This document shows positions 1-64,000 of a stretch of DNA of 64,000 nucleotides, one piece after another. The stretch comes from Psychrobacillus sp. FSL K6-2836. GTDB taxonomy: Bacteria > Bacillota > Bacilli > Bacillales_A > Planococcaceae. Where the stretch lies: NCBI RefSeq assembly GCF_038003085.1, contig NZ_JBBOOM010000001.1:1612001-1676000 (forward strand), read 5' to 3'. Under the pieces are notes generated by a model. That model searched no databases. It saw only the letters and a list, made by a program, of their open reading frames with translations, and was not told where the DNA came from. The translations under genes were made by a program, and so were the position numbers. The first letter of the stretch is position 1. The number at the start of each line of letters is the position of its first letter.

Positions 1-1059
1 GGCAATTTTATATTCTTCCATATACCCATATCCACCATGCAATTGCATGCAGTCAATCGAAATTTCTCTTGCAGTTTCGGTTAGCCAATATTTTGCCATC
101 GATACTTTAGTAACAACTTCTTTTCCTGAAATATGATCCTCAATTAGTGATTCCAAAAATGATTTTCCAAGTTCGATTTTGGTAGCCATTTCGGCTATTT
201 TAAATTGTGTATTTTGAAAGGAGGATATTGATTTTCCAAAAGCTTTACGAGACTTTACATACTCCATTGTCATTTCTAGCATATCCTCTGAAGCAATTTG
301 AGCAGAGATTGCTACTACTAATCTTTCCTGCTGTAGTTTCTCCATCAAGTAACCAAAGCCTTTACCCTCTTCTCCGATTAAATTAGAAATAGGAATCCGA
401 CAATCCTCGAAGTATAACTCTGCAGTATCCTGAGCATGTAATCCTACCTTATCTAACTTACGCCCTTTCGAAAATCCAGGTGTCCCCTCTTCCACAATAA
501 CTAAACTGATGCCTTGATGCCTTGGTTCTGCTTTAGGATTAGTTTTCACTACTACTAAAAACAGATTGCCATTAACTCCATTAGTGATGAATGTCTTTTG
601 CCCATTTATAACATAATGATCTCCATCACGAATTGCTGTTGTTTGTATATTAGCCAAGTCTGAACCCGCTCCAGGCTCTGTCATAGCAATTCCAGTTATG
701 AAATCTGAAGTTATACACCCCGGTAGCCATCTTTGCTTTTGCTCCTGCGAGCCAAAAGATTCTATATAAGGAACAACAATATCATTATGCAATCCAACCC
801 CTACAAGACTGGAGCCGATTCTTTCTAATTCCTCTGAAATAATTACACCAAAACTAAAATCTAAACCGAGGCCACCGAAATCTTCCTCTACCTGTGGACA
901 TAAGTAGCCCATCTCACCTAGTTTTCTCCAAAAGTTCTTTGGAATAAGTCGATCCTTTTCCCATGAATCATAATGGGGGGCAGCTTCTTTCTGAAGAAAA
1001 TTTTGTAAAGATTTTCGAAATATCACATGATCCTCCGTCTCAAATCTATATCTTCCCAC
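1..1059 (-). CDS. Acyl-CoA dehydrogenase (3' end cut by window edge)
   Basis: FAD-dependent acyl-CoA dehydrogenase, which makes the alpha,beta double bond in the first step of fatty-acid beta-oxidation. I translated it from the minus strand: 353 codons are open and run off the left edge, so about 30 C-terminal residues of a typical 380-residue enzyme are missing. Visible family motifs are GIAMTEPGAGSDL (flavin and substrate site), the AFGKSISSFQNTQF stretch and the C-terminal LHGGYGYMEEY. The start is a GTG with a GGGGGTG ribosome site. A second GTG at 1026 has a GGAGG, but it would drop the conserved RYRFETEDH opening. It begins 11 bp after the thiolase stop, so the two are probably co-transcribed. 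Confidence 0.93.
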   Translation of the reverse strand, partial: MGRYRFETEDHVIFRKSLQNFLQKEAAPHYDSWEKDRLIPKNFWRKLGEMGYLCPQVEEDFGGLGLDFSFGVIISEELERIGSSLVGVGLHNDIVVPYIESFGSQEQKQRWLPGCITSDFITGIAMTEPGAGSDLANIQTTAIRDGDHYVINGQKTFITNGVNGNLFLVVVKTNPKAEPRHQGISLVIVEEGTPGFSKGRKLDKVGLHAQDTAELYFEDCRIPISNLIGEEGKGFGYLMEKLQQERLVVAISAQIASEDMLEMTMEYVKSRKAFGKSISSFQNTQFKIAEMATKIELGKSFLESLIEDHISGKEVVTKVSMAKYWLTETAREISIDCMQLHGGYGYMEEYKIA

Positions 1060-1070
1060 TCCTACACCCC

Positions 1071-2222
1071 CTATTCAATTCTTTCAATAATTGTGGCATT
1101 TGCCATGCCCATCCCCTCGCAAATAGCAAGAAGACCATAGCGCCCACCAGTGCGTTCTAGCCTGTGTAGCATAGTTACCAATAGCTTTGTTCCTGTTGCT
1201 CCCAACGGATGACCTAAGGCTATTGCCCCTCCATCTGGATTTAACTTTTCTGGATTGGCATTTGTCTCTTTTAACCACACTAGTGGAACCTGTGCAAAAG
1301 CTTCATTAACCTCATAGGTGTCCATGTCTTCAATTGTAAGACCCGCTTTTAAAAGCACTCTTTTCGTCGCTTCAATAGGACCAGTTAACATAAGCGTTGG
1401 ATCAGACCCCGTAACACTACGAGCTATTATACGAGCTTTTGGTTTTAGCCCAAGCTCATCTGCCTTTTCACGAGACATTAAAAGAACTGCAGAAGCTCCG
1501 TCACTCATTTGACTAGCATTCCCAGCCGTAATCACACCATTTTCATCAAATACAGGTTTTAATCCACTTAATACTTCAACAGTAGAGCCTGCACGGGGTC
1601 CTTCGTCAGTTGCAAAGCTTTTTACCGTACCATCTGCTTGAGGAATCTCTACCTGAACAATTTCTTTTTCAAAATGACCTTTTTCAATTGCTTCAAAGGC
1701 TTTGGCATGACTTTCAGAAGAATACTTATCTAGTTCTTCACGCGTTAATTTCCATTTCTTTACCATTCGTTCTGATGATAATCCTTGATTGATGATCTCG
1801 TATTTGTCAGTTAGTTTTGGACTTACTTTCGCATTTCCTACATTTGAAAACATAGGCTCACGCGTCATGCTTTCTACGCCCCCAGCAATAACCATATCCA
1901 TGTCTCCAGCTGCAATTGCCTGTGCAGCAAAATGGACCGCTTGCTGACTTGAACCACATTGACGATCAATAGTAACCCCAGGTACATGTACTGGAAAACC
2001 AGCTATCAGTGCTGCAGTACGGGCGATATTCGCACTTTGTTCCCCTATTTGTGTGACACACCCTAAAATGACATCGTCTATATCTGCTTTCTCCACACCA
2101 GCACGATTCACTAACTCGTCTAAAACAATCGCTGCAAGTTCATCTGGTCGATATTCTGAAAGCGTCCCTTTCCTTCTTCCAATTGCTGTTCGTACCCCTT
2201 CTATTATTACAACCTCTGTCAT
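1071..2222 (-). CDS. Thiolase (acetyl-CoA acyltransferase)
   Basis: Thiolase of 383 residues that cleaves 3-ketoacyl-CoA (or condenses acetyl-CoA), the last step of beta-oxidation. The nucleophile is Cys89 in DRQCGSSQQ. The conserved NEAFA motif, the GGAIALGHPLGATG histidine motif and the C-terminal CEGMGMA cysteine motif are all present. The last is slightly unlike the common CGGGG form. The length is normal. The ATG start has an AAGGGTGG ribosome site. An acyl-CoA dehydrogenase follows directly, and a 3-hydroxyacyl-CoA dehydrogenase-like SDR lies upstream beyond a 450-bp repeat array, so the three form a degradative cluster. Substrate chain length cannot be read from sequence. Confidence 0.95.
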   Translation of the reverse strand: MTEVVIIEGVRTAIGRRKGTLSEYRPDELAAIVLDELVNRAGVEKADIDDVILGCVTQIGEQSANIARTAALIAGFPVHVPGVTIDRQCGSSQQAVHFAAQAIAAGDMDMVIAGGVESMTREPMFSNVGNAKVSPKLTDKYEIINQGLSSERMVKKWKLTREELDKYSSESHAKAFEAIEKGHFEKEIVQVEIPQADGTVKSFATDEGPRAGSTVEVLSGLKPVFDENGVITAGNASQMSDGASAVLLMSREKADELGLKPKARIIARSVTGSDPTLMLTGPIEATKRVLLKAGLTIEDMDTYEVNEAFAQVPLVWLKETNANPEKLNPDGGAIALGHPLGATGTKLLVTMLHRLERTGGRYGLLAICEGMGMANATIIERIE

Positions 2223-2252
2223 GTCATTTCCACCCTTCTCTTTTCTTATTTC

Positions 2253-2674
2253 TAGCTTCAGCGCCTAGCCCCTCGAGTCACTTCAGGATTTCGATAAAGG
2301 CAAAGGACGCCTTTTCCGAAATCCTTCCAGTGCTTGTCGGAGGCCCACAGGATGTGGGTCAGTCAGTCGTTGCGACAAGATGTCGCGAACTTAGACTGAC
2401 TTCCAAAGCTAGGCGCTTCCGTTTTTCTTGTTGTCCAGCTCTAGCGCCTAGCCCCTCGAGACGTTTCAGAATGTCGGGAAAGGCAAAGAACGCCTCTTCC
2501 GTCATTCTTCCAACGCTTTTCGGGGCTTGCATAGGCGCTTGTGCTTTTCTACCTGTCCAGCTTCAGCGCCTAGCCCCTCGAGACGTTTCAGAATGTCGGG
2601 AAAGGCAAAGAACGCCTTTTCCGTCATTCTTCCAACGCTTTTCGGGGCTTGCATAGGCGCTTGTGCTTTTCTTG
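2253..2674. repeat. Three-unit GC-rich palindromic repeat array
   Basis: This interval between two beta-oxidation genes holds three related units (about 2253-2430, 2432-2553 and 2554-2674). Each opens with AGCGCCTAGCCCCTCGAG and closes with a matching GGGGCTTGCATAGGCGCT or CTAGGCGCTTCC, so each can fold into a long imperfect hairpin. Units 2 and 3 are nearly identical with a 122-bp period. Unit 1 is more diverged and carries a 59-bp hairpin module (2342-2400) where the others have a short loop. The array ends exactly at the SDR stop codon. Base composition is clearly richer in G+C than neighbouring DNA. I see no transposase and treat the plus-strand open frames here as chance. Confidence 0.85.
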
Positions 2675-3445
2675 TTACCTCGGTTGCATTCGAATTGCCC
2701 CGTCTAATCGAATTACTTCCCCATTGATATATTCGTTTTCAATCATAAAAGCTACTAATGTAGCAAATTCATCTGGTCGACCTAATCGCTTTGGAAATTC
2801 TACTAATGACTCTAGCTTCTCTATTACTCTATCTCCTAAACCTGCTGCCATAGGGGTACGGAATAATCCTGGAGCAATCGCATTAATACGTATTCCATAA
2901 GAAGATAGGTCCCTTGCAATAGGTAAGGTCATCCCTACTATTCCAGCCTTACTAGCACTATAAGCTGCCTGCCCCATTTGTCCTTCAAATGCTGCGACCG
3001 AAGCGGTATTAATAATAATGCCTCGCTCATTGGATTCCATGAGCAAATCATTTTTTGTCATTTCCGCAGCAGCTAATCTCAACGTATTAAACGTTCCTAT
3101 TAAATTTATATCTATTACTTTTTTGAAATTTTCTAAAGGCATTGCTCCAGATTTTCCAACCGTTTTTTGAGGAGGGGCTATACCTGCACAATTCACACAA
3201 ATATGTATTGCCCCAAACCTCTCTACTGTTTGCTGAATTGCTTTATGGACAGAATTTTCATCAGTAACATTTACTATTTCATAGACTACATTTCCCCCGA
3301 ATTCCTCACTTGCTTTTTTTGCTAATTCTTCATTTACATCAAAAATTACTACCCTTGCCCCTTTTTGTAATAAATGTGCAACAGTTGCAAGCCCCAATCC
3401 AGATGCCCCACCTGTTACAATGGCCACTTTATCGTTAATATCCAT
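2675..3445 (-). CDS. SDR-family 3-hydroxyacyl-CoA dehydrogenase (type II-like)
   Basis: Short-chain dehydrogenase of 256 residues. The N-terminal TGGASGLG binds NAD(H), the NCAGIAPP segment is the NAG motif, and the YSASKAG motif holds the catalytic Tyr and Lys. The sequence pattern (GLFRTPM after the active site) and the beta-oxidation neighbours fit a type II 3-hydroxyacyl-CoA dehydrogenase (HSD10-like) rather than a sugar dehydrogenase; that substrate assignment is inference. It is the first gene of a minus-strand cluster with the thiolase and acyl-CoA dehydrogenase, but a repeat array begins immediately after its TAA. Confidence 0.88.
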   Translation of the reverse strand: MDINDKVAIVTGGASGLGLATVAHLLQKGARVVIFDVNEELAKKASEEFGGNVVYEIVNVTDENSVHKAIQQTVERFGAIHICVNCAGIAPPQKTVGKSGAMPLENFKKVIDINLIGTFNTLRLAAAEMTKNDLLMESNERGIIINTASVAAFEGQMGQAAYSASKAGIVGMTLPIARDLSSYGIRINAIAPGLFRTPMAAGLGDRVIEKLESLVEFPKRLGRPDEFATLVAFMIENEYINGEVIRLDGAIRMQPR

Positions 3446-3514
3446 TGCTCCACCCCATTATTATTCCCTTTGTAGTTATCTTAAAATTTTTAATATTTAA
3501 TTTTAATTATAACG

Positions 3515-3552
3515 TAAAAAATCCAAGGGAAAAGTATAATTCCCTTGGATTT
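3515..3552 (-). terminator. Rho-independent terminator after the FMN reductase
   Basis: Perfect inverted repeat AAATCCAAGGGAA / TTCCCTTGGATTT with an 8-base loop. On the minus strand it is followed by a T run, and it lies just past the stop at 3571. Confidence 0.85.
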
Positions 3553-3570
3553 GACTTTCTTTTAAATAAA

Positions 3571-4137
3571 TTAACGAAGTGTTTTTAAAGCCCTGCTCCA
3601 TGCAAGTAATTGGTCAAGCATTGTATTTGCATTTCCTTCATGAAAGTCTGCAGGTTTGAATACGCTCATACTTTCAAAATCAGTCATTAGTGAGAATGTT
3701 ACAGCAGTACGAACATCTGCAACCTGTAATTCCCCTAAGATTAAACGCATATTTTCATGAGCACGTGCTCCACCTAAACTACCATATCCAACAAGACCAG
3801 CTGCCTTATTGTTTAATTCAGGATTTAAGTAATCTAATGCATTTTTTAGTGCACCGCCTACCGCATGATTATACTCTGGAGTTACGAAAATATAACCATC
3901 ATACGTAGCCATTTTCTCAGACCAGCCTTTGATAGCCGAATTTGCTTCTTCCTGTTGTTCTGAAAAAATCTCTTGCCCCAGAAGAGGTAATCTATAATTT
4001 ATCAAATCAACTATTTCATAGTCTGCATCATTTCTCTTTGTTGCAAAATTATACACCCAGTTCGAAACTGCCTCCGCATTACGTCCTTTTCTTACACTAC
4101 CTACAACAATTCCAATTTTTAATTTTTCTACTGACAT
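3571..4137 (-). CDS. NAD(P)H-dependent FMN reductase
   Basis: Flavodoxin-fold oxidoreductase of 188 residues in the NADPH-dependent FMN reductase/azoreductase family. The N-terminal GSVRKGRNAEAV is the phosphate-binding loop for FMN, and VTPEYNHAVGGALKNALDYL is the second conserved flavin motif. It is predicted to be cytoplasmic. The ATG start is preceded by AAGGAGGG. It is monocistronic, with its own terminator, and divergent from the carrier gene at 4313. The physiological electron acceptor (quinone, flavin or xenobiotic) cannot be told from sequence. Confidence 0.9.
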   Translation of the reverse strand: MSVEKLKIGIVVGSVRKGRNAEAVSNWVYNFATKRNDADYEIVDLINYRLPLLGQEIFSEQQEEANSAIKGWSEKMATYDGYIFVTPEYNHAVGGALKNALDYLNPELNNKAAGLVGYGSLGGARAHENMRLILGELQVADVRTAVTFSLMTDFESMSVFKPADFHEGNANTMLDQLLAWSRALKTLR

Positions 4138-4312
4138 TATTTCCCTCCTTATTTTTTCAAAGAATTAAAGAATTGATGCTCTGCACTACCTTTTTTATCA
4201 TTTCCATTTGAGTGATTTCTACACATAGTTGCGATTATATATTTATGCAATATGATATAGTAATTTAATAGACAGAACTACTTAAGTTTGATTTTAGATT
4301 GAAGGTGTTGAA

Positions 4313-5221
4313 GTGGAACTGGTTTTAATTATTTTGCCGGTTTTTATTATTTTCTTTATCGGCTTTATTGGACAGAAATTTATTGGTTTCGATATAAAAT
4401 CTATCTCTACAGCCGCGCTATATTTAATGTCTCCATTTTTAGCTTTCCGAACATTTTATACAAATGCCTTAACGATGGAATATTTTTATATCATATTATT
4501 TTGTCTTATTTTGGCCTTTATTTTACTTATAATAACTTGGGTGACTGGAACATTTATGAAGACTTCACGCTCGGAACTTTCTGCGATGATTTTAGGTGGA
4601 ATGTTTATGAATAGCGGAAATTACGGTGCTCCGGTAGTGTTATTTGCCTTAGGGGCCACTGGTTTTGATTATGCTGTAATGATCATGGTTTTACACGGCT
4701 TGTTCATCAATACATTTGGTATTTTTTTTGCATCTCTTGGTGGCGGTGAGAAGGCGACATGGCAGCAGTCCTTGCAGCGCGTTATTAGAATGCCAGTCGT
4801 ATATGCAGCTGCCCTCGGTATTTTCTTACAAGAAACTGGACTGACCGTGCCACATGCGGTCATGGATGGCGTCGGACTTGCTGCCGATGCATCGATACCA
4901 ACAGTTATGCTCGTTCTCGGAATGCAATTAGCTGTCATTTCGCGAAAAAAGGTTGCCTATCGATATGTTGTTGCGGTTTCCTTTATACGGATAATTGTGT
5001 CCCCCCTTCTAGCGGTTGGAATTTTATACTTCTTGCCAGTTAATGATATGGTCAAACAGGTTGCGATTATTTTGGCAGCTATGCCAACTGCAGCTAATAC
5101 AACGATGTTAGCATTGCAATTTAATACTGAACCAGATCTTGTTTCGTTTACAACTCTAGTTACAACACTTGTCAGCATCATTTCTATTCCGTTTGTTCTA
5201 TTTTTCTTAGGTGTTTCCTAG
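4313..5221 (+). CDS. Auxin efflux carrier (AEC) family transporter
   Basis: Integral membrane protein of 302 residues with about ten hydrophobic segments arranged as two five-helix repeats, the plan of the AEC/bile-acid-arsenite transporter superfamily. The GGMFMNSGNYGAPVVLFALG segment in the first half and the MPTAANTTMLALQF segment in the second are the typical helix-breaking motifs. The start is GTG with a GAAGGTG ribosome site. Bacterial AEC members move malate, malonate or related organic acids, but no substrate can be assigned here. A strong terminator follows. Confidence 0.88.
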   Translation: MELVLIILPVFIIFFIGFIGQKFIGFDIKSISTAALYLMSPFLAFRTFYTNALTMEYFYIILFCLILAFILLIITWVTGTFMKTSRSELSAMILGGMFMNSGNYGAPVVLFALGATGFDYAVMIMVLHGLFINTFGIFFASLGGGEKATWQQSLQRVIRMPVVYAAALGIFLQETGLTVPHAVMDGVGLAADASIPTVMLVLGMQLAVISRKKVAYRYVVAVSFIRIIVSPLLAVGILYFLPVNDMVKQVAIILAAMPTAANTTMLALQFNTEPDLVSFTTLVTTLVSIISIPFVLFFLGVS

Positions 5222-5245
5222 AAAAATAAAGGATGAATATTGTGC

Positions 5246-5284
5246 AAACTCTTATTAGTTTTTCATAACTGATAAGAGTTTTTA
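5246..5284 (+). terminator. Terminator after the AEC carrier
   Basis: AAACTCTTAT / ATAAGAGTTT hairpin followed by a T run, 25 bp past the stop. Confidence 0.85.
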
Positions 5285-5291
5285 TGTTGCC

Positions 5292-5321
5292 GTAATTAGA
5301 CAAGTTCTAACTTCATAAGAT
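5292..5321 (+). promoter_or_regulatory. Candidate sigma-E promoter of cotJABC
   Basis: CATAAGAT at 5314-5321 matches the sigma-E -10 form CATANNNT. A weak GTAATTA at 5292-5298 sits 15 bp upstream as a possible -35. In Bacillus subtilis the cotJ operon is transcribed by sigma-E; here the match is by eye. Confidence 0.45.
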
Positions 5322-5342
5322 GGGTAGAAGGAGTGATGACAT

Positions 5343-5561
5343 TTGGAACGTCCAAGTTATCGAGGAAGTTTTAAGCCTTTTGTTTCACCACGGGATCCCT
5401 GCCCCCCGGTTACCGTGAAGTATTTCGTGTTGCCTCCACAAATTTTCACAAATTTCCAGCAGCCTGGCCTACCGCAAAATTCTCCCGAGGAGGCACTAAT
5501 GCAAGGTTCGCTTTGGCCTAAATTTGTGGATGGATTCTCCCGAGAGGAAGGAATTTCATGA
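5343..5561 (+). CDS. cotJA: Spore coat protein CotJA
   Basis: Small spore coat associated protein of 72 residues, proline-rich in its first half. The sequence FKPFVSPRDPCPPVTVKYF followed by a PPQ motif is typical of CotJA. The start is TTG: AGAAGGAG at 5326-5333 lies nine bases before it, while the nearby ATG at 5336 is in another frame. CotJA and CotJC interact in the inner coat of B. subtilis (family knowledge). It is the first gene of an operon whose stop overlaps cotJB by four bases. Confidence 0.92.
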   Translation: MERPSYRGSFKPFVSPRDPCPPVTVKYFVLPPQIFTNFQQPGLPQNSPEEALMQGSLWPKFVDGFSREEGIS

Positions 5562-5824
5562 ATGCTTTTGATGAAAGAATGCTTCTGTTAAAAAAAGTAC
5601 AACAAATGGATTTTGTTGTTGTCGAATGGACATTATACACGGACACACATCCAGATGATGAAGATGCTTTAGAGCAATGGAGAGAAGCGATTAAAAAAGC
5701 TGCATCTGCACGCAAACAATACGAAAATAAATTTGGACCTTTATCCCTAAAATCCATTCCCTCTAGACAGGCCCTAGAAGTAGGCTGGCGTTGGAATCAA
5801 GACCCGTGGCCATGGCAATTATGA
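5558..5824 (+). CDS. cotJB: Spore coat protein CotJB
   Basis: CotJB family protein of 88 residues, the second cistron of cotJABC. Recognisable features are the LLLKKVQQMDFVVVEWTLYTDTHPDDEDA stretch (quoted in part: DFVVVEWTLYTDTHP) and the C-terminal W-rich WRWNQDPWPW. The start ATG overlaps the cotJA stop, so translation is probably coupled. The biochemical role of CotJB is not known; it is assigned by family and operon order. Confidence 0.92.
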   Translation: MNAFDERMLLLKKVQQMDFVVVEWTLYTDTHPDDEDALEQWREAIKKAASARKQYENKFGPLSLKSIPSRQALEVGWRWNQDPWPWQL

Positions 5825-5839
5825 GAAAGGGGAAATTTG

Positions 5840-6409
5840 ATGTGGGTTTATGAAAAAAAGTTGCTTTATCCCGTCGAAGTAACAACCTGTAATCCGATGC
5901 TTGCAAAATATCTTATGGAGCAATACGGAGGCGCGGATGGTGAACTTGCAGCCGCACTCAGATATATGAACCAACGTTATACCGTTCCGGATAAAGTAAT
6001 CGGACTGCTTACGGATATTTCCACTGAGGAATTCTCACATCTTGAAATGCTGGCAACAATGATTTATAAATTGACTAAGGATGCTACCCCTGAACAATTA
6101 GAAAAAGCTGGTTTAGGTGCACACTTTGTTAATCATGGACATTCATTGTTTTATGAGAATGCAGGAGGAGTTCCATTTACAGCTACGTATATTCAATCTA
6201 AAGGAGATCCCATAGCAGATTTATATGAAGATATTGCTGCAGAAGAAAAAGCACGCGCAACCTACCAATGGTTAATCGATATTTCAGACGATCCTGGTAT
6301 CAATGATGCTTTACGTTTCTTAAGAGAACGAGAAAATATTCATTCTCTTCGTTTCCGTGAGGCTGTAGAATTGCTTAAAGATGAAAGGGACCGAAAAAAG
6401 ATTTTCTAA
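5840..6409 (+). CDS. cotJC: Spore coat protein CotJC, manganese-catalase fold
   Basis: Ferritin-like protein of 189 residues in the manganese catalase family, a component of the inner spore coat. The four-helix core carries paired carboxylate/His motifs EEFSHLEM and EEKARATYQW plus a C-terminal RERENIHSLRF, the expected di-metal ligands. I chose the ATG at 5840 because GAAAGGGGA lies at a good distance, and the length then equals B. subtilis CotJC. An in-frame TTG at 5837 is too close to the ribosome site. It ends the cotJ operon; a bidirectional terminator follows. Confidence 0.95.
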   Translation: MWVYEKKLLYPVEVTTCNPMLAKYLMEQYGGADGELAAALRYMNQRYTVPDKVIGLLTDISTEEFSHLEMLATMIYKLTKDATPEQLEKAGLGAHFVNHGHSLFYENAGGVPFTATYIQSKGDPIADLYEDIAAEEKARATYQWLIDISDDPGINDALRFLRERENIHSLRFREAVELLKDERDRKKIF

Positions 6410-6416
6410 AAACCAA

Positions 6417-6459
6417 AAACGCATGGTCTATTGGAATTATTCCTAAAGACCATGCGTTT
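6417..6459. terminator. Bidirectional terminator between cotJC and the MMPL gene
   Basis: AAACGCATGGTCT / AGACCATGCGTTT perfect 13-bp stem lying between two convergent genes. Confidence 0.88.
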
Positions 6460-6462
6460 ATA

Positions 6463-8562
6463 TTATTTTTTATCTTTTTCAAATAGGACGATCAATGCGG
6501 GTAAAAGAATTCCACGTATTAAAAATGTGTCCAAAATAATTCCCACCGCTACGATAAATCCAAAAACAAATAGCAGCTGGATCGGCTGCGTCATTAGTAC
6601 AGCGAATGTTGCAGCAAGTAGAATACCTGCTGAAGAGATAACTCCACCTGTGTGGGATACTGCAATTTGAACTGCTTCTTTAACGGAATGTTTTTCACGT
6701 TCCTCTAAAAATCTAGATATAAGAATAATATTATAATCGATTCCTAGTGCTACTAAGAACACAAACGAATAGAGTGGAACACGATTACTAATCGTATCAA
6801 TATCGAAAAATAAGTTAGTTAAGAACATACCAAGACCAAGTGCAGCCAAGAATGACAATAGAATAGTACCCATCATGTAAATTGGCATTTTAATAGATTT
6901 CGTTAATACAATTAATAAGATAAAGATTAAGAGTGTTTCAAGCAATACAATAATGATTAAATCACGGCTATTTGCAGAACGATCATCTAAGTTAGATGCG
7001 GTTTCGCCAGCAAAGTACAATTCACCCTCTACGTCACTTTCCTTAACAATATTATCTGCTTCCTCCACCATGGTTTCCAAGGCGTCCATTGACTCTGTTG
7101 AATATGGACTTTCCTCGAATGTTAGTTGGAATTGTGCCGCAAGTCCATCTTCTGAAATTCCTGAAGCACGAACACTACTCACTAAGCCTCGTTGTAATAG
7201 CTGATCAATTAGACTTGCTTGCATTTCCTCTGTAATTTCACTTTCAGATTCAAAAAGGACAGTTGTTGGAGCTAAATCCCCTTTTTCAAATTCTTGTTCA
7301 ATGACTTCATAACCTTCACGGGACGGCATGTCGCTTGGGAAAGATTTAATCGTATCGAACTCATATTTCAGATTAAACAAGTTCAATGCGGAAACTACTA
7401 AAATAACTAATATCGACACTGCAGCGATTACTGGTTTATTGACAACAAATGAAGCAATTTTACTCCATAATGAGTTCGCTTTCACTTCTTTTTCTCCATA
7501 TTTCGGAACACGAGGCCAGAAAGACTTACGACCGAAAAGAGTAAATAATGCTGGGATTAGTGTGACAGATGCAAACATAATGACAAACATTGTCGTCCCG
7601 AAAATTGGTGCGAAATTACGATAATCTCCAAATGATGCAAAGAATAGTACGAGCATTGCAGCTAAAACTGTACCACCTGCAAAGAATACAGGAATTCCAG
7701 TCTCACGCATTGCGTACTTCATAGCATCGAATTTAGTTTCATAGTTCTTTAACTCTTCTCTATATCGAGAAAATACAAACAACGAATAATCAATCGTCGC
7801 TGCAAACAACAGAATCGACATTATCGATAACGATTGAGTAGCTAACTCCAAGCCCGTAGCACCAATCATACCAAGTATTTGGTTTACAACCTGATAAACA
7901 ATTCCTGCTGCTAGTAATGGAATTAGAGCTAATAGCGGCGAACGATAAATGACAATTAGTAGAATAAGAATAATTCCTACTGTCGATAAGATTAATACAA
8001 GATCCGCACGTTCAAATAGATTTGTTGTATCTACAGCAATTCCAGCAGGACCTGTCATATAAACAATCGATCTGGTTTCCTCTGCTACAATTTCCCTCAC
8101 CTGAGCCAAGCTTTCCTCTAAATCAGAGGTTTCTAAAGAGGTGATAAAGCTAATAGGAATAACTGATGTTTTCTTATCTTCCGAGAAAAATCCTTCCAAC
8201 GCCTGGGGTGGCAGACTACTAAACGGAACCATTTCTTTCAGACCATTTATATCTGCTGCCGCTACTTTATCCAAAGCTGCTCCAAGCATTTTAATATCTA
8301 TCTCTTCTTTCGACTGAATAACAAGAATCCCTGGCAAACTTTCTGCATCTTTAAAATGCTTGTCAATATGTTCTTGGGCCACAATCGACTTAGCATCCTC
8401 AGGCAATGAGGCTACACTCGAAACCTTATAATCGCTTGAACTAGGTGCAAATACTGTAAGAATTACTGTTAGCGCTATCCAAATACCTAATGTAATCCAC
8501 ATACCTTTTCTCGTCGTGACAAAATCGGTTACTATGCCTAGTAACTTTTTCAATATGACCAC
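6463..8562 (-). CDS. MMPL-family RND transporter
   Basis: RND-superfamily membrane protein of 699 residues with the MMPL layout: one N-terminal helix (about 18-38), a large extracytoplasmic loop (about 40-180), five to six helices (to about 375), a second helix and loop, and a final helix cluster. The two halves repeat each other; ATIDYSLFVFSRYREE in the first corresponds to LGIDYNIILISRFLEE in the second. Members export lipids or drugs, often from operons with a TetR regulator, as here. The GTG start has GGAG six bases upstream. Substrate is unknown. Confidence 0.93.
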   Translation of the reverse strand: MVILKKLLGIVTDFVTTRKGMWITLGIWIALTVILTVFAPSSSDYKVSSVASLPEDAKSIVAQEHIDKHFKDAESLPGILVIQSKEEIDIKMLGAALDKVAAADINGLKEMVPFSSLPPQALEGFFSEDKKTSVIPISFITSLETSDLEESLAQVREIVAEETRSIVYMTGPAGIAVDTTNLFERADLVLILSTVGIILILLIVIYRSPLLALIPLLAAGIVYQVVNQILGMIGATGLELATQSLSIMSILLFAATIDYSLFVFSRYREELKNYETKFDAMKYAMRETGIPVFFAGGTVLAAMLVLFFASFGDYRNFAPIFGTTMFVIMFASVTLIPALFTLFGRKSFWPRVPKYGEKEVKANSLWSKIASFVVNKPVIAAVSILVILVVSALNLFNLKYEFDTIKSFPSDMPSREGYEVIEQEFEKGDLAPTTVLFESESEITEEMQASLIDQLLQRGLVSSVRASGISEDGLAAQFQLTFEESPYSTESMDALETMVEEADNIVKESDVEGELYFAGETASNLDDRSANSRDLIIIVLLETLLIFILLIVLTKSIKMPIYMMGTILLSFLAALGLGMFLTNLFFDIDTISNRVPLYSFVFLVALGIDYNIILISRFLEEREKHSVKEAVQIAVSHTGGVISSAGILLAATFAVLMTQPIQLLFVFGFIVAVGIILDTFLIRGILLPALIVLFEKDKK

Positions 8563-8582
8563 TTCCTACTCCATTTAGTTAA

Positions 8583-8596
8583 TGACACTAGTGTCA
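8583..8596. promoter_or_regulatory. Palindromic operator candidate for the TetR regulator
   Basis: TGACACTAGTGTCA is a perfect 14-bp palindrome about 20 bp upstream of the MMPL start and downstream of the TetR gene. A looser dyad (8615-8655, TTGTCATTTACA / TGTAAAAGTGACTTGTA) lies next to it. Assignment to the neighbouring TetR protein is inference. Confidence 0.55.
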
Positions 8597-8657
8597 CTTT
8601 GAACAAAAAAAACATACTTGTCATTTACATTATGTGTAAAAGTGACTTGTATGTCAA

Positions 8658-9233
8658 TTAATCTCTCAAAAACATTCCGTCACTTAAGATCTCTTTGATA
8701 GAATCTACCCATTCGTCAGTAGGAATCCCAAAATGATTAGGAATAGCAATAGTTTGAAAAATCATCCCAAGAATTATAGCATCAGATAGATGACTTTTAA
8801 TTACTTGTTCTTTCTTCCCCTGCTCGATTAACCCTTGGAATTGTTTGTACATATTAATGTAATATGTATTTAACTGTGTCTGATTGGAGACGACACGATT
8901 GGAAGACTGTTTAGGAATTTGATGAATAATCTCTAGAATCTGATGAATTTCACTATGTCTAAAAATAAAATCAATAACTAGAGAAAACTGTGTTTGAAAA
9001 TCTCCACTTTTATCAAGCACACTAAAATCTTGGAGAAAGCGATTCATTTCATACATCAGAAATTCCGATATCAATTCATCTTTGTTCTCATAATATTTAT
9101 ATATACTGCCACGAGAAACTTCCATCATCGAAGCTAACTTGCTAAACGTAAAGGATTCATAGCCATCCCCAATTAGTAATAGCTTTGTTGCTTTAAATAA
9201 CTCATCGTCAGTAAATTTACGCTCACGTGCCAC
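8658..9233 (-). CDS. TetR/AcrR family transcriptional regulator
   Basis: DNA-binding repressor of 191 residues. The N-terminal helix-turn-helix is FSKLASMMEVSRGSIYKYYENKDEL (in part: MEVSRGSIYKYYENK), followed by a variable ligand-binding helical domain. The open frame extends upstream to 9302, but the GTG at 9233 has a GAGGTG ribosome site and gives the normal family N-terminus RERKFTDDEL. It lies 95 bp ahead of the MMPL gene in the same direction and probably controls it from the palindrome between them. The inducer is unknown. Confidence 0.92.
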   Translation of the reverse strand: MARERKFTDDELFKATKLLLIGDGYESFTFSKLASMMEVSRGSIYKYYENKDELISEFLMYEMNRFLQDFSVLDKSGDFQTQFSLVIDFIFRHSEIHQILEIIHQIPKQSSNRVVSNQTQLNTYYINMYKQFQGLIEQGKKEQVIKSHLSDAIILGMIFQTIAIPNHFGIPTDEWVDSIKEILSDGMFLRD

Positions 9234-9308
9234 TTGTTTCACCTCACTACACAAATAGTATAGTACATAATTTGAAATACATAAACTACACTTTTTCTGC
9301 AAATCATA

Positions 9309-9342
9309 AAAGCGCCACCAATGCTTGCAAAGGCGACGCTTT
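9309..9342 (-). terminator. Terminator after dacC
   Basis: On the minus strand AAAGCGTCGCC pairs fully with GGTGGCGCTTT if two G-U pairs are allowed, followed by TTTT. It sits just past the dacC stop. Confidence 0.75.
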
Positions 9343-9349
9343 CCTATTA

Positions 9350-10834
9350 TTAATAGTGATTAGCAATCGTTGTAGCAATTCTATCAAGTGCGGGGATTGT
9401 GCTCGTTTTATTTTTCTCTGTTAACACGGTAAATATAAGAGTCTCACCGCTTTTAGTTTTTGCATATCCAGCGAGGGATTTTATATTTTCTAGACTACCA
9501 GTTTTCGCTGTTATGTTACCTCTAGTACCAGTAGTTTTCAATCTATTTCGAAGGGTACCACCTACAAAACGATCAGACATACCCGCTACTGGAAGGCTTT
9601 TACTGAAAGTCTTATACCAAGGTTCTGACTGAACTGCATAAAGTAAATGCGATAATTCTCTACTTGTAATTTTGTTTGAATATGACATACCTGATGCGTC
9701 TTCAAATTTCCATTTAGTGCTGTCCAATCCAATAGAATTAGCATATTCTCTCATTACTTTTAATCCTGCATTCCAGCTTCCCGCTCCATACTTCACTTTT
9801 CCCATTTCTTTTGCTAACATCTCCGCATGAGTATTATTACTAAGCTTCATAAATGGAATGATTATATCCTTTAGCGGTTTAGATCTTTTAGATTCTAAAA
9901 CCTTTGCATTGTCGGGTGTCTTCCCTTTCATTACTACAGAGGAAGGTATAAATGTGATACCTTTTGCTTGTAATGACTTTTTAAATATATCCAATACATA
10001 TAATGTTGGATCTGTCACGGAAATCCATTCCTTCGTTCCGTAGGTTCCAATTGGTGAGTTTCCAGAAATAATTACCTTATTAGTCCCTAATTGTCGAGTA
10101 ATTTTCAAAGTGTTTTTGTATCCTTTAGGAACGGTTCTGGACTTATTCACTACCTGTAAAACACTAGTTTGAGGAGTTAGCGTTACTTTAGTTGCCTTCC
10201 CATTTGTAGAAGGTATCGCCTGAACTATTACCGACCCAGCGTCAAAATCACTATTGGGTGAAACTGTCAGAGCAGAAATAGGTGCTGCATAATAGTATGG
10301 CTCGTCCTCTGCCAAAATACCTGCAGACAGTCGAACGGAATCATACCATGAATCATCCCCAACTATATTTCCAGAAATTCTTTTAATACCTTGTTTTGAT
10401 AAACTATTCGCGAAATTATCAAAGTCGGACTTCAATAAGGTTGGATCACCTTTACCCCGCAAATACAAATTACCATTTAATATGCCATTTTGTACTTGCC
10501 CATTCGTATAAACTGCCGTTGGGAAACGATAGTTTTCCCCAAGTGTTTCTAAGGCTGCTGCTGCAGTTAAAAGTTTTAATGAAGACGCAGGCGTTATCCC
10601 TATATCCCCGTTATATTGATATACTATTTCACCAGTAGATGCTTTTCGTACCGTAAGTGCTGTTGTTGCACTTTTCATACGACTATCTGCCATTATGGTG
10701 TTAATCTTGCTTTTTAAACTATTGTACGAAGTAGCGGCTTCTACAGTATTATCCTCACCTGTAGAAATAAAAATAGAACCACTAATCATAACGATTGAAA
10801 TGACAGTAACTAATAATCTTTTCCAAATTCCCAC
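9350..10834 (-). CDS. dacC: D-alanyl-D-alanine carboxypeptidase/endopeptidase (PBP4 type)
   Basis: Class C low-molecular-weight penicillin-binding protein (peptidase S13) of 494 residues, close in size to B. subtilis PBP4a (DacC). It trims or cuts peptidoglycan cross-links outside the membrane. An N-terminal signal segment (about 5-25) precedes the catalytic domain. Active-site motifs are SSLK with Ser84, SNN in MKLSNNTHAEML, and KTG in TAKTGSL. The insert between the first two motifs is the family's extra domains. The GTG start has AGGAGGT six bases upstream. It is monocistronic. Confidence 0.93.
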   Translation of the reverse strand: MGIWKRLLVTVISIVMISGSIFISTGEDNTVEAATSYNSLKSKINTIMADSRMKSATTALTVRKASTGEIVYQYNGDIGITPASSLKLLTAAAALETLGENYRFPTAVYTNGQVQNGILNGNLYLRGKGDPTLLKSDFDNFANSLSKQGIKRISGNIVGDDSWYDSVRLSAGILAEDEPYYYAAPISALTVSPNSDFDAGSVIVQAIPSTNGKATKVTLTPQTSVLQVVNKSRTVPKGYKNTLKITRQLGTNKVIISGNSPIGTYGTKEWISVTDPTLYVLDIFKKSLQAKGITFIPSSVVMKGKTPDNAKVLESKRSKPLKDIIIPFMKLSNNTHAEMLAKEMGKVKYGAGSWNAGLKVMREYANSIGLDSTKWKFEDASGMSYSNKITSRELSHLLYAVQSEPWYKTFSKSLPVAGMSDRFVGGTLRNRLKTTGTRGNITAKTGSLENIKSLAGYAKTKSGETLIFTVLTEKNKTSTIPALDRIATTIANHY

Positions 10835-10977
10835 TATGTACCTCCTATATCATTATTGAAGTTATTGTTAGTTTATCACGAAATTGTCAGATAATAAGAT
10901 TCTTTTTTAATCCTTACAAGAAATTGGACCATTGACCTAGTAGACATCATTTCTAATTATCCTTATACTAGGTTTAA

Positions 10978-11034
10978 CTACTTTGTAAAACAAGGTAGCT
11001 ATTTTTTACACCACTACTTTGTTTTACAAGATAG
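10978..11034 (+). promoter_or_regulatory. Two PadR-type dyad operators
   Basis: CTACTTTGTAAAACAAGGTAG (10978-10998, quoted 21 bases as two halves CTACTTTGT and ACAAGGTAG) and a second copy CTACTTTGT-TTT-ACAAGATAG (11014-11034) are near-perfect dyads 36 bp apart, centre to centre. They precede the PadR gene and are probably its autoregulatory sites (inference). Confidence 0.6.
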
Positions 11035-11051
11035 TGAAAGGGAGACAAAAT

Positions 11052-11396
11052 ATGTCCATTAGAAGTCAGTTACTTAAAGGAATTCTTGATGGCTGTGTAC
11101 TTGCCGTTATCGAAAAAGAAACCGTTTACGGTTATGAATTATCAAAAAAGCTCCAAAAAGTCGGTTTAGAGGATGTGAGTGAAGGTACTATTTACCCTGT
11201 TCTATTAAGACTTCAAAAAAATGAGTTAATTATTGGTGAAATGAGAGCATCAGAATCTGGACCCAACCGTAAGTATTATTCATTAACCGCTGCTGGCAAA
11301 GAGGCGCTTGAAACAATTTCCATAGAATGGAATCAGCTATCAGTACCTATTAATGCTTTATTATCGAAAGGGGATGAAACGTATGAAGGCAAGTGA
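11052..11396 (+). CDS. PadR family transcriptional regulator
   Basis: Winged-helix regulator of 114 residues. VYGYELSKKL, EGTIYPVLLRLQK and the wing GPNRKYYSLTAAGKE are hallmarks of the PadR family. I chose ATG 11052 over the upstream TTG because AAAGGGAG precedes it. Two dyads overlap the promoter region, as expected for autoregulation. Its 3' end overlaps the DUF1129 membrane protein gene by 14 bases, so both are made from one message. Such pairs are common in Firmicutes, with the partner a sensor-like or target membrane protein. Confidence 0.93.
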   Translation: MSIRSQLLKGILDGCVLAVIEKETVYGYELSKKLQKVGLEDVSEGTIYPVLLRLQKNELIIGEMRASESGPNRKYYSLTAAGKEALETISIEWNQLSVPINALLSKGDETYEGK

Positions 11397-12048
11397 GTTA
11401 ATCCAAGAAAACAATCAAAAAAGAGCGTTACTAACGGAAGAAAATGAGCATTATTACACGAATTTATTGCTCTATATCCGAACTAAACTAACCTTATCAG
11501 AGCAACAATCAGAGGAAGTTTTGATGGAAATGTTAGATCATCTTATAGAGGGTCAACAGGACGGAAAAACTGCTATAGAAATCTTTGGCAATGATCCTAA
11601 GGGATACGCAGATGAGATTGTAAGCCATTTACCGCACGAAAATAAACGAAATAGCTTCATATTTATGAGTGAGATAGCTTTAAATGTAATTGGATGGTTT
11701 CTAATAATGCGAAGCATAATTATTCCAATAATCGGAGGAGAAACTTCGGAAAAAGTGTATGTTATATCTTCCCTGCTTCTTATCATTCTGATTTTGGTTA
11801 TGACAGGGCTTGGAGTGAAAATGATTTTTGGGTTAATAAGTCAGTCGTCTTTCGATGAAAATGCTACTGATAAAAAGATGATGATTAAGGCTGGTTTATA
11901 TGGAGCTGGTGGTTTTTTAGTTATTGCAATCATTAGCTTTTTTGTAAAGGAAATCGGGCCATCCTTTATATTACCTTGGCAGGCTTCACTTGGTATAGGA
12001 TCTATATTAATACTGATTTCATGGCTAATGAAGAAATCTAGAATCTAA
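11383..12048 (+). CDS. DUF1129-family membrane protein
   Basis: Membrane protein of 221 residues. The N-terminal half is a soluble helical domain of the DUF1129/HAAS type (LLLYIRTKLTLSEQQSEEVL quoted in part, then MLDHLIEGQQDGKTAIEIFG). It is followed by four predicted transmembrane helices. The ATG at 11383 has AAAGGGG nine bases upstream; the alternative at 11374 overlaps that site. It overlaps the PadR gene, and this pairing is recurrent in Bacillales. Its function is unknown; a link to PadR signalling is guilt by association only. Confidence 0.75.
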   Translation: MKASELIQENNQKRALLTEENEHYYTNLLLYIRTKLTLSEQQSEEVLMEMLDHLIEGQQDGKTAIEIFGNDPKGYADEIVSHLPHENKRNSFIFMSEIALNVIGWFLIMRSIIIPIIGGETSEKVYVISSLLLIILILVMTGLGVKMIFGLISQSSFDENATDKKMMIKAGLYGAGGFLVIAIISFFVKEIGPSFILPWQASLGIGSILILISWLMKKSRI

Positions 12049-12060
12049 ATAAGAAAAACA

Positions 12061-12400
12061 GGCAAAAAACACCGGTCCTCTAAGAACAGAAACCTAGATA
12101 TGCCGTTGATTTTCGCTACGCTCAGTCCAGGGTCTTCAGCTCGCGCTATTCCCACTGGAGTCCCGCCCTGCGCTCCAATCAGCCATGTTCCCTTTATAAA
12201 AACGGATCACTGTAAATAGTATCAGCAAAATAATCGAGTATTATATGATAAAAAGTCATAATCAAATTAGCGCTAGTAATAAGAAAAACCTTATCGACCA
12301 CTCAGGAAGCGTAGAGACCGAGGATGGTCGGCCTCGCCCGTGGAAAGCATCCACCTGAAACGGAAATCAGCGATATTATTTAATTCTTTAAAATACAAGG
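12061..12400. repeat. Degenerate dispersed-repeat remnants
   Basis: The 440-bp gap after the DUF1129 gene has no gene. It holds decayed pieces of repeats seen elsewhere in the window. CACCGGTCCTCTAAG near 12070 resembles the start of the 62.8-kb element. 12106-12185 (GTTGATTTTCGCTACGCTCAG onward) and 12296-12375 (GGCCTCGCCCGTGGAAAGC) resemble the two halves of the core of the 31.9/39.4-kb element, in opposite orientations. Confidence 0.6.
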
Positions 12401-12489
12401 AACAATGTATTTGGAACACGATATTCCATATACTTATTTATCTTTTAATGAGTGGAGAGACTCACACCTTCTCCATCTGTCCATGATTT

Positions 12490-13755
12490 TTATTCAATTA
12501 CTTGAATTGGTGATAATGCATTTGTTTTATCTATATATATAAAGGCATCATATCTGCTCCCGATTTTAGAAGGCACATAATTTCCATAAGCTTCGAAGTC
12601 TGGATTATACACTACTCCAATCGCCCGATGCCCAATCCAATTATTAAAGAATGCACGATTCTCCTCGTCAAAAAGCAGAATCTTATCTGTAGCTTCCACT
12701 CGATGCAGTATATCCTCCCATGAATCTTTTATTGCAGGTGGCACAGTCATTTTCTTAGGAATAGTTCCCCACTCGTCTGCCGCAATTACCTCGCCGCTAT
12801 GGGTACCAAATCCAACTGAAAACACATTTTCAGTCTTGTTTTGTAGACGAAGAATTTCTCCTACGTTTGTCAGTCCTTCTTCTTTCATATCCGTTGAGGA
12901 TGCATCTCCAATATGGGTGTTATGTGCCCAGATTATTATTTTCGTGTCTTTCCCATGATAATCCATTATTTCATTGATCACTTCGACCATATGCTCATCA
13001 CGAACATTCCACGAAAGTTCATCACTACGAACCATTGCCCTGTAATATTCTTCTGCATTTTGAGCAACTAATGCATTTATCTTTAAATTTAAATCTGCTT
13101 CCTGATTACCTTCATACTGTTTTTCATTTTTACGAATGGATGCCACTAACTTCACCACTTCCTCCACACATGCGTCAGAAATGTGAATGGAAGAAAAAGC
13201 ATACGTTTCGGGATGACGATTAAAAGGTTCAAAACAGGAAATTGCCTTCTTTGCAAAAGCCATATCTGTTCCTTCCGGATTCGTTTTACGCAAATAACTT
13301 ACAACCTCATCTAAGGATTCCCATAAACTGTACACATCGATTCCGTAAAATCCTATTTTCCTGTTTTCTTCTAATTGCTTATTATGTTTCTCTAACCACA
13401 TAACAAATTTAGAAATCTCTTCATTTGCCCACATCCACGTTGGCCAGCGTTCGAATGCATTTAGTACGTTTTTTTTGTTAGCCTCTGGATCGTATCCTTT
13501 TATAAATCTATTTACTCGCTGAGTGGATGGCCAATCCCCTTCTACCGCAATTAGAGTAAATCCCTTTTCTTCTATTAAGCGCTTTGATAACTCTGCTCGA
13601 ACTTTATAAAATTCGGATGTCCCGTGACTAGCTTCTCCTAGTAAAACAATTTTCGCATCTCCAATCGCTTTTAATAGAGGAGTCAAATCCTCGGGAATAT
13701 TAAATGGCAGTGCAAACTTTTTAATAGCTTCTGTAAGAGATTTTATCTTAAACAC
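12490..13755 (-). CDS. Erythromycin esterase family protein
   Basis: Protein of 421 residues in the erythromycin-esterase/succinoglycan-biosynthesis-like family. Visible motifs are GEASHGTSEFYKVR near residue 38, AVEGDWPSTQRVN near 75, and AHNTHIGDAS near 275; the His and Glu residues in these form the family's catalytic centre. Related proteins include real macrolide esterases (Ere) and many chromosomal homologues of unknown substrate, so resistance should not be assumed. The apparent GTG start overlaps its ribosome site and no later Met exists near the N-terminus, so the start is uncertain. It is divergent from the T-box leader. Confidence 0.88.
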   Translation of the reverse strand: MFKIKSLTEAIKKFALPFNIPEDLTPLLKAIGDAKIVLLGEASHGTSEFYKVRAELSKRLIEEKGFTLIAVEGDWPSTQRVNRFIKGYDPEANKKNVLNAFERWPTWMWANEEISKFVMWLEKHNKQLEENRKIGFYGIDVYSLWESLDEVVSYLRKTNPEGTDMAFAKKAISCFEPFNRHPETYAFSSIHISDACVEEVVKLVASIRKNEKQYEGNQEADLNLKINALVAQNAEEYYRAMVRSDELSWNVRDEHMVEVINEIMDYHGKDTKIIIWAHNTHIGDASSTDMKEEGLTNVGEILRLQNKTENVFSVGFGTHSGEVIAADEWGTIPKKMTVPPAIKDSWEDILHRVEATDKILLFDEENRAFFNNWIGHRAIGVVYNPDFEAYGNYVPSKIGSRYDAFIYIDKTNALSPIQVIE

Positions 13756-13853
13756 TCCTTTTCCCTAGAAGTTTGCGTTACACTAGCACCCTTTATACCG
13801 ATAAGTATTTTGCCTACGATAAAAAAACAGCTAGTATTTAAAGGAAAATATGG

Positions 13854-14157
13854 TATGATAGGAAAAATTAAAAAGCAATGAAGAGAAGAGTAGGTAACCG
13901 AATTTCTTAACAGAGAGCCCTATTAGCTGCGAGTGGGTAAGAATGAAGTTTCCGAAACAAGCCTCTGAGCTTCACGTAGGACTTGTACAAAGCAAGGCAT
14001 TATGTGACAGACGCTCCTGTTATCGAGCTAGAGTATAAGCATGCCTTCATGCCGTACTTGAAAAGGCTACTAATGGTGACATTAGGGCAAACTAGGGTGG
14101 CACCACGACATATTAATCTCGTCCCTAAGACAGCAGTCTTGGGGGTGGGATTTTTTT
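13854..14157 (+). promoter_or_regulatory. T-box riboswitch leader, probably tRNA-Asn
   Basis: A -10 TATGAT (13854-13859) opens a leader of about 290 nt with all T-box landmarks. Stem I starts near 13877 (GAAGAGAAGAGTAGG, closing in CCTCTGAGCTTC) and carries AGAGAG and GCTG distal elements. The 14-nt T-box AGGGTGGCACCACG is at 14094-14107. A terminator hairpin (CCCTAAGAC / GTCTTGGGG plus seven T) is at 14120-14157. The specifier-loop side reads CCGAAACAAGCC, best parsed as GA-AAC-A, an asparagine codon. The antiterminator TGGC pairs with a G discriminator base, as in tRNA-Asn. ACA (Thr) is the alternative register. The regulated gene is an MFS transporter. Confidence 0.9.
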
Positions 14158-14190
14158 ATTGACCAAATTAAATATGTCGGAGGTTTTAAC

Positions 14191-15393
14191 ATGAGTTCAT
14201 TCAAATGGAAGTTTCCTATTATGTATTTGTTCTCCGTTGGAATTGCCAATATCGGAGGATGGATATACTTATTAGCAATCAACTTAATGGTATTAGAGAT
14301 AACAGGATCTGCTTTAGCAGTTGCGGCGTTGTATATTATTAAACCTATCACCCAGTTATTAGTTGGACCTTGGGCTGGTAGTCTTATTGACCGTGTTTCT
14401 ACTAAGCATATTATGGTCTGTTTAGACGTGATTAGAGCAATATTAATCTTCTTCATACCTTTTTCTGATTCCATCGTATTCATTTATATACTAGTGTTTT
14501 TCATCCAAATGGCTGGGGCAATATTTGAGCCAGCATCCTTTACGTATATGACGCTTTTGCTACCTGAAAATATAAGACATCGATTTAACGCAATTCTTAG
14601 CTTTGTCCATTCGGGTGCCTTTGTAACCGGTCCATTAATTGCAGGTGTTTTATTTATGAGTGGTTCTCTTAAGGAAGCATTATTTGTAAACGTTGGTATT
14701 TTTCTATTATGTGCTGCTCTTGCACTTTTACTTCCTAGAAAAATGTCTACAGCTACTTTTGAAAATTCAAGAATAACTTGGTTGAACATCCAAGATGATT
14801 GGAGATTAGTTGTACATTTTAGTAAGAAGGCTATTCCTTTTTTCGTCTTATATATGATGTTCCAAATGGTTATGCTACTAACTGCCGCATTAGACTCCAT
14901 GGAAGTTACCTTTGCCAAGCAGGTCCTTAATCTGTCCAATACTGCCTATGGATCTCTTGTCACTCTTGCTGGGATTGGATTTCTAGTTGGTGCTCTTTGT
15001 ACCAATATATTAGTAAGAATCGCTCCAGCTAAACTGTTGATGAGTATCGGGACACTATTTGTCTCAATTGGTTATGTTATTTACAGTTTTTCCACAACCT
15101 ATTTGTTAGCTAGTATCGGATTTTTTGTTCTTTCATTTTTTCTATCTATTTCAAATACGGGGTTTATGACATACATCCAATCCAATATCCCTACCGATAT
15201 GATGGGTAGAATATCAAGCCTATATGAGATGCTTTCTAGTTTTATACAAATTATCGTTATTCTTTTTTTAGGTCTTGCATCTCAATGGCTTTCTGTAAAA
15301 GAAGTGGTCATAGGAGGTTCCATTCTAATGTTTTGTGTAGCTCTCTACTTAACTTTACTTTCAGCTAATCAAACTAAAAGGAAATTGCTCTAA
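14191..15393 (+). CDS. MFS transporter under T-box control
   Basis: Major facilitator protein of 400 residues with 12 predicted helices. GSLIDRVSTKHIM between helices 2 and 3 is the motif A loop typical of the family, and the sequence groups with multidrug-like MFS proteins (MdtH/MefA type) by eye. The ATG start has CGGAGG upstream. The transcript is attenuated by the T-box leader just upstream, so expression should rise when the cognate tRNA is uncharged. That points to amino-acid uptake or to export of something that starves the tRNA, for example a synthetase inhibitor (inference). The substrate is not known. Confidence 0.92.
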   Translation: MSSFKWKFPIMYLFSVGIANIGGWIYLLAINLMVLEITGSALAVAALYIIKPITQLLVGPWAGSLIDRVSTKHIMVCLDVIRAILIFFIPFSDSIVFIYILVFFIQMAGAIFEPASFTYMTLLLPENIRHRFNAILSFVHSGAFVTGPLIAGVLFMSGSLKEALFVNVGIFLLCAALALLLPRKMSTATFENSRITWLNIQDDWRLVVHFSKKAIPFFVLYMMFQMVMLLTAALDSMEVTFAKQVLNLSNTAYGSLVTLAGIGFLVGALCTNILVRIAPAKLLMSIGTLFVSIGYVIYSFSTTYLLASIGFFVLSFFLSISNTGFMTYIQSNIPTDMMGRISSLYEMLSSFIQIIVILFLGLASQWLSVKEVVIGGSILMFCVALYLTLLSANQTKRKLL

Positions 15394-15503
15394 TAGAATG
15401 TAGTATTTTTTGGTCTTAACATAATTCAATTGAATATCTTTATAAGGAAGAGTCCTTAAAAGTTTTTTAGTAACCTTAAACCATGGTACGATTGAATAAT
15501 AAA

Positions 15504-15675
15504 GTGAAACTTCAATCAGTGGAGATTTTCCTTATCACCACTGATTGTTAGTTGAACCATTCGGACAGTTGTCCCCCACATATGCTTTGTTACTTGGGAG
15601 AGGCTTTGGGATGGGAGATTACGACGTACAGGAAGTGGCGACTTTAATCGGCCTGCCCGTTAATGCGGGATAAAT
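15504..15675 (+). repeat. Dispersed structured repeat ending GTTAATGCGGGATAAA
   Basis: The gap ahead of the VTT gene contains a 170-bp element related to 46167-46267. Shared blocks are TTCAAT near the start, CCCAC-TAT-CTTTGTT-CTTGG in the middle, and CTGCCC-GTTAATGCGGGATAAATG at the end. A perfect 10-bp stem CAATCAGTGG / CCACTGATTG lies at 15513-15547, and a CCCG / CGGG hairpin lies at the 3' end. No open frame is seen. A trace of the end motif occurs at 62233-62248. Confidence 0.65.
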
Positions 15676-15702
15676 GTGAAAAGGACCAGGTGACGTTAAC
15701 AA

Positions 15703-16389
15703 ATGAAGAATAAAATTCAACATCTAACGAAAAGACAATGGATTATATGGGGCGGTTTGCTGTTAATTTTAGTTTTCGTCTTATTAAACAAAGATATTGT
15801 TACGTCTTTATTGCATGGAGATATAGATGAGGTCCAACTATTTTTAGAAAGAAATATTGGCTATGCGCTATTTTTTATGGCCCTGGTCATGCTCATACAA
15901 AATTCATTTACAATATTTCCACTCATTATCGTGATTACAATCAATATCACGTTATTTGGATTTATAAATGGCTTTTTATGGAGCTGGTTTACGAGTGTAA
16001 TTGCCTCTATTATTGTGCTGTACGGTGTACGCTATGTTTTCCAAGAAATTATTATTGAAAAGTTCAACAAAGGATTAATTGAGAAGGTTGATGCAAATGG
16101 TTTTGCTTATGTACTACAAGGAAGACTTTTCCCTTTTATCCCAACTAGTTTGATTAATATTTTGTCTGGTCTTAGCACAATACGTATCGTGCCTTTCACT
16201 ATAGCTACTGCAATTGGAAATTTCCTTTATTTCTTTGTCCTTGCTCTAATTCCAGCTGGAATATTATCATCTGATGTAGATGAATATGTCATTTTCAGTA
16301 TTATTTTTGCGACTATTCTTATTTATTATTTAGTGAAGTATGTAAAGCACAAAAAAAAATCTACAGAAAAAGTAGATTCGTTAGATTAA
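15703..16389 (+). CDS. TVP38/TMEM64 (VTT-domain) membrane protein
   Basis: Membrane protein of 228 residues in the DedA/VTT superfamily. It has an N-terminal helix (about 14-32), then a helical core with the conserved G-rich re-entrant segment LFGFINGFLWSW and the QGRLFPFIPTSLINILSGL motif, and three closing helices. The tail is lysine-rich and cytoplasmic. Family members act in membrane lipid scrambling or undecaprenyl-phosphate recycling in some species, but this subfamily's role is open. A CAGGTGA ribosome site precedes the ATG. The phosphoesterase gene follows after 17 bp and is probably co-transcribed. Confidence 0.88.
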   Translation: MKNKIQHLTKRQWIIWGGLLLILVFVLLNKDIVTSLLHGDIDEVQLFLERNIGYALFFMALVMLIQNSFTIFPLIIVITINITLFGFINGFLWSWFTSVIASIIVLYGVRYVFQEIIIEKFNKGLIEKVDANGFAYVLQGRLFPFIPTSLINILSGLSTIRIVPFTIATAIGNFLYFFVLALIPAGILSSDVDEYVIFSIIFATILIYYLVKYVKHKKKSTEKVDSLD

Positions 16390-16406
16390 GCGTAGGAGTG
16401 ATTATA

Positions 16407-17144
16407 TTGAAGGTAGCGATTATTACAGATATTCATGGGAACGAACTTGCCCTACAAGCAGTATTGAAAGAAATAGATGCTATGAGGGATGTGCAGGAAA
16501 TTTGGTGTCTTGGAGACATGATAGCTATGGGACCGGATACGAATGAAGTTCTTGATATTCTATTTGAGCGTTCCGATGTTCAAATGATTACCGGTAACCA
16601 CGACGAGGCAATACTATCCCTTATCTCTGGAGAAGGACATCCCGATAGCTATAAGCATACACGTGAACACCATCAATGGATTGCCAACCAACTGTCCGAA
16701 CAAAATGCTGAACGCCTTCGCTTATTACCAAGAACGATTGCAAAAGAAATTAACGGTATGCGTCTATTTGGCATTCACTACCATATAGAAACACATATGC
16801 GTGATTCACATATTAGAGAAGAGCCCTTTTACTCTATTTTAAAACCTACACTAGATAACATGGAAACGATGTTCGGTGATTATCCCGCAGACATTATTTG
16901 CTTTGGACATAATCATCCAGAGCACCTATTTCAAACTGACGATAAAATATATATAAATCCAGGTTCTCTAGGTGTATCCAAAGGCATTACTGCTCCATAT
17001 GCAATAGTTGACTTAGGTTCTATTAAACCAGATGTTACTATTCATCAAGTAGCCTATGATAAAAAAACCTTTTTAGAAAAGTTCGATGCACTCCAGGTGC
17101 CACAAAGAGAAATAATGTTTAAGCTTTTTTATATAGAGGAATAA
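16407..17144 (+). CDS. Calcineurin-like metallophosphoesterase
   Basis: Phosphoesterase of 245 residues in the YfcE/MJ0936-like group. Metal-binding motifs are DIHGNELAL (residues 8-16), LGDMIAMGPD near 37, GNHDEA near 65, FGIHYH and GHNHPEH near 172. Predicted to be cytoplasmic. The start is TTG at 16407, eight bases after AGGAG; the GTG at 16398 overlaps that site. It follows the VTT-domain gene closely. Substrate (phosphodiester, nucleotide or protein phosphate) cannot be deduced. Confidence 0.88.
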   Translation: MKVAIITDIHGNELALQAVLKEIDAMRDVQEIWCLGDMIAMGPDTNEVLDILFERSDVQMITGNHDEAILSLISGEGHPDSYKHTREHHQWIANQLSEQNAERLRLLPRTIAKEINGMRLFGIHYHIETHMRDSHIREEPFYSILKPTLDNMETMFGDYPADIICFGHNHPEHLFQTDDKIYINPGSLGVSKGITAPYAIVDLGSIKPDVTIHQVAYDKKTFLEKFDALQVPQREIMFKLFYIEE

Positions 17145-17612
17145 TTTAAAGGAAAATCACACTAGTAGATATTAATCAGAAGAGATTTTTTAGCTGTAGG
17201 GGTAATTTACTTTGAAATTAAATTAATCATATTTGTTTGCATATATAATCTTTACAAATTAAACATCTCTAATTTATTGAAAAGCTATTATAATTCTTTT
17301 TCCAGTTCCTCTTACTGCATATTCCTTTGATCAAATTCTTCACTAGCTTTAACTTTCAAAAAAGTCGATAAAACTAATCTAATCCCTATCTTGCAGAAGC
17401 AAACTCTGTTTTTCGGCTAGCAATCCAACATACCTTTACCTTCATTTTACTAACATTATTAACCCAATTTACCTTTAGAATAGTTAGTCTCTAAAGGTTC
17501 TATTTATTGGCTATTCTTTTATTTACTTCTCTATTTAGAGATTTGATGAATCTTATTAATATTATTATAATAGAAATAAATTTAGAATTTTTCCATAAAT
17601 GGAGGGGATTTT
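17145..17612. other. AT-rich intergenic region without a visible gene
   Basis: About 470 bp of strongly AT-rich DNA between the phosphoesterase and the response regulator. I see no open frame with a ribosome site, no clear hairpin terminator and no repeat seen elsewhere in the window. The last 100 bp must carry the response-regulator promoter, which I could not place. Confidence 0.5.
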
Positions 17613-18752
17613 ATGATAAAAACAATTTTAGTGGATGATGAAGACCTTTCACTTTTCACCCTAGAAAAAAAGTTACAGGAATTCCCTAACATACATATTA
17701 TAAAAAAATACAATTCACAAGAGCATGTTCTATCTGACCTAAAAACAACCCATGTGGATGTTGCATTTTTAGATATTGAAATGGCGGACTTGAATGGATT
17801 AGACTTAGCCGAGGCTATACTATCAATTCAGCCATCTATACAAATTGTCTTCGTAACTGCCCATTCGGAGTACGCAATACAAGCATTTGAATTAAACTCG
17901 ATTGATTACTTATTAAAACCAATTACTACAAAACGTCTTCTTAAAACTATTAATAGATTAACTAAAATTGTAGAAGTATGTAGAAATCACGAAGATAGGA
18001 CTGAAGATATCTCTACTTCTGTACCCTACATTAAGTGTTTTAATGAATTGCAAGTATTTCGTAATGGACAGCTAATTCATTTTAAAACCGCCAAAGTTAA
18101 GGAATTATTTGGATTTTTTCTTACAAATATTAACACATATATAAATCGAGATATTTTAATAGAAAGTTTATGGCCAGGACAAGATTATAAAAAGTCTAAA
18201 ATTCACCTGCATACATGCTTATCTTATTTACGTAAAATTCTAGATGAGCTTGGCTACTCTAACTGTATTACATTCTCCAACCAAAGTTATTTTTTCACTT
18301 TGGAACCAATTTACTGTGATGCAATAGAATTGAAAAAAACCCTACAAAGTCTGGATAAACTTGATGTTACAAATATTCAAATTGCTGAAAATGCAGTAAA
18401 GTTATATACAGGTGAATATATGGAATTGAATAGGTACGACTGGGCTTTTGTAGAAGCACAGGCATATCAAAATCACATGCTGATTTCTTTAGATAAAATA
18501 ATCAATTACTATCAGCTTAATGATGACTCAAAAACACTCTTTTATTTGCAAACTTACCTTAGGTTAAATCCATACTCAAATGAAAAAATTAAGCAAAAAA
18601 TCAATTTATTAGTAAAAATGGAGGATCGATTCGAAGCAATTAAAACGTATCATGAGTATGAACAATTATTATTGAAAGACTTAGAAATAGGACTGGATGA
18701 TTCATTTGTTGAGTTATTTAATGTTCTCATATCAACAGCTGAACGTTCCTAG
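17613..18752 (+). CDS. Orphan response regulator with winged helix and BTAD domain
   Basis: Regulator of 379 residues. Residues 1-120 form a receiver domain with acidic pocket DDED at 8-11, phospho-acceptor Asp54 in FLDIEM, Thr near 84 and Lys in YLLKP. About 135-230 is an OmpR-like winged helix (INRDILIESLWP, KSKIHLHTCLSYLRKIL). The remainder, about 240-370, is a helical bacterial transcriptional activation (BTAD) domain, as in SARP regulators. This receiver-wHTH-BTAD order is seen in some Bacillales response regulators. GGAGGGG precedes the ATG. There is no adjacent histidine kinase. Confidence 0.9.
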   Translation: MIKTILVDDEDLSLFTLEKKLQEFPNIHIIKKYNSQEHVLSDLKTTHVDVAFLDIEMADLNGLDLAEAILSIQPSIQIVFVTAHSEYAIQAFELNSIDYLLKPITTKRLLKTINRLTKIVEVCRNHEDRTEDISTSVPYIKCFNELQVFRNGQLIHFKTAKVKELFGFFLTNINTYINRDILIESLWPGQDYKKSKIHLHTCLSYLRKILDELGYSNCITFSNQSYFFTLEPIYCDAIELKKTLQSLDKLDVTNIQIAENAVKLYTGEYMELNRYDWAFVEAQAYQNHMLISLDKIINYYQLNDDSKTLFYLQTYLRLNPYSNEKIKQKINLLVKMEDRFEAIKTYHEYEQLLLKDLEIGLDDSFVELFNVLISTAERS

Positions 18753-18941
18753 ACAGAATTTCAAACGTTGTAAACATCAAAATGTACTATGAATGGTTGC
18801 ACCAGCATAGCAATATGGAGATGTATACTTCGAGTATATTACGAAAAATTGCCTTTATCGTCCTCTACTGTTTCTTATTGAAGCTATTAGGGGACTTCTG
18901 CTTTTATTGTTATCTATTCCAATGTGTAGTTTAGACATGTC

Positions 18942-19862
18942 TTATCTTTTTGGAGTAACAAATTCTCTCTTAGATTTGTTCTGTTTCTTTTGTTCATACA
19001 TCACTCTATCTGCATGATGGATTAATGATTCTTCGTAAAGCCCGCAATCAGGGTAAACACTGTTTCCTAAGCTTATATAGACTGAAATAGGACTATTATC
19101 GATATAAAAATTAGCTGTAAATTGATGTTGAATAGAATCGCAAATATCTTTCACTTTCCCCACTTCTTCAACAATAATTAAAAATTCATCCCCACTTTTG
19201 CGAAATATAACCGCACTATTGCCCACAGCATCCACTAATCTTAATGCACATTCTTTTAAAAGCTGATCGCCAACAACATGACCATATTGATCATTTATAT
19301 GTTTAAAATTATCAATATCCAAAAATAATAGCCCAAATTTTGAACTTTGTTGATTACTCTTTTCTATATGATAAGAGATGCATTCGCTAAATTTCCTACG
19401 ATTAGGAAGACCAGTTAGATCATCTGTGTAGGCAATACTTCTCCACTTTTCTTCTTCGTTGAATCTATTGACAGGAAGTATTATTAAAAGATAATTCCTT
19501 TCATTATCACCATCACCTCTAAATTCCAAAATATCAACAATAGAATCTACTGGTTGGTGAAATTTATCTATTAGTCTTAAATTACCTGACCAATACTTTT
19601 CCTTCTCGATATTTTCATACATAGTTTTTTTAAAACCAGGGTTTGAGGACTCACTAATTACCATATCAATAGTTAAAGTCTCTATATCATCCAACGAATA
19701 GTTAAAAACACTTAAAAACTTCTCATTAGCTTTTACTATATTTCCATTAGAATTTACTAGTGCAACTATGAATGTTTTCAATACAGATAAAGAAATGTTG
19801 AATACTTCCTTCCTTACCAAGTTATCATTTTTTTTCTTGAGTTTACTTTGTTGGTAGTCCAT
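18942..19862 (-). CDS. PAS-GGDEF diguanylate cyclase-like protein
   Basis: Protein of 306 residues with an N-terminal PAS domain (about 25-130, VALVNSNGNIVKANEKFLSVF in part) and a C-terminal GGDEF domain (about 145-300, DDLTGLPNRRKF opening). The active loop reads SGDEF instead of GGDEF. Some SGDEF proteins are active cyclases for cyclic di-GMP, so activity is plausible but uncertain. I moved the start from 19922 to the ATG at 19862, which has AGAGGG five bases upstream. No transmembrane segment. It converges on the response regulator gene. Confidence 0.88.
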   Translation of the reverse strand: MDYQQSKLKKKNDNLVRKEVFNISLSVLKTFIVALVNSNGNIVKANEKFLSVFNYSLDDIETLTIDMVISESSNPGFKKTMYENIEKEKYWSGNLRLIDKFHQPVDSIVDILEFRGDGDNERNYLLIILPVNRFNEEEKWRSIAYTDDLTGLPNRRKFSECISYHIEKSNQQSSKFGLLFLDIDNFKHINDQYGHVVGDQLLKECALRLVDAVGNSAVIFRKSGDEFLIIVEEVGKVKDICDSIQHQFTANFYIDNSPISVYISLGNSVYPDCGLYEESLIHHADRVMYEQKKQNKSKREFVTPKR

Positions 19863-20129
19863 ATTATCCCTCTTCTTCAATTTATTAATTTGTATATTCA
19901 AGTTGGAAATATTAAAATTCATTTCTTTTATTGTAATAGATTACTCTTACAATTCTCTTAAATTACTAAATTAATGAACCTTTTGATTGCCCACAAAAAG
20001 GAAATGTTACTAGGTATATTTTCCTTCATAACAAAAAATTTCGAGATTTATAGTTCATTTGAAAGTATTTATACCTAGACCAATTCTATTAGAGCCGTCT
20101 TTAATAAATCGAATAATCCTATTACAAAC

Positions 20130-20158
20130 AAAAGGATATCCACCAGGATATCCTTTTT
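20130..20158. terminator. Hairpin after the flavin reductase
   Basis: AAAGGATATCC / GGATATCCTTT stem three bases from the flavin reductase stop, with short T runs on both strands. Confidence 0.7.
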
Positions 20159-20160
20159 AC

Positions 20161-20658
20161 TCATTTATAAAATTCTGTAGGTATACCACCGATATTTCTA
20201 CGGTGATACATTAAAGGCTCTTTTGCCGCATTTTGAATATGCAGTACTTCACCTATCATAATTGTATGATCGCCAGCTTCCACTTTATTAAATACTTTAC
20301 ATTCTAATGTTGCTAACGAGTTAGAAAGCACCGGCAAATTCAATTCTGATTTATTCCATTCACACTCAGCAAACCTATCCTCTACTTTGCTAGCGAATAA
20401 ATTACAAATATCTCCTTGATCTGCTGCTAGAATATTTACCGTAAACTTATCTACTTTTAAAAACTCTTCGTATGAGTATACTCTTTTATCAATAGACCAT
20501 AATATTAATAATGGTTCCAACGAAACAGAAGCGAAGGAATTAACGGTTAATCCCATTGGTTTACCATCGCTATTATAAGCTGTAACTACAGTGACTCCAG
20601 TAGGATAATTCCCCATTGCCGCTTTAAAGCTGGCTACTTGATCTAATTTATTTTCCAT
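20161..20658 (-). CDS. Flavin reductase family protein (HpaC-like)
   Basis: Flavin-reductase-like, FMN-binding protein of 165 residues. The opening FKAAMGNYPTGVTVVTA and the GLTVNSFASVSLEPLLILWSI segment (in part) are the family's flavin-binding signature; GDHTIMIGEV is the third motif. Members supply reduced flavin to a partner monooxygenase, as HpaC does, but no oxygenase is adjacent here. The ribosome site is weak. It is divergent from the YflT stress gene, with 150 bp between. Confidence 0.88.
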   Translation of the reverse strand: MENKLDQVASFKAAMGNYPTGVTVVTAYNSDGKPMGLTVNSFASVSLEPLLILWSIDKRVYSYEEFLKVDKFTVNILAADQGDICNLFASKVEDRFAECEWNKSELNLPVLSNSLATLECKVFNKVEAGDHTIMIGEVLHIQNAAKEPLMYHRRNIGGIPTEFYK

Positions 20659-20744
20659 CTAAATAACATCCATTCTCTTTTTCTTTTAAGCATATCAAAA
20701 CCAACCATTTCTTTCACATATTTGGATTCATTCGAACCTATTTT

Positions 20745-20769
20745 GTTTAAAGTTACTATTACCGGGTAA
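20745..20769 (+). promoter_or_regulatory. Sigma-B-type promoter of the YflT gene
   Basis: GTTTAA (20745-20750), 13-bp spacer, GGGTAA (20764-20769). This is close to the sigma-B consensus GTTTAA / GGGWAW, 44 bp upstream of a general stress gene. Confidence 0.75.
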
Positions 20770-20812
20770 ATATAAACTAGAACACATTACTAATAAAATG
20801 GAGGAATTATAC

Positions 20813-21133
20813 ATGACAGTCAAACTAACAGTTGAAAATGCAGTTCAAGCTAAACAAGAAATTGAAAAACTTGAGACACAAGGATACGTTCGAGACAATA
20901 TTCATATTTTCGCCCATTTTAAAGAACGAGCAGACGATATTAATGATGCGCTCGACACTTCTGATGTGGGCATGAAAGAACAAGGCTTTTTACAATCATT
21001 TAAAAACATGTTTACTTCTCGTGGAGATGAGCTTCGCAGTAAAATGGAAGCAGCTGGTATCTCTAAACAAGAGGCGGAAGCAGCAGAAAAAGAATTAGAT
21101 GAGGGCAAATTAGTAATTATAGCTCATAACTAA
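20813..21133 (+). CDS. General stress protein, YflT domain
   Basis: Small cytoplasmic protein of 106 residues, a single heat-induced stress protein YflT domain. VENAVQAKQEIEKLETQGY begins the domain and the region MKEQGFLQSFKNMFTSRGDE is typical. The C-terminal helix ends in KLVIIAHN. I used the ATG at 20813 because GGAGGAA is eight bases upstream. A sigma-B-type promoter precedes it and a strong terminator follows, so it is a single-gene stress unit. A longer relative lies at 36978. Molecular function is unknown. Confidence 0.88.
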   Translation: MTVKLTVENAVQAKQEIEKLETQGYVRDNIHIFAHFKERADDINDALDTSDVGMKEQGFLQSFKNMFTSRGDELRSKMEAAGISKQEAEAAEKELDEGKLVIIAHN

Positions 21134-21144
21134 TAATTGAAGTA

Positions 21145-21175
21145 CATCCCATTCCTTCTTAGGAATGGGATTTTT
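21145..21175 (+). terminator. Terminator of the YflT gene
   Basis: ATCCCATTCCT / AGGAATGGGAT stem with a four-base loop, then TTTT, 12 bp past the stop. Confidence 0.9.
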
Positions 21176-21246
21176 ATTAGTCATAATTATAGGAATCCTT
21201 TACATCTATCGATTCTTTATCAAATTTCTTCCCAACTACATCACAA

Positions 21247-21468
21247 TTATATTTTTGCGATTGCTTTATGATTTCTACCTTTTACTTTTTCCGCATGATC
21301 AATGATAGCTATCGGTCCAAATACAGTATCCGCATTTTTATTCCCAATAACATTACCTGGCTGGACACGTCTAATGGTGAATGGACCTTTGAACGGATGA
21401 TTTTTTGCTTTAAGTTTTTGTAACAATACAAACTTCTCTTTTTTCATAGCATATAATCCGTCGTCCAC
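21247..21468 (-). pseudogene. Possible pirin-like N-terminal fragment
   Basis: An open frame of 73 codons on the minus strand. The run GPFTIRRVQPGNVIG and then FGPIAIIDHAE resemble the N-terminal part of pirin/cupin proteins, in which an arginine-rich strand is followed by a conserved D-H near the metal site. A full pirin has 230-300 residues and no continuation is visible downstream. A Met inside the frame lacks a good ribosome site. It lies between a stress gene and another gene fragment. The identification is weak; an orphan small ORF is the alternative. Confidence 0.3.
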
Positions 21469-21605
21469 AAGGAATTCGATTTTATTATGATTATTTTACT
21501 TGAAGATACTTTTCATCAAGGATTTTATTTGTCTTTTATGTATTTTATGCTAATTGCTTATTTTTTGAAGTTAAAATAACTTATTTTTTCAAAGGCTTTA
21601 ACTAA

Positions 21606-21806
21606 ATCAGTGGTACCAAAAAAGTAGCGTTAGAACTAGCTGAAAACATGACATTAATCTCAGAAAGAGGAGTGAATGATGAGCTGTATCACCGAGTAAG
21701 AGACCATTATGCTGAAAAAGAATATGTAGATTTAGTTATAATCGTAAATCAGATCAACATGTGGAATAGGTTATCCATTTCCATGGGGAATATAGTGAAT
21801 AACTAA
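21606..21806 (+). pseudogene. C-terminal fragment of a carboxymuconolactone decarboxylase (CMD/AhpD) family protein
   Basis: My translation of this stretch gives VALELAENMTLISERGV followed by NDELYHRVRDHYAEKEYVDL and then IIVNQINMWNRLSIS, ending in a TAA. This is the typical C-terminal half of CMD/AhpD alkylhydroperoxidase-like proteins (conserved EKEIVDL and INxWNR). No start with a ribosome site and no N-terminal half with the CxxC motif are present, since a stop lies at 21603. It is therefore a decayed gene. It lies in a 970-bp stretch lacking intact genes. Confidence 0.72.
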
Positions 21807-21892
21807 ATAAGTGAATAGTTTTGGGGGTGAACCCTCATTGATAACCGATCGCTTACGTAAGGATCTATTATTTAGAAAAATACTAAAAAATG

Positions 21893-21940
21893 AAAAAGGA
21901 TAGAGAAAGCAGACATCGTTCCTGCTCCTCTATCCTTTTT
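21893..21940. terminator. Strong orphan hairpin
   Basis: AAAAAGGATAGAG / CTCTATCCTTTTT perfect 13-bp stem with a 22-base loop. It lies 90 bp past the CMD fragment and may be that lost gene's terminator. Confidence 0.75.
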
Positions 21941-22030
21941 AGTTTTAAAGTCTGTATTATTTTCCCCCTCTCATCATGATATAGAATACGAAAGGGATAA
22001 AACTTTGTATCAAAGCAACGAATGCAAGGA

Positions 22031-22088
22031 TTGACAAATGTAAAAAATTATTATATGGTTGATTACACAACTAATCAACCAATCAACC
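22031..22088 (+). promoter_or_regulatory. Promoter and GntR operator of the ABC operon
   Basis: TTGACA (22031-22036) with TATGGT 17 bp downstream. The dyad GGTTGATT / AATCAACC (22057-22064 and 22073-22080) overlaps the start-site region, and a third half-site AATCAACC follows at 22081-22088. This layout fits autorepression by the GntR protein. Confidence 0.65.
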
Positions 22089-22107
22089 ATTGAGAAAGGA
22101 GAAAATC

Positions 22108-22479
22108 GTGAAAGCTGTTTTTGATGACTCGAAACCTATTTTCCAGCAAATTTCAGATATGATTGCCAATGAAATTGTGGAAGGTGAGTTATTAGAAGGC
22201 GATCAAATTCCTTCTACCACCGAAATTTCAAAATTTTATCAAATAAACCGTGCAACTGTTCAAAAAGGGCTTGCTGCATTAGTCGATTCTGGATATGTAT
22301 ATAAGCAACGTGGCGTTGGAATGTTTGTTTCAAAAGGTGCCAAACAAAAGTTACTTGAAAAGCGTAAAGAAGACTTCTACAACGAGTATTTAAGACCAAT
22401 GATGGAAGAAGCTAAGCGAATTGAAATAAAAAAAGTAGAATTACTTCAAATAATCAAGGAGGATTATAAGGATGATTAA
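22108..22479 (+). CDS. GntR-family regulator, YtrA-like
   Basis: Regulator of 123 residues. The N-terminal winged helix runs from PIFQQISDMIANEIVEGELL (in part) through PSTTEISKFYQINRATVQKGL. It has only the short C-terminal dimerisation tail typical of the YtrA subfamily, which represses ABC transporter operons. GTG 22108 is used, with AAAGGAG seven bases before it; the in-frame TTG at 22090 overlaps that site. Its stop overlaps the ABC ATPase start by eight bases. The dyad over the promoter is its likely binding site. Confidence 0.92.
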   Translation: MKAVFDDSKPIFQQISDMIANEIVEGELLEGDQIPSTTEISKFYQINRATVQKGLAALVDSGYVYKQRGVGMFVSKGAKQKLLEKRKEDFYNEYLRPMMEEAKRIEIKKVELLQIIKEDYKDD

Positions 22480-23347
22480 ACTCGAAAATGTCTCGTTTTC
22501 ATATGGGAATAACCCAGCTCTAAAGAATGTAAATATTTCTGAAACTAAGCCAATTATCATAGGGCTCTGGGGTAGAAATGGATCTGGAAAAACAACGCTC
22601 ATGAAGCTTTTATCCGGTATGGAAAATATAGATGCTGGTTCCATCAATGTGAACGGTATTATCCCTTATAACAATAATGAAACGATGAACACCATCACGT
22701 ATATACAAGAAAATCACCCCTTCTCAGATCTTTGGAATGTTGAAGATGCGTTACATTATGGAGCATTATTTAATAAAAACTGGGATATGGAGCTAGCAGA
22801 ACATCTAGTTGCTTTATTTGAATTACCACTAAAAAAGAAAATCAGAAAGTTCTCTAAAGGGATGCAGACAATGGTACAAATTATAATGGGTCTTGCTAGT
22901 AAATCTCCCGTAACGATTATGGACGAACCAACGAATGGGCTTGATGCTTATATGAGAAAGCAGTTTTACGATGCGCTCCTTAATACGTATGAGGAAGATC
23001 CTCGTTTAATTATTTTATCTACACATCATATTGATGAAATTGAAGCGTTATGTGAGAAGATTGCTATCATCAATCAGCAGACAATTGTACGTTATGAAGA
23101 TACAGAAGAGTTAAAAATGCATGGTATTCATTTATCCGGATCAGCAAAGATAATAGAACCTTTAATAGAAGGGCATACCATTTTAGAAAAAAGAAAACTT
23201 GGAAAACAAATCAATGTGATGATTGACGACGTATTTACGGATGAATGGAAATCAAGAGCAAAAGAAGCTGGTGTTACTGTGGAAAAGGCACCATTACAGG
23301 ACTATCTTGTTAACTATACAACCAAAAAAGAGGTGCAAAAAGTATGA
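22472..23347 (+). CDS. ABC transporter ATP-binding protein
   Basis: ATPase of 291 residues. Walker A is GRNGSGKTT near 35-43, the Q-loop is TYIQENH, the signature is FSKGMQTMV (a variant of LSGGQ common in YtrB-like proteins), Walker B is VTIMDEPTNGLD, and the switch His lies in STHHIDE. Residues after about 215 form a C-terminal extension without a known motif. It is cytoplasmic and pairs with the permease whose ATG overlaps its stop. The GntR-ATPase-permease order matches ytr-like operons induced by cell-wall antibiotics in Bacillus; the substrate here is not established. Confidence 0.93.
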   Translation: MIKLENVSFSYGNNPALKNVNISETKPIIIGLWGRNGSGKTTLMKLLSGMENIDAGSINVNGIIPYNNNETMNTITYIQENHPFSDLWNVEDALHYGALFNKNWDMELAEHLVALFELPLKKKIRKFSKGMQTMVQIIMGLASKSPVTIMDEPTNGLDAYMRKQFYDALLNTYEEDPRLIILSTHHIDEIEALCEKIAIINQQTIVRYEDTEELKMHGIHLSGSAKIIEPLIEGHTILEKRKLGKQINVMIDDVFTDEWKSRAKEAGVTVEKAPLQDYLVNYTTKKEVQKV

Positions 23348-24060
23348 ATACATTTACTGGACCATTCCGATTAATGATGAAAGAAATGAGCAGAACCTTT
23401 TATATAAATGTTGTAATTACTTTCGTGCTCTTTGTTTTCTTTAACTTATTAGGATTTATTGATGCAGAATCTGCATCATTTATCTTTTTCGGTCCACTTT
23501 ACATTGTATTTCTACTATATCCGTTTATTAATTTCAAAGGGTATAATTATATTCTTTCTTTAGGTGGTACTAGAAATCAGTTCGTTTTGGCTATATATCT
23601 TTCCGCATTTATTTTTAGTGTTATCAGTGTGACACTTCTAAATTTGTTTTACTACCTGAGCACAAATATTATTAGTAGTGGCAGTCGTTCTGTTAACTTT
23701 TTTCATTTAGCAGATCTAGTAAATAGCTCGAATTGGCTTATATATCTATGGGTAGATTTTTCTTGGATTATCTTTTTATTTAGTTTAGGAATGATCGCAA
23801 AAACGATTTGGTTCAATTATGGTACTTTATTTTCTCTTGCTGCGGCAACATTACTCTTAATTATATGTGTGCCTATCATTGTTTTCGGTAATATAAGCTG
23901 GTTAATAGAAGTAATTTTCATGCACCATCTACAGTTTGTTAACATCTTGTTTGGGTTATCCATTGTATTTCTTCTTTCATCCTATTTATTGATGTTTCAT
24001 GCACCTTTGGAAAAAGGCGATCGATTGATTATCAAACAAAAAAGACTGAAAACAGCTTAA
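23344..24060 (+). CDS. ABC transporter permease
   Basis: Hydrophobic protein of 238 residues with six predicted transmembrane helices and no other domain, consistent with an ABC-2-type permease. FNLLGFIDAESASFIFFGP and GYNYILSLGGTRNQFVLAI mark the first loop; the latter short helix with GGTRNQF is typical of these small permeases. The ATG overlaps the ATPase stop by four bases, so the two are translationally coupled. It is the last gene of the operon; a terminator hairpin is found at 24198-24236. Confidence 0.85.
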   Translation: MNTFTGPFRLMMKEMSRTFYINVVITFVLFVFFNLLGFIDAESASFIFFGPLYIVFLLYPFINFKGYNYILSLGGTRNQFVLAIYLSAFIFSVISVTLLNLFYYLSTNIISSGSRSVNFFHLADLVNSSNWLIYLWVDFSWIIFLFSLGMIAKTIWFNYGTLFSLAAATLLLIICVPIIVFGNISWLIEVIFMHHLQFVNILFGLSIVFLLSSYLLMFHAPLEKGDRLIIKQKRLKTA

Positions 24061-24421
24061 ACATTAACGTACGGTGGAAAGATAGTGAATGTTTTAGTTC
24101 TAGACGTAACAGGGCAAAAGGATAGAAAAACAGTTAGTCAAAGATGCGATTCAGAAGCAATCTTTGAAACAACCTAGTATTGAAACAGGAACAAAAGAAG
24201 CGATTTCATCCTTAGCATAGGAAAATCGCTTTTTTATTGAAGCTTCATTGAGCATATTGCTCTTAATAATAAATTCAGTTTGCTTTTTATAGAACATCAT
24301 ATTATTCTCTTTATTTATTCCCCACGTCCTATCCCTAGCCAATCAGATTAGAAAATATCCTGCATATATGTGATAATAATTGAACTAGCGTTTCTTTTAC
24401 CAAAGGAAAAGAGGTGTCCTC
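24061..24421. other. Intergenic stretch between the ABC operon and topB
   Basis: About 360 bp without a supportable gene. The hairpin AAGCGATTT / AAATCGCTT followed by six T (24198-24236) is the likely terminator. A 63-codon minus-strand frame has no ribosome site and is not called. The last 60 bp hold AAAAGAGGTG, the topB ribosome site. Confidence 0.6.
24198..24236 (+). terminator. Terminator after the ABC permease
   Basis: AAGCGATTT / AAATCGCTT stem with a secondary CCT / AGG pair, then TTTTTT; it ends 175 bp past the permease stop. Confidence 0.75.
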
Positions 24422-26551
24422 ATGAAACCGGTCATACTTGCCGAAAAACCTAGTCAAGCAAAGGCATATGCGGATGCTTTTAAAGTAAAACGTCACGAAG
24501 GCTATTTAGAAATCAACCCTTGTCCCATCTTCCCAGAAGGAGCTTTTATAACTTGGGGAATCGGCCACTTAGTTGAATTGAAAGAGCCAAAAGCATATGA
24601 CCCAAAATGGGATAAATGGTCACTAGCAAGTTTACCTATTTTACCAGAGAAGTATGAATTTCAGATTGCCAAAGGGAAATTTAAGCAGTTTTCCGTAGTG
24701 AAAAAATTACTTAAATCTACTGATACAGTTATTAATGCATGTGACGTAGACCGTGAAGGATCGAATATCTTCTATAGTATATACAACCAAAGCGGAGCAC
24801 GGGGTCAAACAATTAAACGGTTATGGATTAATTCCTTAGAGGTTGATGAAGTACTAAAAGGCTTTAGTAATTTACAGGATAATCGTAAGGACCTTTTATT
24901 ATACGACGAAGCCAAGGCTCGTCAAATCAGTGATTGGTTAGTAGGTATGAATGGCTCCAGATTATATTCTCTTTTGTTGCAGGGACAAGGTATTAAGGAA
25001 GTATTTCCTATAGGGAGAGTCCAATCACCGACTATTTTCTTGATTTACCAACGTCAACAAGAAATTGAGCAATTTGTTTCGGAACCCTTTTATGAAATAG
25101 AAGCTACTTTCCAAGCGGAAAAAGGAGAATATAAAGGAAAAGCGAAGGCTAAGGAGTCCAAAAGAGAAAAGATTCTAGAGCTCCTTTCCGGGCATCATAT
25201 TCAGCCTAACTCTCCGGGTGTTATTACTTCTGTAGAAAAAATCGATAAACGAACGCCGCCTCCTCAGCTCCATTCTTTGTCGACATTACAGGCAACAGCC
25301 AATCGCTTATGGAAAACAAGCCCAGCAGATGTGCTAAAAACGATGCAAGGGCTTTATGAGAAAAAATTAGTTTCTTACCCAAGAACTGACGCAAGACATA
25401 TTACACCAAATGAGTTTTCCTATATAGCTGCTCAGGTTTCGGCTTATCAGCAAATTATTGGTCACCCATTTGAAGTTGCTTCACTCGCTCCTAAAAAGCG
25501 TTACGTTGATAGCTCAAAAGTACAGGAGCATTACGCCATCATTCCAACGAAGAAGCTCCCTACTCCCGCTAAACTTGCTGGACTATCTAGTGTGGAAAGA
25601 AATTTATATGAGGAAATCGTACGTACTACACTGGCAATGTTCCATACCGATTACTTATATACGGAAACGAAGGTAACCACCGATGTAAACGACCTGCCCT
25701 TCTTCACGACTGGGAAAACTGAGCGTGATCAAGGATGGAAAGCGCTATTTCCGCGTTCATCCAAGGATAAAGATGATCAACCCCTTCCACCCTTACAGGA
25801 GCAGGAAAAAGTAGAAAGCAATATTGGTATTAAAGAAGGGAAAACATTGCCTCCGAAGCCATATACAGAAGGACAGCTCATCGCCATGATGAAAACCTGT
25901 GGAAAGCTTGTGGAAGACAAACTGGAAACAGAAATTTTAAAAGAAGTAGAGGGGCTCGGTACGGAAGCAACTCGAAGTGGGATTATCGAAACGATTAAGC
26001 GACACGGTTATATTAGCGTAACGAAAAACATTGTTTCCATAACAGATAAAGGACGAGTCCTCTGTCAGGCAATTGACGGTAATCTTCTCGCTAGTCCATC
26101 GATGACAGCTAAATGGGAAACCTATTTACGAAAAATCGGTAATGGCGAGGGCTCGATGGATCGTTTTCTAGGTAGTATTGCAAAGTTTATCCATAGTTTG
26201 ATGCAAGAGGTACCCCATCAGTTAAAAACAAAACAAATTGATATAAAGCTAGCACCTCGTCCATCAAAATATGATGCTAAATTCAAGAGAGATCCCATTG
26301 TAACCTGCCCTAAATGTCATAAAGGTTCCATTATTGCCCATAAGAACTTCTATGGTTGCACAGAATACAAAAATGGATGTACACAGACATTTAATGGATA
26401 CTTTTTAAAGAAAAAAATAACCCCTAGCCAAATAAAAATGCTTTGTACAAAGGGTAAAACAAATATTATCAAAGGATTTGAAGCCGAAAACGGTCAAAAA
26501 TTTGATGCCTACTTAGCATTTGTTGAAGGTAAAATTAAATTGGAGTTTTAA
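24422..26551 (+). CDS. topB: DNA topoisomerase III
   Basis: Type IA topoisomerase of 709 residues that relaxes and decatenates DNA by a single-strand break. Residues 1-140 are the Toprim domain (LAEKPSQAKAYADAF at the start, metal site CDVDREGS). The catalytic Tyr is Tyr319 in VSYPRTDARHI. GRVQSPT and the GLGTEATRSGIIETI motif are conserved. A C-terminal zinc-finger-like segment (VTCPKCHKGS, then GCTEYKNGCTQTF, near 630-665) is present. AAGAGGTG precedes the ATG. B. subtilis has a similar enzyme of 727 residues. It is monocistronic. Confidence 0.95.
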   Translation: MKPVILAEKPSQAKAYADAFKVKRHEGYLEINPCPIFPEGAFITWGIGHLVELKEPKAYDPKWDKWSLASLPILPEKYEFQIAKGKFKQFSVVKKLLKSTDTVINACDVDREGSNIFYSIYNQSGARGQTIKRLWINSLEVDEVLKGFSNLQDNRKDLLLYDEAKARQISDWLVGMNGSRLYSLLLQGQGIKEVFPIGRVQSPTIFLIYQRQQEIEQFVSEPFYEIEATFQAEKGEYKGKAKAKESKREKILELLSGHHIQPNSPGVITSVEKIDKRTPPPQLHSLSTLQATANRLWKTSPADVLKTMQGLYEKKLVSYPRTDARHITPNEFSYIAAQVSAYQQIIGHPFEVASLAPKKRYVDSSKVQEHYAIIPTKKLPTPAKLAGLSSVERNLYEEIVRTTLAMFHTDYLYTETKVTTDVNDLPFFTTGKTERDQGWKALFPRSSKDKDDQPLPPLQEQEKVESNIGIKEGKTLPPKPYTEGQLIAMMKTCGKLVEDKLETEILKEVEGLGTEATRSGIIETIKRHGYISVTKNIVSITDKGRVLCQAIDGNLLASPSMTAKWETYLRKIGNGEGSMDRFLGSIAKFIHSLMQEVPHQLKTKQIDIKLAPRPSKYDAKFKRDPIVTCPKCHKGSIIAHKNFYGCTEYKNGCTQTFNGYFLKKKITPSQIKMLCTKGKTNIIKGFEAENGQKFDAYLAFVEGKIKLEF

Positions 26552-26565
26552 TAACAACAGTATGC

Positions 26566-27108
26566 TCACTTCTCTTTCTTTGGCCGTTGCCAGATGAAGT
26601 AAGAAATTGAAATAGCAAAATCAATTCCGAGGATGAATAACCAGAGTTCCAATGTGCCGGATAATACTTTTGTTCTTGTAGTGTCATCTATGAAATAGAT
26701 CATCGCAACAATAATTACAGCACCGATAGCATAAGCAAGAAGATGCAAAATAGATCCTTTCATAGAGTGATAGGCATAATCCATACCAGTTTTACGGATG
26801 GGTCTCGTGCCTTGTTTTTTCACATAATAAAGAAACCGTTCGTCCGTCCATCGAATCATACTTTTACCAAATGCAATAGATACTCCAAGGTAAATCGCTG
26901 AAAGTGCATGAAATCGATTGGCTATTGCACCGTTATATAAATCTACAGCTGTGACGATGAGAAGAACAAGATCGATAACAGGCGTCAGTGCCAGAAAGAA
27001 TAAGCCTAGTTTTTCACGTTTAAACATATAGCGGACTAAAAGGCCTAGTAAGATAACAACCCAAAATCCAATTTCACAGACAACTATTGTCCAAGCAACA
27101 AGATTCAT
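26566..27108 (-). CDS. YmcC-like integral membrane protein
   Basis: Membrane protein of 180 residues with five or six predicted helices and a short lysine-rich tail. It looks like B. subtilis YmcC in size and in its opening (AWTIVVCEIGFWVVILLGL); this is by recall, not search. The central WTDERFLYYVKKQGTRPIRK loop is basic and probably cytoplasmic. The ATG has GGGAGGTG upstream. It converges on topB with only 14 bp between the stops. No function is known. Confidence 0.7.
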   Translation of the reverse strand: MNLVAWTIVVCEIGFWVVILLGLLVRYMFKREKLGLFFLALTPVIDLVLLIVTAVDLYNGAIANRFHALSAIYLGVSIAFGKSMIRWTDERFLYYVKKQGTRPIRKTGMDYAYHSMKGSILHLLAYAIGAVIIVAMIYFIDDTTRTKVLSGTLELWLFILGIDFAISISYFIWQRPKKEK

Positions 27109-27193
27109 CTAAACACCTCCCTTATAATATAATGTTGTTATTTAAAATTCATAACACAATATTGAATTCCCAAATAATATCTTTATTCAAAAT

Positions 27194-27224
27194 AAGGCTG
27201 ATCTCCATGGAGAAGATCAGCCTT
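27194..27224 (-). terminator. Terminator after the P1 peptidase
   Basis: AAGGCTGATCT / AGATCAGCCTT perfect stem four bases from the stop codon at 27229. Confidence 0.85.
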
Positions 27225-27228
27225 CATT

Positions 27229-28278
27229 TTATTCAAAAGGATATGCATGAACTACCGTTCCATTTCGCCCTGTTGTAGTTACAGCCTGTGACAAAGAATT
27301 TAAAATAGCCTCTTCTGTTACCTCTGCCACTCCTTGGAATAAATCATTCATAATTGAGTGGTCATCTCGTAATTGCCGCCTTACCTCCACACTTTCTTGT
27401 GAATTATGCTGTATTTGATGAGCAGTCGAAAATGCGATAACTATATCGCCACTTCCATTACTAAAATGACTACCTGTTCTACCTAACCCCACCCCACATC
27501 GTTTAGCAAGACGTGTAAGCTGTCTATTACTTAAAGGTGCATCTGTCGCCAATACAATCATAATAGATCCGTCTGCTGGCTTTGGAAAGGTAGGAACATC
27601 TTTCACTTCATTCACTTGATACCTGGCAGCCTGAAATTCCTCTTTTCTTCCGAAATTACTAAGCACCATACATCCCACAGTATAGACTGTATCACTATCT
27701 TGAATAATACGTGAGGAGGAACCGATACCTCCCTTATATCCAAAGCAAATCATACCTTTACCTGCTCCAACTGCTCCCTCAGGTGAGGTTTCTGACGATG
27801 AATTTTGAATACACTCAATCGCATGCTTCGGCTCAACAGGAAGCTTGCGAATTGAATTTAACCGACTGTCATTGCACTCCCCTACTACTATATTAATAGT
27901 TCCCGTAGAATCCCCTATTTCCGGGTTTCTTTCTAGCATATACTCGAGTGTCCCTTGAGAAACTGCTGGAATGCCAAATGTATTCGTCAGCATGATCGGT
28001 GATTCAATTAACCCTAGCTCATTTACTTGTACAAGACCGGTTGTTTTTCCAAAACCGTTTAGGATATAACTTGCTCCAACTACTTTCTGTTGAAATAAAT
28101 TACCACCATGGGGCAAGATCGCTGTTACTCCAGTACAAGCATATTCTCCTTCACTAAGTGGGCTGTCTAATGTAACATGTCCAACTTTCACACCATGCAC
28201 ATCCGTGATACAGTTCTTTTTCCCAATAGATAATCTTCCTATTGTCATACCACGTTGTCTAATTTTTTTAGGCTCCAC
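27229..28278 (-). CDS. P1-family peptidase (DmpA-like)
   Basis: Ntn-type hydrolase of 349 residues in peptidase family S58 (L-aminopeptidase D-Ala-esterase/amidase). Family members cut themselves into two subunits just before a Ser or Thr nucleophile. Motifs seen are NCITDVHGVKVGHVT near the start, GAVGAGKGMICFGYKGGIG near the middle and LATDAPLSNRQLTRLAKRC in the second subunit. The cleavage site was not placed with certainty. The GTG start follows AGGGGAT. The 5'-nucleotidase-like gene ends five bases upstream, so they are one operon. Confidence 0.9.
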   Translation of the reverse strand: MEPKKIRQRGMTIGRLSIGKKNCITDVHGVKVGHVTLDSPLSEGEYACTGVTAILPHGGNLFQQKVVGASYILNGFGKTTGLVQVNELGLIESPIMLTNTFGIPAVSQGTLEYMLERNPEIGDSTGTINIVVGECNDSRLNSIRKLPVEPKHAIECIQNSSSETSPEGAVGAGKGMICFGYKGGIGSSSRIIQDSDTVYTVGCMVLSNFGRKEEFQAARYQVNEVKDVPTFPKPADGSIMIVLATDAPLSNRQLTRLAKRCGVGLGRTGSHFSNGSGDIVIAFSTAHQIQHNSQESVEVRRQLRDDHSIMNDLFQGVAEVTEEAILNSLSQAVTTTGRNGTVVHAYPFE

Positions 28279-28283
28279 GTTTA

Positions 28284-29672
28284 CTATCCCCTAACTTTAG
28301 AAACTTCTTTCCATCTATGAATCAAAGATTCCTCACAAAAGTCTTGTTTTTCCCCATATAAACGCAGAACATCTTTTATTTCTTCTGCTAAATATTTTTC
28401 ATTTCGATTGTTCGCAAGAGAGGGATATCCAGAACCTCTTTGTAAATAATCAGAACTACCGACTAAGTACCATTTATCCTCTTCTAATAATTCCCCATTT
28501 ACATAGATTGCATGGATATCCTTCCCATCATGTTCTATTTGAAGTCCCGAAGCATGCAGCCTCCCTACAAATCTCCCTCTAAATCCTGGACCTCTTCCAT
28601 CTGCCAAGCATATTTGCGCATCTAATGACTGCTCCAATGCTTCTTTTAAATGCTTACCTTGCATCTCAAAGGAAGTTGGATTTAATGGAGAAGGACATAT
28701 CTCGATTAGCTTTTTTGGTGTCATTTCATGAAATATTCCCGCATTACAAATACCACTATTGATAAGGCCAATTTCTGTTCCCAGCATATCCTTCAGCCCG
28801 TCAGCTATTAAATTAGAAATTGGATTTTCTTCCACAACGTCATGCCACAAAGGATGTTCCACTGTATACAAAGGTTTACTTAATGCTTCTATAGCTTTTT
28901 CTTTATTGAATCTTAAAATAGATTCTATCTGTTCACTCTCTTTTATATCCTTTGTAGAAATAGTCTCTGAATGGACAAGATGAACTTTACCATCCTCTAT
29001 TTCTAACTCCATAATACCTATATGTTCTCCGTAATTACCTGCGCTATTCATAAATGTCTTATCGATAATCTTTGCTTGTTCAAATAATTTATGATCATGC
29101 GCAGAAACAATAATATCAATCTCTTTAATCTCTTCAGCGAGTGGTTCATCTGCAAAGGTGCCAACATGGCTTAATAAAATACAAATGTCGTACTTACCTT
29201 CGTTTTTATCTATTTCTTCTTTTATAGCTTTGGAATAATCAGTCATATATATGCCCAGTCCGTCATTAAATACTCCCATGTCGGGAGAAGATCCTGTAAT
29301 GAGAATTCGAAGTCCGTTTTTTTCTAAAATAACGCTAGGTTTGACTCCATTTATATAAGTACGATCTTTTTTAAACAAATTATTGCTTATAAAAGGAATA
29401 GGGCTATTACTCGCCATATGCTCTAGAGTATCTATTCCATTGAACATCTCATTATTACCAATCGTTATTGCATCGTACCCAGCGGCCGCTAATAACTCTA
29501 TAGCAGCCATACCTCTAGTGCCTTGGAGCTCAATGCTTTTAAAATCAGCAAAATCCCCTCCGTCTAAAATAATCGTGTCTTCATCTTTCTGTTGGTTAAT
29601 CAAAGTAACTATTTTTTTGTAGTTTTCAAAATTACTATGTATGTCATTTGTATGCAATATTTTAAGTCTCAT
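28284..29672 (-). CDS. 5'-nucleotidase/metallophosphatase family protein
   Basis: Protein of 462 residues with an N-terminal calcineurin-like phosphoesterase domain and a C-terminal 5'-nucleotidase domain. Metal motifs are HTNDIHSNFEN (residues 6-16), DGGDFAD near 40, GNNEMFNG near 76 (GNHE in most relatives, here GNNE), LLSHVGT and SAHDHKLF. No signal peptide is visible, so it should act in the cytoplasm, like B. subtilis YunD. The C-terminal part contains the substrate-binding PLNPTSFEMQG region. The ATG has GGGGGCG upstream. It shares an operon with the P1 peptidase. Confidence 0.88.
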   Translation of the reverse strand: MRLKILHTNDIHSNFENYKKIVTLINQQKDEDTIILDGGDFADFKSIELQGTRGMAAIELLAAAGYDAITIGNNEMFNGIDTLEHMASNSPIPFISNNLFKKDRTYINGVKPSVILEKNGLRILITGSSPDMGVFNDGLGIYMTDYSKAIKEEIDKNEGKYDICILLSHVGTFADEPLAEEIKEIDIIVSAHDHKLFEQAKIIDKTFMNSAGNYGEHIGIMELEIEDGKVHLVHSETISTKDIKESEQIESILRFNKEKAIEALSKPLYTVEHPLWHDVVEENPISNLIADGLKDMLGTEIGLINSGICNAGIFHEMTPKKLIEICPSPLNPTSFEMQGKHLKEALEQSLDAQICLADGRGPGFRGRFVGRLHASGLQIEHDGKDIHAIYVNGELLEEDKWYLVGSSDYLQRGSGYPSLANNRNEKYLAEEIKDVLRLYGEKQDFCEESLIHRWKEVSKVRG

Positions 29673-29807
29673 AGACGCCCCCAGATATGTATTTAACTTG
29701 ACAATTATACCATATTCTAATTTTTCTAATTAATCTATTTTGATAAAACTAGATTATTTTGAAAGGTTTAGGGAATGGAATAATAAATAGAACAAGGAGG
29801 CTGTAAA

Positions 29808-30296
29808 ATGGAATTGCTACAAGTAAATGGTCGTATAAATAAAAAAAAATTAGCACTTAGTATTCTTATACCAGTGATTGGAGGCTCAATTACTGGTTGG
29901 ATTGCTAATAAAAATGCGCAGGAGAAGTACAAAAAACTAAAACAGCCATCATTCTCCCCCCCTAGCGCTGTTTTTCCTATCGTTTGGACCACTCTCTACA
30001 CGACTATGGGAATTGCTAAATACCGTGTAGATCAAAAAAAGAAGGACTCTCCAACTGCTGTTCCCTTGTATGACCTACAATTGGGTTTGAATTATTTATG
30101 GTCCTTTCTATTTTTCCGATGGGGATTACGTGGAACCGCGCTTGTAGAAATTACTCTTATGCTAGCATGCATTACGTTAACGGCATACGAATTTCAACAA
30201 GTAGATAAAACAGCGGGTGCACTGATGATTCCATATGTTGGATGGGTTGCTTTTGCATTGGGTCTTAATTATGCCGTTTGGAAATTGAATAAATGA
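29808..30296 (+). CDS. tspO: TspO/MBR family protein
   Basis: Five-helix membrane protein of 162 residues in the TspO/peripheral benzodiazepine receptor family, which binds porphyrins and cholesterol-like ligands. Family motifs are KQPSFSPPSAVFPIVWTTLY (conserved Pro and Trp loop), LGLNYLWSFLFFRWG in helix 3, and PYVGWVAFALGLNYAVWKLN at the end. The WNEQ/WSPP-like residues that line the ligand pocket are mostly kept. The ATG follows AAGGAGG. It is monocistronic, divergent from the nucleotidase operon. Confidence 0.93.
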   Translation: MELLQVNGRINKKKLALSILIPVIGGSITGWIANKNAQEKYKKLKQPSFSPPSAVFPIVWTTLYTTMGIAKYRVDQKKKDSPTAVPLYDLQLGLNYLWSFLFFRWGLRGTALVEITLMLACITLTAYEFQQVDKTAGALMIPYVGWVAFALGLNYAVWKLNK

Positions 30297-30612
30297 GTGC
30301 TTAAGACGCATTCAGGTTATTTTCATTTCTAAATTAAAGGATTACAACGACTTCTAGAGTTATGATTTTTATTAAATTAAGATAATAGTTCTGTCTTTTT
30401 CTCATACTTTCAAATAAATTTTTAATTCATTGAACCAATTCATAAAAGCATATTATAAAGTGAAATTCTAACAACTCTGATTTTCGCTGGAGTCGCCATC
30501 TGCCACTCCAGCGGGAACGACTTTTTTTATAAAAGAACAATAAATTTCGTTGAAATTTACTCAACTAACAAAATAAAAATACCAAGTATCAGCCTGCTGA
30601 TACTTGGTATTT
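30297..30612. other. Intergenic region with a repeat remnant
   Basis: About 315 bp without a gene. Around 30478-30525 there is GATTTTCGCTGGAGTCGCC and ACTCCAGCGGGAACGAC, a short relic of the dispersed core repeat with a GCTGGAGT / ACTCCAGC hairpin and a T run. That hairpin could terminate tspO. The end holds the chemotaxis receptor terminator. Confidence 0.55.
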
Positions 30613-30616
30613 TTAT
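30575..30616 (-). terminator. Terminator of the soluble chemotaxis receptor
   Basis: AAAATACCAAGTATCAG / CTGATACTTGGTATTTTT perfect 17-bp stem. The stop codon of the gene lies inside its base. Confidence 0.88.
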
Positions 30617-31563
30617 TTGGATTGAAATCCTTTTACTTTATCTACAGCCTCTATAAGCTTTACTGTAACTACTTCTGATTCATCAATATGGTTCATGAGC
30701 ACATCATTTGTTTCATCGAATAATTCAGTTGTCTTTTGGAATTTTTGTATAACATCTTCACTTGATACTTTTTGATGCTTGATGAAATTTAATAGTTCGT
30801 TTACCTCTCCCTGAACATTTGTAATGATGCTTAACAAGGAGTTTATTTGCTCGGATGTTTCGGAACTGGTTTTCATTCCTTCATTTACTAAGTTCATATT
30901 GCTTATATTGTCTTCATACGCTTTTGAAATTTGTTCTTGAATTTTTTTTGTCAGATCTGCAATGTCTGCAGTACTCTCCTTCGTACTTTCCGCAAGTTTA
31001 CGAACCTCATCTGCTACAACAGAAAAACCTTTTCCATGCTCCCCTGCCCTCGCAGCTTCAATGGATGCGTTTAAAGCAAGTAAATTTGTTTGGCTAGAAA
31101 TATCGCTAATCACTTTTACAATTTCTTCAATCTGTTTAGAGCGTTCACTTAATTGGTTCATACTTGCAGATGTTTTTCTAGACTGATCTCCTAAGTTATC
31201 GATAAGGCTTTCTACAGCGTGTACGGCCTCTCTACTATCCACGGATAAAGTAACCATCTCATCCGATGAGGCGATTAATGATTCCCCTTTTGCCAGTGCT
31301 TCATCCGATATCTTATTTGAGTTTATCGTGCTCTCTTCCACTCTTTTAAACTCTTTTAAAATTTCTCCAACCATTTTCCCTAAAATAGCATGTTGATTGT
31401 TTACGATGTCATGCTGATCAATAGTAGACACTAATTCTTTATGTAAATCATTTAAGAAAATTTGAAACTCATTATCTTTTTTATCCAATTTAGAATTTAA
31501 ATCATCTATCTTTTGTTTGAATTGTTCTATATCCTCTTTGCGAGATTTGAATACGGTTAACAT
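30613..31563 (-). CDS. Soluble methyl-accepting chemotaxis protein
   Basis: Cytoplasmic chemoreceptor of 316 residues. It starts with a heptad-rich coiled coil ([20 protein letters not shown] in part) and has no transmembrane helix. The MCP signalling domain carries the CheA/CheW-contact hairpin [20 protein letters not shown] quoted in part, followed by [11 protein letters not shown]. Relatives with a soluble N-terminus often sense internal signals. The ligand is unknown and no PAS or haem domain is seen. The ATG has a GGAGTGAA ribosome site. It is monocistronic. Confidence 0.9.
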
Positions 31564-31894
31564 TTACTTCACTCCAATTATAATTATTTCCACTTGTTAA
31601 TATGTATTTAATATACTACTTTTCAAAGATAAATTATACAAATTAACAGTTCTTTAGTTCCGATTAGAAATAGTTATATTTTAGTAGCAAAAACCCCCTA
31701 TAAATACTTCTCATCCGAAATATTAAATTGTTGTAGTCGATTCCTCCTCAATTAGAAATAGCCCAACCCCTCGAAAGGAATTAAGGCTATCGTTAATCTT
31801 ATATAAATAATAATATAAGCATACTTTTCAATTTGATTCGGTTATCTACTAAAAAGAAATTTATGGAATTAGAAATTTTATACTTTCATAAAGA

Positions 31895-32144
31895 AAAGAG
31901 ACTTGGACAGAACCCCAAAACAGCATTTTTCTCTGTGAGAAAAATGCTGTTTTTTTGCTGTGCACAAAATTGATTTCCATTCCAGGGACGCTTTCCACGG
32001 GCGTTGCCTGAGCCTGTAGTCTCAGGCGTCACGCTATTCCCGTAGGAGTCGCCCCTCCATTTCAATCAATTTTATTAACTATCTATTATTTAGTAAAGGT
32101 TTCTCCATATCCAATAAAATTTCTACTTCTGTCCCAGTCTCTTT
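31895..32144 (+). repeat. MITE-like repeat element, copy 1
   Basis: 250-bp element bounded by an 18-bp terminal inverted repeat with one mismatch: AAAGAGACTTGGACAGAA at 31895-31912 and, inverted, AAAGAGACTGGGACAGAA at 32127-32144. Inside are an AAAACAGCATTTTTC / GAAAAATGCTGTTTT hairpin with a T run, and a GC-rich core bounded by inverted AAAATTGATT. No open frame. A near-identical copy is at 39442 and half of one at 59506. The remainder of the 31564-32202 gap holds nothing I can name. Confidence 0.82.
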
Positions 32145-32202
32145 ATATTTCGTTATTATAAGTTTTGAAAAGTATCTTTTACAAATCCATTTTGCTAACA
32201 CC

Positions 32203-33048
32203 CTACTTATTAATACGCATAAATTCTACAACTTTTTTATCGATAAAACCTCTTTCTTGAACTCGTTCATCAAAATTTTCAATAAGATGATAGGACTGGA
32301 TAGCATCTAACAAGTCATCCACCTCAGTAAGATCTCGATCTAAAAAACCATTTTCATATAACATATTTTGAATATCATTCGCTAGTACTCCTTCAATAGC
32401 CACAACATCTTCCGGAGTTGTTCCCGTAAAATAGAGCTGGTGAAGTTTTAAGAGCCTCGCTAATTCTTTCACTGGGTCTGCATGGTCATCCACTCGAAGG
32501 TCTATATAACGATCTGTATAGCCACCATAGCTTCCATTTTCTTTTACTACTAACAAAGCAGCAGATTGTTTGCCCCGTTTGTCTCCCCCTGCAATATCAC
32601 CAGCTTGTAATGCTGCCAATAGTCGTTCAGCAAGAGATCCCTCCTTTTGTAGAAAAACTGCCTTCATGTCGTTGACTGTATCTTCACTGACCAATATGTT
32701 TCCTTGAATCGCAAAATTCGCTTCTGCCAATCCTCCTGCCCAATCGAAACAATCTTTCCCAGTAAATATAGCACTACGACCACTTGCATCTACCATACCA
32801 ACTTGTCGGGCACCAGACTTTTCATCATTTGCAACTAACTCTTTTAGAACCTCTTCCGGTGACATGCCTCTTTGCAGCATGTCCAAGCCATCTACACCAT
32901 AATCTAAATTTGCCCAGGACTGAGTTGCAATTGCGCCTACACCCGCCTTTGCAAATGGAACTACTGCTCCAACACACAAAAATTTGGATGCAACGGCTAC
33001 ACCCAATTCCTTTGTTTGCGGATCGAAACCAACGATAGAAAATGTCAT
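32203..33048 (-). CDS. DUF1028 domain protein
   Basis: Protein of 281 residues in the DUF1028 family, predicted to adopt an Ntn-hydrolase-like fold. The N-terminal TFSIVGFDPQTKELGVAVAS, the WANLDYGVDGLDML region and GGDKRGKQSAALLVV are diagnostic. A C-terminal part of about 70 residues follows the core. I use the second Met (33048), eight bases after AAAGGGG, because the first ATG abuts that site. Function is not known; homologues occur near amidohydrolases and peptidases. It precedes the MBL-fold gene in distance but is separately transcribed. Confidence 0.85.
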   Translation of the reverse strand: MTFSIVGFDPQTKELGVAVASKFLCVGAVVPFAKAGVGAIATQSWANLDYGVDGLDMLQRGMSPEEVLKELVANDEKSGARQVGMVDASGRSAIFTGKDCFDWAGGLAEANFAIQGNILVSEDTVNDMKAVFLQKEGSLAERLLAALQAGDIAGGDKRGKQSAALLVVKENGSYGGYTDRYIDLRVDDHADPVKELARLLKLHQLYFTGTTPEDVVAIEGVLANDIQNMLYENGFLDRDLTEVDDLLDAIQSYHLIENFDERVQERGFIDKKVVEFMRINK

Positions 33049-33147
33049 ATGCATTCCCCTTTCACTTAATCTAGTTATATTTTAACTTTTTATTCTGACA
33101 ATTAAAAGAAGATCCCATCATTTTGGAATGAATGAGACCTTGAATTT

Positions 33148-34005
33148 TTACTGAAATTTTTTATTTACATATTTTCCATGACTAGGCAGAGCAATCGAGT
33201 CAAAATCAGTTATCAGCAAATGCAAATTACTTGTGAGTAAATCTCCTGCCATAGGTAAGCCATGTCCTGTAATTGCGACTTTTGGTTTTAATTTTGCAAG
33301 CTTATTTATCGATTCCCTAGCCTTTTCCCAATCAGGGGTAAGATATCTTGGTGGACCACTTATTTCCTGTTCCTGTGTGAACACTTTATAAAGATATTCT
33401 TGTTTTACAGTAACAAATGCATCTCCAACTATTAATACCCTATCCACTTCTCTAAATAATGAAATATGTCCAGGTGTGTGACCCGGTGTATGAACCCATT
33501 GAAAACCAGCCATAAAAGGTACTGTACCATCTGAAGGTAAGGCTTCTACATGATTACCCAGATTTATAGGATCAACAGGGAATATAAAAGACATTTTTGC
33601 AATTGATCCTCCTTCAACAGTAGGATCAGGTTTTGGATAGCTTTCTTTCCCCTTTAAAAAAGGTAATTCTAACTCATGAGCATAGACAGGAACTCCCCAC
33701 TTTTTTACTAATTCTATTATTGCCCCAACATGATCGAAATGCCCATGGGTTAATATAATGGCTTTGGGTTGCTTGTTTACTCCAAAGCGATCCTCCACTA
33801 CTGAAATAATTTCTTCTGCTGAGTACGGCATACCAGCATCTATCAATACAAAATCATCAGAATTGGCATTACCCACTAAACATATATTGACAATTTGAAT
33901 GGTATGACAAAAAATGTCCGGCAAAATCTCTTGACCTATACCACTTCCTACTGAAGTTGCTGGTATATATTTGTAATCATCACCATAAGCAATCGAATTA
34001 TCCAA
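33148..34005 (-). CDS. MBL-fold metallo-hydrolase
   Basis: Metallo-beta-lactamase-fold hydrolase of 285 residues. The zinc motif is HGHFDH (87-92), followed by HTPGHTPGH near 160, GDAFVT near 180 and TGHGLP near 246. No signal peptide is apparent, and the overall layout is of glyoxalase-II-like or lactonase-like members rather than a true beta-lactamase. The start is TTG with AGAGGATG eight bases upstream. The C-terminal tail is basic. Substrate is unknown. Confidence 0.9.
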   Translation of the reverse strand: MDNSIAYGDDYKYIPATSVGSGIGQEILPDIFCHTIQIVNICLVGNANSDDFVLIDAGMPYSAEEIISVVEDRFGVNKQPKAIILTHGHFDHVGAIIELVKKWGVPVYAHELELPFLKGKESYPKPDPTVEGGSIAKMSFIFPVDPINLGNHVEALPSDGTVPFMAGFQWVHTPGHTPGHISLFREVDRVLIVGDAFVTVKQEYLYKVFTQEQEISGPPRYLTPDWEKARESINKLAKLKPKVAITGHGLPMAGDLLTSNLHLLITDFDSIALPSHGKYVNKKFQ

Positions 34006-34118
34006 AGTAATACATCCTCTCTATTGAACTTGCTATTAGCATTTCACCCGGACAATTATTTATACAATCCTTTAAAGTAGTTTAACTATTTATAAGTAGG
34101 GTAATTTTCTTCAAAGAA

Positions 34119-34155
34119 AGACATCCTACAAGTAAAATCTACTTATAGGATGTCT
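34119..34155 (-). terminator. Terminator of the membrane chemotaxis receptor
   Basis: AGACATCCTA-AAGTA / TACTT-TAGGATGTCT long stem with a five-base loop, eight bases from the stop. Confidence 0.82.
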
Positions 34156-34162
34156 GTTAAAT

Positions 34163-35848
34163 TTATATTTTAAAACGATGTACCATTTCATTCAAGGAAT
34201 CTGAAACTGATGTTAGAGAAGATGCAGCAATTTGGATCTCTTCCATGGACGCTAATTGTTCTTCAGTAGCAGTTGCTATTTCGTTGGTGCTTTCGCTATT
34301 TATACTGAATAACTTAGAAACATGTACGTTTTTTTCTGCGACTGATGTGAAATCCTCAGTTAGCTGTTCTGTTTGATTAGCTATTTCCTGTATCTTATCT
34401 GAAACATTTGAAATCGATAGCATAATTTCTTTAAATTGAACTGCAGTCTCAGAAGTTAATTGGATTCCATTATTCACGCTTGATTTCACCGTTTCAATCG
34501 TGTTGACTGTTTTTTTAGATGTACTTTGTATAAGTGTAATGAGTTCTTTAATCTCATTTGCCGATTTACTAGATTGTTCCGCTAACTTGCGGACTTCCTC
34601 TGCGACAACAGCAAATCCTTTTCCATGCTCTCCCGCTCGTGCAGCTTCTATTGCTGCATTTAGAGCTAGTAGATTAGTTTGCTCTGCTATTTCATTAATC
34701 ATGGAGGTTATGTCACCAATCTTCAATGCATCATTTGCTAATGAATTAATATTCTTATCAGCTTCATCTACAGATTTCTGTATAGTCCCCATATTAGCAA
34801 CTATTTCTGTTACAGCCCTCTCACCATCTTCTGCTTGGCTATTAACCTCAGTTGTTTCTTCTGATACCTCGATCGTATATACAGACATATTCTTTAAAAT
34901 CTCCAAAGATTGCTCAACTGCTTTTGTACCTTCTAGTAGTATAGTAGATTGATCATTCATAGCAATTGATACATTTTGTACACTTTCTGCAATTTGGTGA
35001 GAGGTAAATTTAGATTGCTCAGCACTAGCAGAAAATTCTTCTGAAGAAGCAGCTGCTTGTTCCGCTGAATAACTAATTTTAGCTATCATCTCTCTCAGGA
35101 AAGAAATAAACTGATTGAAAGCTCCACTAACTTCACTTAATTCGTCCTTATTTTTTATGTGAATTGTTTTTGTTAGATCTCCATCCCCATTAGCAATTTC
35201 AGTCATTTGTTCTTTTAGTTGTCGCAAAGGTCTAATAATAGCTTTTAAGAGAATTATACTTAGTATGATCCCCACCAATATCGCTATTATAGAGATTGCT
35301 ATTAAGATAATCTGACTAGCCTTAGATTGTTCTTGTAGATTTGCACTTGCTTGAGTTGTCTTTTCATCTAATTGTTCTATAAAACTATCGAAAGACGGAT
35401 CTAAAACTTCTTTTCGTATTCTTCGTTCCTCTCCAAAATGGATTTCTTCTGCTTTTGTTCTGTTTATCGTGCTATTAGTTATTACTTGCCGACTTGCTGA
35501 CCAAAATTCTTTATAATCATTTTGGATACCCTCTATAACATTTTTGTCACTAGTTGTACTAGCAAGTTCGATTAAACGACTTATTTGAGATAAAACATCC
35601 TCTGACTTTTCTTCCATTTGTTTGGCATAGGTCAAATCACCTGTTAATAGAAGTGCTCGTTCATCATTGGATAGCCCAGCCAGACGAAACTGTATATGCT
35701 TTGAAATTGTTTGCATCTCTGTTAATTTATCTAACTCATTATTTTTAGAAACAACATCACTCAATACCCATGTAGATAATCCCCCCACACCCATTATGGA
35801 AATGATTAAGACTGTTGTGACCAAAATTATTCTTGTTTTGATTCTCAT
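34163..35848 (-). CDS. Transmembrane methyl-accepting chemotaxis protein
   Basis: Chemoreceptor of 561 residues. A first helix (about 7-29), an extracytoplasmic helical sensor (about 30-180, four-helix-bundle or CHASE3-like by pattern) and a second helix (about 182-205) are followed by a HAMP domain ([20 protein letters not shown] in part) and a long MCP signalling domain. The tip carries [21 protein letters not shown] quoted in part, then [16 protein letters not shown]. It is anchored in the membrane and signals to CheA/CheW. The ATG has GGAGGA upstream. It is monocistronic. The ligand is unknown. Confidence 0.93.
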
Positions 35849-35955
35849 GTGATTCCTCCAAAAACTCCAATATAGATCGCTTTACACATTATATCAGAAC
35901 TTCAATCATGAGAAATTATCTAGACTTTTCTATATAGAGAACCTAATTTAAGTAA

Positions 35956-36876
35956 CTACATTGTATATCGAACTAATCTTAAAAAGTCTTGCTCTCCTAC
36001 GATTTCAATTGGAAGCCCTTGTTGAATCATGCCTTCTACCTTTTGCATTTTAGTGCTTTTAATGCCCTGTAGATATTTGGCTAGATCATTATCTCCCACG
36101 ACTAAGTAATTTGTTTGAAGGTCGACCGCCCCTTTGCAAACTGCTCCACAATTCACTGCAAGTTGGGCTGCTTTTGATCTTGTCATAGAAAGCATTCTTC
36201 CTGTGAAAACAATTTGAGCTCCGTAAAATGGATGCTTGGAATTTAGCTCTGTACTTTCCGGTTCTAAAAATTCAATAGTCTTGTCTGATTTACTACTGCG
36301 CTTGGATGTGGGCAGTTTCTTCGTTTGAATAGATGAGCTTATTTTCACATTATGTAGTTTTGCCATTTGTTGAACTGTATTTGTTTGCGTTTTCTGCATC
36401 GCTTCTATTGTAATGATAGCTGCTGCACGAGCATCCTCTAGGGCATCATGATGTCTTAAAGAAATACCTAAGTAGCTCGCTACAGTTGAAAGCTTATGAT
36501 TGTATAGCTGTGGCCAAACCTTTTTAGCAATTCGATAAGAACATCCATATTCAAATTTTGGAGAAGGTTCATGAAATTGACGTAAGGATTCCTGTAAAAC
36601 ACCCATGTCGAAACTAGCATTATGTGCAATGACAACTTGACCTTCAATAAGATTTTTCATGTTTGGCCAAAATTCTTCAAAGGTTGGTGCACTATGTACC
36701 ATATATTCGGTAATTCCATGAATTTTTGTATTATAGTAATGAAATTCACTTAAAGGATTTATCAAGGATTGTATTTCTCTATATATTTTCCCGTTCTTAA
36801 CTTGCACGATTCCTACCGAGCACACACTTGAACGTAGGTTATTTGCTGTTTCAAAATCGATCGCTACAAAGTCCAC
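35956..36876 (-). CDS. DnaQ-like 3'-5' exonuclease with C-terminal BRCT domain
   Basis: Protein of 306 residues. Residues 1-165 are a DEDDh exonuclease: DFETAN (motif I), AHNASFDMGVL (motif II) and YLGISLRHHDALEDARA (motif III with the catalytic His). After a basic linker (SKRSSKSDK), residues 220-300 form a BRCT domain (IVFTGRMLSMTRSKAAQLA, then NYLVVGD). Exonuclease-BRCT fusions occur in Firmicutes and may act in repair or proofreading; their partner is not established. The GTG start has GAGGTGA upstream. It is a single-gene unit. Confidence 0.92.
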   Translation of the reverse strand: MDFVAIDFETANNLRSSVCSVGIVQVKNGKIYREIQSLINPLSEFHYYNTKIHGITEYMVHSAPTFEEFWPNMKNLIEGQVVIAHNASFDMGVLQESLRQFHEPSPKFEYGCSYRIAKKVWPQLYNHKLSTVASYLGISLRHHDALEDARAAAIITIEAMQKTQTNTVQQMAKLHNVKISSSIQTKKLPTSKRSSKSDKTIEFLEPESTELNSKHPFYGAQIVFTGRMLSMTRSKAAQLAVNCGAVCKGAVDLQTNYLVVGDNDLAKYLQGIKSTKMQKVEGMIQQGLPIEIVGEQDFLRLVRYTM

Positions 36877-36935
36877 TTTTACGTCACCTCAGTTAGTTAG
36901 ATTAACTCTCATTATCTCATAATAGAATGCAAAGA

Positions 36936-36961
36936 AGAACCTCTCCAATTAGAGAGGTTCT
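36936..36961 (-). terminator. Hairpin after the long YflT protein
   Basis: AGAACCTCTC / GAGAGGTTCT perfect stem with a six-base loop, near the stop at 36978; the T run on the minus strand is interrupted. Confidence 0.65.
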
Positions 36962-36977
36962 ATTAGTTTAGTGGAAT

Positions 36978-37820
36978 TTAATACAGTCGATTAGTTGGAG
37001 GGATATCATCTAGTTTCTTTTGATACTCCAATTTCTCTTCATATTGATCATGAGAAAGTCTTTCCTCTTCTTCCTCAATTACCGTTTCACTCCCATACGC
37101 TGCAGGACCTAGATTCGGATCGACGCCTGGCGATTGCGTGCCATATGTTCTTTCTTCTGTCATAACATTTTCATCAATCTTCGGACGAGACTCTCTAACT
37201 ACTCTATCTTCCTGCATAGAGTGTCCAATATGATCCTCTTCACGAGCTAAGTATGGATCGGTTGAAAAGGTCTCCCCACGTGCGAAGCGATCCTGAGGTT
37301 CATCAAAGCGGCTATCTGTATCATTTACAAACTTATTATTGGATGGTGTGAATCCCTGCTCCTTAGCATACTCACTAATCGGTTCTTCGTTTTCCATAAA
37401 ACGATTTTGTACCATATCTGTGCCAACTGTATCTGTATATTCTTGTTCAAACTCATTTTCATGGGTACCGTACATCGGTTCATCGTTAAACGTTAGGACA
37501 TCTGTGTAGAGGACAATACTTCCTCTTGCCACTTCTCCTGCATATCTTGCTCTTTCCTCTTCACTTAAATCTAATTTTCTTAGTCCTTCTGCTATTGCAT
37601 CTTCTCCAGTAAACCAGGATTTGAACTTATCCATTAATGTTCCAGTCTCATGTGTAGAAACTTCTGAATGACGACTAAGTGTATTTAAATGTGCATTTTC
37701 AGTTGAGATTACATGTATATCACTTTCTGTATAACCCTGATTTTGTAGGCCTTCCAATTTTTCATACATTTCTTCTTCCGTACGAGCAATTTCAATTCGT
37801 CTATTCGATTCAATGTTCAT
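36978..37820 (-). CDS. YflT-domain stress protein with long acidic tail
   Basis: Protein of 280 residues. The N-terminal 105 residues are a YflT domain (EEMYEKLEGLQNQGYTESDI in part, DKFKSWFTGED, ARGSIVLYTDV). The remaining 175 residues are strongly acidic and low in hydrophobics and probably disordered (DSRFDEPQDRFARGETFST). Sequence ends in PPTNRLY. The ATG has GAGGAGG upstream. A sigma-B-type promoter lies 39 bp before it, fitting a general stress role. The tail is much longer than in the paralogue at 20813. Function is not known. Confidence 0.85.
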   Translation of the reverse strand: MNIESNRRIEIARTEEEMYEKLEGLQNQGYTESDIHVISTENAHLNTLSRHSEVSTHETGTLMDKFKSWFTGEDAIAEGLRKLDLSEEERARYAGEVARGSIVLYTDVLTFNDEPMYGTHENEFEQEYTDTVGTDMVQNRFMENEEPISEYAKEQGFTPSNNKFVNDTDSRFDEPQDRFARGETFSTDPYLAREEDHIGHSMQEDRVVRESRPKIDENVMTEERTYGTQSPGVDPNLGPAAYGSETVIEEEEERLSHDQYEEKLEYQKKLDDIPPTNRLY

Positions 37821-37858
37821 GGTGTTGCCTCCTCAAAGTTTTTAGTCTTATTCTTTAC

Positions 37859-37885
37859 TTACCCCCCTTAAGATAGAACCTAAAC
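37859..37885 (-). promoter_or_regulatory. Sigma-B-type promoter of the long YflT gene
   Basis: On the minus strand GTTTAG, 15-bp spacer, GGGTAA. Position fits a start about 30 bp upstream of the gene. Confidence 0.6.
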
Positions 37886-37965
37886 ACAATAAAGCTAATG
37901 TTAATCACTTTGTAATGAAAAAGTAATTATTCCAGCCCAACACCATAACGAGAAAAGCGTAAGCT

Positions 37966-38227
37966 CTCTTTTAGGACAAAACCTGTTTCTATCGATTTCA
38001 AAGTGCTTTGAACAGACAGGTCGCTAAATTATTACCGAGTGAATTTTAAAAGATGCTGGTCGTCACACTTCTATAATCCTTAGGAATAGGTTCGTGCATT
38101 TTTAGATAACTAGAGAAAAGATACTTTCCTATTCAATGAGTAAGCTCTCGAAGATGCAATTTCGTTCGCTATTTTGCTTCTTTATGGGACAAACACTTAC
38201 TACTTCTCATTATTTCCACTAGTATCT
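37966..38227 (+). repeat. Dispersed repeat, copy 1 (partner at 62803)
   Basis: No gene is seen in 37821-38287. Blocks such as CAAAACCTGTTTCTATCG, TTACCGAG, GATAACTAGAGAAAAG, ACTTTCCTATTCA and CGAAGATGCAATTTCGTTCG recur in the same order at 62803-63178. The copies are diverged, and the partner has a 99-bp module where this one reads ATGAGTAAGCTCT. Function unknown. Confidence 0.7.
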
Positions 38228-38235
38228 TATACTTC

Positions 38236-38282
38236 TAGAAAAAAAGCCTCAAGAAACGATTCCAACGTCTCTCAAGGCTTTT
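38236..38282 (-). terminator. Terminator of the YusW-like lipoprotein gene
   Basis: On the minus strand AAGCCTTGAGAGACG pairs over 15 bases (with three G-U pairs) with CGTTTCTTGAGGCTT, followed by seven T. Confidence 0.85.
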
Positions 38283-38287
38283 ATCTA

Positions 38288-38725
38288 TTATTTTCTATCA
38301 TTAAATTCTTGCGTATCTCCGTCAGAAAATTCTACTTCTAACTCGAATTCAGTATACTCCTCTACTCCAAATGCTTGAGTAACCTTTTCGATCACTTCAT
38401 CCTTACTCATATCTTTTGTTAGGCCAAGTTCTTTAAAGATTGGTTCCAACTCTGCATAGGCATCATCGCCTGTAAGATTTATGGATTCTAATTGGTTAAC
38501 GTACTCCGCCTCTGTTTCTGAAATATCAATATCAAAAGAAGCATCAATTGCATCCTTTTGATCTGCCGTATCTACATCCAATTCAAATGACTGAAAACCA
38601 AATTCACTTTGAGCAGCGTCCTTATCAGGTGCTTCGGTCACTTCTTCCTTATCTCCACAAGCCCCTAATAATAGGACAGTTGAGATAAGAGCAATACCAA
38701 GTAATGGAAATTTTTTTATTCTCAT
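38288..38725 (-). CDS. YusW-like lipoprotein
   Basis: Lipoprotein of 145 residues. The signal peptide ends in the lipobox LLGAC with Cys23. The acidic mature part carries the YusW domain pattern (FQSFELDVDTADQKDAIDAS in part, and FELEVEFSDGDTQEF at the end). The ATG at 38725 is used because the longer frame's ATG lies within the ribosome site AAGGAGTG. The protein should sit on the outer face of the membrane. YusW-domain proteins have no known function. It is flanked by stress-type small genes. Confidence 0.82.
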   Translation of the reverse strand: MRIKKFPLLGIALISTVLLLGACGDKEEVTEAPDKDAAQSEFGFQSFELDVDTADQKDAIDASFDIDISETEAEYVNQLESINLTGDDAYAELEPIFKELGLTKDMSKDEVIEKVTQAFGVEEYTEFELEVEFSDGDTQEFNDRK

Positions 38726-38808
38726 TATGCAACACTCCTTCATTTCATGATAACTTTACCACTTAAATTATCACCATTGTTTAGCGAAAATAAACAACTC
38801 ATGGAAAA

Positions 38809-39036
38809 TTATCCTGGATAACGCTCTTCACTCGCAGAGGTAGATTTAGTACCTCGCTTATCTTTTTCATCCTTCACCTTTTCATTTAACTCTTCTACCG
38901 GGATTGGATCAACTGTCTTCATATCCTCATCCTTATCAAAAATACTTTCTTTTTCAGTATTTAATAGATCAGGATTATCCATAATACGTCCTGAAATATC
39001 TTGTTTTTCTTTGTCATCTTGGTGTTTTTTTGACAT
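38809..39036 (-). CDS. Small charged hypothetical protein
   Basis: Protein of 75 residues, very rich in Asp, Glu and Lys, with no predicted membrane segment (KKHQDDKEKQDISGRIMDN in part). I do not recognise the family. AAAGGGGAG precedes the ATG at a good distance, and a sigma-B-like promoter (GTTTAG, 14 bp, GGATAA on the minus strand, 39070-39095) lies 34 bp upstream. These two features support a real gene. It is divergent from the 64-residue protein gene at 39173, suggesting a shared stress-control region. It is probably disordered. Confidence 0.7.
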   Translation of the reverse strand: MSKKHQDDKEKQDISGRIMDNPDLLNTEKESIFDKDEDMKTVDPIPVEELNEKVKDEKDKRGTKSTSASEERYPG

Positions 39037-39069
39037 TGTACCACTCCCCTTTAATATGTTTTAAATTGT

Positions 39070-39135
39070 TTATCCTTTTATATCAATTACTAAACATCAG
39101 CCAATCGATAGTTTAATATCCAAAAATGTGGGAAA
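39070..39135. promoter_or_regulatory. Divergent sigma-B-like promoter pair
   Basis: Minus strand: GTTTAG-N14-GGATAA (39070-39095). Plus strand: GTTTAA-N13-GGGAAA (39111-39135). Each points to a small gene with a good ribosome site. Confidence 0.5.
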
Positions 39136-39172
39136 ACAATTTATAACAAAATAATATAAGGAGGAAACTATT

Positions 39173-39367
39173 ATGAATAAAAACAAAATGGCACTAGCTG
39201 CACTAGGTGTTGGAGCAGCATTTTTAATGAGAAATAAAGGATCACGGGATAAACTAGCTAAACAATTTGATAGCTTTACTAATACTCCTATCCGTGGAAC
39301 GAAAGCAGATAAAACAGCTACTAGCTCAACAAAGGGCAAGAATATTTTAGGTGGATTGTTTAATTAG
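39173..39367 (+). CDS. Small protein with N-terminal hydrophobic segment
   Basis: Protein of 64 residues. A short hydrophobic stretch (ALAALGVGAAFLM) is followed by a basic and polar tail (RNKGSRDKLAKQF). AAGGAGGAAA precedes the ATG, and a sigma-B-like promoter is upstream. It looks like small YtxH-type or single-helix stress proteins but I cannot assign a family. It is a single gene followed by a MITE-like element rather than a clear terminator of its own; the element's first hairpin could serve as one. Confidence 0.65.
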   Translation: MNKNKMALAALGVGAAFLMRNKGSRDKLAKQFDSFTNTPIRGTKADKTATSSTKGKNILGGLFN

Positions 39368-39441
39368 ATTGGTTTTTTAAATACTTGTTTTGGATTATTA
39401 AATGAGTCGTAGCGACAGGAACTTACTTATCATTATTTATA

Positions 39442-39690
39442 TAGAGGCTGGGACAGAACCCCAAAACAGCATTTTTCTCTGTGAGAAAAATGCTGTTTTT
39501 TCGCTGTGCACAAAATTGATTTCCATTCCAGGGACGCTTTCCACGGGCGTGGCCTGAGCCTGTAGTCTCAGGCGGGACGCTATTCCCGTAGGAGTCGCCC
39601 CTCCATTTCAATCAATTTTATTAAATATCCATTATTTAGTTAAGGTTTTCCCTTATCCAATAAAATTTCTACTTCTGTCCCTACCTCTTT
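39442..39690 (+). repeat. MITE-like repeat element, copy 2
   Basis: 249-bp element highly similar to the one at 31895 over its whole length. Ends are AGAGGCTGGGACAGAA (39443-39458) and, inverted, AGAGGTAGGGACAGAA. The AAAACAGCATTTTTC hairpin and the GC-rich core are the same. Terminal repeats differ from copy 1 at a few bases, but both copies keep their own pairing. No open frame. Confidence 0.82.
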
Positions 39691-39754
39691 TACATGTGGT
39701 GCTAAAACAAATACTGTAGAAATTCTATATGGCGAGATACTTTACATCCTGAAA

Positions 39755-39870
39755 ATAATATTAGTTGTGCGGAGTGGAGGCGGCGACTCCCAGGGGAAAA
39801 GCGAGTGGGAGAGACTACAGGCTCGACCCGTGCCCCCAGGAAAGCGTCCGCCGTAACGGAGAACAACGGC
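39755..39870 (-). repeat. Diverged core repeat in reverse orientation
   Basis: GCGGAGTGGAGGCGGCGACTCC to CAGGAAAGCGTCCGCCGTAACGGA region, matching the reverse complement of the MITE-like core (ACTACAGGCTC and GGAAAGCGTCC blocks shared), but without the outer hairpin and terminal repeats. Confidence 0.6.
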
Positions 39871-39889
39871 TACGAAGTAGACATAAAAA

Positions 39890-39934
39890 TAAAGCAGTTC
39901 AAATTTTACTCATCGTAAAATTTGAACTGCTTTT
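39890..39934 (-). terminator. Terminator of the SEC-C protein gene
   Basis: AAAGCAGTTCAAATTTTAC / GTAAAATTTGAACTGCTTT perfect 19-bp stem with a five-base loop. Confidence 0.88.
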
Positions 39935-39977
39935 AATTTTGAGGTGGGTTTTGTCCCATCCTCCTTTTATACTTAAA

Positions 39978-40964
39978 CTATTTTCCTCTGTAATACTCTG
40001 TTAAATCGTTATAGTACTTATTTAGAGAAGAGGTGGAAACTTCAAATGTCTCTGCAATTTCTTTTATCGTCATATCAAATGGTTCAAATAATCCATTTTC
40101 TTGACCAAATCTAATGGCTCCGGCAGCAATTGCAACTTCCTTACGCGCATTTGGCTGTTGCTCCACTAAATAATCTTCCACTATTTCTATAAACTTGCCA
40201 TATTCACGATTATTTTTCTCCAGGAAATCTATGGCTACTTGTAATACTCCGACTTCAAAGTGTGTATACTCTCCACCCTCATAGCCATTTTGTCCAAGCA
40301 ATTTCCATAAGGTTGCTCCCAAGTCCTTGAGAAAGGCTGAAGCTGATAGTGTCTCTTTTGTTCCAAATTGTTTTTCTATATTATCAAAAACTTCCTGATG
40401 ATCAACCGGGAAGAAAACTAAGCTAGAAATAGCTAAATAATGATTTTCTTTGTTAGAGCCATCTGGCAAGATGAAACAGTATACATGAACTCCAACAGGT
40501 ACGGGTTTATCACTTTCTCGTCTAAGCAAAATGCTCTCTTTCGTGAGTATATGGGATACCGTCATATAGTTCTCATCTACTTCTACCACTTTCCCAATGA
40601 AAACCGATGGATTTTGCCATTGACTCAGAACATTTAGTGTTGAAGGTCGTACCATTTTTTTCTTTTGCTTTTCAAGATAGCCTAACCATATCTCCTGTTT
40701 ATAATGGAAGAAGAACTCATCCATTACGATGGCTTCAATCATTTCTAAATCTAAATAGTCACCTATCGTTTTGCTCCAATCACGCACAAGATCTGCGTAT
40801 TCTTCCATATCCTTACGCTCTGGATAGTGGTCATAAAAAGATTGTAATATTCGTTCCAATTCTTCGGTTTGTACCTCTTCTATTGAATCAGTCTGCTTTG
40901 ACTCACAGCACTTTTTGTATTTTTTTCCACTACCACATGGACAAGGATCATTTCGACCTACCAT
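39978..40964 (-). CDS. SEC-C motif protein with C-terminal helix-turn-helix
   Basis: Protein of 328 residues. The N-terminal GRNDPCPCGSGKKYKKCC is a zinc-binding SEC-C motif, as at the end of SecA. The middle is a long unnamed domain. The C-terminal 35 residues (FDMTIKEIAETFEVSTSSLN in part) form a helix-turn-helix. Such end-to-end joining is seen in uncharacterised Bacillales proteins. ATG 40964 is used, since the GTG at 40973 overlaps the AGAAGGA ribosome site. Nucleic-acid binding is likely; the role is unknown. Confidence 0.82.
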   Translation of the reverse strand: MVGRNDPCPCGSGKKYKKCCESKQTDSIEEVQTEELERILQSFYDHYPERKDMEEYADLVRDWSKTIGDYLDLEMIEAIVMDEFFFHYKQEIWLGYLEKQKKKMVRPSTLNVLSQWQNPSVFIGKVVEVDENYMTVSHILTKESILLRRESDKPVPVGVHVYCFILPDGSNKENHYLAISSLVFFPVDHQEVFDNIEKQFGTKETLSASAFLKDLGATLWKLLGQNGYEGGEYTHFEVGVLQVAIDFLEKNNREYGKFIEIVEDYLVEQQPNARKEVAIAAGAIRFGQENGLFEPFDMTIKEIAETFEVSTSSLNKYYNDLTEYYRGK

Positions 40965-41174
40965 ACTTAACACTTCCTTCTCTTTTGGTAAGTGCTTATT
41001 TTAACATGAAAGTAAGAGGAATTTAAGGTTTAGCCTAAAATAGATACGAAAATACACAACAGTTTTATAAATATTTCAAAAAATATCATGCAAATCTTAG
41101 TGTATCTAAGATTTCCTTAGGAAAATAGGGTATACTTAACATAGGAGTCTGTAAATGTTGAGGAGGTATGGAAT

Positions 41175-41603
41175 ATGTCAGTCGCTAGCGAAGCGTCTCA
41201 AGTGAACTTAGATTTTCTTATTAATGATTTAGGTCTCAAGCAAGTGTCGAATACAGCCTTGTTCCGTAAAGGGAATATTTTAGTTCTATCCCCATCTGTT
41301 CAAAACAAATCGAATACGTTCGAATTAGGTGAATCCCTAATGAAAAAGTTCAATCCTGAAACAGACGAAGGTTACTTATTAATACGTATAAAAGAAAAAT
41401 TTTTGATGGCTAAACTACACCCATTTCAACGCAAAATGATGACAAAAGATACGGAAAAGAGTACTAAAAGCAAACCATCTTTTTGGAAATTTAATGTAAT
41501 AGAGTCCATCATTCCACGCATAGAAAATAGTGGTGATCGTGAGTTAACCTACAAAATTCAAGCCCCTACTAAGAAACAACTTATCACCTTTTTCAACAAA
41601 TAG
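41175..41603 (+). CDS. Hypothetical protein, 142 residues
   Basis: Unrecognised soluble protein. It is basic, with a predicted alpha/beta N-terminal half (NLDFLINDLGLKQVSNTALF in part) and a lysine-rich middle (KDTEKSTKSKPSF). It has no cysteine and no membrane segment. GAGGAGG lies eight bases before the ATG, and a T-rich terminator hairpin follows, so the gene appears real and monocistronic. Codon use is like its neighbours. No function is proposed. Confidence 0.65.
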   Translation: MSVASEASQVNLDFLINDLGLKQVSNTALFRKGNILVLSPSVQNKSNTFELGESLMKKFNPETDEGYLLIRIKEKFLMAKLHPFQRKMMTKDTEKSTKSKPSFWKFNVIESIIPRIENSGDRELTYKIQAPTKKQLITFFNK

Positions 41604-41612
41604 TAAAAATGC

Positions 41613-41654
41613 TCAAGTACTTGGAAAGTTGAAACCATGTACTTGAATTTTTTT
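41613..41654 (+). terminator. Terminator of the 142-residue protein gene
   Basis: TCAAGTAC / GTACTTGA stem with an 18-base loop and a run of seven T. Confidence 0.65.
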
Positions 41655-41701
41655 GCTTTTTTTCAAATTCTTCTAATAATATTTTGTGAAGAAGTAATTT
41701 T

Positions 41702-41944
41702 ATGATTACGAAAAAGTCTCATGGTATTCTTACCCATAAACTTATTTTGGTTTATCTTATATTATCTTTACTACTATGTCATCTATTCAGCTACTATAAC
41801 GAGGTTAAATTAGACCTTAGAATTGTACCTTTTATTATTGGAAGTTGATATTTTAGGCAGGGTCCTATTCTAGTATTCGTTATCATCCTATTACGTATCC
41901 ATTATGGTGTAGATTTTGGTTTTTACCTTGGAACGATTGTCTAA
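41702..41944 (+). pseudogene. Fragment of a 5TM-LYT-type membrane sensor
   Basis: My translation gives an 80-codon frame broken by a TGA at 41846. It reads LDLRIVPFIIGS, stop, then YFRQGPILVFVIILLRI and HYGVDFGFYLGTIV, ending in TAA. This is the N-terminal pattern of the 5TM-5TMR_LYT sensor domain (DLRxVP, then LR and GF). The rest of the sensor protein is missing. There is no clear ribosome site. It lies in a 695-bp gap without intact genes. Confidence 0.65.
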
Positions 41945-42110
41945 TCTTTTAAACGTAATAATACTGGGTTAGATATTATAGAAAACAGAAACTTAGTATC
42001 ATTTTAATAACACGAGCTTACTACATAGGGAAAATATTTCTCTATGTTTTTTATTTACAAAGTAGTAGATAAATATAAAAGTGTTGATTTTTAATGGATT
42101 AATTTTTCTT

Positions 42111-42182
42111 TTTGCAAGTAAATCACCTTTGAGAGCAAGTAAAAACCAAATGAACGTAACTCACTTGCAAGAGCAAGTAAAT
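42111..42182. repeat. Short repeat cluster of GCAAGTAAA
   Basis: GCAAGTAAA occurs at 42115, 42136 and 42174, the first two 21 bp apart, and an ACTTGC / GCAAGT dyad lies near 42165-42179. The gap 41945-42298 otherwise contains no gene. Confidence 0.5.
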
Positions 42183-42298
42183 GGTTATGTAGAATTACTT
42201 TCTCACTTAATCTTCTGCAAAATCCAATTCCTCCTGTTTAAATGAACTGAAATTAGCCATATTAAGATGGATCGAATAATGGAAAGGAGAGATTTTGT

Positions 42299-42454
42299 AT
42301 GGGAAGAGACAATAAGCAGGGTAAAAGTAACAACAAAGATTCACTACCTCAAACGCCTAAAAATTTAAAAATCAAACCAAGTGACATTCGAGAAGAATTT
42401 GCCAAGGAATTTGAAGAACTTGAAAAAACTAATCCGAAAGCAAAAAGAAAATAA
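42299..42454 (+). CDS. YfhD-like small protein
   Basis: Small ORF of 51 residues. The segment SLPQTPKNLK followed by a charged helix (REEFAKEFEELEKTN) resembles YfhD-family small hydrophilic proteins of Bacillus, which begin MGR and contain LPQxPKN. AAAGGAGA precedes the ATG at a good distance. No membrane segment. YfhD has no known function. A hairpin follows at 42469. The gene is convergent with ptsI. Confidence 0.72.
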   Translation: MGRDNKQGKSNNKDSLPQTPKNLKIKPSDIREEFAKEFEELEKTNPKAKRK

Positions 42455-42468
42455 GCCTCATGAATAAA

Positions 42469-42492
42469 CCCACTCAGATCATCTTGAGTGGG
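42469..42492. terminator. Hairpin between the YfhD-like gene and ptsI
   Basis: CCCACTCA / TGAGTGGG perfect stem with an eight-base loop, between convergent genes. T runs are weak. Confidence 0.65.
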
Positions 42493-42514
42493 CATTCATG
42501 AAGCTTTTAATCTA

Positions 42515-44233
42515 TTAAACTTCTAGGGTTTCTTTTACATATTGCTTCACTTGCTCGGAAGTTTGCATAGACAGCGCCTTTTCCGCAAGCTGTTTCATCT
42601 CCACTTGCGTCAGCTGATTGATCTGGCTTCTAGCTTTTAGCATAGAAGGAGCACTCATAGAGAACTCATCTAACCCCAAGCCAATCAATAATGGAATGGC
42701 AATTGAATCTCCTGCCATCTCCCCACACATACCCGCCCATTTCCCTTGGGAATGCGCAGCTTCGATAACCATTTTAACTAATCGTAAAATAGCTGGATGA
42801 TAAGGCTGATATAAATAGGCAACTGATTCGTTCATTCTATCTGCAGCCATCGTATATTGGATTAAATCATTTGTTCCAACACTAAAAAAGTCCACTTCTT
42901 TGGCAAATTGATCAGCTAGTATTGCTGTCGAAGGAATTTCTACCATAATACCAACTTCAATATGATCGGATACTAATGTACCTTCCTGCTGAAGCTGAGC
43001 TTTTTCTTCTAGTAATAGTTTTTTTGCTTCTCTGAATTCCTCCAGAGTCGCAATCATTGGGAACATTATTTTAAGATTACCGAAATTACTTGCACGTAGT
43101 AAAGCACGAAGTTGAGTTCTGAAAATTGTTTGTTCCTCTAAGCAAAGACGAATTGCTCGGAAACCAAGAAATGGATTCATTTCTTCTGGAAGATTTAAAT
43201 ATGGGAGTTGCTTGTCCCCTCCAATATCCAATGTTCGAACAACCACGGGCTTATCACCCATTTGTTCAAGCACTTGCTTATATGCTTGGAACTGTTCTTC
43301 CTCTGTTGGTAAGGAATCTCGTTCCATATACAAAAACTCGGTACGATAAAGCCCGACTCCTTCTCCACCATTTTCAAGTACACTTTCTACGTCTTTTGGT
43401 GTTCCGATGTTTGCAGCTACTTCCACATGTATACCATCCAATGTGATAGTTTGTTTATCTTTCAGCAATGAGAGCTCCTTCTTCTCAGCTTCTTGTTCAT
43501 TTCTTTTTGCTACATAGCTCTCAATAACATCGTTTGGAGGATTTATAAGTACTTCACCATTATCTCCGTCCACAACGATCAAATCTCCTTGTTTAATAGC
43601 AGATGTAGCTTTTTTTGTACCAACAACAGCAGGGATCTCTAATGAGCGAGCCATAATAGCTGAATGGGACGTGCGGCCTCCCATATCTGTTGTAAATCCT
43701 TTAGCAAATGCTCTGTTTAGTTGAGCTGTGTCTGAAGGTGCTAAATCTTTGGATATGATAACAACCTCTTCATTGATTGACCCGATATTTGGAATTTCTA
43801 CTCCTAAGAGCTTTGCAATTACTCTCTTCGTTACATCCCTAATATCAGCTGCACGCTCACGCATATACTCATTATCAAGTTGTTCAAACATCACTATTAA
43901 TGTATCGGCAGTTTCCTGTAAAGCAAACTCTGCATTTACTGCTTCCTCGTTTATTTTACCTTCTACTGAACCCAATAATTCAGGGTCACCAAGGACAAGC
44001 AAATGTGCATCAAAAATCGCAGCGTTTTCCGATCCTAAGTCAATCTCAGCACGGTCACGAATCTTTTGCAACTCTAGTTTAGCAGCATCTACTGCCCCAT
44101 GAAATCGAGTAATCTCATCGTCTTTATTAGAAACTGTACTTTTAGTAACAGTTAAATCCGGTTCTATCATCAAAAAGGCTTTACCAATGGCAATACCACT
44201 GGATGCAGCAATTCCTATTAAATTTTCTATCAT
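42515..44233 (-). CDS. ptsI: Phosphoenolpyruvate-protein phosphotransferase (enzyme I)
   Basis: PTS enzyme I of 572 residues, which transfers phosphate from phosphoenolpyruvate to HPr. The phospho-His is His190 in [13 protein letters not shown]. The N-terminal HPr-binding helical part is complete, and the C-terminal PEP-binding barrel has [21 protein letters not shown] and [10 protein letters not shown] with the CGEMAG loop. Its ATG overlaps the ptsH stop by four bases. It is the last gene of the mtl-pts operon. Length and motifs are normal, so it should be active. Confidence 0.97.
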
Positions 44234-44499
44234 GACTCAATAATCCCCTCAGATTTAAGGAAACTTTCAATGGCCTCCAATGCTTCTTGTTGGTCAGTTC
44301 CTTCAGCGAATATGGAAATACTTCCTCCTTGACCTACACCTAGGGACATAACACCAAGAATAGATTTTAGATTAACTTTTTTTCCTTTATACTCCATGAA
44401 AACATCTGAAACAAACTTTGAAGCGGTTTGAACAAGCCCCGTTGCTGGTCTTGCGTGAATTCCTGATTCTGCTACAACTGTATACGTATGATTTGTCAT
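44230..44499 (-). CDS. ptsH: Phosphocarrier protein HPr
   Basis: HPr of 89 residues. The active His15 lies in SGIHARPA and the regulatory Ser46 in [11 protein letters not shown], both as in Gram-positive HPr; Ser46 is the target of HPr kinase. It carries phosphate from enzyme I to the sugar-specific EIIA proteins, and HPr-Ser-P is the CcpA cofactor. It lies 25 bp after mtlD and overlaps ptsI, so its main promoter should be upstream of mtlA, unless one is hidden inside mtlD. GGGAG precedes the ATG. Confidence 0.97.
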
Positions 44500-44524
44500 A
44501 ATAATCTACTCCCTTAAATTGGTT

Positions 44525-45688
44525 TTATTTTATTTTCTTTAATGCCATTTCCTCATACTGCTTTTGAATCATTTCAAATAATTCTGTACCTGGCTTAATA
44601 CCAGTCGTTCTTTCAATTGCAAACTGTATTCCTTTTTGTTCAATCATAGCTTGTATTTCATTTGCTTCTGGATCCTCTATAAAGTCATAGTGTAAAGCTG
44701 CTGCTATCCCTCTAGCTAAGTATAAAGGATTCTCCCTAAACATTTCTACATATTTGGTTGCAGGGCGGACAAGTCGATCATTATTTTTGAGTTTACGCAT
44801 CGGTGAACGCCCTACTCGAGTTGTATCATCTGATATATATGGGTTAGCAAAACGATTTATGATTTTTTGTACGTATTCAGCATGTGCTTTTTCATCAAAC
44901 GAGTAAGTTGCAGTCAAATATCTGCTAGTCTCCTTCAGCACTTGCTCAATCATTTCTCTTATTTCCGTTTTCTCAAGAGCCTCATGCATATTACGAATTC
45001 CGGCTAAATAACCAAAATAAGCAACAACAGCATGCCCTGTATTAACTGTGAACAATTTACGTTCAATAAACGGCTCCAAGTCCTGAACAAATGTAACTCC
45101 TTGAACTGGGGGATTGGTTCCTTTTATCTCTGACTCATCCACGACCCACTCGTAAAATGGCTCAACTGTTACCTCTAATTTATCGACATTTGTTTGGTTT
45201 GGGACAATTCGGTCTACTGCTGCATTTGGAAAGCTAAAATACGTTTCGAACTGGACCTTTTCGTCATTCGTTAACTCTTCATATACTTTTTCTTTTAAAA
45301 AGGTACTGCCACCAATCATATTTTCGCATGCAATAATTGTTAAAGCCTTTTTAGATTGTGTTAGTCGTTTTTTCAATCCCTTCGCTATTAATCCTGCTAT
45401 TAACGGAAGTATATTTGGTCCCACTGCAGCAGTTACAATATCTGCATTCGCTACCTCATCAATGACAAGCTCGGGATTTTTTAAACTGTTAATCGCATGA
45501 ACATTTTCTACGAGTAGCTCTTTGCGAGATGCCTCAGCAAGCTTTACAGTGTACTGTTTTTTCTCATTCAATAAATTAACGATTTCTGCATTCACATCTA
45601 CAAAACAGGTTCTATATCCTGACTTGTGCAATAATAAACCGATAAATCCCCTACCTATATTTCCTGCTCCAAAATGAACAGCATTCAT
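44525..45688 (-). CDS. mtlD: Mannitol-1-phosphate 5-dehydrogenase
   Basis: NAD-dependent enzyme of 387 residues that oxidises mannitol-1-phosphate to fructose-6-phosphate. The N-terminal VHFGAGNIGRGFIG binds NAD. The AACENMIGG-type motif (IIACENMIGG) and the FPNAAVDRIVP and NTGHAV segments are typical of the long-chain mannitol dehydrogenase family. It begins one base after mtlF ends, so the two are tightly coupled. GAAGGAG precedes the ATG. Length is normal. Confidence 0.96.
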   Translation of the reverse strand: MNAVHFGAGNIGRGFIGLLLHKSGYRTCFVDVNAEIVNLLNEKKQYTVKLAEASRKELLVENVHAINSLKNPELVIDEVANADIVTAAVGPNILPLIAGLIAKGLKKRLTQSKKALTIIACENMIGGSTFLKEKVYEELTNDEKVQFETYFSFPNAAVDRIVPNQTNVDKLEVTVEPFYEWVVDESEIKGTNPPVQGVTFVQDLEPFIERKLFTVNTGHAVVAYFGYLAGIRNMHEALEKTEIREMIEQVLKETSRYLTATYSFDEKAHAEYVQKIINRFANPYISDDTTRVGRSPMRKLKNNDRLVRPATKYVEMFRENPLYLARGIAAALHYDFIEDPEANEIQAMIEQKGIQFAIERTTGIKPGTELFEMIQKQYEEMALKKIK

Positions 45689-45689
45689 A

Positions 45690-46127
45690 TTAGTTCACTC
45701 CTTCAAAAAAGGAAAGAATATCCTTTGGTGAAGTTGCTTTAACTATCTTTTCTACATTCTCTACTTCTGAAACAGTAATTGCAATATTAGATAGGATATC
45801 TAAGTGATCATTACCTTTACCAGCAATTCCAAAAATAAGTTTTACTATATTGCCATCTCCAAAATCTACACCGTCTGGAACTTGAATAATAGCGATACCT
45901 GTTTCCTTCACTTCTTTTTTTGCATCATCTGTACCATGTGGAATTGCAACAAAGTTCCCCATATACGTTGATGTCATCTCTTCTCGTTCTAACATTTTTT
46001 CTATATAGCCAGACTCCACATAACCTTGGTCCACTAAAATCTGACCTGCTAAACGAATTGCTTCTTCCTTTGTTGCTAATTGTTGACTTAGTAAAATATT
46101 TTCTTCTGCTAAAATTGGTAATGCCAT
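45690..46127 (-). CDS. mtlF: PTS mannitol-specific EIIA
   Basis: EIIA-Mtl of 145 residues. The phospho-His is His64 in AIPHGTDDAKK. The protein takes phosphate from HPr and passes it to the IIB domain of MtlA. It is separate from MtlA in this organism, as in other Bacilli. ACGGAGG precedes the ATG. A 125-bp gap, filled by a repeat, separates it from mtlR. Confidence 0.95.
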   Translation of the reverse strand: MALPILAEENILLSQQLATKEEAIRLAGQILVDQGYVESGYIEKMLEREEMTSTYMGNFVAIPHGTDDAKKEVKETGIAIIQVPDGVDFGDGNIVKLIFGIAGKGNDHLDILSNIAITVSEVENVEKIVKATSPKDILSFFEGVN

Positions 46128-46166
46128 TGTAAAACGCCTCCGTTATTTTATATTTTCTCTAATAAG

Positions 46167-46267
46167 GTGAACTTCAATAAGTAGGTTGCCATCTCTCCCA
46201 CTTATACTTTGTTTCTTGGACCAAGCCTTGAAGAGGGAGTCCTACTGCCCAGTTAATGCGGGATAAA
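46167..46267 (+). repeat. Dispersed structured repeat overlapping the mtlR stop
   Basis: Second copy of the element at 15504. TTCAAT, CCCAC-TAT-CTTTGTT-CTTGG and CTGCCC-GTTAATGCGGGATAAATG blocks are aligned in the same order. On the plus strand it lies between mtlF and mtlR, and its final block GTTAATGCGGGAT encodes the last codons and the stop of mtlR on the minus strand. Confidence 0.65.
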
Positions 46268-48349
46268 TGCTTCAAATGCTTCTGCTAAAAATGAATGGAT
46301 TTGAGATTCATCTCCTGTTTCAAATAATTGTATACTTTGTTCATTTTGAATTACTAATGTACTGATCAAACTTAGTACTTCTAAACCTGCTGTTGAGAGT
46401 GATTCAGGTGAAAGTAATACAAGTAGTGTGTCCACTTCTACGTCACTTCCATCCATGCCTTTTATCCAAATAGTGTGTTCGAGCTTGTGAATAGTGAACG
46501 AAGGTTTTTGAACATATTCGTTACGAGTATGATATAGCGCAAGTTTTGTTCCTGGAATACCAATACCACCACTCTTTTCTCTCTCCAGCAATGCTTCTAC
46601 AACCAGTTCCTTTTCTTCAATGATTTGACTATCCTCCAGCAACGCACAAAACTCTTGTATGTATTGCTTGACTGTAGATTGCTGTTTTAGCAACGAAAGT
46701 CGGAAATTGGTCAATATCCTTAGCATTACCCCTGAGTAATAATGTAGCTTTTCTATTTTTTCCGTTAATATGTCTACAGTTGGATGACTTTCCTTAACTG
46801 ATGGATGAGCTTTTTGTACAAGCATTTTCCTTCTTGCATATAATTGAACTTGGTTAATCTCTTCTGTAGTTAAAAAAGGGTTCACCATAATGTACTCTCT
46901 GTGAAAATCCTGCAGGTAAATTGTGGATATAATGAGATCTCTATCCGTAATAGTGTCGGCCAGCTTATTTAGTTCAAATACGGAAATATTAGCTACTTCC
47001 GAAATCTCTTGAATTTCCCTTAGTAGCCGTGATGCCAGTAATTTAGAAGTTCCAATTCCACTGGAACAAATAATATAAGCCTTTAGGTCTCCCTTACCTA
47101 ATACCCCAATTAAGGCAGATCCAAAATGCATAACCAAATATCCAATTTCTTCGTTTGGGACTAGTAGCTTTGGAAAGACTTTTCTAGCAGCAGCCTTTAC
47201 TTGGTCAAACAAATCCGCATAATTCGTTTGAATTTCCTCTAGTAAGGGGTTCACTATACCCATATTTTGCTCAATACGATAGATAGCAGGCTTTAAATGA
47301 GTAACGAGTCCTTCAAGAAGGGATTCATTGTCTGATAGGTGGAAGCCAGTTTGCTTCTCCATCTCTCGAATTAATCTCTTCGCCTGTCTATATAATTCTA
47401 AATTGGAAGCCTCAACTAATACCCCTTCTTGTTGACGAAGTTTAGCTCCTTGAAGATGCATCGTTATATATCCTACCTCTGCTTCTGGGATATCCACCTC
47501 GAAACGGTCCATGAGCATATTAATAATTTTTTTTGCAATAGGATATTCTGGTTCAAGCGAAATTTGTTTTAAATATGCTTCATCAATAGTAATGTTTTCT
47601 CCCTGCAAAATTCGTTCAATAGCCAAAGCAAGATGAACGATTAACCCAACGTAAGCACTATCTGTCATCGACAAAGAGAAATCCGGATATAGATCCTTCA
47701 TTGCTTCTTCAATCATTCCTAACTTTTCTCTATCAACAAGATGCATTAATCTTTCAGAAATTGGATCCTCATAATTGCTCGATTTTTGATGAATCTTTTC
47801 TTTTATTAAGGAGAACAATCCTTCTTCCTTCAAGGTTTTAGATAATGCATAGCTTATAGCTCTACGTTTTGCATTTTCCGTCCCTGATAGTTCTACACCA
47901 TACCCTCTTTTTTTCAAAATAGAAAGCTGGACAGGCTGTAGTTGCTCCTCTAATTTCATCAAATCTGCACTGACGGTTGAAATGGAGACTCCTAGATCCT
48001 TGGAAAGGGAATAGAGCTTGACCGGATCAGCAGCTTCATACAAGATACATAGGATTAATGTTAACCTTTCTTCCAACGTGTATTCCCTCTGCGTGAACTT
48101 TTTAAGCTGATGAACTAATTCTTGCTTTCTTTGTTCGTTCCCTATGATTTGTACACCGACTCCTGATTTTCTAATCAGTTCGAGCTGATAGGAATCTAAA
48201 ATACTTTGGACATTATTTAAATCTCGCTGGATAGTTCGTGAACTCACATCGATTTTTTTAGATAATTCTTTAATCGTTATTTCTTCCTGCTCTACTATTA
48301 ATGCTTCAATAATCATCTTTTCTCTGCTCGAAATAAATATAATCAACAC
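46253..48349 (-). CDS. mtlR: Mannitol operon activator MtlR (PRD-type)
   Basis: PTS-regulated activator of 698 residues. An N-terminal HTH (ELSKKIDVSSRTIQRDL) is followed by a second HTH-like region, two PTS regulation domains (about 185-290 and 295-400), an EIIB-gat-like domain (YIICSSGIGTSKLLASRL near 420) and an EIIA-like domain (IGIPGTKLALYHT near 600). PRD and EII-like sites receive phosphate from HPr and EIIA/EIIB and set activity. The TTG start at 48349 sits very close to its GAGGTG, so the true start is uncertain. The last codons come from a repeat. Located between mtlA and mtlF. Confidence 0.93.
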   Translation of the reverse strand: MLIIFISSREKMIIEALIVEQEEITIKELSKKIDVSSRTIQRDLNNVQSILDSYQLELIRKSGVGVQIIGNEQRKQELVHQLKKFTQREYTLEERLTLILCILYEAADPVKLYSLSKDLGVSISTVSADLMKLEEQLQPVQLSILKKRGYGVELSGTENAKRRAISYALSKTLKEEGLFSLIKEKIHQKSSNYEDPISERLMHLVDREKLGMIEEAMKDLYPDFSLSMTDSAYVGLIVHLALAIERILQGENITIDEAYLKQISLEPEYPIAKKIINMLMDRFEVDIPEAEVGYITMHLQGAKLRQQEGVLVEASNLELYRQAKRLIREMEKQTGFHLSDNESLLEGLVTHLKPAIYRIEQNMGIVNPLLEEIQTNYADLFDQVKAAARKVFPKLLVPNEEIGYLVMHFGSALIGVLGKGDLKAYIICSSGIGTSKLLASRLLREIQEISEVANISVFELNKLADTITDRDLIISTIYLQDFHREYIMVNPFLTTEEINQVQLYARRKMLVQKAHPSVKESHPTVDILTEKIEKLHYYSGVMLRILTNFRLSLLKQQSTVKQYIQEFCALLEDSQIIEEKELVVEALLEREKSGGIGIPGTKLALYHTRNEYVQKPSFTIHKLEHTIWIKGMDGSDVEVDTLLVLLSPESLSTAGLEVLSLISTLVIQNEQSIQLFETGDESQIHSFLAEAFEAFIPH

Positions 48350-48379
48350 CTCATTTCTAACAATCCAAAATCATTGGCA

Positions 48380-48408
48380 AAACTCAGCCTATAAAATAGG
48401 CCGAGTTT
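48380..48408 (-). terminator. Weak hairpin between mtlA and mtlR
   Basis: On the minus strand AACTCGGCCTA pairs with TAGGCTGAGTT (one G-U) with a short loop, followed by only TTTT. It may lower read-through into mtlR. Confidence 0.6.
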
Positions 48409-48419
48409 CGGATGTGTCT

Positions 48420-49856
48420 TTATTTTTTTAGTTGCTCAATTAGCTCATCATATTTCGGGCTATTTAAGAAATTCTCTACAGAAATATGATGTGCATTTGG
48501 CGATTTATCCTTCGCACGGCTCGTTAAATCCTTATGAGTAATAATTACTTCTGCATCTGCTGGAAGATTGCTTATAGCTGTATTTGTTACAGATACATCA
48601 AGACCCTCTTTTTTCATTTTGTTTCTTAGAATAGAAGCTCCCATAGCACTTGATCCCATCCCCGCGTCACAAGCGAATATAACATGCTGTACATTTGCAA
48701 GGGAAGTCTCTTGAATAGATCCAGCTGTTGCCGTTGGTTTTATAAATTCAGAAGCTCTACTTTCTTTCCCTTTAAGTGAAGAAGTTTTTTCTGTTGCTTT
48801 TAGTAAATCGTCCTCCGCTACATCTTTAGATGTTTTAAGAATAATAGAAGCGATCAAGAAGGATACTGCAGTTGCAACTACTACGGCTAATATAACTCCT
48901 AAATGACTTCCTTTCGGAGTTAATGCTAATATTGAGAATATACTTCCTGGTGATGGTGCTGCCACTAAACCAGCGTTGAATAATTGAAGTGTGAAGATAC
49001 CAGATGCTCCACCGGCAATGGCTGCTACAAGTAAAAATGGCTTCATCAAAATATAAGGGAAGTAAATTTCATGAATCCCACCTAGGAAATGAATAATGAC
49101 TGCTCCAGGTGCAGTTTGTTTAGCCGCTCCTTTTCCAAAGAACATGAATGCAAGTAAAATACCAAGACCAGGACCTGGGTTTGACTCTAATAAGAATAGC
49201 ATGGACTTACCTGCGTCTGCAGCCTGCTCAATTCCCAATGGTCCTAATATCCCATGATTAATAGCATTATTTAAGAATAATACTTTAGCTGGCTCTATGA
49301 AAATACTTGCAAGTGGTAATAGATTTGCATCAAATATAAATTGAACCCCAGCTGCAAGGAAATCCGTCAATGCGTTGACTGCTGGTCCTATTAGTTTGTA
49401 TGCAAATAGTGTTAAACCACCACCGATAATACCTGCTGAAAAGTTATTTACGAGCATTTCAAAACCAGCTCTAATTTTACCTTCAACTAGCTTATCAAAT
49501 TGCTTGATAGCCCATCCACCTAGTGGACCTACTATCATCGCACCAAGGAACATTGGGATATCTGCTCCAACAATTACTCCCATTGTTACAGTTGCACCGA
49601 CTACTCCACCTCGTATTCCGTGAACGAGACGACCTCCAGTAAAACCTATTAAAATTGGCAGTAAATAATTGATCATCGGATCGACTAGCTCCGCAAATTC
49701 TGCATGAGGGAACCATCCAGTTGGTATAAATAAAGCTGTAATGAGACCCCATGCGATAAACGCACCGATATTCGGCATAATCATGCCACTTAAAAAGCTA
49801 CCAAAACGTTGTACTTTAACCTTGAACGCCGATTGTTCTTGTTGTTCTGTACTCAT
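48420..49856 (-). CDS. mtlA: PTS mannitol-specific EIICB
   Basis: Mannitol permease of 478 residues, the same length as B. subtilis MtlA. The first 340 residues are the IIC domain, with eight or so helices and the conserved GIRGG and GGIHEIYFPY motifs. After a linker, the IIB domain has its phospho-Cys in FACDAGMGSSAMG. It takes up mannitol and phosphorylates it. ATG 49856 is used, nine bases after GGGAGG; the ATG at 49865 abuts that site. It opens the operon mtlA-mtlR-mtlF-mtlD-ptsH-ptsI. Confidence 0.96.
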   Translation of the reverse strand: MSTEQQEQSAFKVKVQRFGSFLSGMIMPNIGAFIAWGLITALFIPTGWFPHAEFAELVDPMINYLLPILIGFTGGRLVHGIRGGVVGATVTMGVIVGADIPMFLGAMIVGPLGGWAIKQFDKLVEGKIRAGFEMLVNNFSAGIIGGGLTLFAYKLIGPAVNALTDFLAAGVQFIFDANLLPLASIFIEPAKVLFLNNAINHGILGPLGIEQAADAGKSMLFLLESNPGPGLGILLAFMFFGKGAAKQTAPGAVIIHFLGGIHEIYFPYILMKPFLLVAAIAGGASGIFTLQLFNAGLVAAPSPGSIFSILALTPKGSHLGVILAVVVATAVSFLIASIILKTSKDVAEDDLLKATEKTSSLKGKESRASEFIKPTATAGSIQETSLANVQHVIFACDAGMGSSAMGASILRNKMKKEGLDVSVTNTAISNLPADAEVIITHKDLTSRAKDKSPNAHHISVENFLNSPKYDELIEQLKK

Positions 49857-49905
49857 TTTCGTCATCCTCCCTTACTTAATTTATTTAAGTTTCTTGTTGT
49901 CTATC

Positions 49906-49953
49906 ATATTAAAGCGTTTACATTTAGTATTCAACAAAATGTAAACGCTATCA
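49906..49953 (-). promoter_or_regulatory. mtlA promoter with two cre boxes
   Basis: On the minus strand TTGAAT (49929-49934) and TAATAT (49906-49911) with a 17-bp spacer. One cre-like box (TGTAAACGCTTTAA, 49909-49922) lies in the spacer and over the -10. A second (TGTAAACGCTATCA, 49940-49953) lies upstream of the -35 on the other strand. Together they form an inverted AGCGTTTACATTT / AAATGTAAACGCT pair. Control by CcpA is inferred. Confidence 0.75.
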
Positions 49954-50016
49954 TGTCTTCTTTATTCACGCCAAAATTGAACTTGATTGGTTGTCATAAT
50001 TACTGAAGTAACGAAT

Positions 50017-51117
50017 TTACTTTAGATTACCTGTACTAATAATAGAAGTTTCTACGTGAACGTCTACCTGTAGTTTGCTAATAATATCATTAGTTTTCTC
50101 TTTATCCCATTTACCATGATAATGTTTCCGGAATTCTTCCGCTAAACCAATGGGGTCTACTTCTAATTCTTTTAACTTATCTAGAAATTCTTCGACCTGC
50201 TTGGAGGTATGCTTGTCTATATCCTCTTCCAATTCGGATAATTTTTCCATACTTTCTAGTTCACCAACTCTATATCCTACATAATCTACAAGAGTTCCTT
50301 CCATTTTTAAAGTAATAGATAACTTTGGTGCTTCCATACTTTTATTACTTTTCATCTTTACCTTATTACTGATTAAATCCAACACAAGCTTATCTTCTTC
50401 TCCATCTCCTAGGTCTAAAGCTAACGGTGCAAGGTTTTTTCTCCCCTGGAGTGCTTGTATTATAAGTGCTTCGTTATGGGGTATACTTTCTAACATTTCT
50501 TTCCCCTTAAATAAGGCAACCTCTTCGATTTTAATTATCCCATCTTTTTTATCAACTATCGGAACAATAGAATCATGGACTGTACTAGTTTGGGTATATA
50601 TAAAGTCATGAATATTCGTATTTGGATTGAAAGCAGTATTAATACTAGGCTGTAATAGATCATTAATATATAAATTGACATTTGGTTTGTCTGGGTAATC
50701 AGCTTTTAACATTTCTTCACCATTTTCCTTTACAATAGCAATAAGTACCTTATTGCCAACTGATGAATCCCGATATAAATGTCGTATCACTTTCCTCATT
50801 CTTCCATGCTTTGCAAATTCCTCATTGAAAAGCACTACCCTTAGCTGATTTAAGACAATTTTTTTGTCCGATTGCATTTCGATCTCAACAATCCCTTTAG
50901 AAATCATATCTGTAGTTACCGAGAAGAGTTGCGTATTCTCTTTAGCCTCTGGTGAAAATTGTGGAATTGCAACAGTTAATTTCATCATTTCTTCATCAAT
51001 ATAGTCAAATGAGAGTGTACTAACCATTCCAATATCCTCTAAAGGCACTTTCAGCTCTTTATCGGAGCAACCGGTTAACAATATCGTTAAAACGAGTAGT
51101 ATGATACTCTTCTTCAT
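50017..51117 (-). CDS. Spore germination lipoprotein, Ger(x)C family
   Basis: C subunit of a GerA-type germinant receptor, 366 residues. A signal peptide with lipobox LLTGC (Cys17) anchors it in the spore inner membrane. The rest matches the Ger(x)C family (DIGMVSTLSFDYIDE, QLRVVLFNEEFAKHG and a C-terminal helical part). ATG 51117 has AGGTGA six bases upstream; an earlier in-frame ATG at 51174 lacks one and would spoil the signal peptide. It overlaps the B subunit stop by four bases. It ends the operon. The germinant is unknown. Confidence 0.93.
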   Translation of the reverse strand: MKKSIILLVLTILLTGCSDKELKVPLEDIGMVSTLSFDYIDEEMMKLTVAIPQFSPEAKENTQLFSVTTDMISKGIVEIEMQSDKKIVLNQLRVVLFNEEFAKHGRMRKVIRHLYRDSSVGNKVLIAIVKENGEEMLKADYPDKPNVNLYINDLLQPSINTAFNPNTNIHDFIYTQTSTVHDSIVPIVDKKDGIIKIEEVALFKGKEMLESIPHNEALIIQALQGRKNLAPLALDLGDGEEDKLVLDLISNKVKMKSNKSMEAPKLSITLKMEGTLVDYVGYRVGELESMEKLSELEEDIDKHTSKQVEEFLDKLKELEVDPIGLAEEFRKHYHGKWDKEKTNDIISKLQVDVHVETSIISTGNLK

Positions 51118-52196
51118 TTTGATCTCACCTGCTTTTTTCGAACTAAATGTATTAGGCATAAAAAAATTGGCCATATGATTACTATATATTCTATATAAAT
51201 ACTTGCATCAAAAAGCTTCTGTTGAAATTCACGGTTAATGGGAAGCATTATAACCCCAAATGTTGCCGCTGCAATAAAATATACATGGTATTTATTTTTT
51301 TTGGATCTAATGGAATCCAATCCCTTTCTTGCGCTCCACAAGTATACCGCTGCCGTCGTTAGTATTAAAGAAACCCAAAACGTAATACCCATGATATCGA
51401 TTCGTTCTACAAAAGAGAACTCACCAGCTTTAAATAGGTGCAGTACCGAAAATTCAACATGCTCTAACTGCCATTCTGAGTAGTACATCACACTCACCAC
51501 TGTTGTAATAAATACTAAGGAAATTGTAATCCATATCCCAATCATGGCATGTTTAAATGCCTTTTTTTGATCAATTATATATGGAAAATAAAACATAATT
51601 AATTCATATCCAAGAATTGATAAATAACCTTGCTGCATAGCTTTGAAAAACTCCTTTGAAGTAAAATTAAACAAAGGAAATATATGACTTAGATCACCTT
51701 TTTCAATGCCCCACCTTAAAAAGTACACCATCGGCATAGCTAAAAAAAAGGTTAACGTGCAGAAACGTGCAATTGTTTTAATACCACCGTTAACAATATA
51801 AGTAAGAAGTAGAAGCACTAATAGAATGGTTACAGTAGTAGTTTGTTCAGGTAACGCAGTAGTTTGTATCAGATTCATATAGTTACTAATTACAGCAGCA
51901 ATCAACAAAGTAAAATGGAGAACTATTAAGACATTAATCCCCTTCCCCATCCACTTCCCTAACAGTATTTCATTGATACGAAACAAGTTATCCCCTTTAT
52001 ACTGAGAACAAATCCATACCATGGGCCATAAGGTTATAGTTGCTATGATTCCAAAATAGATTGGCATAAGCACCTGACTATAGCCTAGAACACTTAATCT
52101 TTGAGGAGCGGAGAGAAGCCCAGTTCCAACCATTGTATTTTGCACTAAAAAAATTACGTGGTATACTCCTAGGACTTTTAAGTTCTTTTGACTCAA
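51114..52196 (-). CDS. Spore germination permease, GerAB/YndE family
   Basis: B subunit of the germinant receptor, 360 residues with about ten helices (APC superfamily, YndE/GerAB group). VQNTMVGTGLLSAPQRLS near the start is the typical first helix, and the GYELIMFYFPYI segment is mid-protein. It is thought to bind the germinant within the membrane. The TTG start has GGAGGGAG upstream. It lies 24 bp after the A subunit gene and overlaps the C subunit, in the classical order A-B-C. Confidence 0.93.
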   Translation of the reverse strand: MSQKNLKVLGVYHVIFLVQNTMVGTGLLSAPQRLSVLGYSQVLMPIYFGIIATITLWPMVWICSQYKGDNLFRINEILLGKWMGKGINVLIVLHFTLLIAAVISNYMNLIQTTALPEQTTTVTILLVLLLLTYIVNGGIKTIARFCTLTFFLAMPMVYFLRWGIEKGDLSHIFPLFNFTSKEFFKAMQQGYLSILGYELIMFYFPYIIDQKKAFKHAMIGIWITISLVFITTVVSVMYYSEWQLEHVEFSVLHLFKAGEFSFVERIDIMGITFWVSLILTTAAVYLWSARKGLDSIRSKKNKYHVYFIAAATFGVIMLPINREFQQKLFDASIYIEYIVIIWPIFLCLIHLVRKKQVRSK

Positions 52197-52220
52197 GTTC
52201 TCCCTCCTCCGTTTAAAATA

Positions 52221-53717
52221 TTATTTCTTGGGCGATTTGGAAATCCCCGATTTCTTAGTCAAATACTTAGTCGGAAATCTAATGATGCCATTCAATAAAT
52301 CCGTTGCCTTTCTAGGAATAACAGGACTCATATAAGGCTTTCCTAGGGAGTCAATTCTTAAAAGATGGACCATTAACCAAGTAAAAGCAATCATTTGCCC
52401 AAACAAGCCAAACAATCCGGCTGAAATAATGAAAATATATCGTACAAACCTGCTAGTATTACTAACTAAGAAGATAGGTGGTAAAAAGGAAAGTAATGCT
52501 GAAGTAGCAACAAGTACAACCAAGATATTACTAATCAGTCCCGCCTCAACAGCTGCAGTTCCAATTACAATACCCCCTACGATACCTATTGTTTGCCCTA
52601 CTTTAGCCGGCATTCGAGACCCTGCTTCCCTTAGTACTTCAATAATGAGTTCGATAAATAACACTTCAAATAGGGGTGGAAACGGTACCTTAGCTCTAGA
52701 TTCCTGTAGGTTTAGTAGAAGCTCATAAGGGAGAATTTCTGGATGAAATGTCAAAGCTGATACGTACAATGGAGTGATTGTGATTGTTAAAAAGAACCCA
52801 AAAAATCGAAGCATTCTTAGTAAGGAAGCCGTTGTCCAGCGATTATAATAATCCTCTACAGACATGAACATTTCCATAAAAGTGACTGGACAGATCATTA
52901 CAGCAGAACTATTTTCCATAAAAACGACAATTCTTCCATCATGCAAATAGCCACTTACCGTATCTGGACGCACCGTTAAATAGTACTGTGGAAAAGGAGA
53001 TAGAGGATTATCCTCTATCAATTGTTTGAGAATCGTGACATCTGTATAGGCCGGGTGATCTAACTTATCAATTCTATCTTTCAAAACTTCTAGGTTATCT
53101 TTGTTTACAATGCCATCCATATAAACTACGGAAATTTTTGTATCCGTTTCAGTTCCTATTGTAAATGTTTCATTTTTCAGCATCGGACTTTTAATACGTC
53201 TCTTTACTAAAGAGATATTCGTTTCTAACGATTCTGTAAAAGCATCCTGCGGGCCTATTACGGTAGATTCTACCTCTGTATTTGTGATAGAACGGGTTGG
53301 TGCGCTGTATGTATCAATACTAAGTAATTGAAAGGTATTGTGAAAAAACAAAACGGTATGTCCAGAGATAACCCTTGTAGTTATCCCTTGTATATCCTTA
53401 TCCTCAATAGAATCTGAAACCTGGTGTATTTGATTGATATAGTTTGTGAGAGGAATGAAAACCATCGTTTGCATCGTCATCTTTTCCACTAATGAATTAG
53501 AATATATAACAGTAACTACACCTTCATCTGTAGCAATTTTTTTAAATATAATATCGTCTATCTCAGATGTCTGTTTTTTAATATTTTCCAGTCTTTCTGT
53601 AACTTGGTCCTTTTGTTCTTGCGTTGGTTCTTGCATTGGTTCTTCGTATTCTATTTTTGTTGATTTCTTTTGGGATGATCCACCTAAAGTGGCACGCACT
53701 AACTTCCCTATTTTCAC
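52221..53717 (-). CDS. Spore germination protein, GerAA/GerKA family
   Basis: A subunit of the germinant receptor, 498 residues. A soluble N-terminal region of about 285 residues (with VVYMDGIVNKDNLEVLKDRI, quoted in part, and the second subdomain) precedes four or five helices and a short C-terminal tail. FPPLFEVLFIELIIEVLREAG and RMPAKVGQTIGIVGG are highly typical. I favour GTG 53717; the longer GTG 53726 is almost on top of AGGAG. It is the first gene of the operon, and its expression should be in the forespore (family knowledge). Confidence 0.93.
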   Translation of the reverse strand: MKIGKLVRATLGGSSQKKSTKIEYEEPMQEPTQEQKDQVTERLENIKKQTSEIDDIIFKKIATDEGVVTVIYSNSLVEKMTMQTMVFIPLTNYINQIHQVSDSIEDKDIQGITTRVISGHTVLFFHNTFQLLSIDTYSAPTRSITNTEVESTVIGPQDAFTESLETNISLVKRRIKSPMLKNETFTIGTETDTKISVVYMDGIVNKDNLEVLKDRIDKLDHPAYTDVTILKQLIEDNPLSPFPQYYLTVRPDTVSGYLHDGRIVVFMENSSAVMICPVTFMEMFMSVEDYYNRWTTASLLRMLRFFGFFLTITITPLYVSALTFHPEILPYELLLNLQESRAKVPFPPLFEVLFIELIIEVLREAGSRMPAKVGQTIGIVGGIVIGTAAVEAGLISNILVVLVATSALLSFLPPIFLVSNTSRFVRYIFIISAGLFGLFGQMIAFTWLMVHLLRIDSLGKPYMSPVIPRKATDLLNGIIRFPTKYLTKKSGISKSPKK

Positions 53718-53852
53718 AAGAACCACTCTCCTACATAAAGATTTCCTTAGTTTGCCACGCCTTTCGAAAAATATGTATTTTAAACATGAGAATATCTTGT
53801 AATGAAACTATTTTGATGGATGGACGTATTAGTAAAAAGAGGTGATTTAGTG

Positions 53853-54668
53853 ATGTTAGATTCACAAGATTGGTTACAGTCTGAGTTAATAAAAGTAGAG
53901 GCTTGGGAGAAGGATCAGGGTGACCTATGGTTTTGGGAAAAACTTGGTCGTTTACCTTTTAAACTTATGGATAAATGGACTCCAAAATTTATCCAAACAA
54001 AAATGGGATCGTTAATTGATGAGCTTGGTCAGTATGTCCAAACAGGTGGCAGCTATCTAAGTTCGACATTGAAGATCAAAACCTATTATCCAAATATGGG
54101 AATTGAAAATATGGAAGACGTCAACGGATTGCCTATTTCAACAATGGACAAGGCCGTGGAAGGAATAGCGAAAAACAGAAAAAATTTAGCTACCCTACAG
54201 GGGGCTGGGACAGGTATTGGAGGTATCTTTACTTTATCTATTGATATCCCTTTCCTATTAGGCTTACAGCTGAAAACGTTACAGGATATTGCCATTTGTT
54301 ATGGTTATGATCCGAATGATAAAAAGGAACGATTATTTATTATTAAATCCCTTCAATTTATTTCATCAGATATTGTCGGAAAAAAGGCGATACTGTCACA
54401 ACTATCTAAGTTTGATAAGCAAGACGAAGAAACAAAGCGGGAGGTTTTATCGGAGATTCAAGGCTGGCGTGAAGTGGTATTATCCTACAGAGATCAGTTT
54501 GGGTGGAAAAAGCTATTTCAAATGGTTCCTATTGCAGGTCTAGTTTTTGGTGCTTTTATTAATCGTTCCGCGATTAACGATATAGCAGAAGCGGGAATGA
54601 TGCTTTATCGAAAGAGAAGAATTGTGGAGAGATTAAGCAAAGATAGTTCTAACAATTTAATAAGCTAA
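53853..54668 (+). CDS. EcsC family protein
   Basis: Protein of 271 residues in the EcsC family. The N-terminal W-rich helical region (WEKDQGDLWFWEKLGRLPFK), the central NLATLQGAGTGIGGIFTLSID segment and the C-terminal FGAFINRSAINDIAEAGMMLY are conserved. A central hydrophobic stretch (DIPFLLGLQLKTL) could attach it to the membrane. The ATG at 53853 has AGAGGTGA seven bases upstream. Not near any ecsAB genes. EcsC function is unknown in general. Confidence 0.88.
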   Translation: MLDSQDWLQSELIKVEAWEKDQGDLWFWEKLGRLPFKLMDKWTPKFIQTKMGSLIDELGQYVQTGGSYLSSTLKIKTYYPNMGIENMEDVNGLPISTMDKAVEGIAKNRKNLATLQGAGTGIGGIFTLSIDIPFLLGLQLKTLQDIAICYGYDPNDKKERLFIIKSLQFISSDIVGKKAILSQLSKFDKQDEETKREVLSEIQGWREVVLSYRDQFGWKKLFQMVPIAGLVFGAFINRSAINDIAEAGMMLYRKRRIVERLSKDSSNNLIS

Positions 54669-54726
54669 ACAAATTTTGGTGGGCGTGACTCCTATAACGA
54701 CCTCTTTTTTTAAATCAACAACAAAA

Positions 54727-54755
54727 GAGACCTAACTTAACTTCAGAAAGGTCTC
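54727..54755 (-). terminator. Terminator of the stress protein 26-like gene
   Basis: GAGACCT / AGGTCTC stem with a 15-base loop and TTTT on the minus strand, 22 bp past the stop. Confidence 0.7.
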
Positions 54756-54776
54756 CCCAAAATAGAAAAAGGAGCT

Positions 54777-55196
54777 TTAAAGTTCTATAACTTGAGGCTC
54801 TTCTCCTTTTGTATTCATTAACCGTATTTTTGTGGGAGTAACTTTTAAGATTAAGAGGTCAGGATCCTCTGGGCCATCGAACCATCCTTTTAGTGCCTTG
54901 TTCCAAACCTTTTCTTTCATACCCTCATCATCTGATTCAATGACTGTCCCTTCAATTTCCAAAAAACTGTCGCCAAATCCATGTCCATCATAGCCTAATA
55001 AAATATGGGTATTTGGATTAAGCTTTAACTCTTCTGCCTTATGCGTTTTCTTACTAGTTACAGTATACAACGTAAAGTTATCGTTAAAGAAAGTCATATA
55101 TCGAGAATGTGGTTTATTGTGCTGAACCGTTGCCATCGTACCAACCATATTTTTATCTAAGATTTTTAGTGCTTCTTCTTTTGCAGTCTTTGCCAT
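54777..55196 (-). CDS. Pyridoxamine 5'-phosphate oxidase-like general stress protein
   Basis: FMN-binding split-barrel protein of 139 residues, similar to general stress protein 26 (YdaG) of B. subtilis. KNMVGTMATVQHNKPHSRYMTF (in part) and ILLGYDGHGFGDSFLEIEG are the family segments. It probably binds a flavin or F420-like cofactor, but its substrate is not known. AAAGGAGAGG precedes the ATG. A sigma-B-like promoter lies upstream (55234-55259). It is a single gene, next to a patatin-like protein. Confidence 0.9.
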   Translation of the reverse strand: MAKTAKEEALKILDKNMVGTMATVQHNKPHSRYMTFFNDNFTLYTVTSKKTHKAEELKLNPNTHILLGYDGHGFGDSFLEIEGTVIESDDEGMKEKVWNKALKGWFDGPEDPDLLILKVTPTKIRLMNTKGEEPQVIEL

Positions 55197-55233
55197 AAAT
55201 AGTCCTCTCCTTTTAGTGTATCCTCTTTCTTAT

Positions 55234-55259
55234 TATTCCTTTGTCTGGTCATATTAAAC
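55234..55259 (-). promoter_or_regulatory. Weak sigma-B-like promoter of the stress protein 26-like gene
   Basis: On the minus strand GTTTAA-N14-GGAATA. The -35 is perfect, the -10 is imperfect. Confidence 0.45.
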
Positions 55260-55266
55260 ATTCTAC

Positions 55267-56139
55267 TTACCAGGTTTTCAAAAATTGAATGGCACGACTT
55301 CGACCTTTTTCTAGCAGATCTTGCTTCATTTCATCGCTCAAATCAAACTGAGTTGCTCCATAATCCTCCACAGGTATAAAAATTATGTTCTTTTCAATTT
55401 TCCTTGAAATATATCTTTCGTCATGAGCATTTTTCATGGTGGAAAACAAAGCTTCAAATAAGCTTAAGCCGTTTTTTATTTTGCGAGGTTCCATCTCTTC
55501 CGATTTGCTACTTAGCTTTAAGCCTACTATCGGTCTCTCTTTGTTTCCATTGTCAAAAATCCACATAGGAAAATTACTTAGCACTCCACCGTCTACAATA
55601 ATCGTATCAGAGGAGGTAACCTTTAATTTGACAGGTTCAAAGAAAAATGGAATTCCACAGCTCATTCGTAGAGCGCGGGCAATTGGAAAACTAGCAGGGG
55701 ATATTCCGTACCTTTCTAAGTCATCAGGAAGTACCATCATTTTACCGTTTGTAAGGTCTGAAGCGACTAATTTCAGCGAACCTGGCTCGATGTCTGAAAA
55801 TGTATATACGCCCTTTAAGGCAAGCTTTTCTAAAAACCAGTTTTCGAGAGCCTTCCCTTGGTATAATCCTAGCCTCCAATATAGGTTTATCCATTTCATT
55901 AATGGGAGTGGTAGAATTGTCTTTCGAGGATCTAAAAGGGTTAATGTATCTAGTTCGTTCAATAACTCTTCTATTTCTTTACTAGTAAAACCAGCCGCAA
56001 TAAAGCTAGCTAGGATGGCTCCTGCACTAGTACCTGCTACACGCTTGAATCGATATCCCTTCTCCTCTAACACTTGATAGGCGCCTACAAGCGCAAATCC
56101 CTTTAGTCCACCCCCAGAAAAAACACCATCTATTAACAA
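55267..56139 (-). CDS. Patatin-like phospholipase
   Basis: Serine acyl-hydrolase of 290 residues. The oxyanion loop GGGLKG (9-14), the nucleophile motif GTSAG with Ser38 and the catalytic Asp in IIVDGGVLSNFP near 190 form a complete Ser-Asp dyad. No signal peptide is visible, so it should act in the cytoplasm or on the inner face of the membrane. The TTG start has AGGGGGA upstream. The family includes B. subtilis YlbK. The lipid target is unknown. Confidence 0.92.
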   Translation of the reverse strand: MLIDGVFSGGGLKGFALVGAYQVLEEKGYRFKRVAGTSAGAILASFIAAGFTSKEIEELLNELDTLTLLDPRKTILPLPLMKWINLYWRLGLYQGKALENWFLEKLALKGVYTFSDIEPGSLKLVASDLTNGKMMVLPDDLERYGISPASFPIARALRMSCGIPFFFEPVKLKVTSSDTIIVDGGVLSNFPMWIFDNGNKERPIVGLKLSSKSEEMEPRKIKNGLSLFEALFSTMKNAHDERYISRKIEKNIIFIPVEDYGATQFDLSDEMKQDLLEKGRSRAIQFLKTW

Positions 56140-56243
56140 ATGAATATCCCCCTTTTTTTCTAGCTGTTGTTACACTGTAAGAAATAAAAGGAAGAAATAG
56201 AACTACAATTTATTTTTAGTCTAGTATTGAATTTTGAGCACAC

Positions 56244-56286
56244 TAAAAAAACCCATTCCAAAACGATAATTGTCTTGTGAACGGGT
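56244..56286 (-). terminator. Terminator of the 57-residue protein gene
   Basis: On the minus strand ACCCGTTC pairs with GAATGGGT (one G-U), followed by seven T. Confidence 0.7.
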
Positions 56287-56313
56287 ATATTAATTATTGT
56301 TATGTTGTCAGTA

Positions 56314-56487
56314 TTATTTTCCTTTATTATTAGAATTAGATTTTTCCTTGATTTCATTATTTTTCTTTTTCTGACTGGCATTGTTTTGTACAAATACATC
56401 TAAATCGTCCGGACTTACATCATATCCAAAACCAAATTCTTCACGATCTAATGAGTTACTCTTGTTGTTATTGTTTTTCTTCGACAT
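56314..56487 (-). CDS. Small hypothetical protein, 57 residues
   Basis: Translated by eye. The N-terminus is Asn and Lys rich (SKKNNNNKSNSLDREEF) and the tail is basic, around an acidic centre (DVSPDDLDVFVQ). It has no membrane segment and no known family. GGAGGTGA lies six bases before the ATG and a terminator follows, which supports a true gene. Composition recalls small hydrophilic spore or stress proteins of Bacillales, but that is only a guess. Confidence 0.6.
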   Translation of the reverse strand: MSKKNNNNKSNSLDREEFGFGYDVSPDDLDVFVQNNASQKKKNNEIKEKSNSNNKGK

Positions 56488-56543
56488 GAAATTTCACCTC
56501 CATGAAGAATAATTTGTGTAAATTATTAGGTTTTATTCATTGG

Positions 56544-57629
56544 TTACTTAAGCTTAACTTGAAGTAATTGAAATACTTCCTGTAATTTATCTTTTGGTAT
56601 GGAATTGTATTGATCTCCGACACTCACCTCAAAACTGAAGCTAGATTGGTTAGTTTCTTTAAGATAGCTAGTTAAACCTATACCGGTTTTGTAGTAAATT
56701 TCTTCAAGTATCGCTTCTAACTGTGCTTTTGGTTGAGTTATATGCACATGAAACATGTTAGATACGGGAACAGCTGGTTTAGTTTGGATGAAAGGACATG
56801 AATTAAATAGTGCTGCTAATTCTATTGCATTTTCGTAGTATTGCTCCATTTTTGATATTCTCTTATCAAAATAGTAATTGGCGCTTATGATGTACGGATA
56901 CAGACTTATTAAATCTCCACCATGGCGACGCTTCCAGACTTTCGATTGTTGTGTAAACTCTTTGCCCCCTGCAAGAATAGCTCCGGCTAATCCTCCAATT
57001 CCTTTATAAAACGAAATATACACACTATCAAAAAGACCACAAACTTCTGCTGCAGATTTCTGATAATGCGGAAGAATTTCAAAAAGTCTTGCTCCGTCTA
57101 AATGCAATCGAATCCCGTTTGCTTTGCAATATTCGGAGATTTCTATAATAGTTTTGTAGTCAGGGAGCTGTCCACCAATTTCTCGCTGAGGCAACTCTAA
57201 TAATAGACAGGCTATTTTTTGATCTAAATTCAGGACATCCTCTAATCCTATTACGCCTGCTTCATCACCCAGTAAAACTGTATCGATATGATGTATTTCC
57301 TTTAAACCATCTTCTTCATGAATTTCTAGATGACTTAGTGGATGGTACGCGACTTTCTTAACCTCTTTTTCGTCGCACCAAATTCGTAAGGCTATTTGTT
57401 GAGCCATTGTGCCACTTGGAAAGAATACGGCAGACTCCTTCCCTAAATAGGCGGCCATCTTTTCTTGAAATTCCTCAATGACCTTCCCATTTCCGTATAT
57501 ATCACTTTCTTGCTGTCCATCTATCTGCTCAAATGCTTCTTTTAGAACTTGTATATTTCTTTTGCCATTTCCAGCTATTTGATACTGCGTTTGTTTAAAC
57601 GCTCCCACTAAAGAAATACTTTCAGTCAT
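56544..57629 (-). CDS. Threonine aldolase-like PLP enzyme
   Basis: Fold-type I pyridoxal-phosphate enzyme of 361 residues, in the beta-eliminating lyase/low-specificity threonine aldolase family. The PLP-Lys is in ISFYKGIGGLAGAI. The Asp that contacts the pyridine nitrogen lies in RLHLDGARLFE. SGTMAQQIALRI is the phosphate-binding region. It would split L-threonine to glycine and acetaldehyde or act on a related substrate. ATG 57629 has GAGGAGG upstream; the longer frame does not. The GATase gene lies 70 bp ahead of it on the same strand. Confidence 0.88.
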   Translation of the reverse strand: MTESISLVGAFKQTQYQIAGNGKRNIQVLKEAFEQIDGQQESDIYGNGKVIEEFQEKMAAYLGKESAVFFPSGTMAQQIALRIWCDEKEVKKVAYHPLSHLEIHEEDGLKEIHHIDTVLLGDEAGVIGLEDVLNLDQKIACLLLELPQREIGGQLPDYKTIIEISEYCKANGIRLHLDGARLFEILPHYQKSAAEVCGLFDSVYISFYKGIGGLAGAILAGGKEFTQQSKVWKRRHGGDLISLYPYIISANYYFDKRISKMEQYYENAIELAALFNSCPFIQTKPAVPVSNMFHVHITQPKAQLEAILEEIYYKTGIGLTSYLKETNQSSFSFEVSVGDQYNSIPKDKLQEVFQLLQVKLK

Positions 57630-57697
57630 ATTCTTTGCCTCCTCATATTTACGAATTATCAATTAATTTTATCATTCCAGGAGGCAAAGTATTGATA

Positions 57698-58414
57698 TTA
57701 TTTATTCTTGCGCTCTAAAGCTGCATCTATATAGGCTTTAAAAATACGTTTTGAAGGTTCGTCTCCATCAATAGCAAATTCTTCCGGGTGCCATTGAAAG
57801 CCAAATACGAAACTATGGTCCTTACTTTCTAAACACTCAATAATTCCATCCGCTGCTTTTGCAATTATTTCCAAACCTCTGCCAACTTCATTGACCGCTT
57901 GGTGATGAAACGAGTTTACTTTAAATTCTTCCTCCTGCAGTATGTCATAAAGTCGATTACCCTTTTTCAGTTTTACTGGATGCGATCTATGCGTTCGAAT
58001 TGCCTTTTGTAAATGTTGCATAACCGGTTCTTCTCGCTGCGAGTGAATGGATTGATAAAGTGATCCACCCTGTACAATATTTAACATATGTAAACCTCGA
58101 CATACCCCAATATAAGGTTTATCTAAATCCAGCATTTTTTGAATAAGTTTATATTCCATTTCATCTAGTTGGGGTGTAATTTGCTTTAAGTGCACATGAG
58201 GAACTTCATTGTAATAACTCGGGTCAATATCCTCCCCTCCTGTAACAAAAAGTCCGTCTAACCTTTTACTCAATTCATCTATGTCTTCCTCTGGTACTAA
58301 AGGGATTAATATAGGAATTCCACCTGCTTGTATAATGGCATTTGCATAAACTGGTGGCATAAAATAACAGCCATCCTCTAGAACTTCTGTTGTGATTCCT
58401 ATTATTGGTTTCAT
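57698..58414 (-). CDS. Class I glutamine amidotransferase, gamma-Glu-GABA hydrolase-like
   Basis: Peptidase C26 family protein of 238 residues. The nucleophile is Cys105 in GVCRGLHMLN, and FQWHPEEF near the end holds the His and Glu of the triad. NxNSFHHQAV (here VNSFHHQAV) is conserved in PuuD-like enzymes, which cut gamma-glutamyl-GABA in putrescine breakdown. No other puu gene lies nearby, so the substrate may differ. GAGAGAAT precedes the ATG. It could share a transcript with the aldolase-like gene. Confidence 0.9.
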   Translation of the reverse strand: MKPIIGITTEVLEDGCYFMPPVYANAIIQAGGIPILIPLVPEEDIDELSKRLDGLFVTGGEDIDPSYYNEVPHVHLKQITPQLDEMEYKLIQKMLDLDKPYIGVCRGLHMLNIVQGGSLYQSIHSQREEPVMQHLQKAIRTHRSHPVKLKKGNRLYDILQEEEFKVNSFHHQAVNEVGRGLEIIAKAADGIIECLESKDHSFVFGFQWHPEEFAIDGDEPSKRIFKAYIDAALERKNK

Positions 58415-58515
58415 ATTCTCTCTCTTTTCTTTTCATAAGTATATTCTCCTAATATATACCCGCTTCCAATTTTTTAAAAACGTAATGAACTATTCGGACA
58501 AATCATTAGTTATAC

Positions 58516-58540
58516 GTTTGTTTTATTGATAGAGGGGAAT
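58516..58540 (+). promoter_or_regulatory. Sigma-B-like promoter of the YdaD-like SDR
   Basis: GTTTGT, 13-bp spacer, GGGAAT; 35 bp ahead of a gene whose relatives are stress-induced. Confidence 0.5.
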
Positions 58541-58574
58541 AAATGTAACAACCAAGTTAAAGGAGGAATTCATA

Positions 58575-59453
58575 ATGGCAGATAAATACGAAAAAATTGA
58601 CAAAGAAGTTCCAGGTCAAACACAGCAGCACCAACCTGGGATTGAAGAGGAAATGACCCCAGAGCCTATATTCGATGACCAAAATTATAAAGGATCCGGT
58701 AAACTAACGGATAAGGTTGCTTTAGTTACTGGTGGGGATAGTGGAATAGGACGTGCGGTTTCTATCGCATTTGCTAAAGAAGGTGCAAATGTAGCGATTG
58801 TATACTTAGATGAAAATGAACAACAAGATGCGGATAAGACAGCAAAATTAATAGAAAAATATGGCGGAAAAGCATTAACAATCAAGACTGATTTAAGTGA
58901 TGATGAAAATTGTCAACAAGCAGTAGAGCAGGTGATTCAGGAATTTGGACAGCTGAATGTGTTAGTTAATAATGCTGGAAAACAATTTCCAACGGATGAT
59001 TTTCTAGCAATTACCCCAGATCAATTACAGGAAACTTTCTCTACAAATATTTTTTCTATGTTTTATTTATCTCAAGCAGCACTTCCTCATATGAAGAAAG
59101 GCGATACAATCATCAATACTTCTTCCATCACAGCTTATAACGGTTCACCTGGCCTAATCGATTACTCTGCAACTAAAGGGGCTATAACATCCTTTACTCG
59201 TTCGTTGGCATTGAACTTAATCGAGAAAGGAATCAGGGTAAATGCGGTGGCGCCTGGACCTATTTGGACTCCACTTATCCCTGCTACATTTGATAAAGAA
59301 AAAGTGAAACAACATGGAGCTGATACACCAATTGGTCGTCGTGGACAGCCAGCAGAAAATGCTCCGGCCTATGTATTTTTAGCTTCCACTGATTCCAGTT
59401 ATATGACTGGCCAAACGATTCATGTAGATGGTGGGGATTTTGTAGGTTCTTAA
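58575..59453 (+). CDS. SDR family oxidoreductase, YdaD/YhxC-like
   Basis: Short-chain dehydrogenase of 292 residues with an N-terminal extension of about 45 residues (PGQTQQHQPGIEEEM) typical of the YdaD/YhxC general stress group. The nucleotide loop is TGGDSGIGRA, the NAG motif is NNAGKQF, and the active site is YSATKGAITSF. The extension distinguishes this group from ordinary glucose dehydrogenases. AAAGGAGGA precedes the ATG, and a sigma-B-like promoter lies upstream. The substrate is unknown. The half MITE-like element behind it could be its terminator. Confidence 0.92.
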   Translation: MADKYEKIDKEVPGQTQQHQPGIEEEMTPEPIFDDQNYKGSGKLTDKVALVTGGDSGIGRAVSIAFAKEGANVAIVYLDENEQQDADKTAKLIEKYGGKALTIKTDLSDDENCQQAVEQVIQEFGQLNVLVNNAGKQFPTDDFLAITPDQLQETFSTNIFSMFYLSQAALPHMKKGDTIINTSSITAYNGSPGLIDYSATKGAITSFTRSLALNLIEKGIRVNAVAPGPIWTPLIPATFDKEKVKQHGADTPIGRRGQPAENAPAYVFLASTDSSYMTGQTIHVDGGDFVGS

Positions 59454-59505
59454 TTGGGAAATTAACAGCTATTACTGTTAGGTAACTGATAATTTTAATA
59501 AAAAC

Positions 59506-59630
59506 CTACAGGCTCAGGCCACGCCCGTGGAAAGCGTCCCTGGAATGGAAATCAATTTTGTGCACAGCAAAAAAACAGCATTTTTCTCACAGAGAAAAAT
59601 GCTGTTTTGGGGTTCTGTCCCAACCTCTTT
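59506..59630 (-). repeat. Half MITE-like repeat element, copy 3
   Basis: Reverse-oriented copy of the first half of the 31895/39442 element: terminal sequence TTCTGTCCCAACCTCTTT, hairpin AAAACAGCATTTTTC, and core up to ACAGGCTCAGGCC. The other half is absent. The hairpin with T run follows the SDR gene. The rest of 59454-59827 has no gene except the small sporulation gene's leader. Confidence 0.8.
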
Positions 59631-59827
59631 TACATTTAAGTACTCTTAGTGCAGAACAAGTAATGATTATTAGTGTATTGGAATACATATTTAAAGCAAT
59701 TTTATCCAATATCAGTAGTACTTTTGGGATTACACTATATTGCTGAATACATTTTTTACCTTGAAGCCCTGATATTATTTAAATTTATTAATACTCTAAT
59801 AATATCACTAGGAAAGGGATGATTAGT

Positions 59828-59962
59828 ATGTCTGGAAATGAAAATGTTGGTGGATCTTATGGATACGGTTCTGGTTTTACACTGATTGTTGTGTTGTTTA
59901 TTTTGCTTATTATTGTTGGTGCTGCTTTTGTTGATGGTGGTTACGGTGGCGGTGGTTATTGA
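59828..59962 (+). CDS. YjcZ-type small sporulation protein
   Basis: Small protein of 44 residues, read by eye. [21 protein letters not shown] is a single transmembrane helix (residues 16-36), preceded by a Gly/Tyr-rich start and followed by GGYGGGGY. This is the hallmark of YjcZ-family small sporulation proteins. The ATG at 59828 has AGGAAAGGG upstream; another in-frame ATG at 59819 is too close to it. It is likely expressed late in sporulation (family knowledge). Confidence 0.82.
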
Positions 59963-59981
59963 TAAGAGCTGAATTGGTTGT

Positions 59982-60078
59982 GAATCGCAAATTAGGGGCT
60001 TTGAATCGCAAGATCCACGTACTGAATCGCAAGTAAATGACTCTAAATCGCAAGTTCAACCTGAAGAATCACAAGATA
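59982..60078 (+). repeat. Five-unit 21-bp tandem repeat
   Basis: GAATCGCAAG-like units start at 59982, 60003, 60024, 60045 and 60066, exactly 21 bp apart. The first nine bases are conserved and the remaining twelve vary. One frame reads as E-S-Q-x-x-x-x heptads but has no start codon. Confidence 0.85.
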
Positions 60079-60102
60079 TTTAACTAAACAATTATATATA
60101 CA

Positions 60103-60138
60103 AAAAACGAGATTCTATTATGGTAGAATCTCGTTTTT
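60103..60138. terminator. Bidirectional terminator before ytbE
   Basis: AAAAACGAGATTCTA / TAGAATCTCGTTTTT perfect stem with a six-base loop, between the YjcZ-type gene and the ytbE stop. Confidence 0.88.
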
Positions 60139-60166
60139 ATTATATGCGCTTAGATTTATTATTAAA

Positions 60167-61006
60167 TTAAAAATCAAAGTTATCTGGATCTGGTCCAACA
60201 CGATGATTTTTATTTAAAAGATTAATTTGATTCATGTCCTCTTTTGTTAATTCAAAATCAAACACACTTGCATTTTCTATAATGCGATGTTCTTTTGTAG
60301 ACTTTGGAATTGTAATAACATCGTTTTGAATATCCCAGCGTACGATAATTTGTGCCACAGATTTTCCATACTTAGATGCTATTTTTTGAAGTTCTTCATT
60401 TTCGAGTAACTGTCCTGCCATTAATGGTGACCATGCCTCTAATTGTATATTATGCTCACTACAGAATTTTTGTAATTCTTTTTGTGTCAAACGCGGATGA
60501 TATTCCACTTGGTTTATCATCGGATTGATATCAGCGTCCTTCATTAACTCCTCCAGGTGATGGATTTGAAAATTACTTACACCAATTGCTTTCACACGCC
60601 CCTCTTTGTACAGTGTTTCTAGAGCTTTCCAAGCTTCCTTATACTTCCCTTCCACCGGCCAATGAATCAAGTATAAATCTAAATATTCTAGTCCAAGTTT
60701 AGCCAAGCTTTCTTCATAGGCTGCAATTGTTTCCTCATACCCTAATTCAGAATTCCATACTTTTGAAGTAATAAAAAGATTCTCCCTTGCAATATTTCCT
60801 TCTTCTATACCTTTTTGGATTCCTTGTCCTACCCCTACTTCATTTCCATAAATCGCTGCTGTATCGATGCTACGATATCCATGCTTAATAGCAGTTTTCA
60901 CTGCATCTATTAACTCTTGTCCATCCTCTACTCTAAATACTCCAAGCCCTAATAATGGCATTTCTACACCATTGTGTAATGTTTTTATAGATTGTAAATT
61001 TTTCAT
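60167..61006 (-). CDS. ytbE: Aldo/keto reductase, YtbE-like
   Basis: NADPH-dependent aldo-keto reductase of 279 residues. The catalytic tetrad is visible: Asp and Tyr in SIDTAAIYGNE, Lys in FITSKVWNS and His in YLIHWPV. The NADP-binding IPKSTKEHRI is near the C-terminus. The enzyme reduces aldehydes and ketoaldehydes such as methylglyoxal in B. subtilis YtbE. It follows the MFS gene by 17 bp, and the HxlR regulator is divergent, exactly the B. subtilis ytbE-ytbD-ytcD arrangement. GGAGGA precedes the ATG. Confidence 0.9.
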   Translation of the reverse strand: MKNLQSIKTLHNGVEMPLLGLGVFRVEDGQELIDAVKTAIKHGYRSIDTAAIYGNEVGVGQGIQKGIEEGNIARENLFITSKVWNSELGYEETIAAYEESLAKLGLEYLDLYLIHWPVEGKYKEAWKALETLYKEGRVKAIGVSNFQIHHLEELMKDADINPMINQVEYHPRLTQKELQKFCSEHNIQLEAWSPLMAGQLLENEELQKIASKYGKSVAQIIVRWDIQNDVITIPKSTKEHRIIENASVFDFELTKEDMNQINLLNKNHRVGPDPDNFDF

Positions 61007-61023
61007 TTTAGTTCCTCCATCTG

Positions 61024-62214
61024 TTAATTATTGTGTTGGTCTTTTCTCTCCAATTTTCTACTAATGCCGGTTAATATTGCTGCAAGCATAACCATTATCG
61101 ATCCAATCCAAGCAGTGTGGATGAGGCCGATAGAATCAGTGACAATTCCTCCTAAATAAGACCCAATCGCAATTCCAGCGTTAAAAGCCGCTATATTCAT
61201 AGCTGAAGCAACGTCAACCGCACTTGGAACATAGCGCTCAGCTAACATAACGACATATACTTGCAGGCCTGGAACGTTCATAAATGCAAAGACTCCCATT
61301 AAAATGATTGTTATTAATCCTACAACTTTAAAAGGAGCTGTAAATGTTAATAGCAGCAGTACAATCGCTTGAATAATAAACATATAAAAGAGTGAGCCAA
61401 TCGGGTTTTTATTGGAAAGCTTTCCACCAATCATGTTCCCAATTGCAATTGCAATCCCATAAACAAGTAATATTATTGCGATTGTCCCTTGTTTAAATCC
61501 TGTTACTGACTGAAGCAATGGAGATAAATACGTGAACACGACAAATGTTCCCCCATAACCAAGTGCGGTAATTACGAAGACTAATAATAATCTACTATTT
61601 GTTACAAGCTTTACTTGATCCTGTAGCGAAGTCCGTGTGCCTTTTCTTAAATCTGATGGGATAAGTATGCTGTTTGCTATAAATCCAATGATGCCTATCA
61701 CGACAATTGCTACAAAGGCAAAACGCCAACCTAACTGTTGTCCAAGGAAAGTACCAAAAGGAACACCTGTAATGGTTGCGACTGTTAACCCTGTAAACAT
61801 AATAGATATCGCGCTAGCTCTTTTGTTTTCAGGTACTAAATCAGCAGCTATCGTTGAACCGATGGACATAAAAACACCATGTGAAAATGCAGAAATGACC
61901 CGTGCAATTAAAAGCACTGTTACACTTGTTGCACTAGCAGCTATTCCGTTCCCAATAATGAACACAATCATTATCCAAAGTAGTAAGGATTTGCGTGGCA
62001 TCCTTGAAGTAAGTGATGTTAAAACTGGTGCACCTACTGTTACACCGAGCGCATATAACGAAACCGTCAGTCCCGCTGTTGTCAAAGATATATCCAAGTC
62101 TTTAGATATTAGTGGCAATAGCCCGACACTGACAAATTCAGTCGTTCCTATTGCAAATGCACTTACTGCCAATGCTAGTAATGCAAACATACTTCTCTTT
62201 TTATCTAAAGTCAT
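61024..62214 (-). CDS. ytbD: MFS efflux transporter, YtbD-like
   Basis: Major facilitator of 396 residues with 12 predicted helices, in the DHA1 drug/sugar efflux group. VSAFAIGTTEFVSVGLLPLI, SRMPRKSLLLWIM (motif A region) and GLTVATITGVPFGTFLGQ (motif C-like) are family features. It is co-transcribed with ytbE and divergent from ytcD. AAAGGTTGAG precedes the ATG. Export of a toxic aldehyde or drug is suggested by the partner enzyme but not shown. Confidence 0.9.
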   Translation of the reverse strand: MTLDKKRSMFALLALAVSAFAIGTTEFVSVGLLPLISKDLDISLTTAGLTVSLYALGVTVGAPVLTSLTSRMPRKSLLLWIMIVFIIGNGIAASATSVTVLLIARVISAFSHGVFMSIGSTIAADLVPENKRASAISIMFTGLTVATITGVPFGTFLGQQLGWRFAFVAIVVIGIIGFIANSILIPSDLRKGTRTSLQDQVKLVTNSRLLLVFVITALGYGGTFVVFTYLSPLLQSVTGFKQGTIAIILLVYGIAIAIGNMIGGKLSNKNPIGSLFYMFIIQAIVLLLLTFTAPFKVVGLITIILMGVFAFMNVPGLQVYVVMLAERYVPSAVDVASAMNIAAFNAGIAIGSYLGGIVTDSIGLIHTAWIGSIMVMLAAILTGISRKLERKDQHNN

Positions 62215-62326
62215 TATTTCTCAACCTTTCTCGAATGCGGGATAAATAAATTCCGCTGGACCAAAATATATTGTAAATCTACCGGCAAATGTTATTATGA
62301 TTCATAGAGATCTAAAAGAAAAGTAC

Positions 62327-62383
62327 GCACTTTTTAGTAATATAGGCACTATAAAGTTCTATAGGTACTTTTTAGTTCCTATT
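62327..62383 (+). promoter_or_regulatory. Three 19-bp direct repeats, HxlR operator candidate
   Basis: GCACTTTTTAGTAATATAG, GCACTATAAAGTTCTATAG and GTACTTTTTAGTTCCTATT follow one another without spacing just upstream of ytcD. Each contains ACTNNNNAGT, a short dyad. They probably control the divergent pair. Confidence 0.65.
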
Positions 62384-62397
62384 AAAGGAGAAATAGT

Positions 62398-62769
62398 ATG
62401 AAACCAAAAAAATATAATATATCTGTGGAAGCTACACTAGAGGTCATTGGCGGCAAGTGGAAATGCGTCATATTATGCCATTTAACCCATGGAAAAAAGC
62501 GAACGAGTGAATTAAAGCGGCTTATGCCTGACATAACCCAAAAAATGTTAACGCAGCAACTTAGAGAGTTAGAGGGAGATGGTGTTATTAATAGGATTGT
62601 CTATAACCAAGTCCCGCCAAAAGTAGAATATGAATTGAGCGAATATGGTACAAGTCTTGAAAGTATACTCAGCGCCCTTTGTTCATGGGGAGAAGAGCAT
62701 ATTACAAAAGTATACGGAGATAAGTTTTCTGTTTTAGAGGACAGCATTTTGAACGACAGCTTAAAATAA
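62398..62769 (+). CDS. ytcD: HxlR family transcriptional regulator, YtcD-like
   Basis: Winged-helix regulator of 123 residues. EVIGGKWKCVILCHLTHGKKR and RTSELKRLMPDITQKMLTQQLREL (in part) form the HxlR/MarR-like helix-turn-helix, and VEYELSEYGTSLESIL is the wing and dimer helix. HxlR proteins often sense aldehydes or electrophiles through an N-terminal Cys; here a Cys is present in KWKCVILCHL. It is divergent from ytbD-ytbE. AAAGGAG precedes the ATG. Three tandem 19-bp repeats lie just upstream. Confidence 0.92.
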   Translation: MKPKKYNISVEATLEVIGGKWKCVILCHLTHGKKRTSELKRLMPDITQKMLTQQLRELEGDGVINRIVYNQVPPKVEYELSEYGTSLESILSALCSWGEEHITKVYGDKFSVLEDSILNDSLK

Positions 62770-62802
62770 ACTAAGAAAAACCAGACAAAAAAGATGCCCG
62801 GT

Positions 62803-63178
62803 CCTTTAAGGTCAAAACCTGTTTCTATCGTTTCCGAAGGGCTTTGGACAGACATTTTACTATATGATTACCGAGGGAATTTTTAGGGATATTGGTAATC
62901 TTATGGTGTTTGCCTGTCCGTCGCCCTGCTACAACTCTTAGAAACAGGTAAATGCATTTTTGGATAACTAGAGAAAAGCTACTTTCCTATTCATAGAGGG
63001 GATGACAGTCTAAGTACGCGACATCTTGGTGCTCCTGCTCAAAGCTCGTCGCAAAATAAAGAAACATTTCGCAACGACTGCCTGACCCACATCGTGTGGG
63101 CCCGAAGATGCAATTTCGTTCGCTATTCGCTTCTTTATTTAATAAACATTTACTTCTTTTCTATATTTTCACTAGTAC
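62803..63178 (+). repeat. Dispersed repeat, copy 2, with inserted module
   Basis: The 620-bp gap between ytcD and spoVR has no gene. It contains the partner of the 37966 repeat with CAAAACCTGTTTCTATCG, TTACCGAG, GATAACTAGAGAAAAG and CGAAGATGCAATTTCGTTCG in order. A 99-bp module (63004-63102) is inserted that, in opposite orientation, also sits at 2342-2400. The region 63240-63285 has a further hairpin ACCGGG / CCCGGT. Confidence 0.72.
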
Positions 63179-63350
63179 AAAAGAAAATCTACTTTCTTCT
63201 ACTAACATTGGATAATCCCATTTCTAATTCAAAAGCGATTGCAAATAAAGAAAAACCGGGTACAAGACACGCCCGGTATCGTTTTATTCTCTAAAACATT
63301 ATATCCATTAGCTTCAAAGTACATAAATCATATAATTTCTTGTCTCATAA

Positions 63351-63384
63351 AAAACAAGATTCTCTATATGGAGAATCTCGTTTT
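63351..63384 (-). terminator. Terminator of spoVR
   Basis: AAAACAAGATTCTC / GAGAATCTCGTTTT stem (one mismatch) directly past the spoVR stop at 63389. Confidence 0.75.
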
Positions 63385-63388
63385 AATC

Positions 63389-64000
63389 TTACAGATTCAT
63401 TTTCGAAACCTTTTTACCGTCAAATGTATATAAAACCTTTTTTCCTTCTACGACAGTTTCCATGTGGATTGTTCTCCCCCATAATTGATGGATATATGGT
63501 AGAACATTTTCCAAATAATGAGGATCTAGTTCCGTTCCTTCATAACCATGATGTAAATACAACTCTCCAAGTCTCATATAATCTCCATTTTCTACTACAA
63601 TATAAGGGAAGCTTCCATTCACTCGCATTGACACAAGCTGATCGCGGACATTTTCATAGTCCTTATCTGTTATTTCATAGTTACCATTCTTCTTTTCAAA
63701 CAAATATAAATCTTCCTGTTTCACTAAGTCCTTCGTTAAGTAATTTCGAATAAAAGATATGTCTGATTCTATTTCTCTTACTTCAAACATTTTCTCTCTA
63801 CCCGAATTAGCTTCAATACCTAAATCTTTCATTTCATTCGTCGGATTATTATATCTCTTTTCTATATCTTCGAAAATTTTCACACCCAAATAATATGGAT
63901 TGATGCCAGTTTTAGAAGGCTGCACTACATTGGCATTTAACTTGGCAAATTCAATTGTTTCATCACTCGTTAAATCCATTTCCCTTAATATACGTTGGTG
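63389..64000 (-). CDS. spoVR: SpoVR family protein (5' end cut by window edge)
   Basis: C-terminal 203 residues of SpoVR; the frame continues past 64000, where it reads [14 protein letters not shown], so the gene is truncated by the window. Segments [38 protein letters not shown] and [14 protein letters not shown] are typical. The protein is involved in spore cortex formation in B. subtilis. The complete protein would be about 465 residues. The terminator hairpin at 63351 follows. Confidence 0.93.

Follow-up and report, generated by a model that had tools for sequence, protein, structure and literature searches.

The window, a stretch of 64,000 nucleotides of the genome of Psychrobacillus sp. 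FSL K6-2836, carries a complete T-box leader ahead of a gene for an MFS transporter of the drug-efflux type. Taken as a whole, the evidence makes it probable that a glutamine-type T-box with its terminator drives the expression of this transporter, a likely exporter whose substrate may be an inhibitor of tRNA-Gln charging. The same type of leader stands before a second GlnRS gene in eight genomes.

The T-box leader and its terminator

The leader matches the RF00230 covariance model over the full length of the model (positions 1-219 of 219), with a score of 99.4 bits against a gathering score of 93 (E 1.1e-20). Together with the terminator and the MFS gene at 14191-15393, this match bears out the sequence-only reading of the locus, which had claimed a complete T-box ahead of a drug-type MFS gene. 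The features of the region are the following.

13854 to 13859, forward strand: -10-like hexamer TATGAT, the probable leader promoter (direct reading of the sequence)
13869 to 14129, forward strand: T-box leader (RF00230, 99.4 bits, full model)
13958 to 13960, forward strand: predicted specifier codon CAA (Gln), within GAA-A-CAA-G-CCUCU-GAG (own-genome register, relatives, glnS linkage)
14094 to 14126, forward strand: antiterminator with arms AGGG...CCCT (cmscan alignment)
14098 to 14101, forward strand: UGGC in the antiterminator bulge, able to pair with G73-CCA of tRNA-Gln (sequence)
14115 to 14152, forward strand: intrinsic terminator hairpin (17 pairs, loop of 4) followed by a T tail
14191 to 15393, forward strand: MFS transporter of 400 aa, drug-efflux (DHA3-like) type (PF07690, 103.8 bits; TIGR00900, 136.5 bits)

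Antiterminator and terminator overlap at 14115-14126 and, judged by sequence, are mutually exclusive. The hexamer begins at 13854, the position at which the sequence-only reading had started the element; it is absent from the list of a consensus promoter scan of the window, and a TATGAT-like stretch is present in most of the relatives' leaders inspected. The UGGC of the bulge asks for a G discriminator, as had been argued before, and tRNA-Gln has G73; across 118 leader rows the last base of UGGN is C in 95, T in 22 (a U-G wobble) and A in one. The genome itself yields 27 T-box matches with E values no higher than 1, 23 of them over the cut-off, and a T-box over the gathering score lies beside the MFS gene in all 33 loci picked for MFS similarity (29 after the removal of four repeats), so that the match in the window is not a chance one.

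The specifier codon

The register of the specifier was calibrated, by eye, on the distance between the cognate codon and an anchor at the base of stem I (GAG, in a few leaders TAG or AAG) in 24 other leaders of the same genome that precede a named gene and possess a usable anchor, most of the genes being named by NCBIfam and two of the leaders (L023 and L025) preceding one thrS gene. Outside the calibration stood the serA leader (L019), which has no anchor, and L007, with a Phe codon at 10 nt before a transporter without an NCBIfam name. From the start of the cognate codon to the anchor the distance is 9 nt in 20 of the 24 and 10 nt in three (serS, tyrS and pheS), the hisS leader being the only one with neither spacing and thus breaking the register rule. 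At distances of 9, 10 and 11 nt the window offers CAA, ACA and AAC, respectively, and a distance of 11 occurs in none of the calibrating leaders.

The relatives of the leader point the same way. In 116 leaders (those of the window, the MFS genes, the glnS genes and the plasmids, two rows without a preceding base, one spurious, being excluded) the base before CAA is A in 72, C in 24, G in 17 and T in three; because it varies over all four letters, neither AAC nor ACA can be the codon. The script behind this count looked for CAA and cannot show other codons. A codon-blind reading, on the other hand, gave CAA at 9 nt in all 42 covariance-model T-boxes beside MFS homologues; these comprise 38 distinct sequences and come from the 33 MFS-similar loci, L158, L179, L210, L232, L233 and the plasmid loci L238-L241. 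At L071, L073 and L091 a chance match overlapping CAA appears in the script output as well. Beside the MFS genes of the other 11 of 20 sources in the second batch of loci no T-box over the gathering score was detected, and L164, L222 and L237 contain the CAA motif with a T-box score below gathering. The tRNA-Gln of the genome has the anticodon UUG and ends in G-CCA (G73), fitting both CAA and UGGC, and is encoded by more than one gene. On these sequence comparisons, the T-box almost certainly senses tRNA-Gln through a CAA specifier.

The sequence-only reading had taken CCGAAACAAGCC as AAC and assigned the leader to asparagine. The motif is present as written, but the 9-nt register gives CAA, that is, another codon in the specifier loop, an outcome which that reading had itself named as speaking against it. 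An asparagine T-box could draw on AAC lying two bases upstream of CAA and on the G73 of tRNA-Asn, which would pair with UGGC; however, AAC falls outside the specifier register, requiring 11 nt to the anchor, it turns into ACC, AGC or ATC in 44 of the 116 leaders, and the identical leader type precedes GlnRS genes, so that we consider the assignment highly improbable. The use of UGGC in favour of asparagine falls too, since tRNA-Gln, -Asn, -Asp and -Trp of this genome all have G73, the trpS leader carrying UGGU. A threonine T-box is every bit as improbable: ACA, one base upstream of CAA, would have the 10-nt spacing seen in the serS, tyrS and pheS leaders, but it changes to CCA, GCA or TCA in 44 of the 116 leaders, the three thrS leaders of the genome have UGGA instead of UGGC, and the leader is linked to glnS.

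Two further leaders of the genome deserve mention. In the hisS leader (L010) the codon at the register position is AAC and not one for His, and the UGGA of this leader matches neither the C73 of tRNA-His nor the G73 of tRNA-Asn. The lysS leader (L022), compared by eye, resembles that of the MFS gene except at the specifier, and the two may be paralogous leaders; a Lys origin of the MFS leader was considered on account of this likeness and of a published MFS with a Lys T-box, and no Lys-type leader precedes an MFS gene among the leaders read.

Spread of the leader

A leader pattern combining the CAAG register, the spacing and GGGUGGNACC was searched with the reversed pattern as a control. It matched 67 places in 64 of the 261 family genomes (a search at the level of the order gave the same 261 genomes) and was found in 38 of 398 class genomes; the reversed pattern matched nowhere in the former and once each in three of the latter, and chance was rejected as the source of the matches on these counts. 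At the pattern loci read (L092-L121 and L124-L146) the downstream gene is an MFS homologue except at L127, which is treated below, and at L125, L126 and L128; the latter three lie before genes that by eye resemble thrS, hisS and thrS, and were discarded because no GAA precedes the motif, which lies outside the specifier loop. Among 40 further MFS homologues of the family, 35 have a CAA leader by script, and L202 has the specifier motif alone. Outside the family and within the same class the proportion is three of 40, two by script (L158 and L179) and one by eye (L164), the last with a leader below the gathering score; the script misses degenerate leaders.

The unit of leader and MFS gene is also found on plasmids. 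All five plasmid-borne MFS homologues (two from Peribacillus, two from Priestia and one from Niallia; 39-42% identity) have the leader, which scores over gathering in four, the fifth (L237) being degenerate and retaining CAA. On the Priestia megaterium plasmid pN447-3.3 (L239), a thrS gene with two T-boxes lies about 3 kb from the glutamine-type T-box and its MFS gene. In one relative (G130, locus L064) an in-frame stop interrupts the MFS gene, and the T-box model continues to detect the leader.

A second GlnRS under the same leader

At L127 the gene behind the leader encodes a GlnRS, scoring 594.9 bits with TIGR00440 on a cut protein (cut-off 425.8), and six more of the class matches, all from one genus (g21), precede a GlnRS-like gene, each over the cut-off; the T-box score at these seven glnS loci is 107-113 bits. 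This position before GlnRS genes is independent evidence that the leader reads glutamine. Each of the seven genomes has two GlnRS over the cut-off, of which the copy behind the T-box scores lower. In a class sample of 250 genomes, GlnRS over the cut-off is present in 90 and in two copies in five (G262, G303, G433, G438 and G466), and in all five the second copy lies behind a CAA T-box. The pattern failed to pick up the T-box of G303 (98.0 bits), which came to light on reading; its counts are thus too low, and the lack of pattern matches at single-copy glnS genes carries little weight.

The GlnRS copies behind T-boxes (L250-L256 and L259) have HIGS in place of the HIGH motif in eight of eight cases, each with a HIGH copy in the same genome, whereas the other GlnRS have HIGH in all ten read, and none of these ten genes is preceded by a T-box over the gathering score. 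The HIGS and HIGH groups are 53-60% identical to each other, some of the proteins lacking their first part. According to PMC10485003, the mupirocin resistance of IleRS2, a duplicate synthetase, is raised by an altered HIGH motif. The GlnRS behind the T-box is likewise a second copy with a changed HIGH motif; unlike IleRS2, it is not known to be tied to an inhibitor, and the comparison is one of analogy only. The window's own genome has two ileS genes (L002 and L013), both under Ile-type T-boxes, and for the product of L002 the MupA and MupB models outscore ileS, yet remain below their cut-offs on a truncated sequence.

Charging of tRNA-Gln in the hosts

GlnRS over the cut-off was found in none of the 261 family genomes, the best match to the GlnRS model in the window's own genome (60.8 bits) being taken as GluRS, and GatB exceeds its cut-off in all 22 genomes searched, including this one. 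Where a cell lacks GlnRS, glutamate is the amino acid first loaded onto tRNA-Gln, as stated in passages of PMC2494555 and PMC7916415. Because a T-box feels the free 3' end of the tRNA, the leader should answer to a failure of GluRS on tRNA-Gln rather than to low glutamine as such. Of the genomes with the MFS type that were checked, 14 of 15 are without GlnRS over the cut-off. The exception, G310, has GlnRS and a CAA-leader MFS gene together, and G438 has an MFS homologue with no detected T-box alongside its two GlnRS. A split into an exporter where GlnRS is absent and a second GlnRS where it is present is therefore not clean.

The transporter and its surroundings

The MFS gene starts with the ATG at 14191 and ends at 15393. 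Its product belongs to PF07690 (MFS_1; 103.8 against a gathering score of 33.4 bits) and stays below the cut-off of TIGR00900, the DHA3 exporter model (136.5 against 319.6 bits). The best NCBIfam matches are mostly to exporters, TIGR00900 being followed more weakly by EntS, Tet(V), Mef(C) and Mef(A), exporters of the DHA3 type. Like these, the protein matches over most of its length; unlike them, it scores far below every curated cut-off. A phmmer search of the protein against the PDB gave no match, and a 13-sequence profile matched NorA first, partially, followed by weaker partial matches to unrelated transporters, among them a vesicular acetylcholine transporter and a glucose transporter. 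With NCBIfam scores below cut-offs and partial PDB matches, the case for export rests on family resemblance, by which the protein is rather more likely an exporter than anything else. The nearest named homologues are three Psychrobacillus records at 87-89% identity, a comparison that may omit records very near the window's genome.

An erythromycin-esterase-like gene (12490-13755, reverse strand), divergent from the T-box leader, is kept beside the leader in Psychrobacillus relatives, and the same is true of a VTT-domain gene downstream. Before the latter lies a 300-base gap (15395-15702) with an inverted repeat (CAATCAGTGG...CCACTGATTG); Rfam gave no match on 15380-15720 at E up to 1. Elsewhere in the window there are two Bacillaceae-1 RNAs (RF01690), at 2344-2410 (reverse strand) and 62994-63100 (forward strand), the second with a long loop insert of 47 positions where the model has seven.

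A predicted helix over the Shine-Dalgarno sequence

A strand of the antiterminator could also pair with the translation start region, in a helix that we refer to as the lock.

14106 to 14114, forward strand: 5' strand of the predicted lock, CGACAUAUU, within the antiterminator, pairing with 14171-14179
14171 to 14184, forward strand: 3' strand of the predicted lock, AAUAUGUCG (14171-14179) plus GGU, overlapping the Shine-Dalgarno sequence GGAGG (14179-14183)

The trinucleotide ACC (14102-14104), complementary to GGU (14182-14184), extends the helix, which covers most of GGAGG, and folding of the readthrough segment places the lock stacked on the terminator. Across 15 related leaders, pairing is kept in 93.9% of the cells of its 12 pairs, and two pairs are altered on both sides, in seven cells, counts to be read with the reservation that the helix was first seen in the tested sequences and that relatedness inflates such counts. 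In 500 shuffles of lock and terminator, none reached the number of double-change cells or the covariation score and three reached the share of paired cells, whereas the number of double-change pairs (104/500) and of pair types (495/500) is not outstanding; slid versions gave at most one double-change cell.

Among 48 distinct leaders, many of them close relatives, compared with mononucleotide shuffles, the pairing has p of at most 0.02 in all 15 leaders of the window's group and in L074, at most 0.05 in all eight of a second group, 0.03-0.09 in five leaders of a third and 0.002-0.15 in 12 of a fourth; in seven of the 48, with p of 0.28 or more, no such pairing is evident. When partners were swapped across groups, pairings as strong or stronger occurred in up to 5/33 for the window's group, 13/40 for the second, 9/43 for the third and 21/36 for the fourth. 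The other groups have a like pairing in different letters (GAUUUUAG/CUAAAAU, CGAUUUC/GAAAUCG and CACCAC/GUGGUG), with weaker support. As a control, 23 of the 26 other leaders of the genome could be scored and gave a mean z of 0.03, the strongest being L024 (-2.1), whose stretch seemingly includes its own terminator, and the lysS leader L022 (-1.9). These comparisons suggest the lock as a predicted helix of Psychrobacillus-type leaders, missing or weak in several lineages; that it functions as a second, translational off-switch is a tentative proposal, somewhat short of an even chance.

Mechanism and alternatives

From the sequence features described above (the T-box and its CAA register, their conservation, the absence of GlnRS and the covarying lock helix), we infer a chain of events in which tRNA binding, readthrough, a signal from GluRS, export, the substrate and the function of the lock are all conditional. 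Uncharged tRNA-Gln (anticodon UUG, G73-CCA) would pair with CAA in the specifier loop and with UGGC in the bulge and so hold the antiterminator; RNA polymerase would then pass the terminator and the MFS gene would be read. Such control of readthrough by the T-box is very likely. In a host without GlnRS, GluRS puts glutamate on tRNA-Gln and GatCAB amidates it. In the window's lineage, the readthrough mRNA may close the helix over the Shine-Dalgarno sequence, using the strand of the antiterminator; if the lock is real, the tRNA-bound strand would keep the Shine-Dalgarno sequence open, and loss of the tRNA would close the helix. The pump would finally export the cause of the charging failure. That its substrate is an inhibitor of tRNA-Gln charging is a serious possibility, though short of an expectation. 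A transporter expelling a compound that blocks charging had already been among the alternatives of the sequence-only reading, and the idea survives with glutamine in place of asparagine. Neither a limited literature search nor passages of a review (PMC7916415) brought up a natural inhibitor of GlnRS or GluRS; the review passages name synthetic analogues against GluRS.

Two other functions have to be weighed. The MFS protein might import glutamine, glutamate or a peptide and thereby restore charging, as T-box-linked transporters, one MFS with a Lys T-box included, are mostly read as amino-acid transporters in the portions of PMC2494555 considered here. We regard this as unlikely: the nearest named families of the protein are exporters of drugs or siderophores, albeit below cut-off, what else is placed under the leader is no uptake system but a second GlnRS whose signature motif is changed, the leader-MFS unit occurs on plasmids, and, by reasoning, a mere shortage of glutamine should still leave glutamate attached to tRNA-Gln where GlnRS is lacking. 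Alternatively, a general multidrug exporter may have captured a glnS leader, the signal then being a generic stress that lowers charging. The occurrence of the leader before two unrelated genes would fit such a capture, as would the breadth of the MFS family, most members of which, among those fetched outside the host family, are without the leader; yet leader and MFS gene stay together in several genera and families, even where the MFS proteins are only ~35-40% identical, and we judge the capture as improbable as the importer. The exporter of a charging blocker remains the reading we prefer.

Relation to known systems

Like the RF00230 T-boxes of synthetase genes, the leader of the window has a stem I with a specifier loop, a UGGN bulge, an antiterminator and a terminator; unlike them, it combines a predicted Gln specifier with an efflux-type MFS gene and a possible lock on the Shine-Dalgarno sequence. 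Glutamine is among the least common T-box specifiers according to excerpts of the TBDB paper (PMC7778990), and TBDB may contain these leaders unremarked. The sections considered of Wels et al. 2008 (PMC2494555) describe seven T-box-linked transporter families, including a single MFS, which has a Lys box; the transporter table there, as read, has no Gln row, although one figure's legend assigns a colour to Pro or Gln. The arrangement of a T-box before a transporter, in one case an MFS, is thus shared with the window, but in those sections the transporters are read as serving amino acids. No Gln T-box before an MFS gene or a second GlnRS appeared in literature titles and abstract openings, among which subscription papers are thinly covered.

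Passages of a review (PMC7583486) treat transcriptional and translational T-boxes as separate classes. The translational T-boxes of Actinobacteria hide the Shine-Dalgarno sequence by an alternative pairing, as the lock is predicted to do; in contrast to them, as those passages present them, the lock of the window would add to a terminator. Tandem riboswitches are treated in PMC12452182.

Biological significance

In its broadest form, our proposal is that the CAA T-box is the sign of an inducible defence against a natural blocker of tRNA-Gln charging, as yet undiscovered, consisting of a spare, altered GlnRS in some hosts with GlnRS and of an exporter in most of the others seen, with the exporter unit mobile on plasmids and the leader doubly locked in part of the group through one shared strand; the conjunction of all these elements is speculative and, as a whole, rather doubtful. 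Together, the CAA leader and the altered second GlnRS predict an inhibitor of tRNA-Gln charging, for which the leader would be a ready screening reporter. If the lock is true, a transcriptional T-box could be turned off after transcription, a property that the passages of the review (PMC7583486) give to the other class. For an exporter that otherwise has no name, the specificity of a T-box offers direct insight into the trigger, of a kind seldom available, and in bacteria without GlnRS the switch would watch GluRS through the tRNA of another amino acid.
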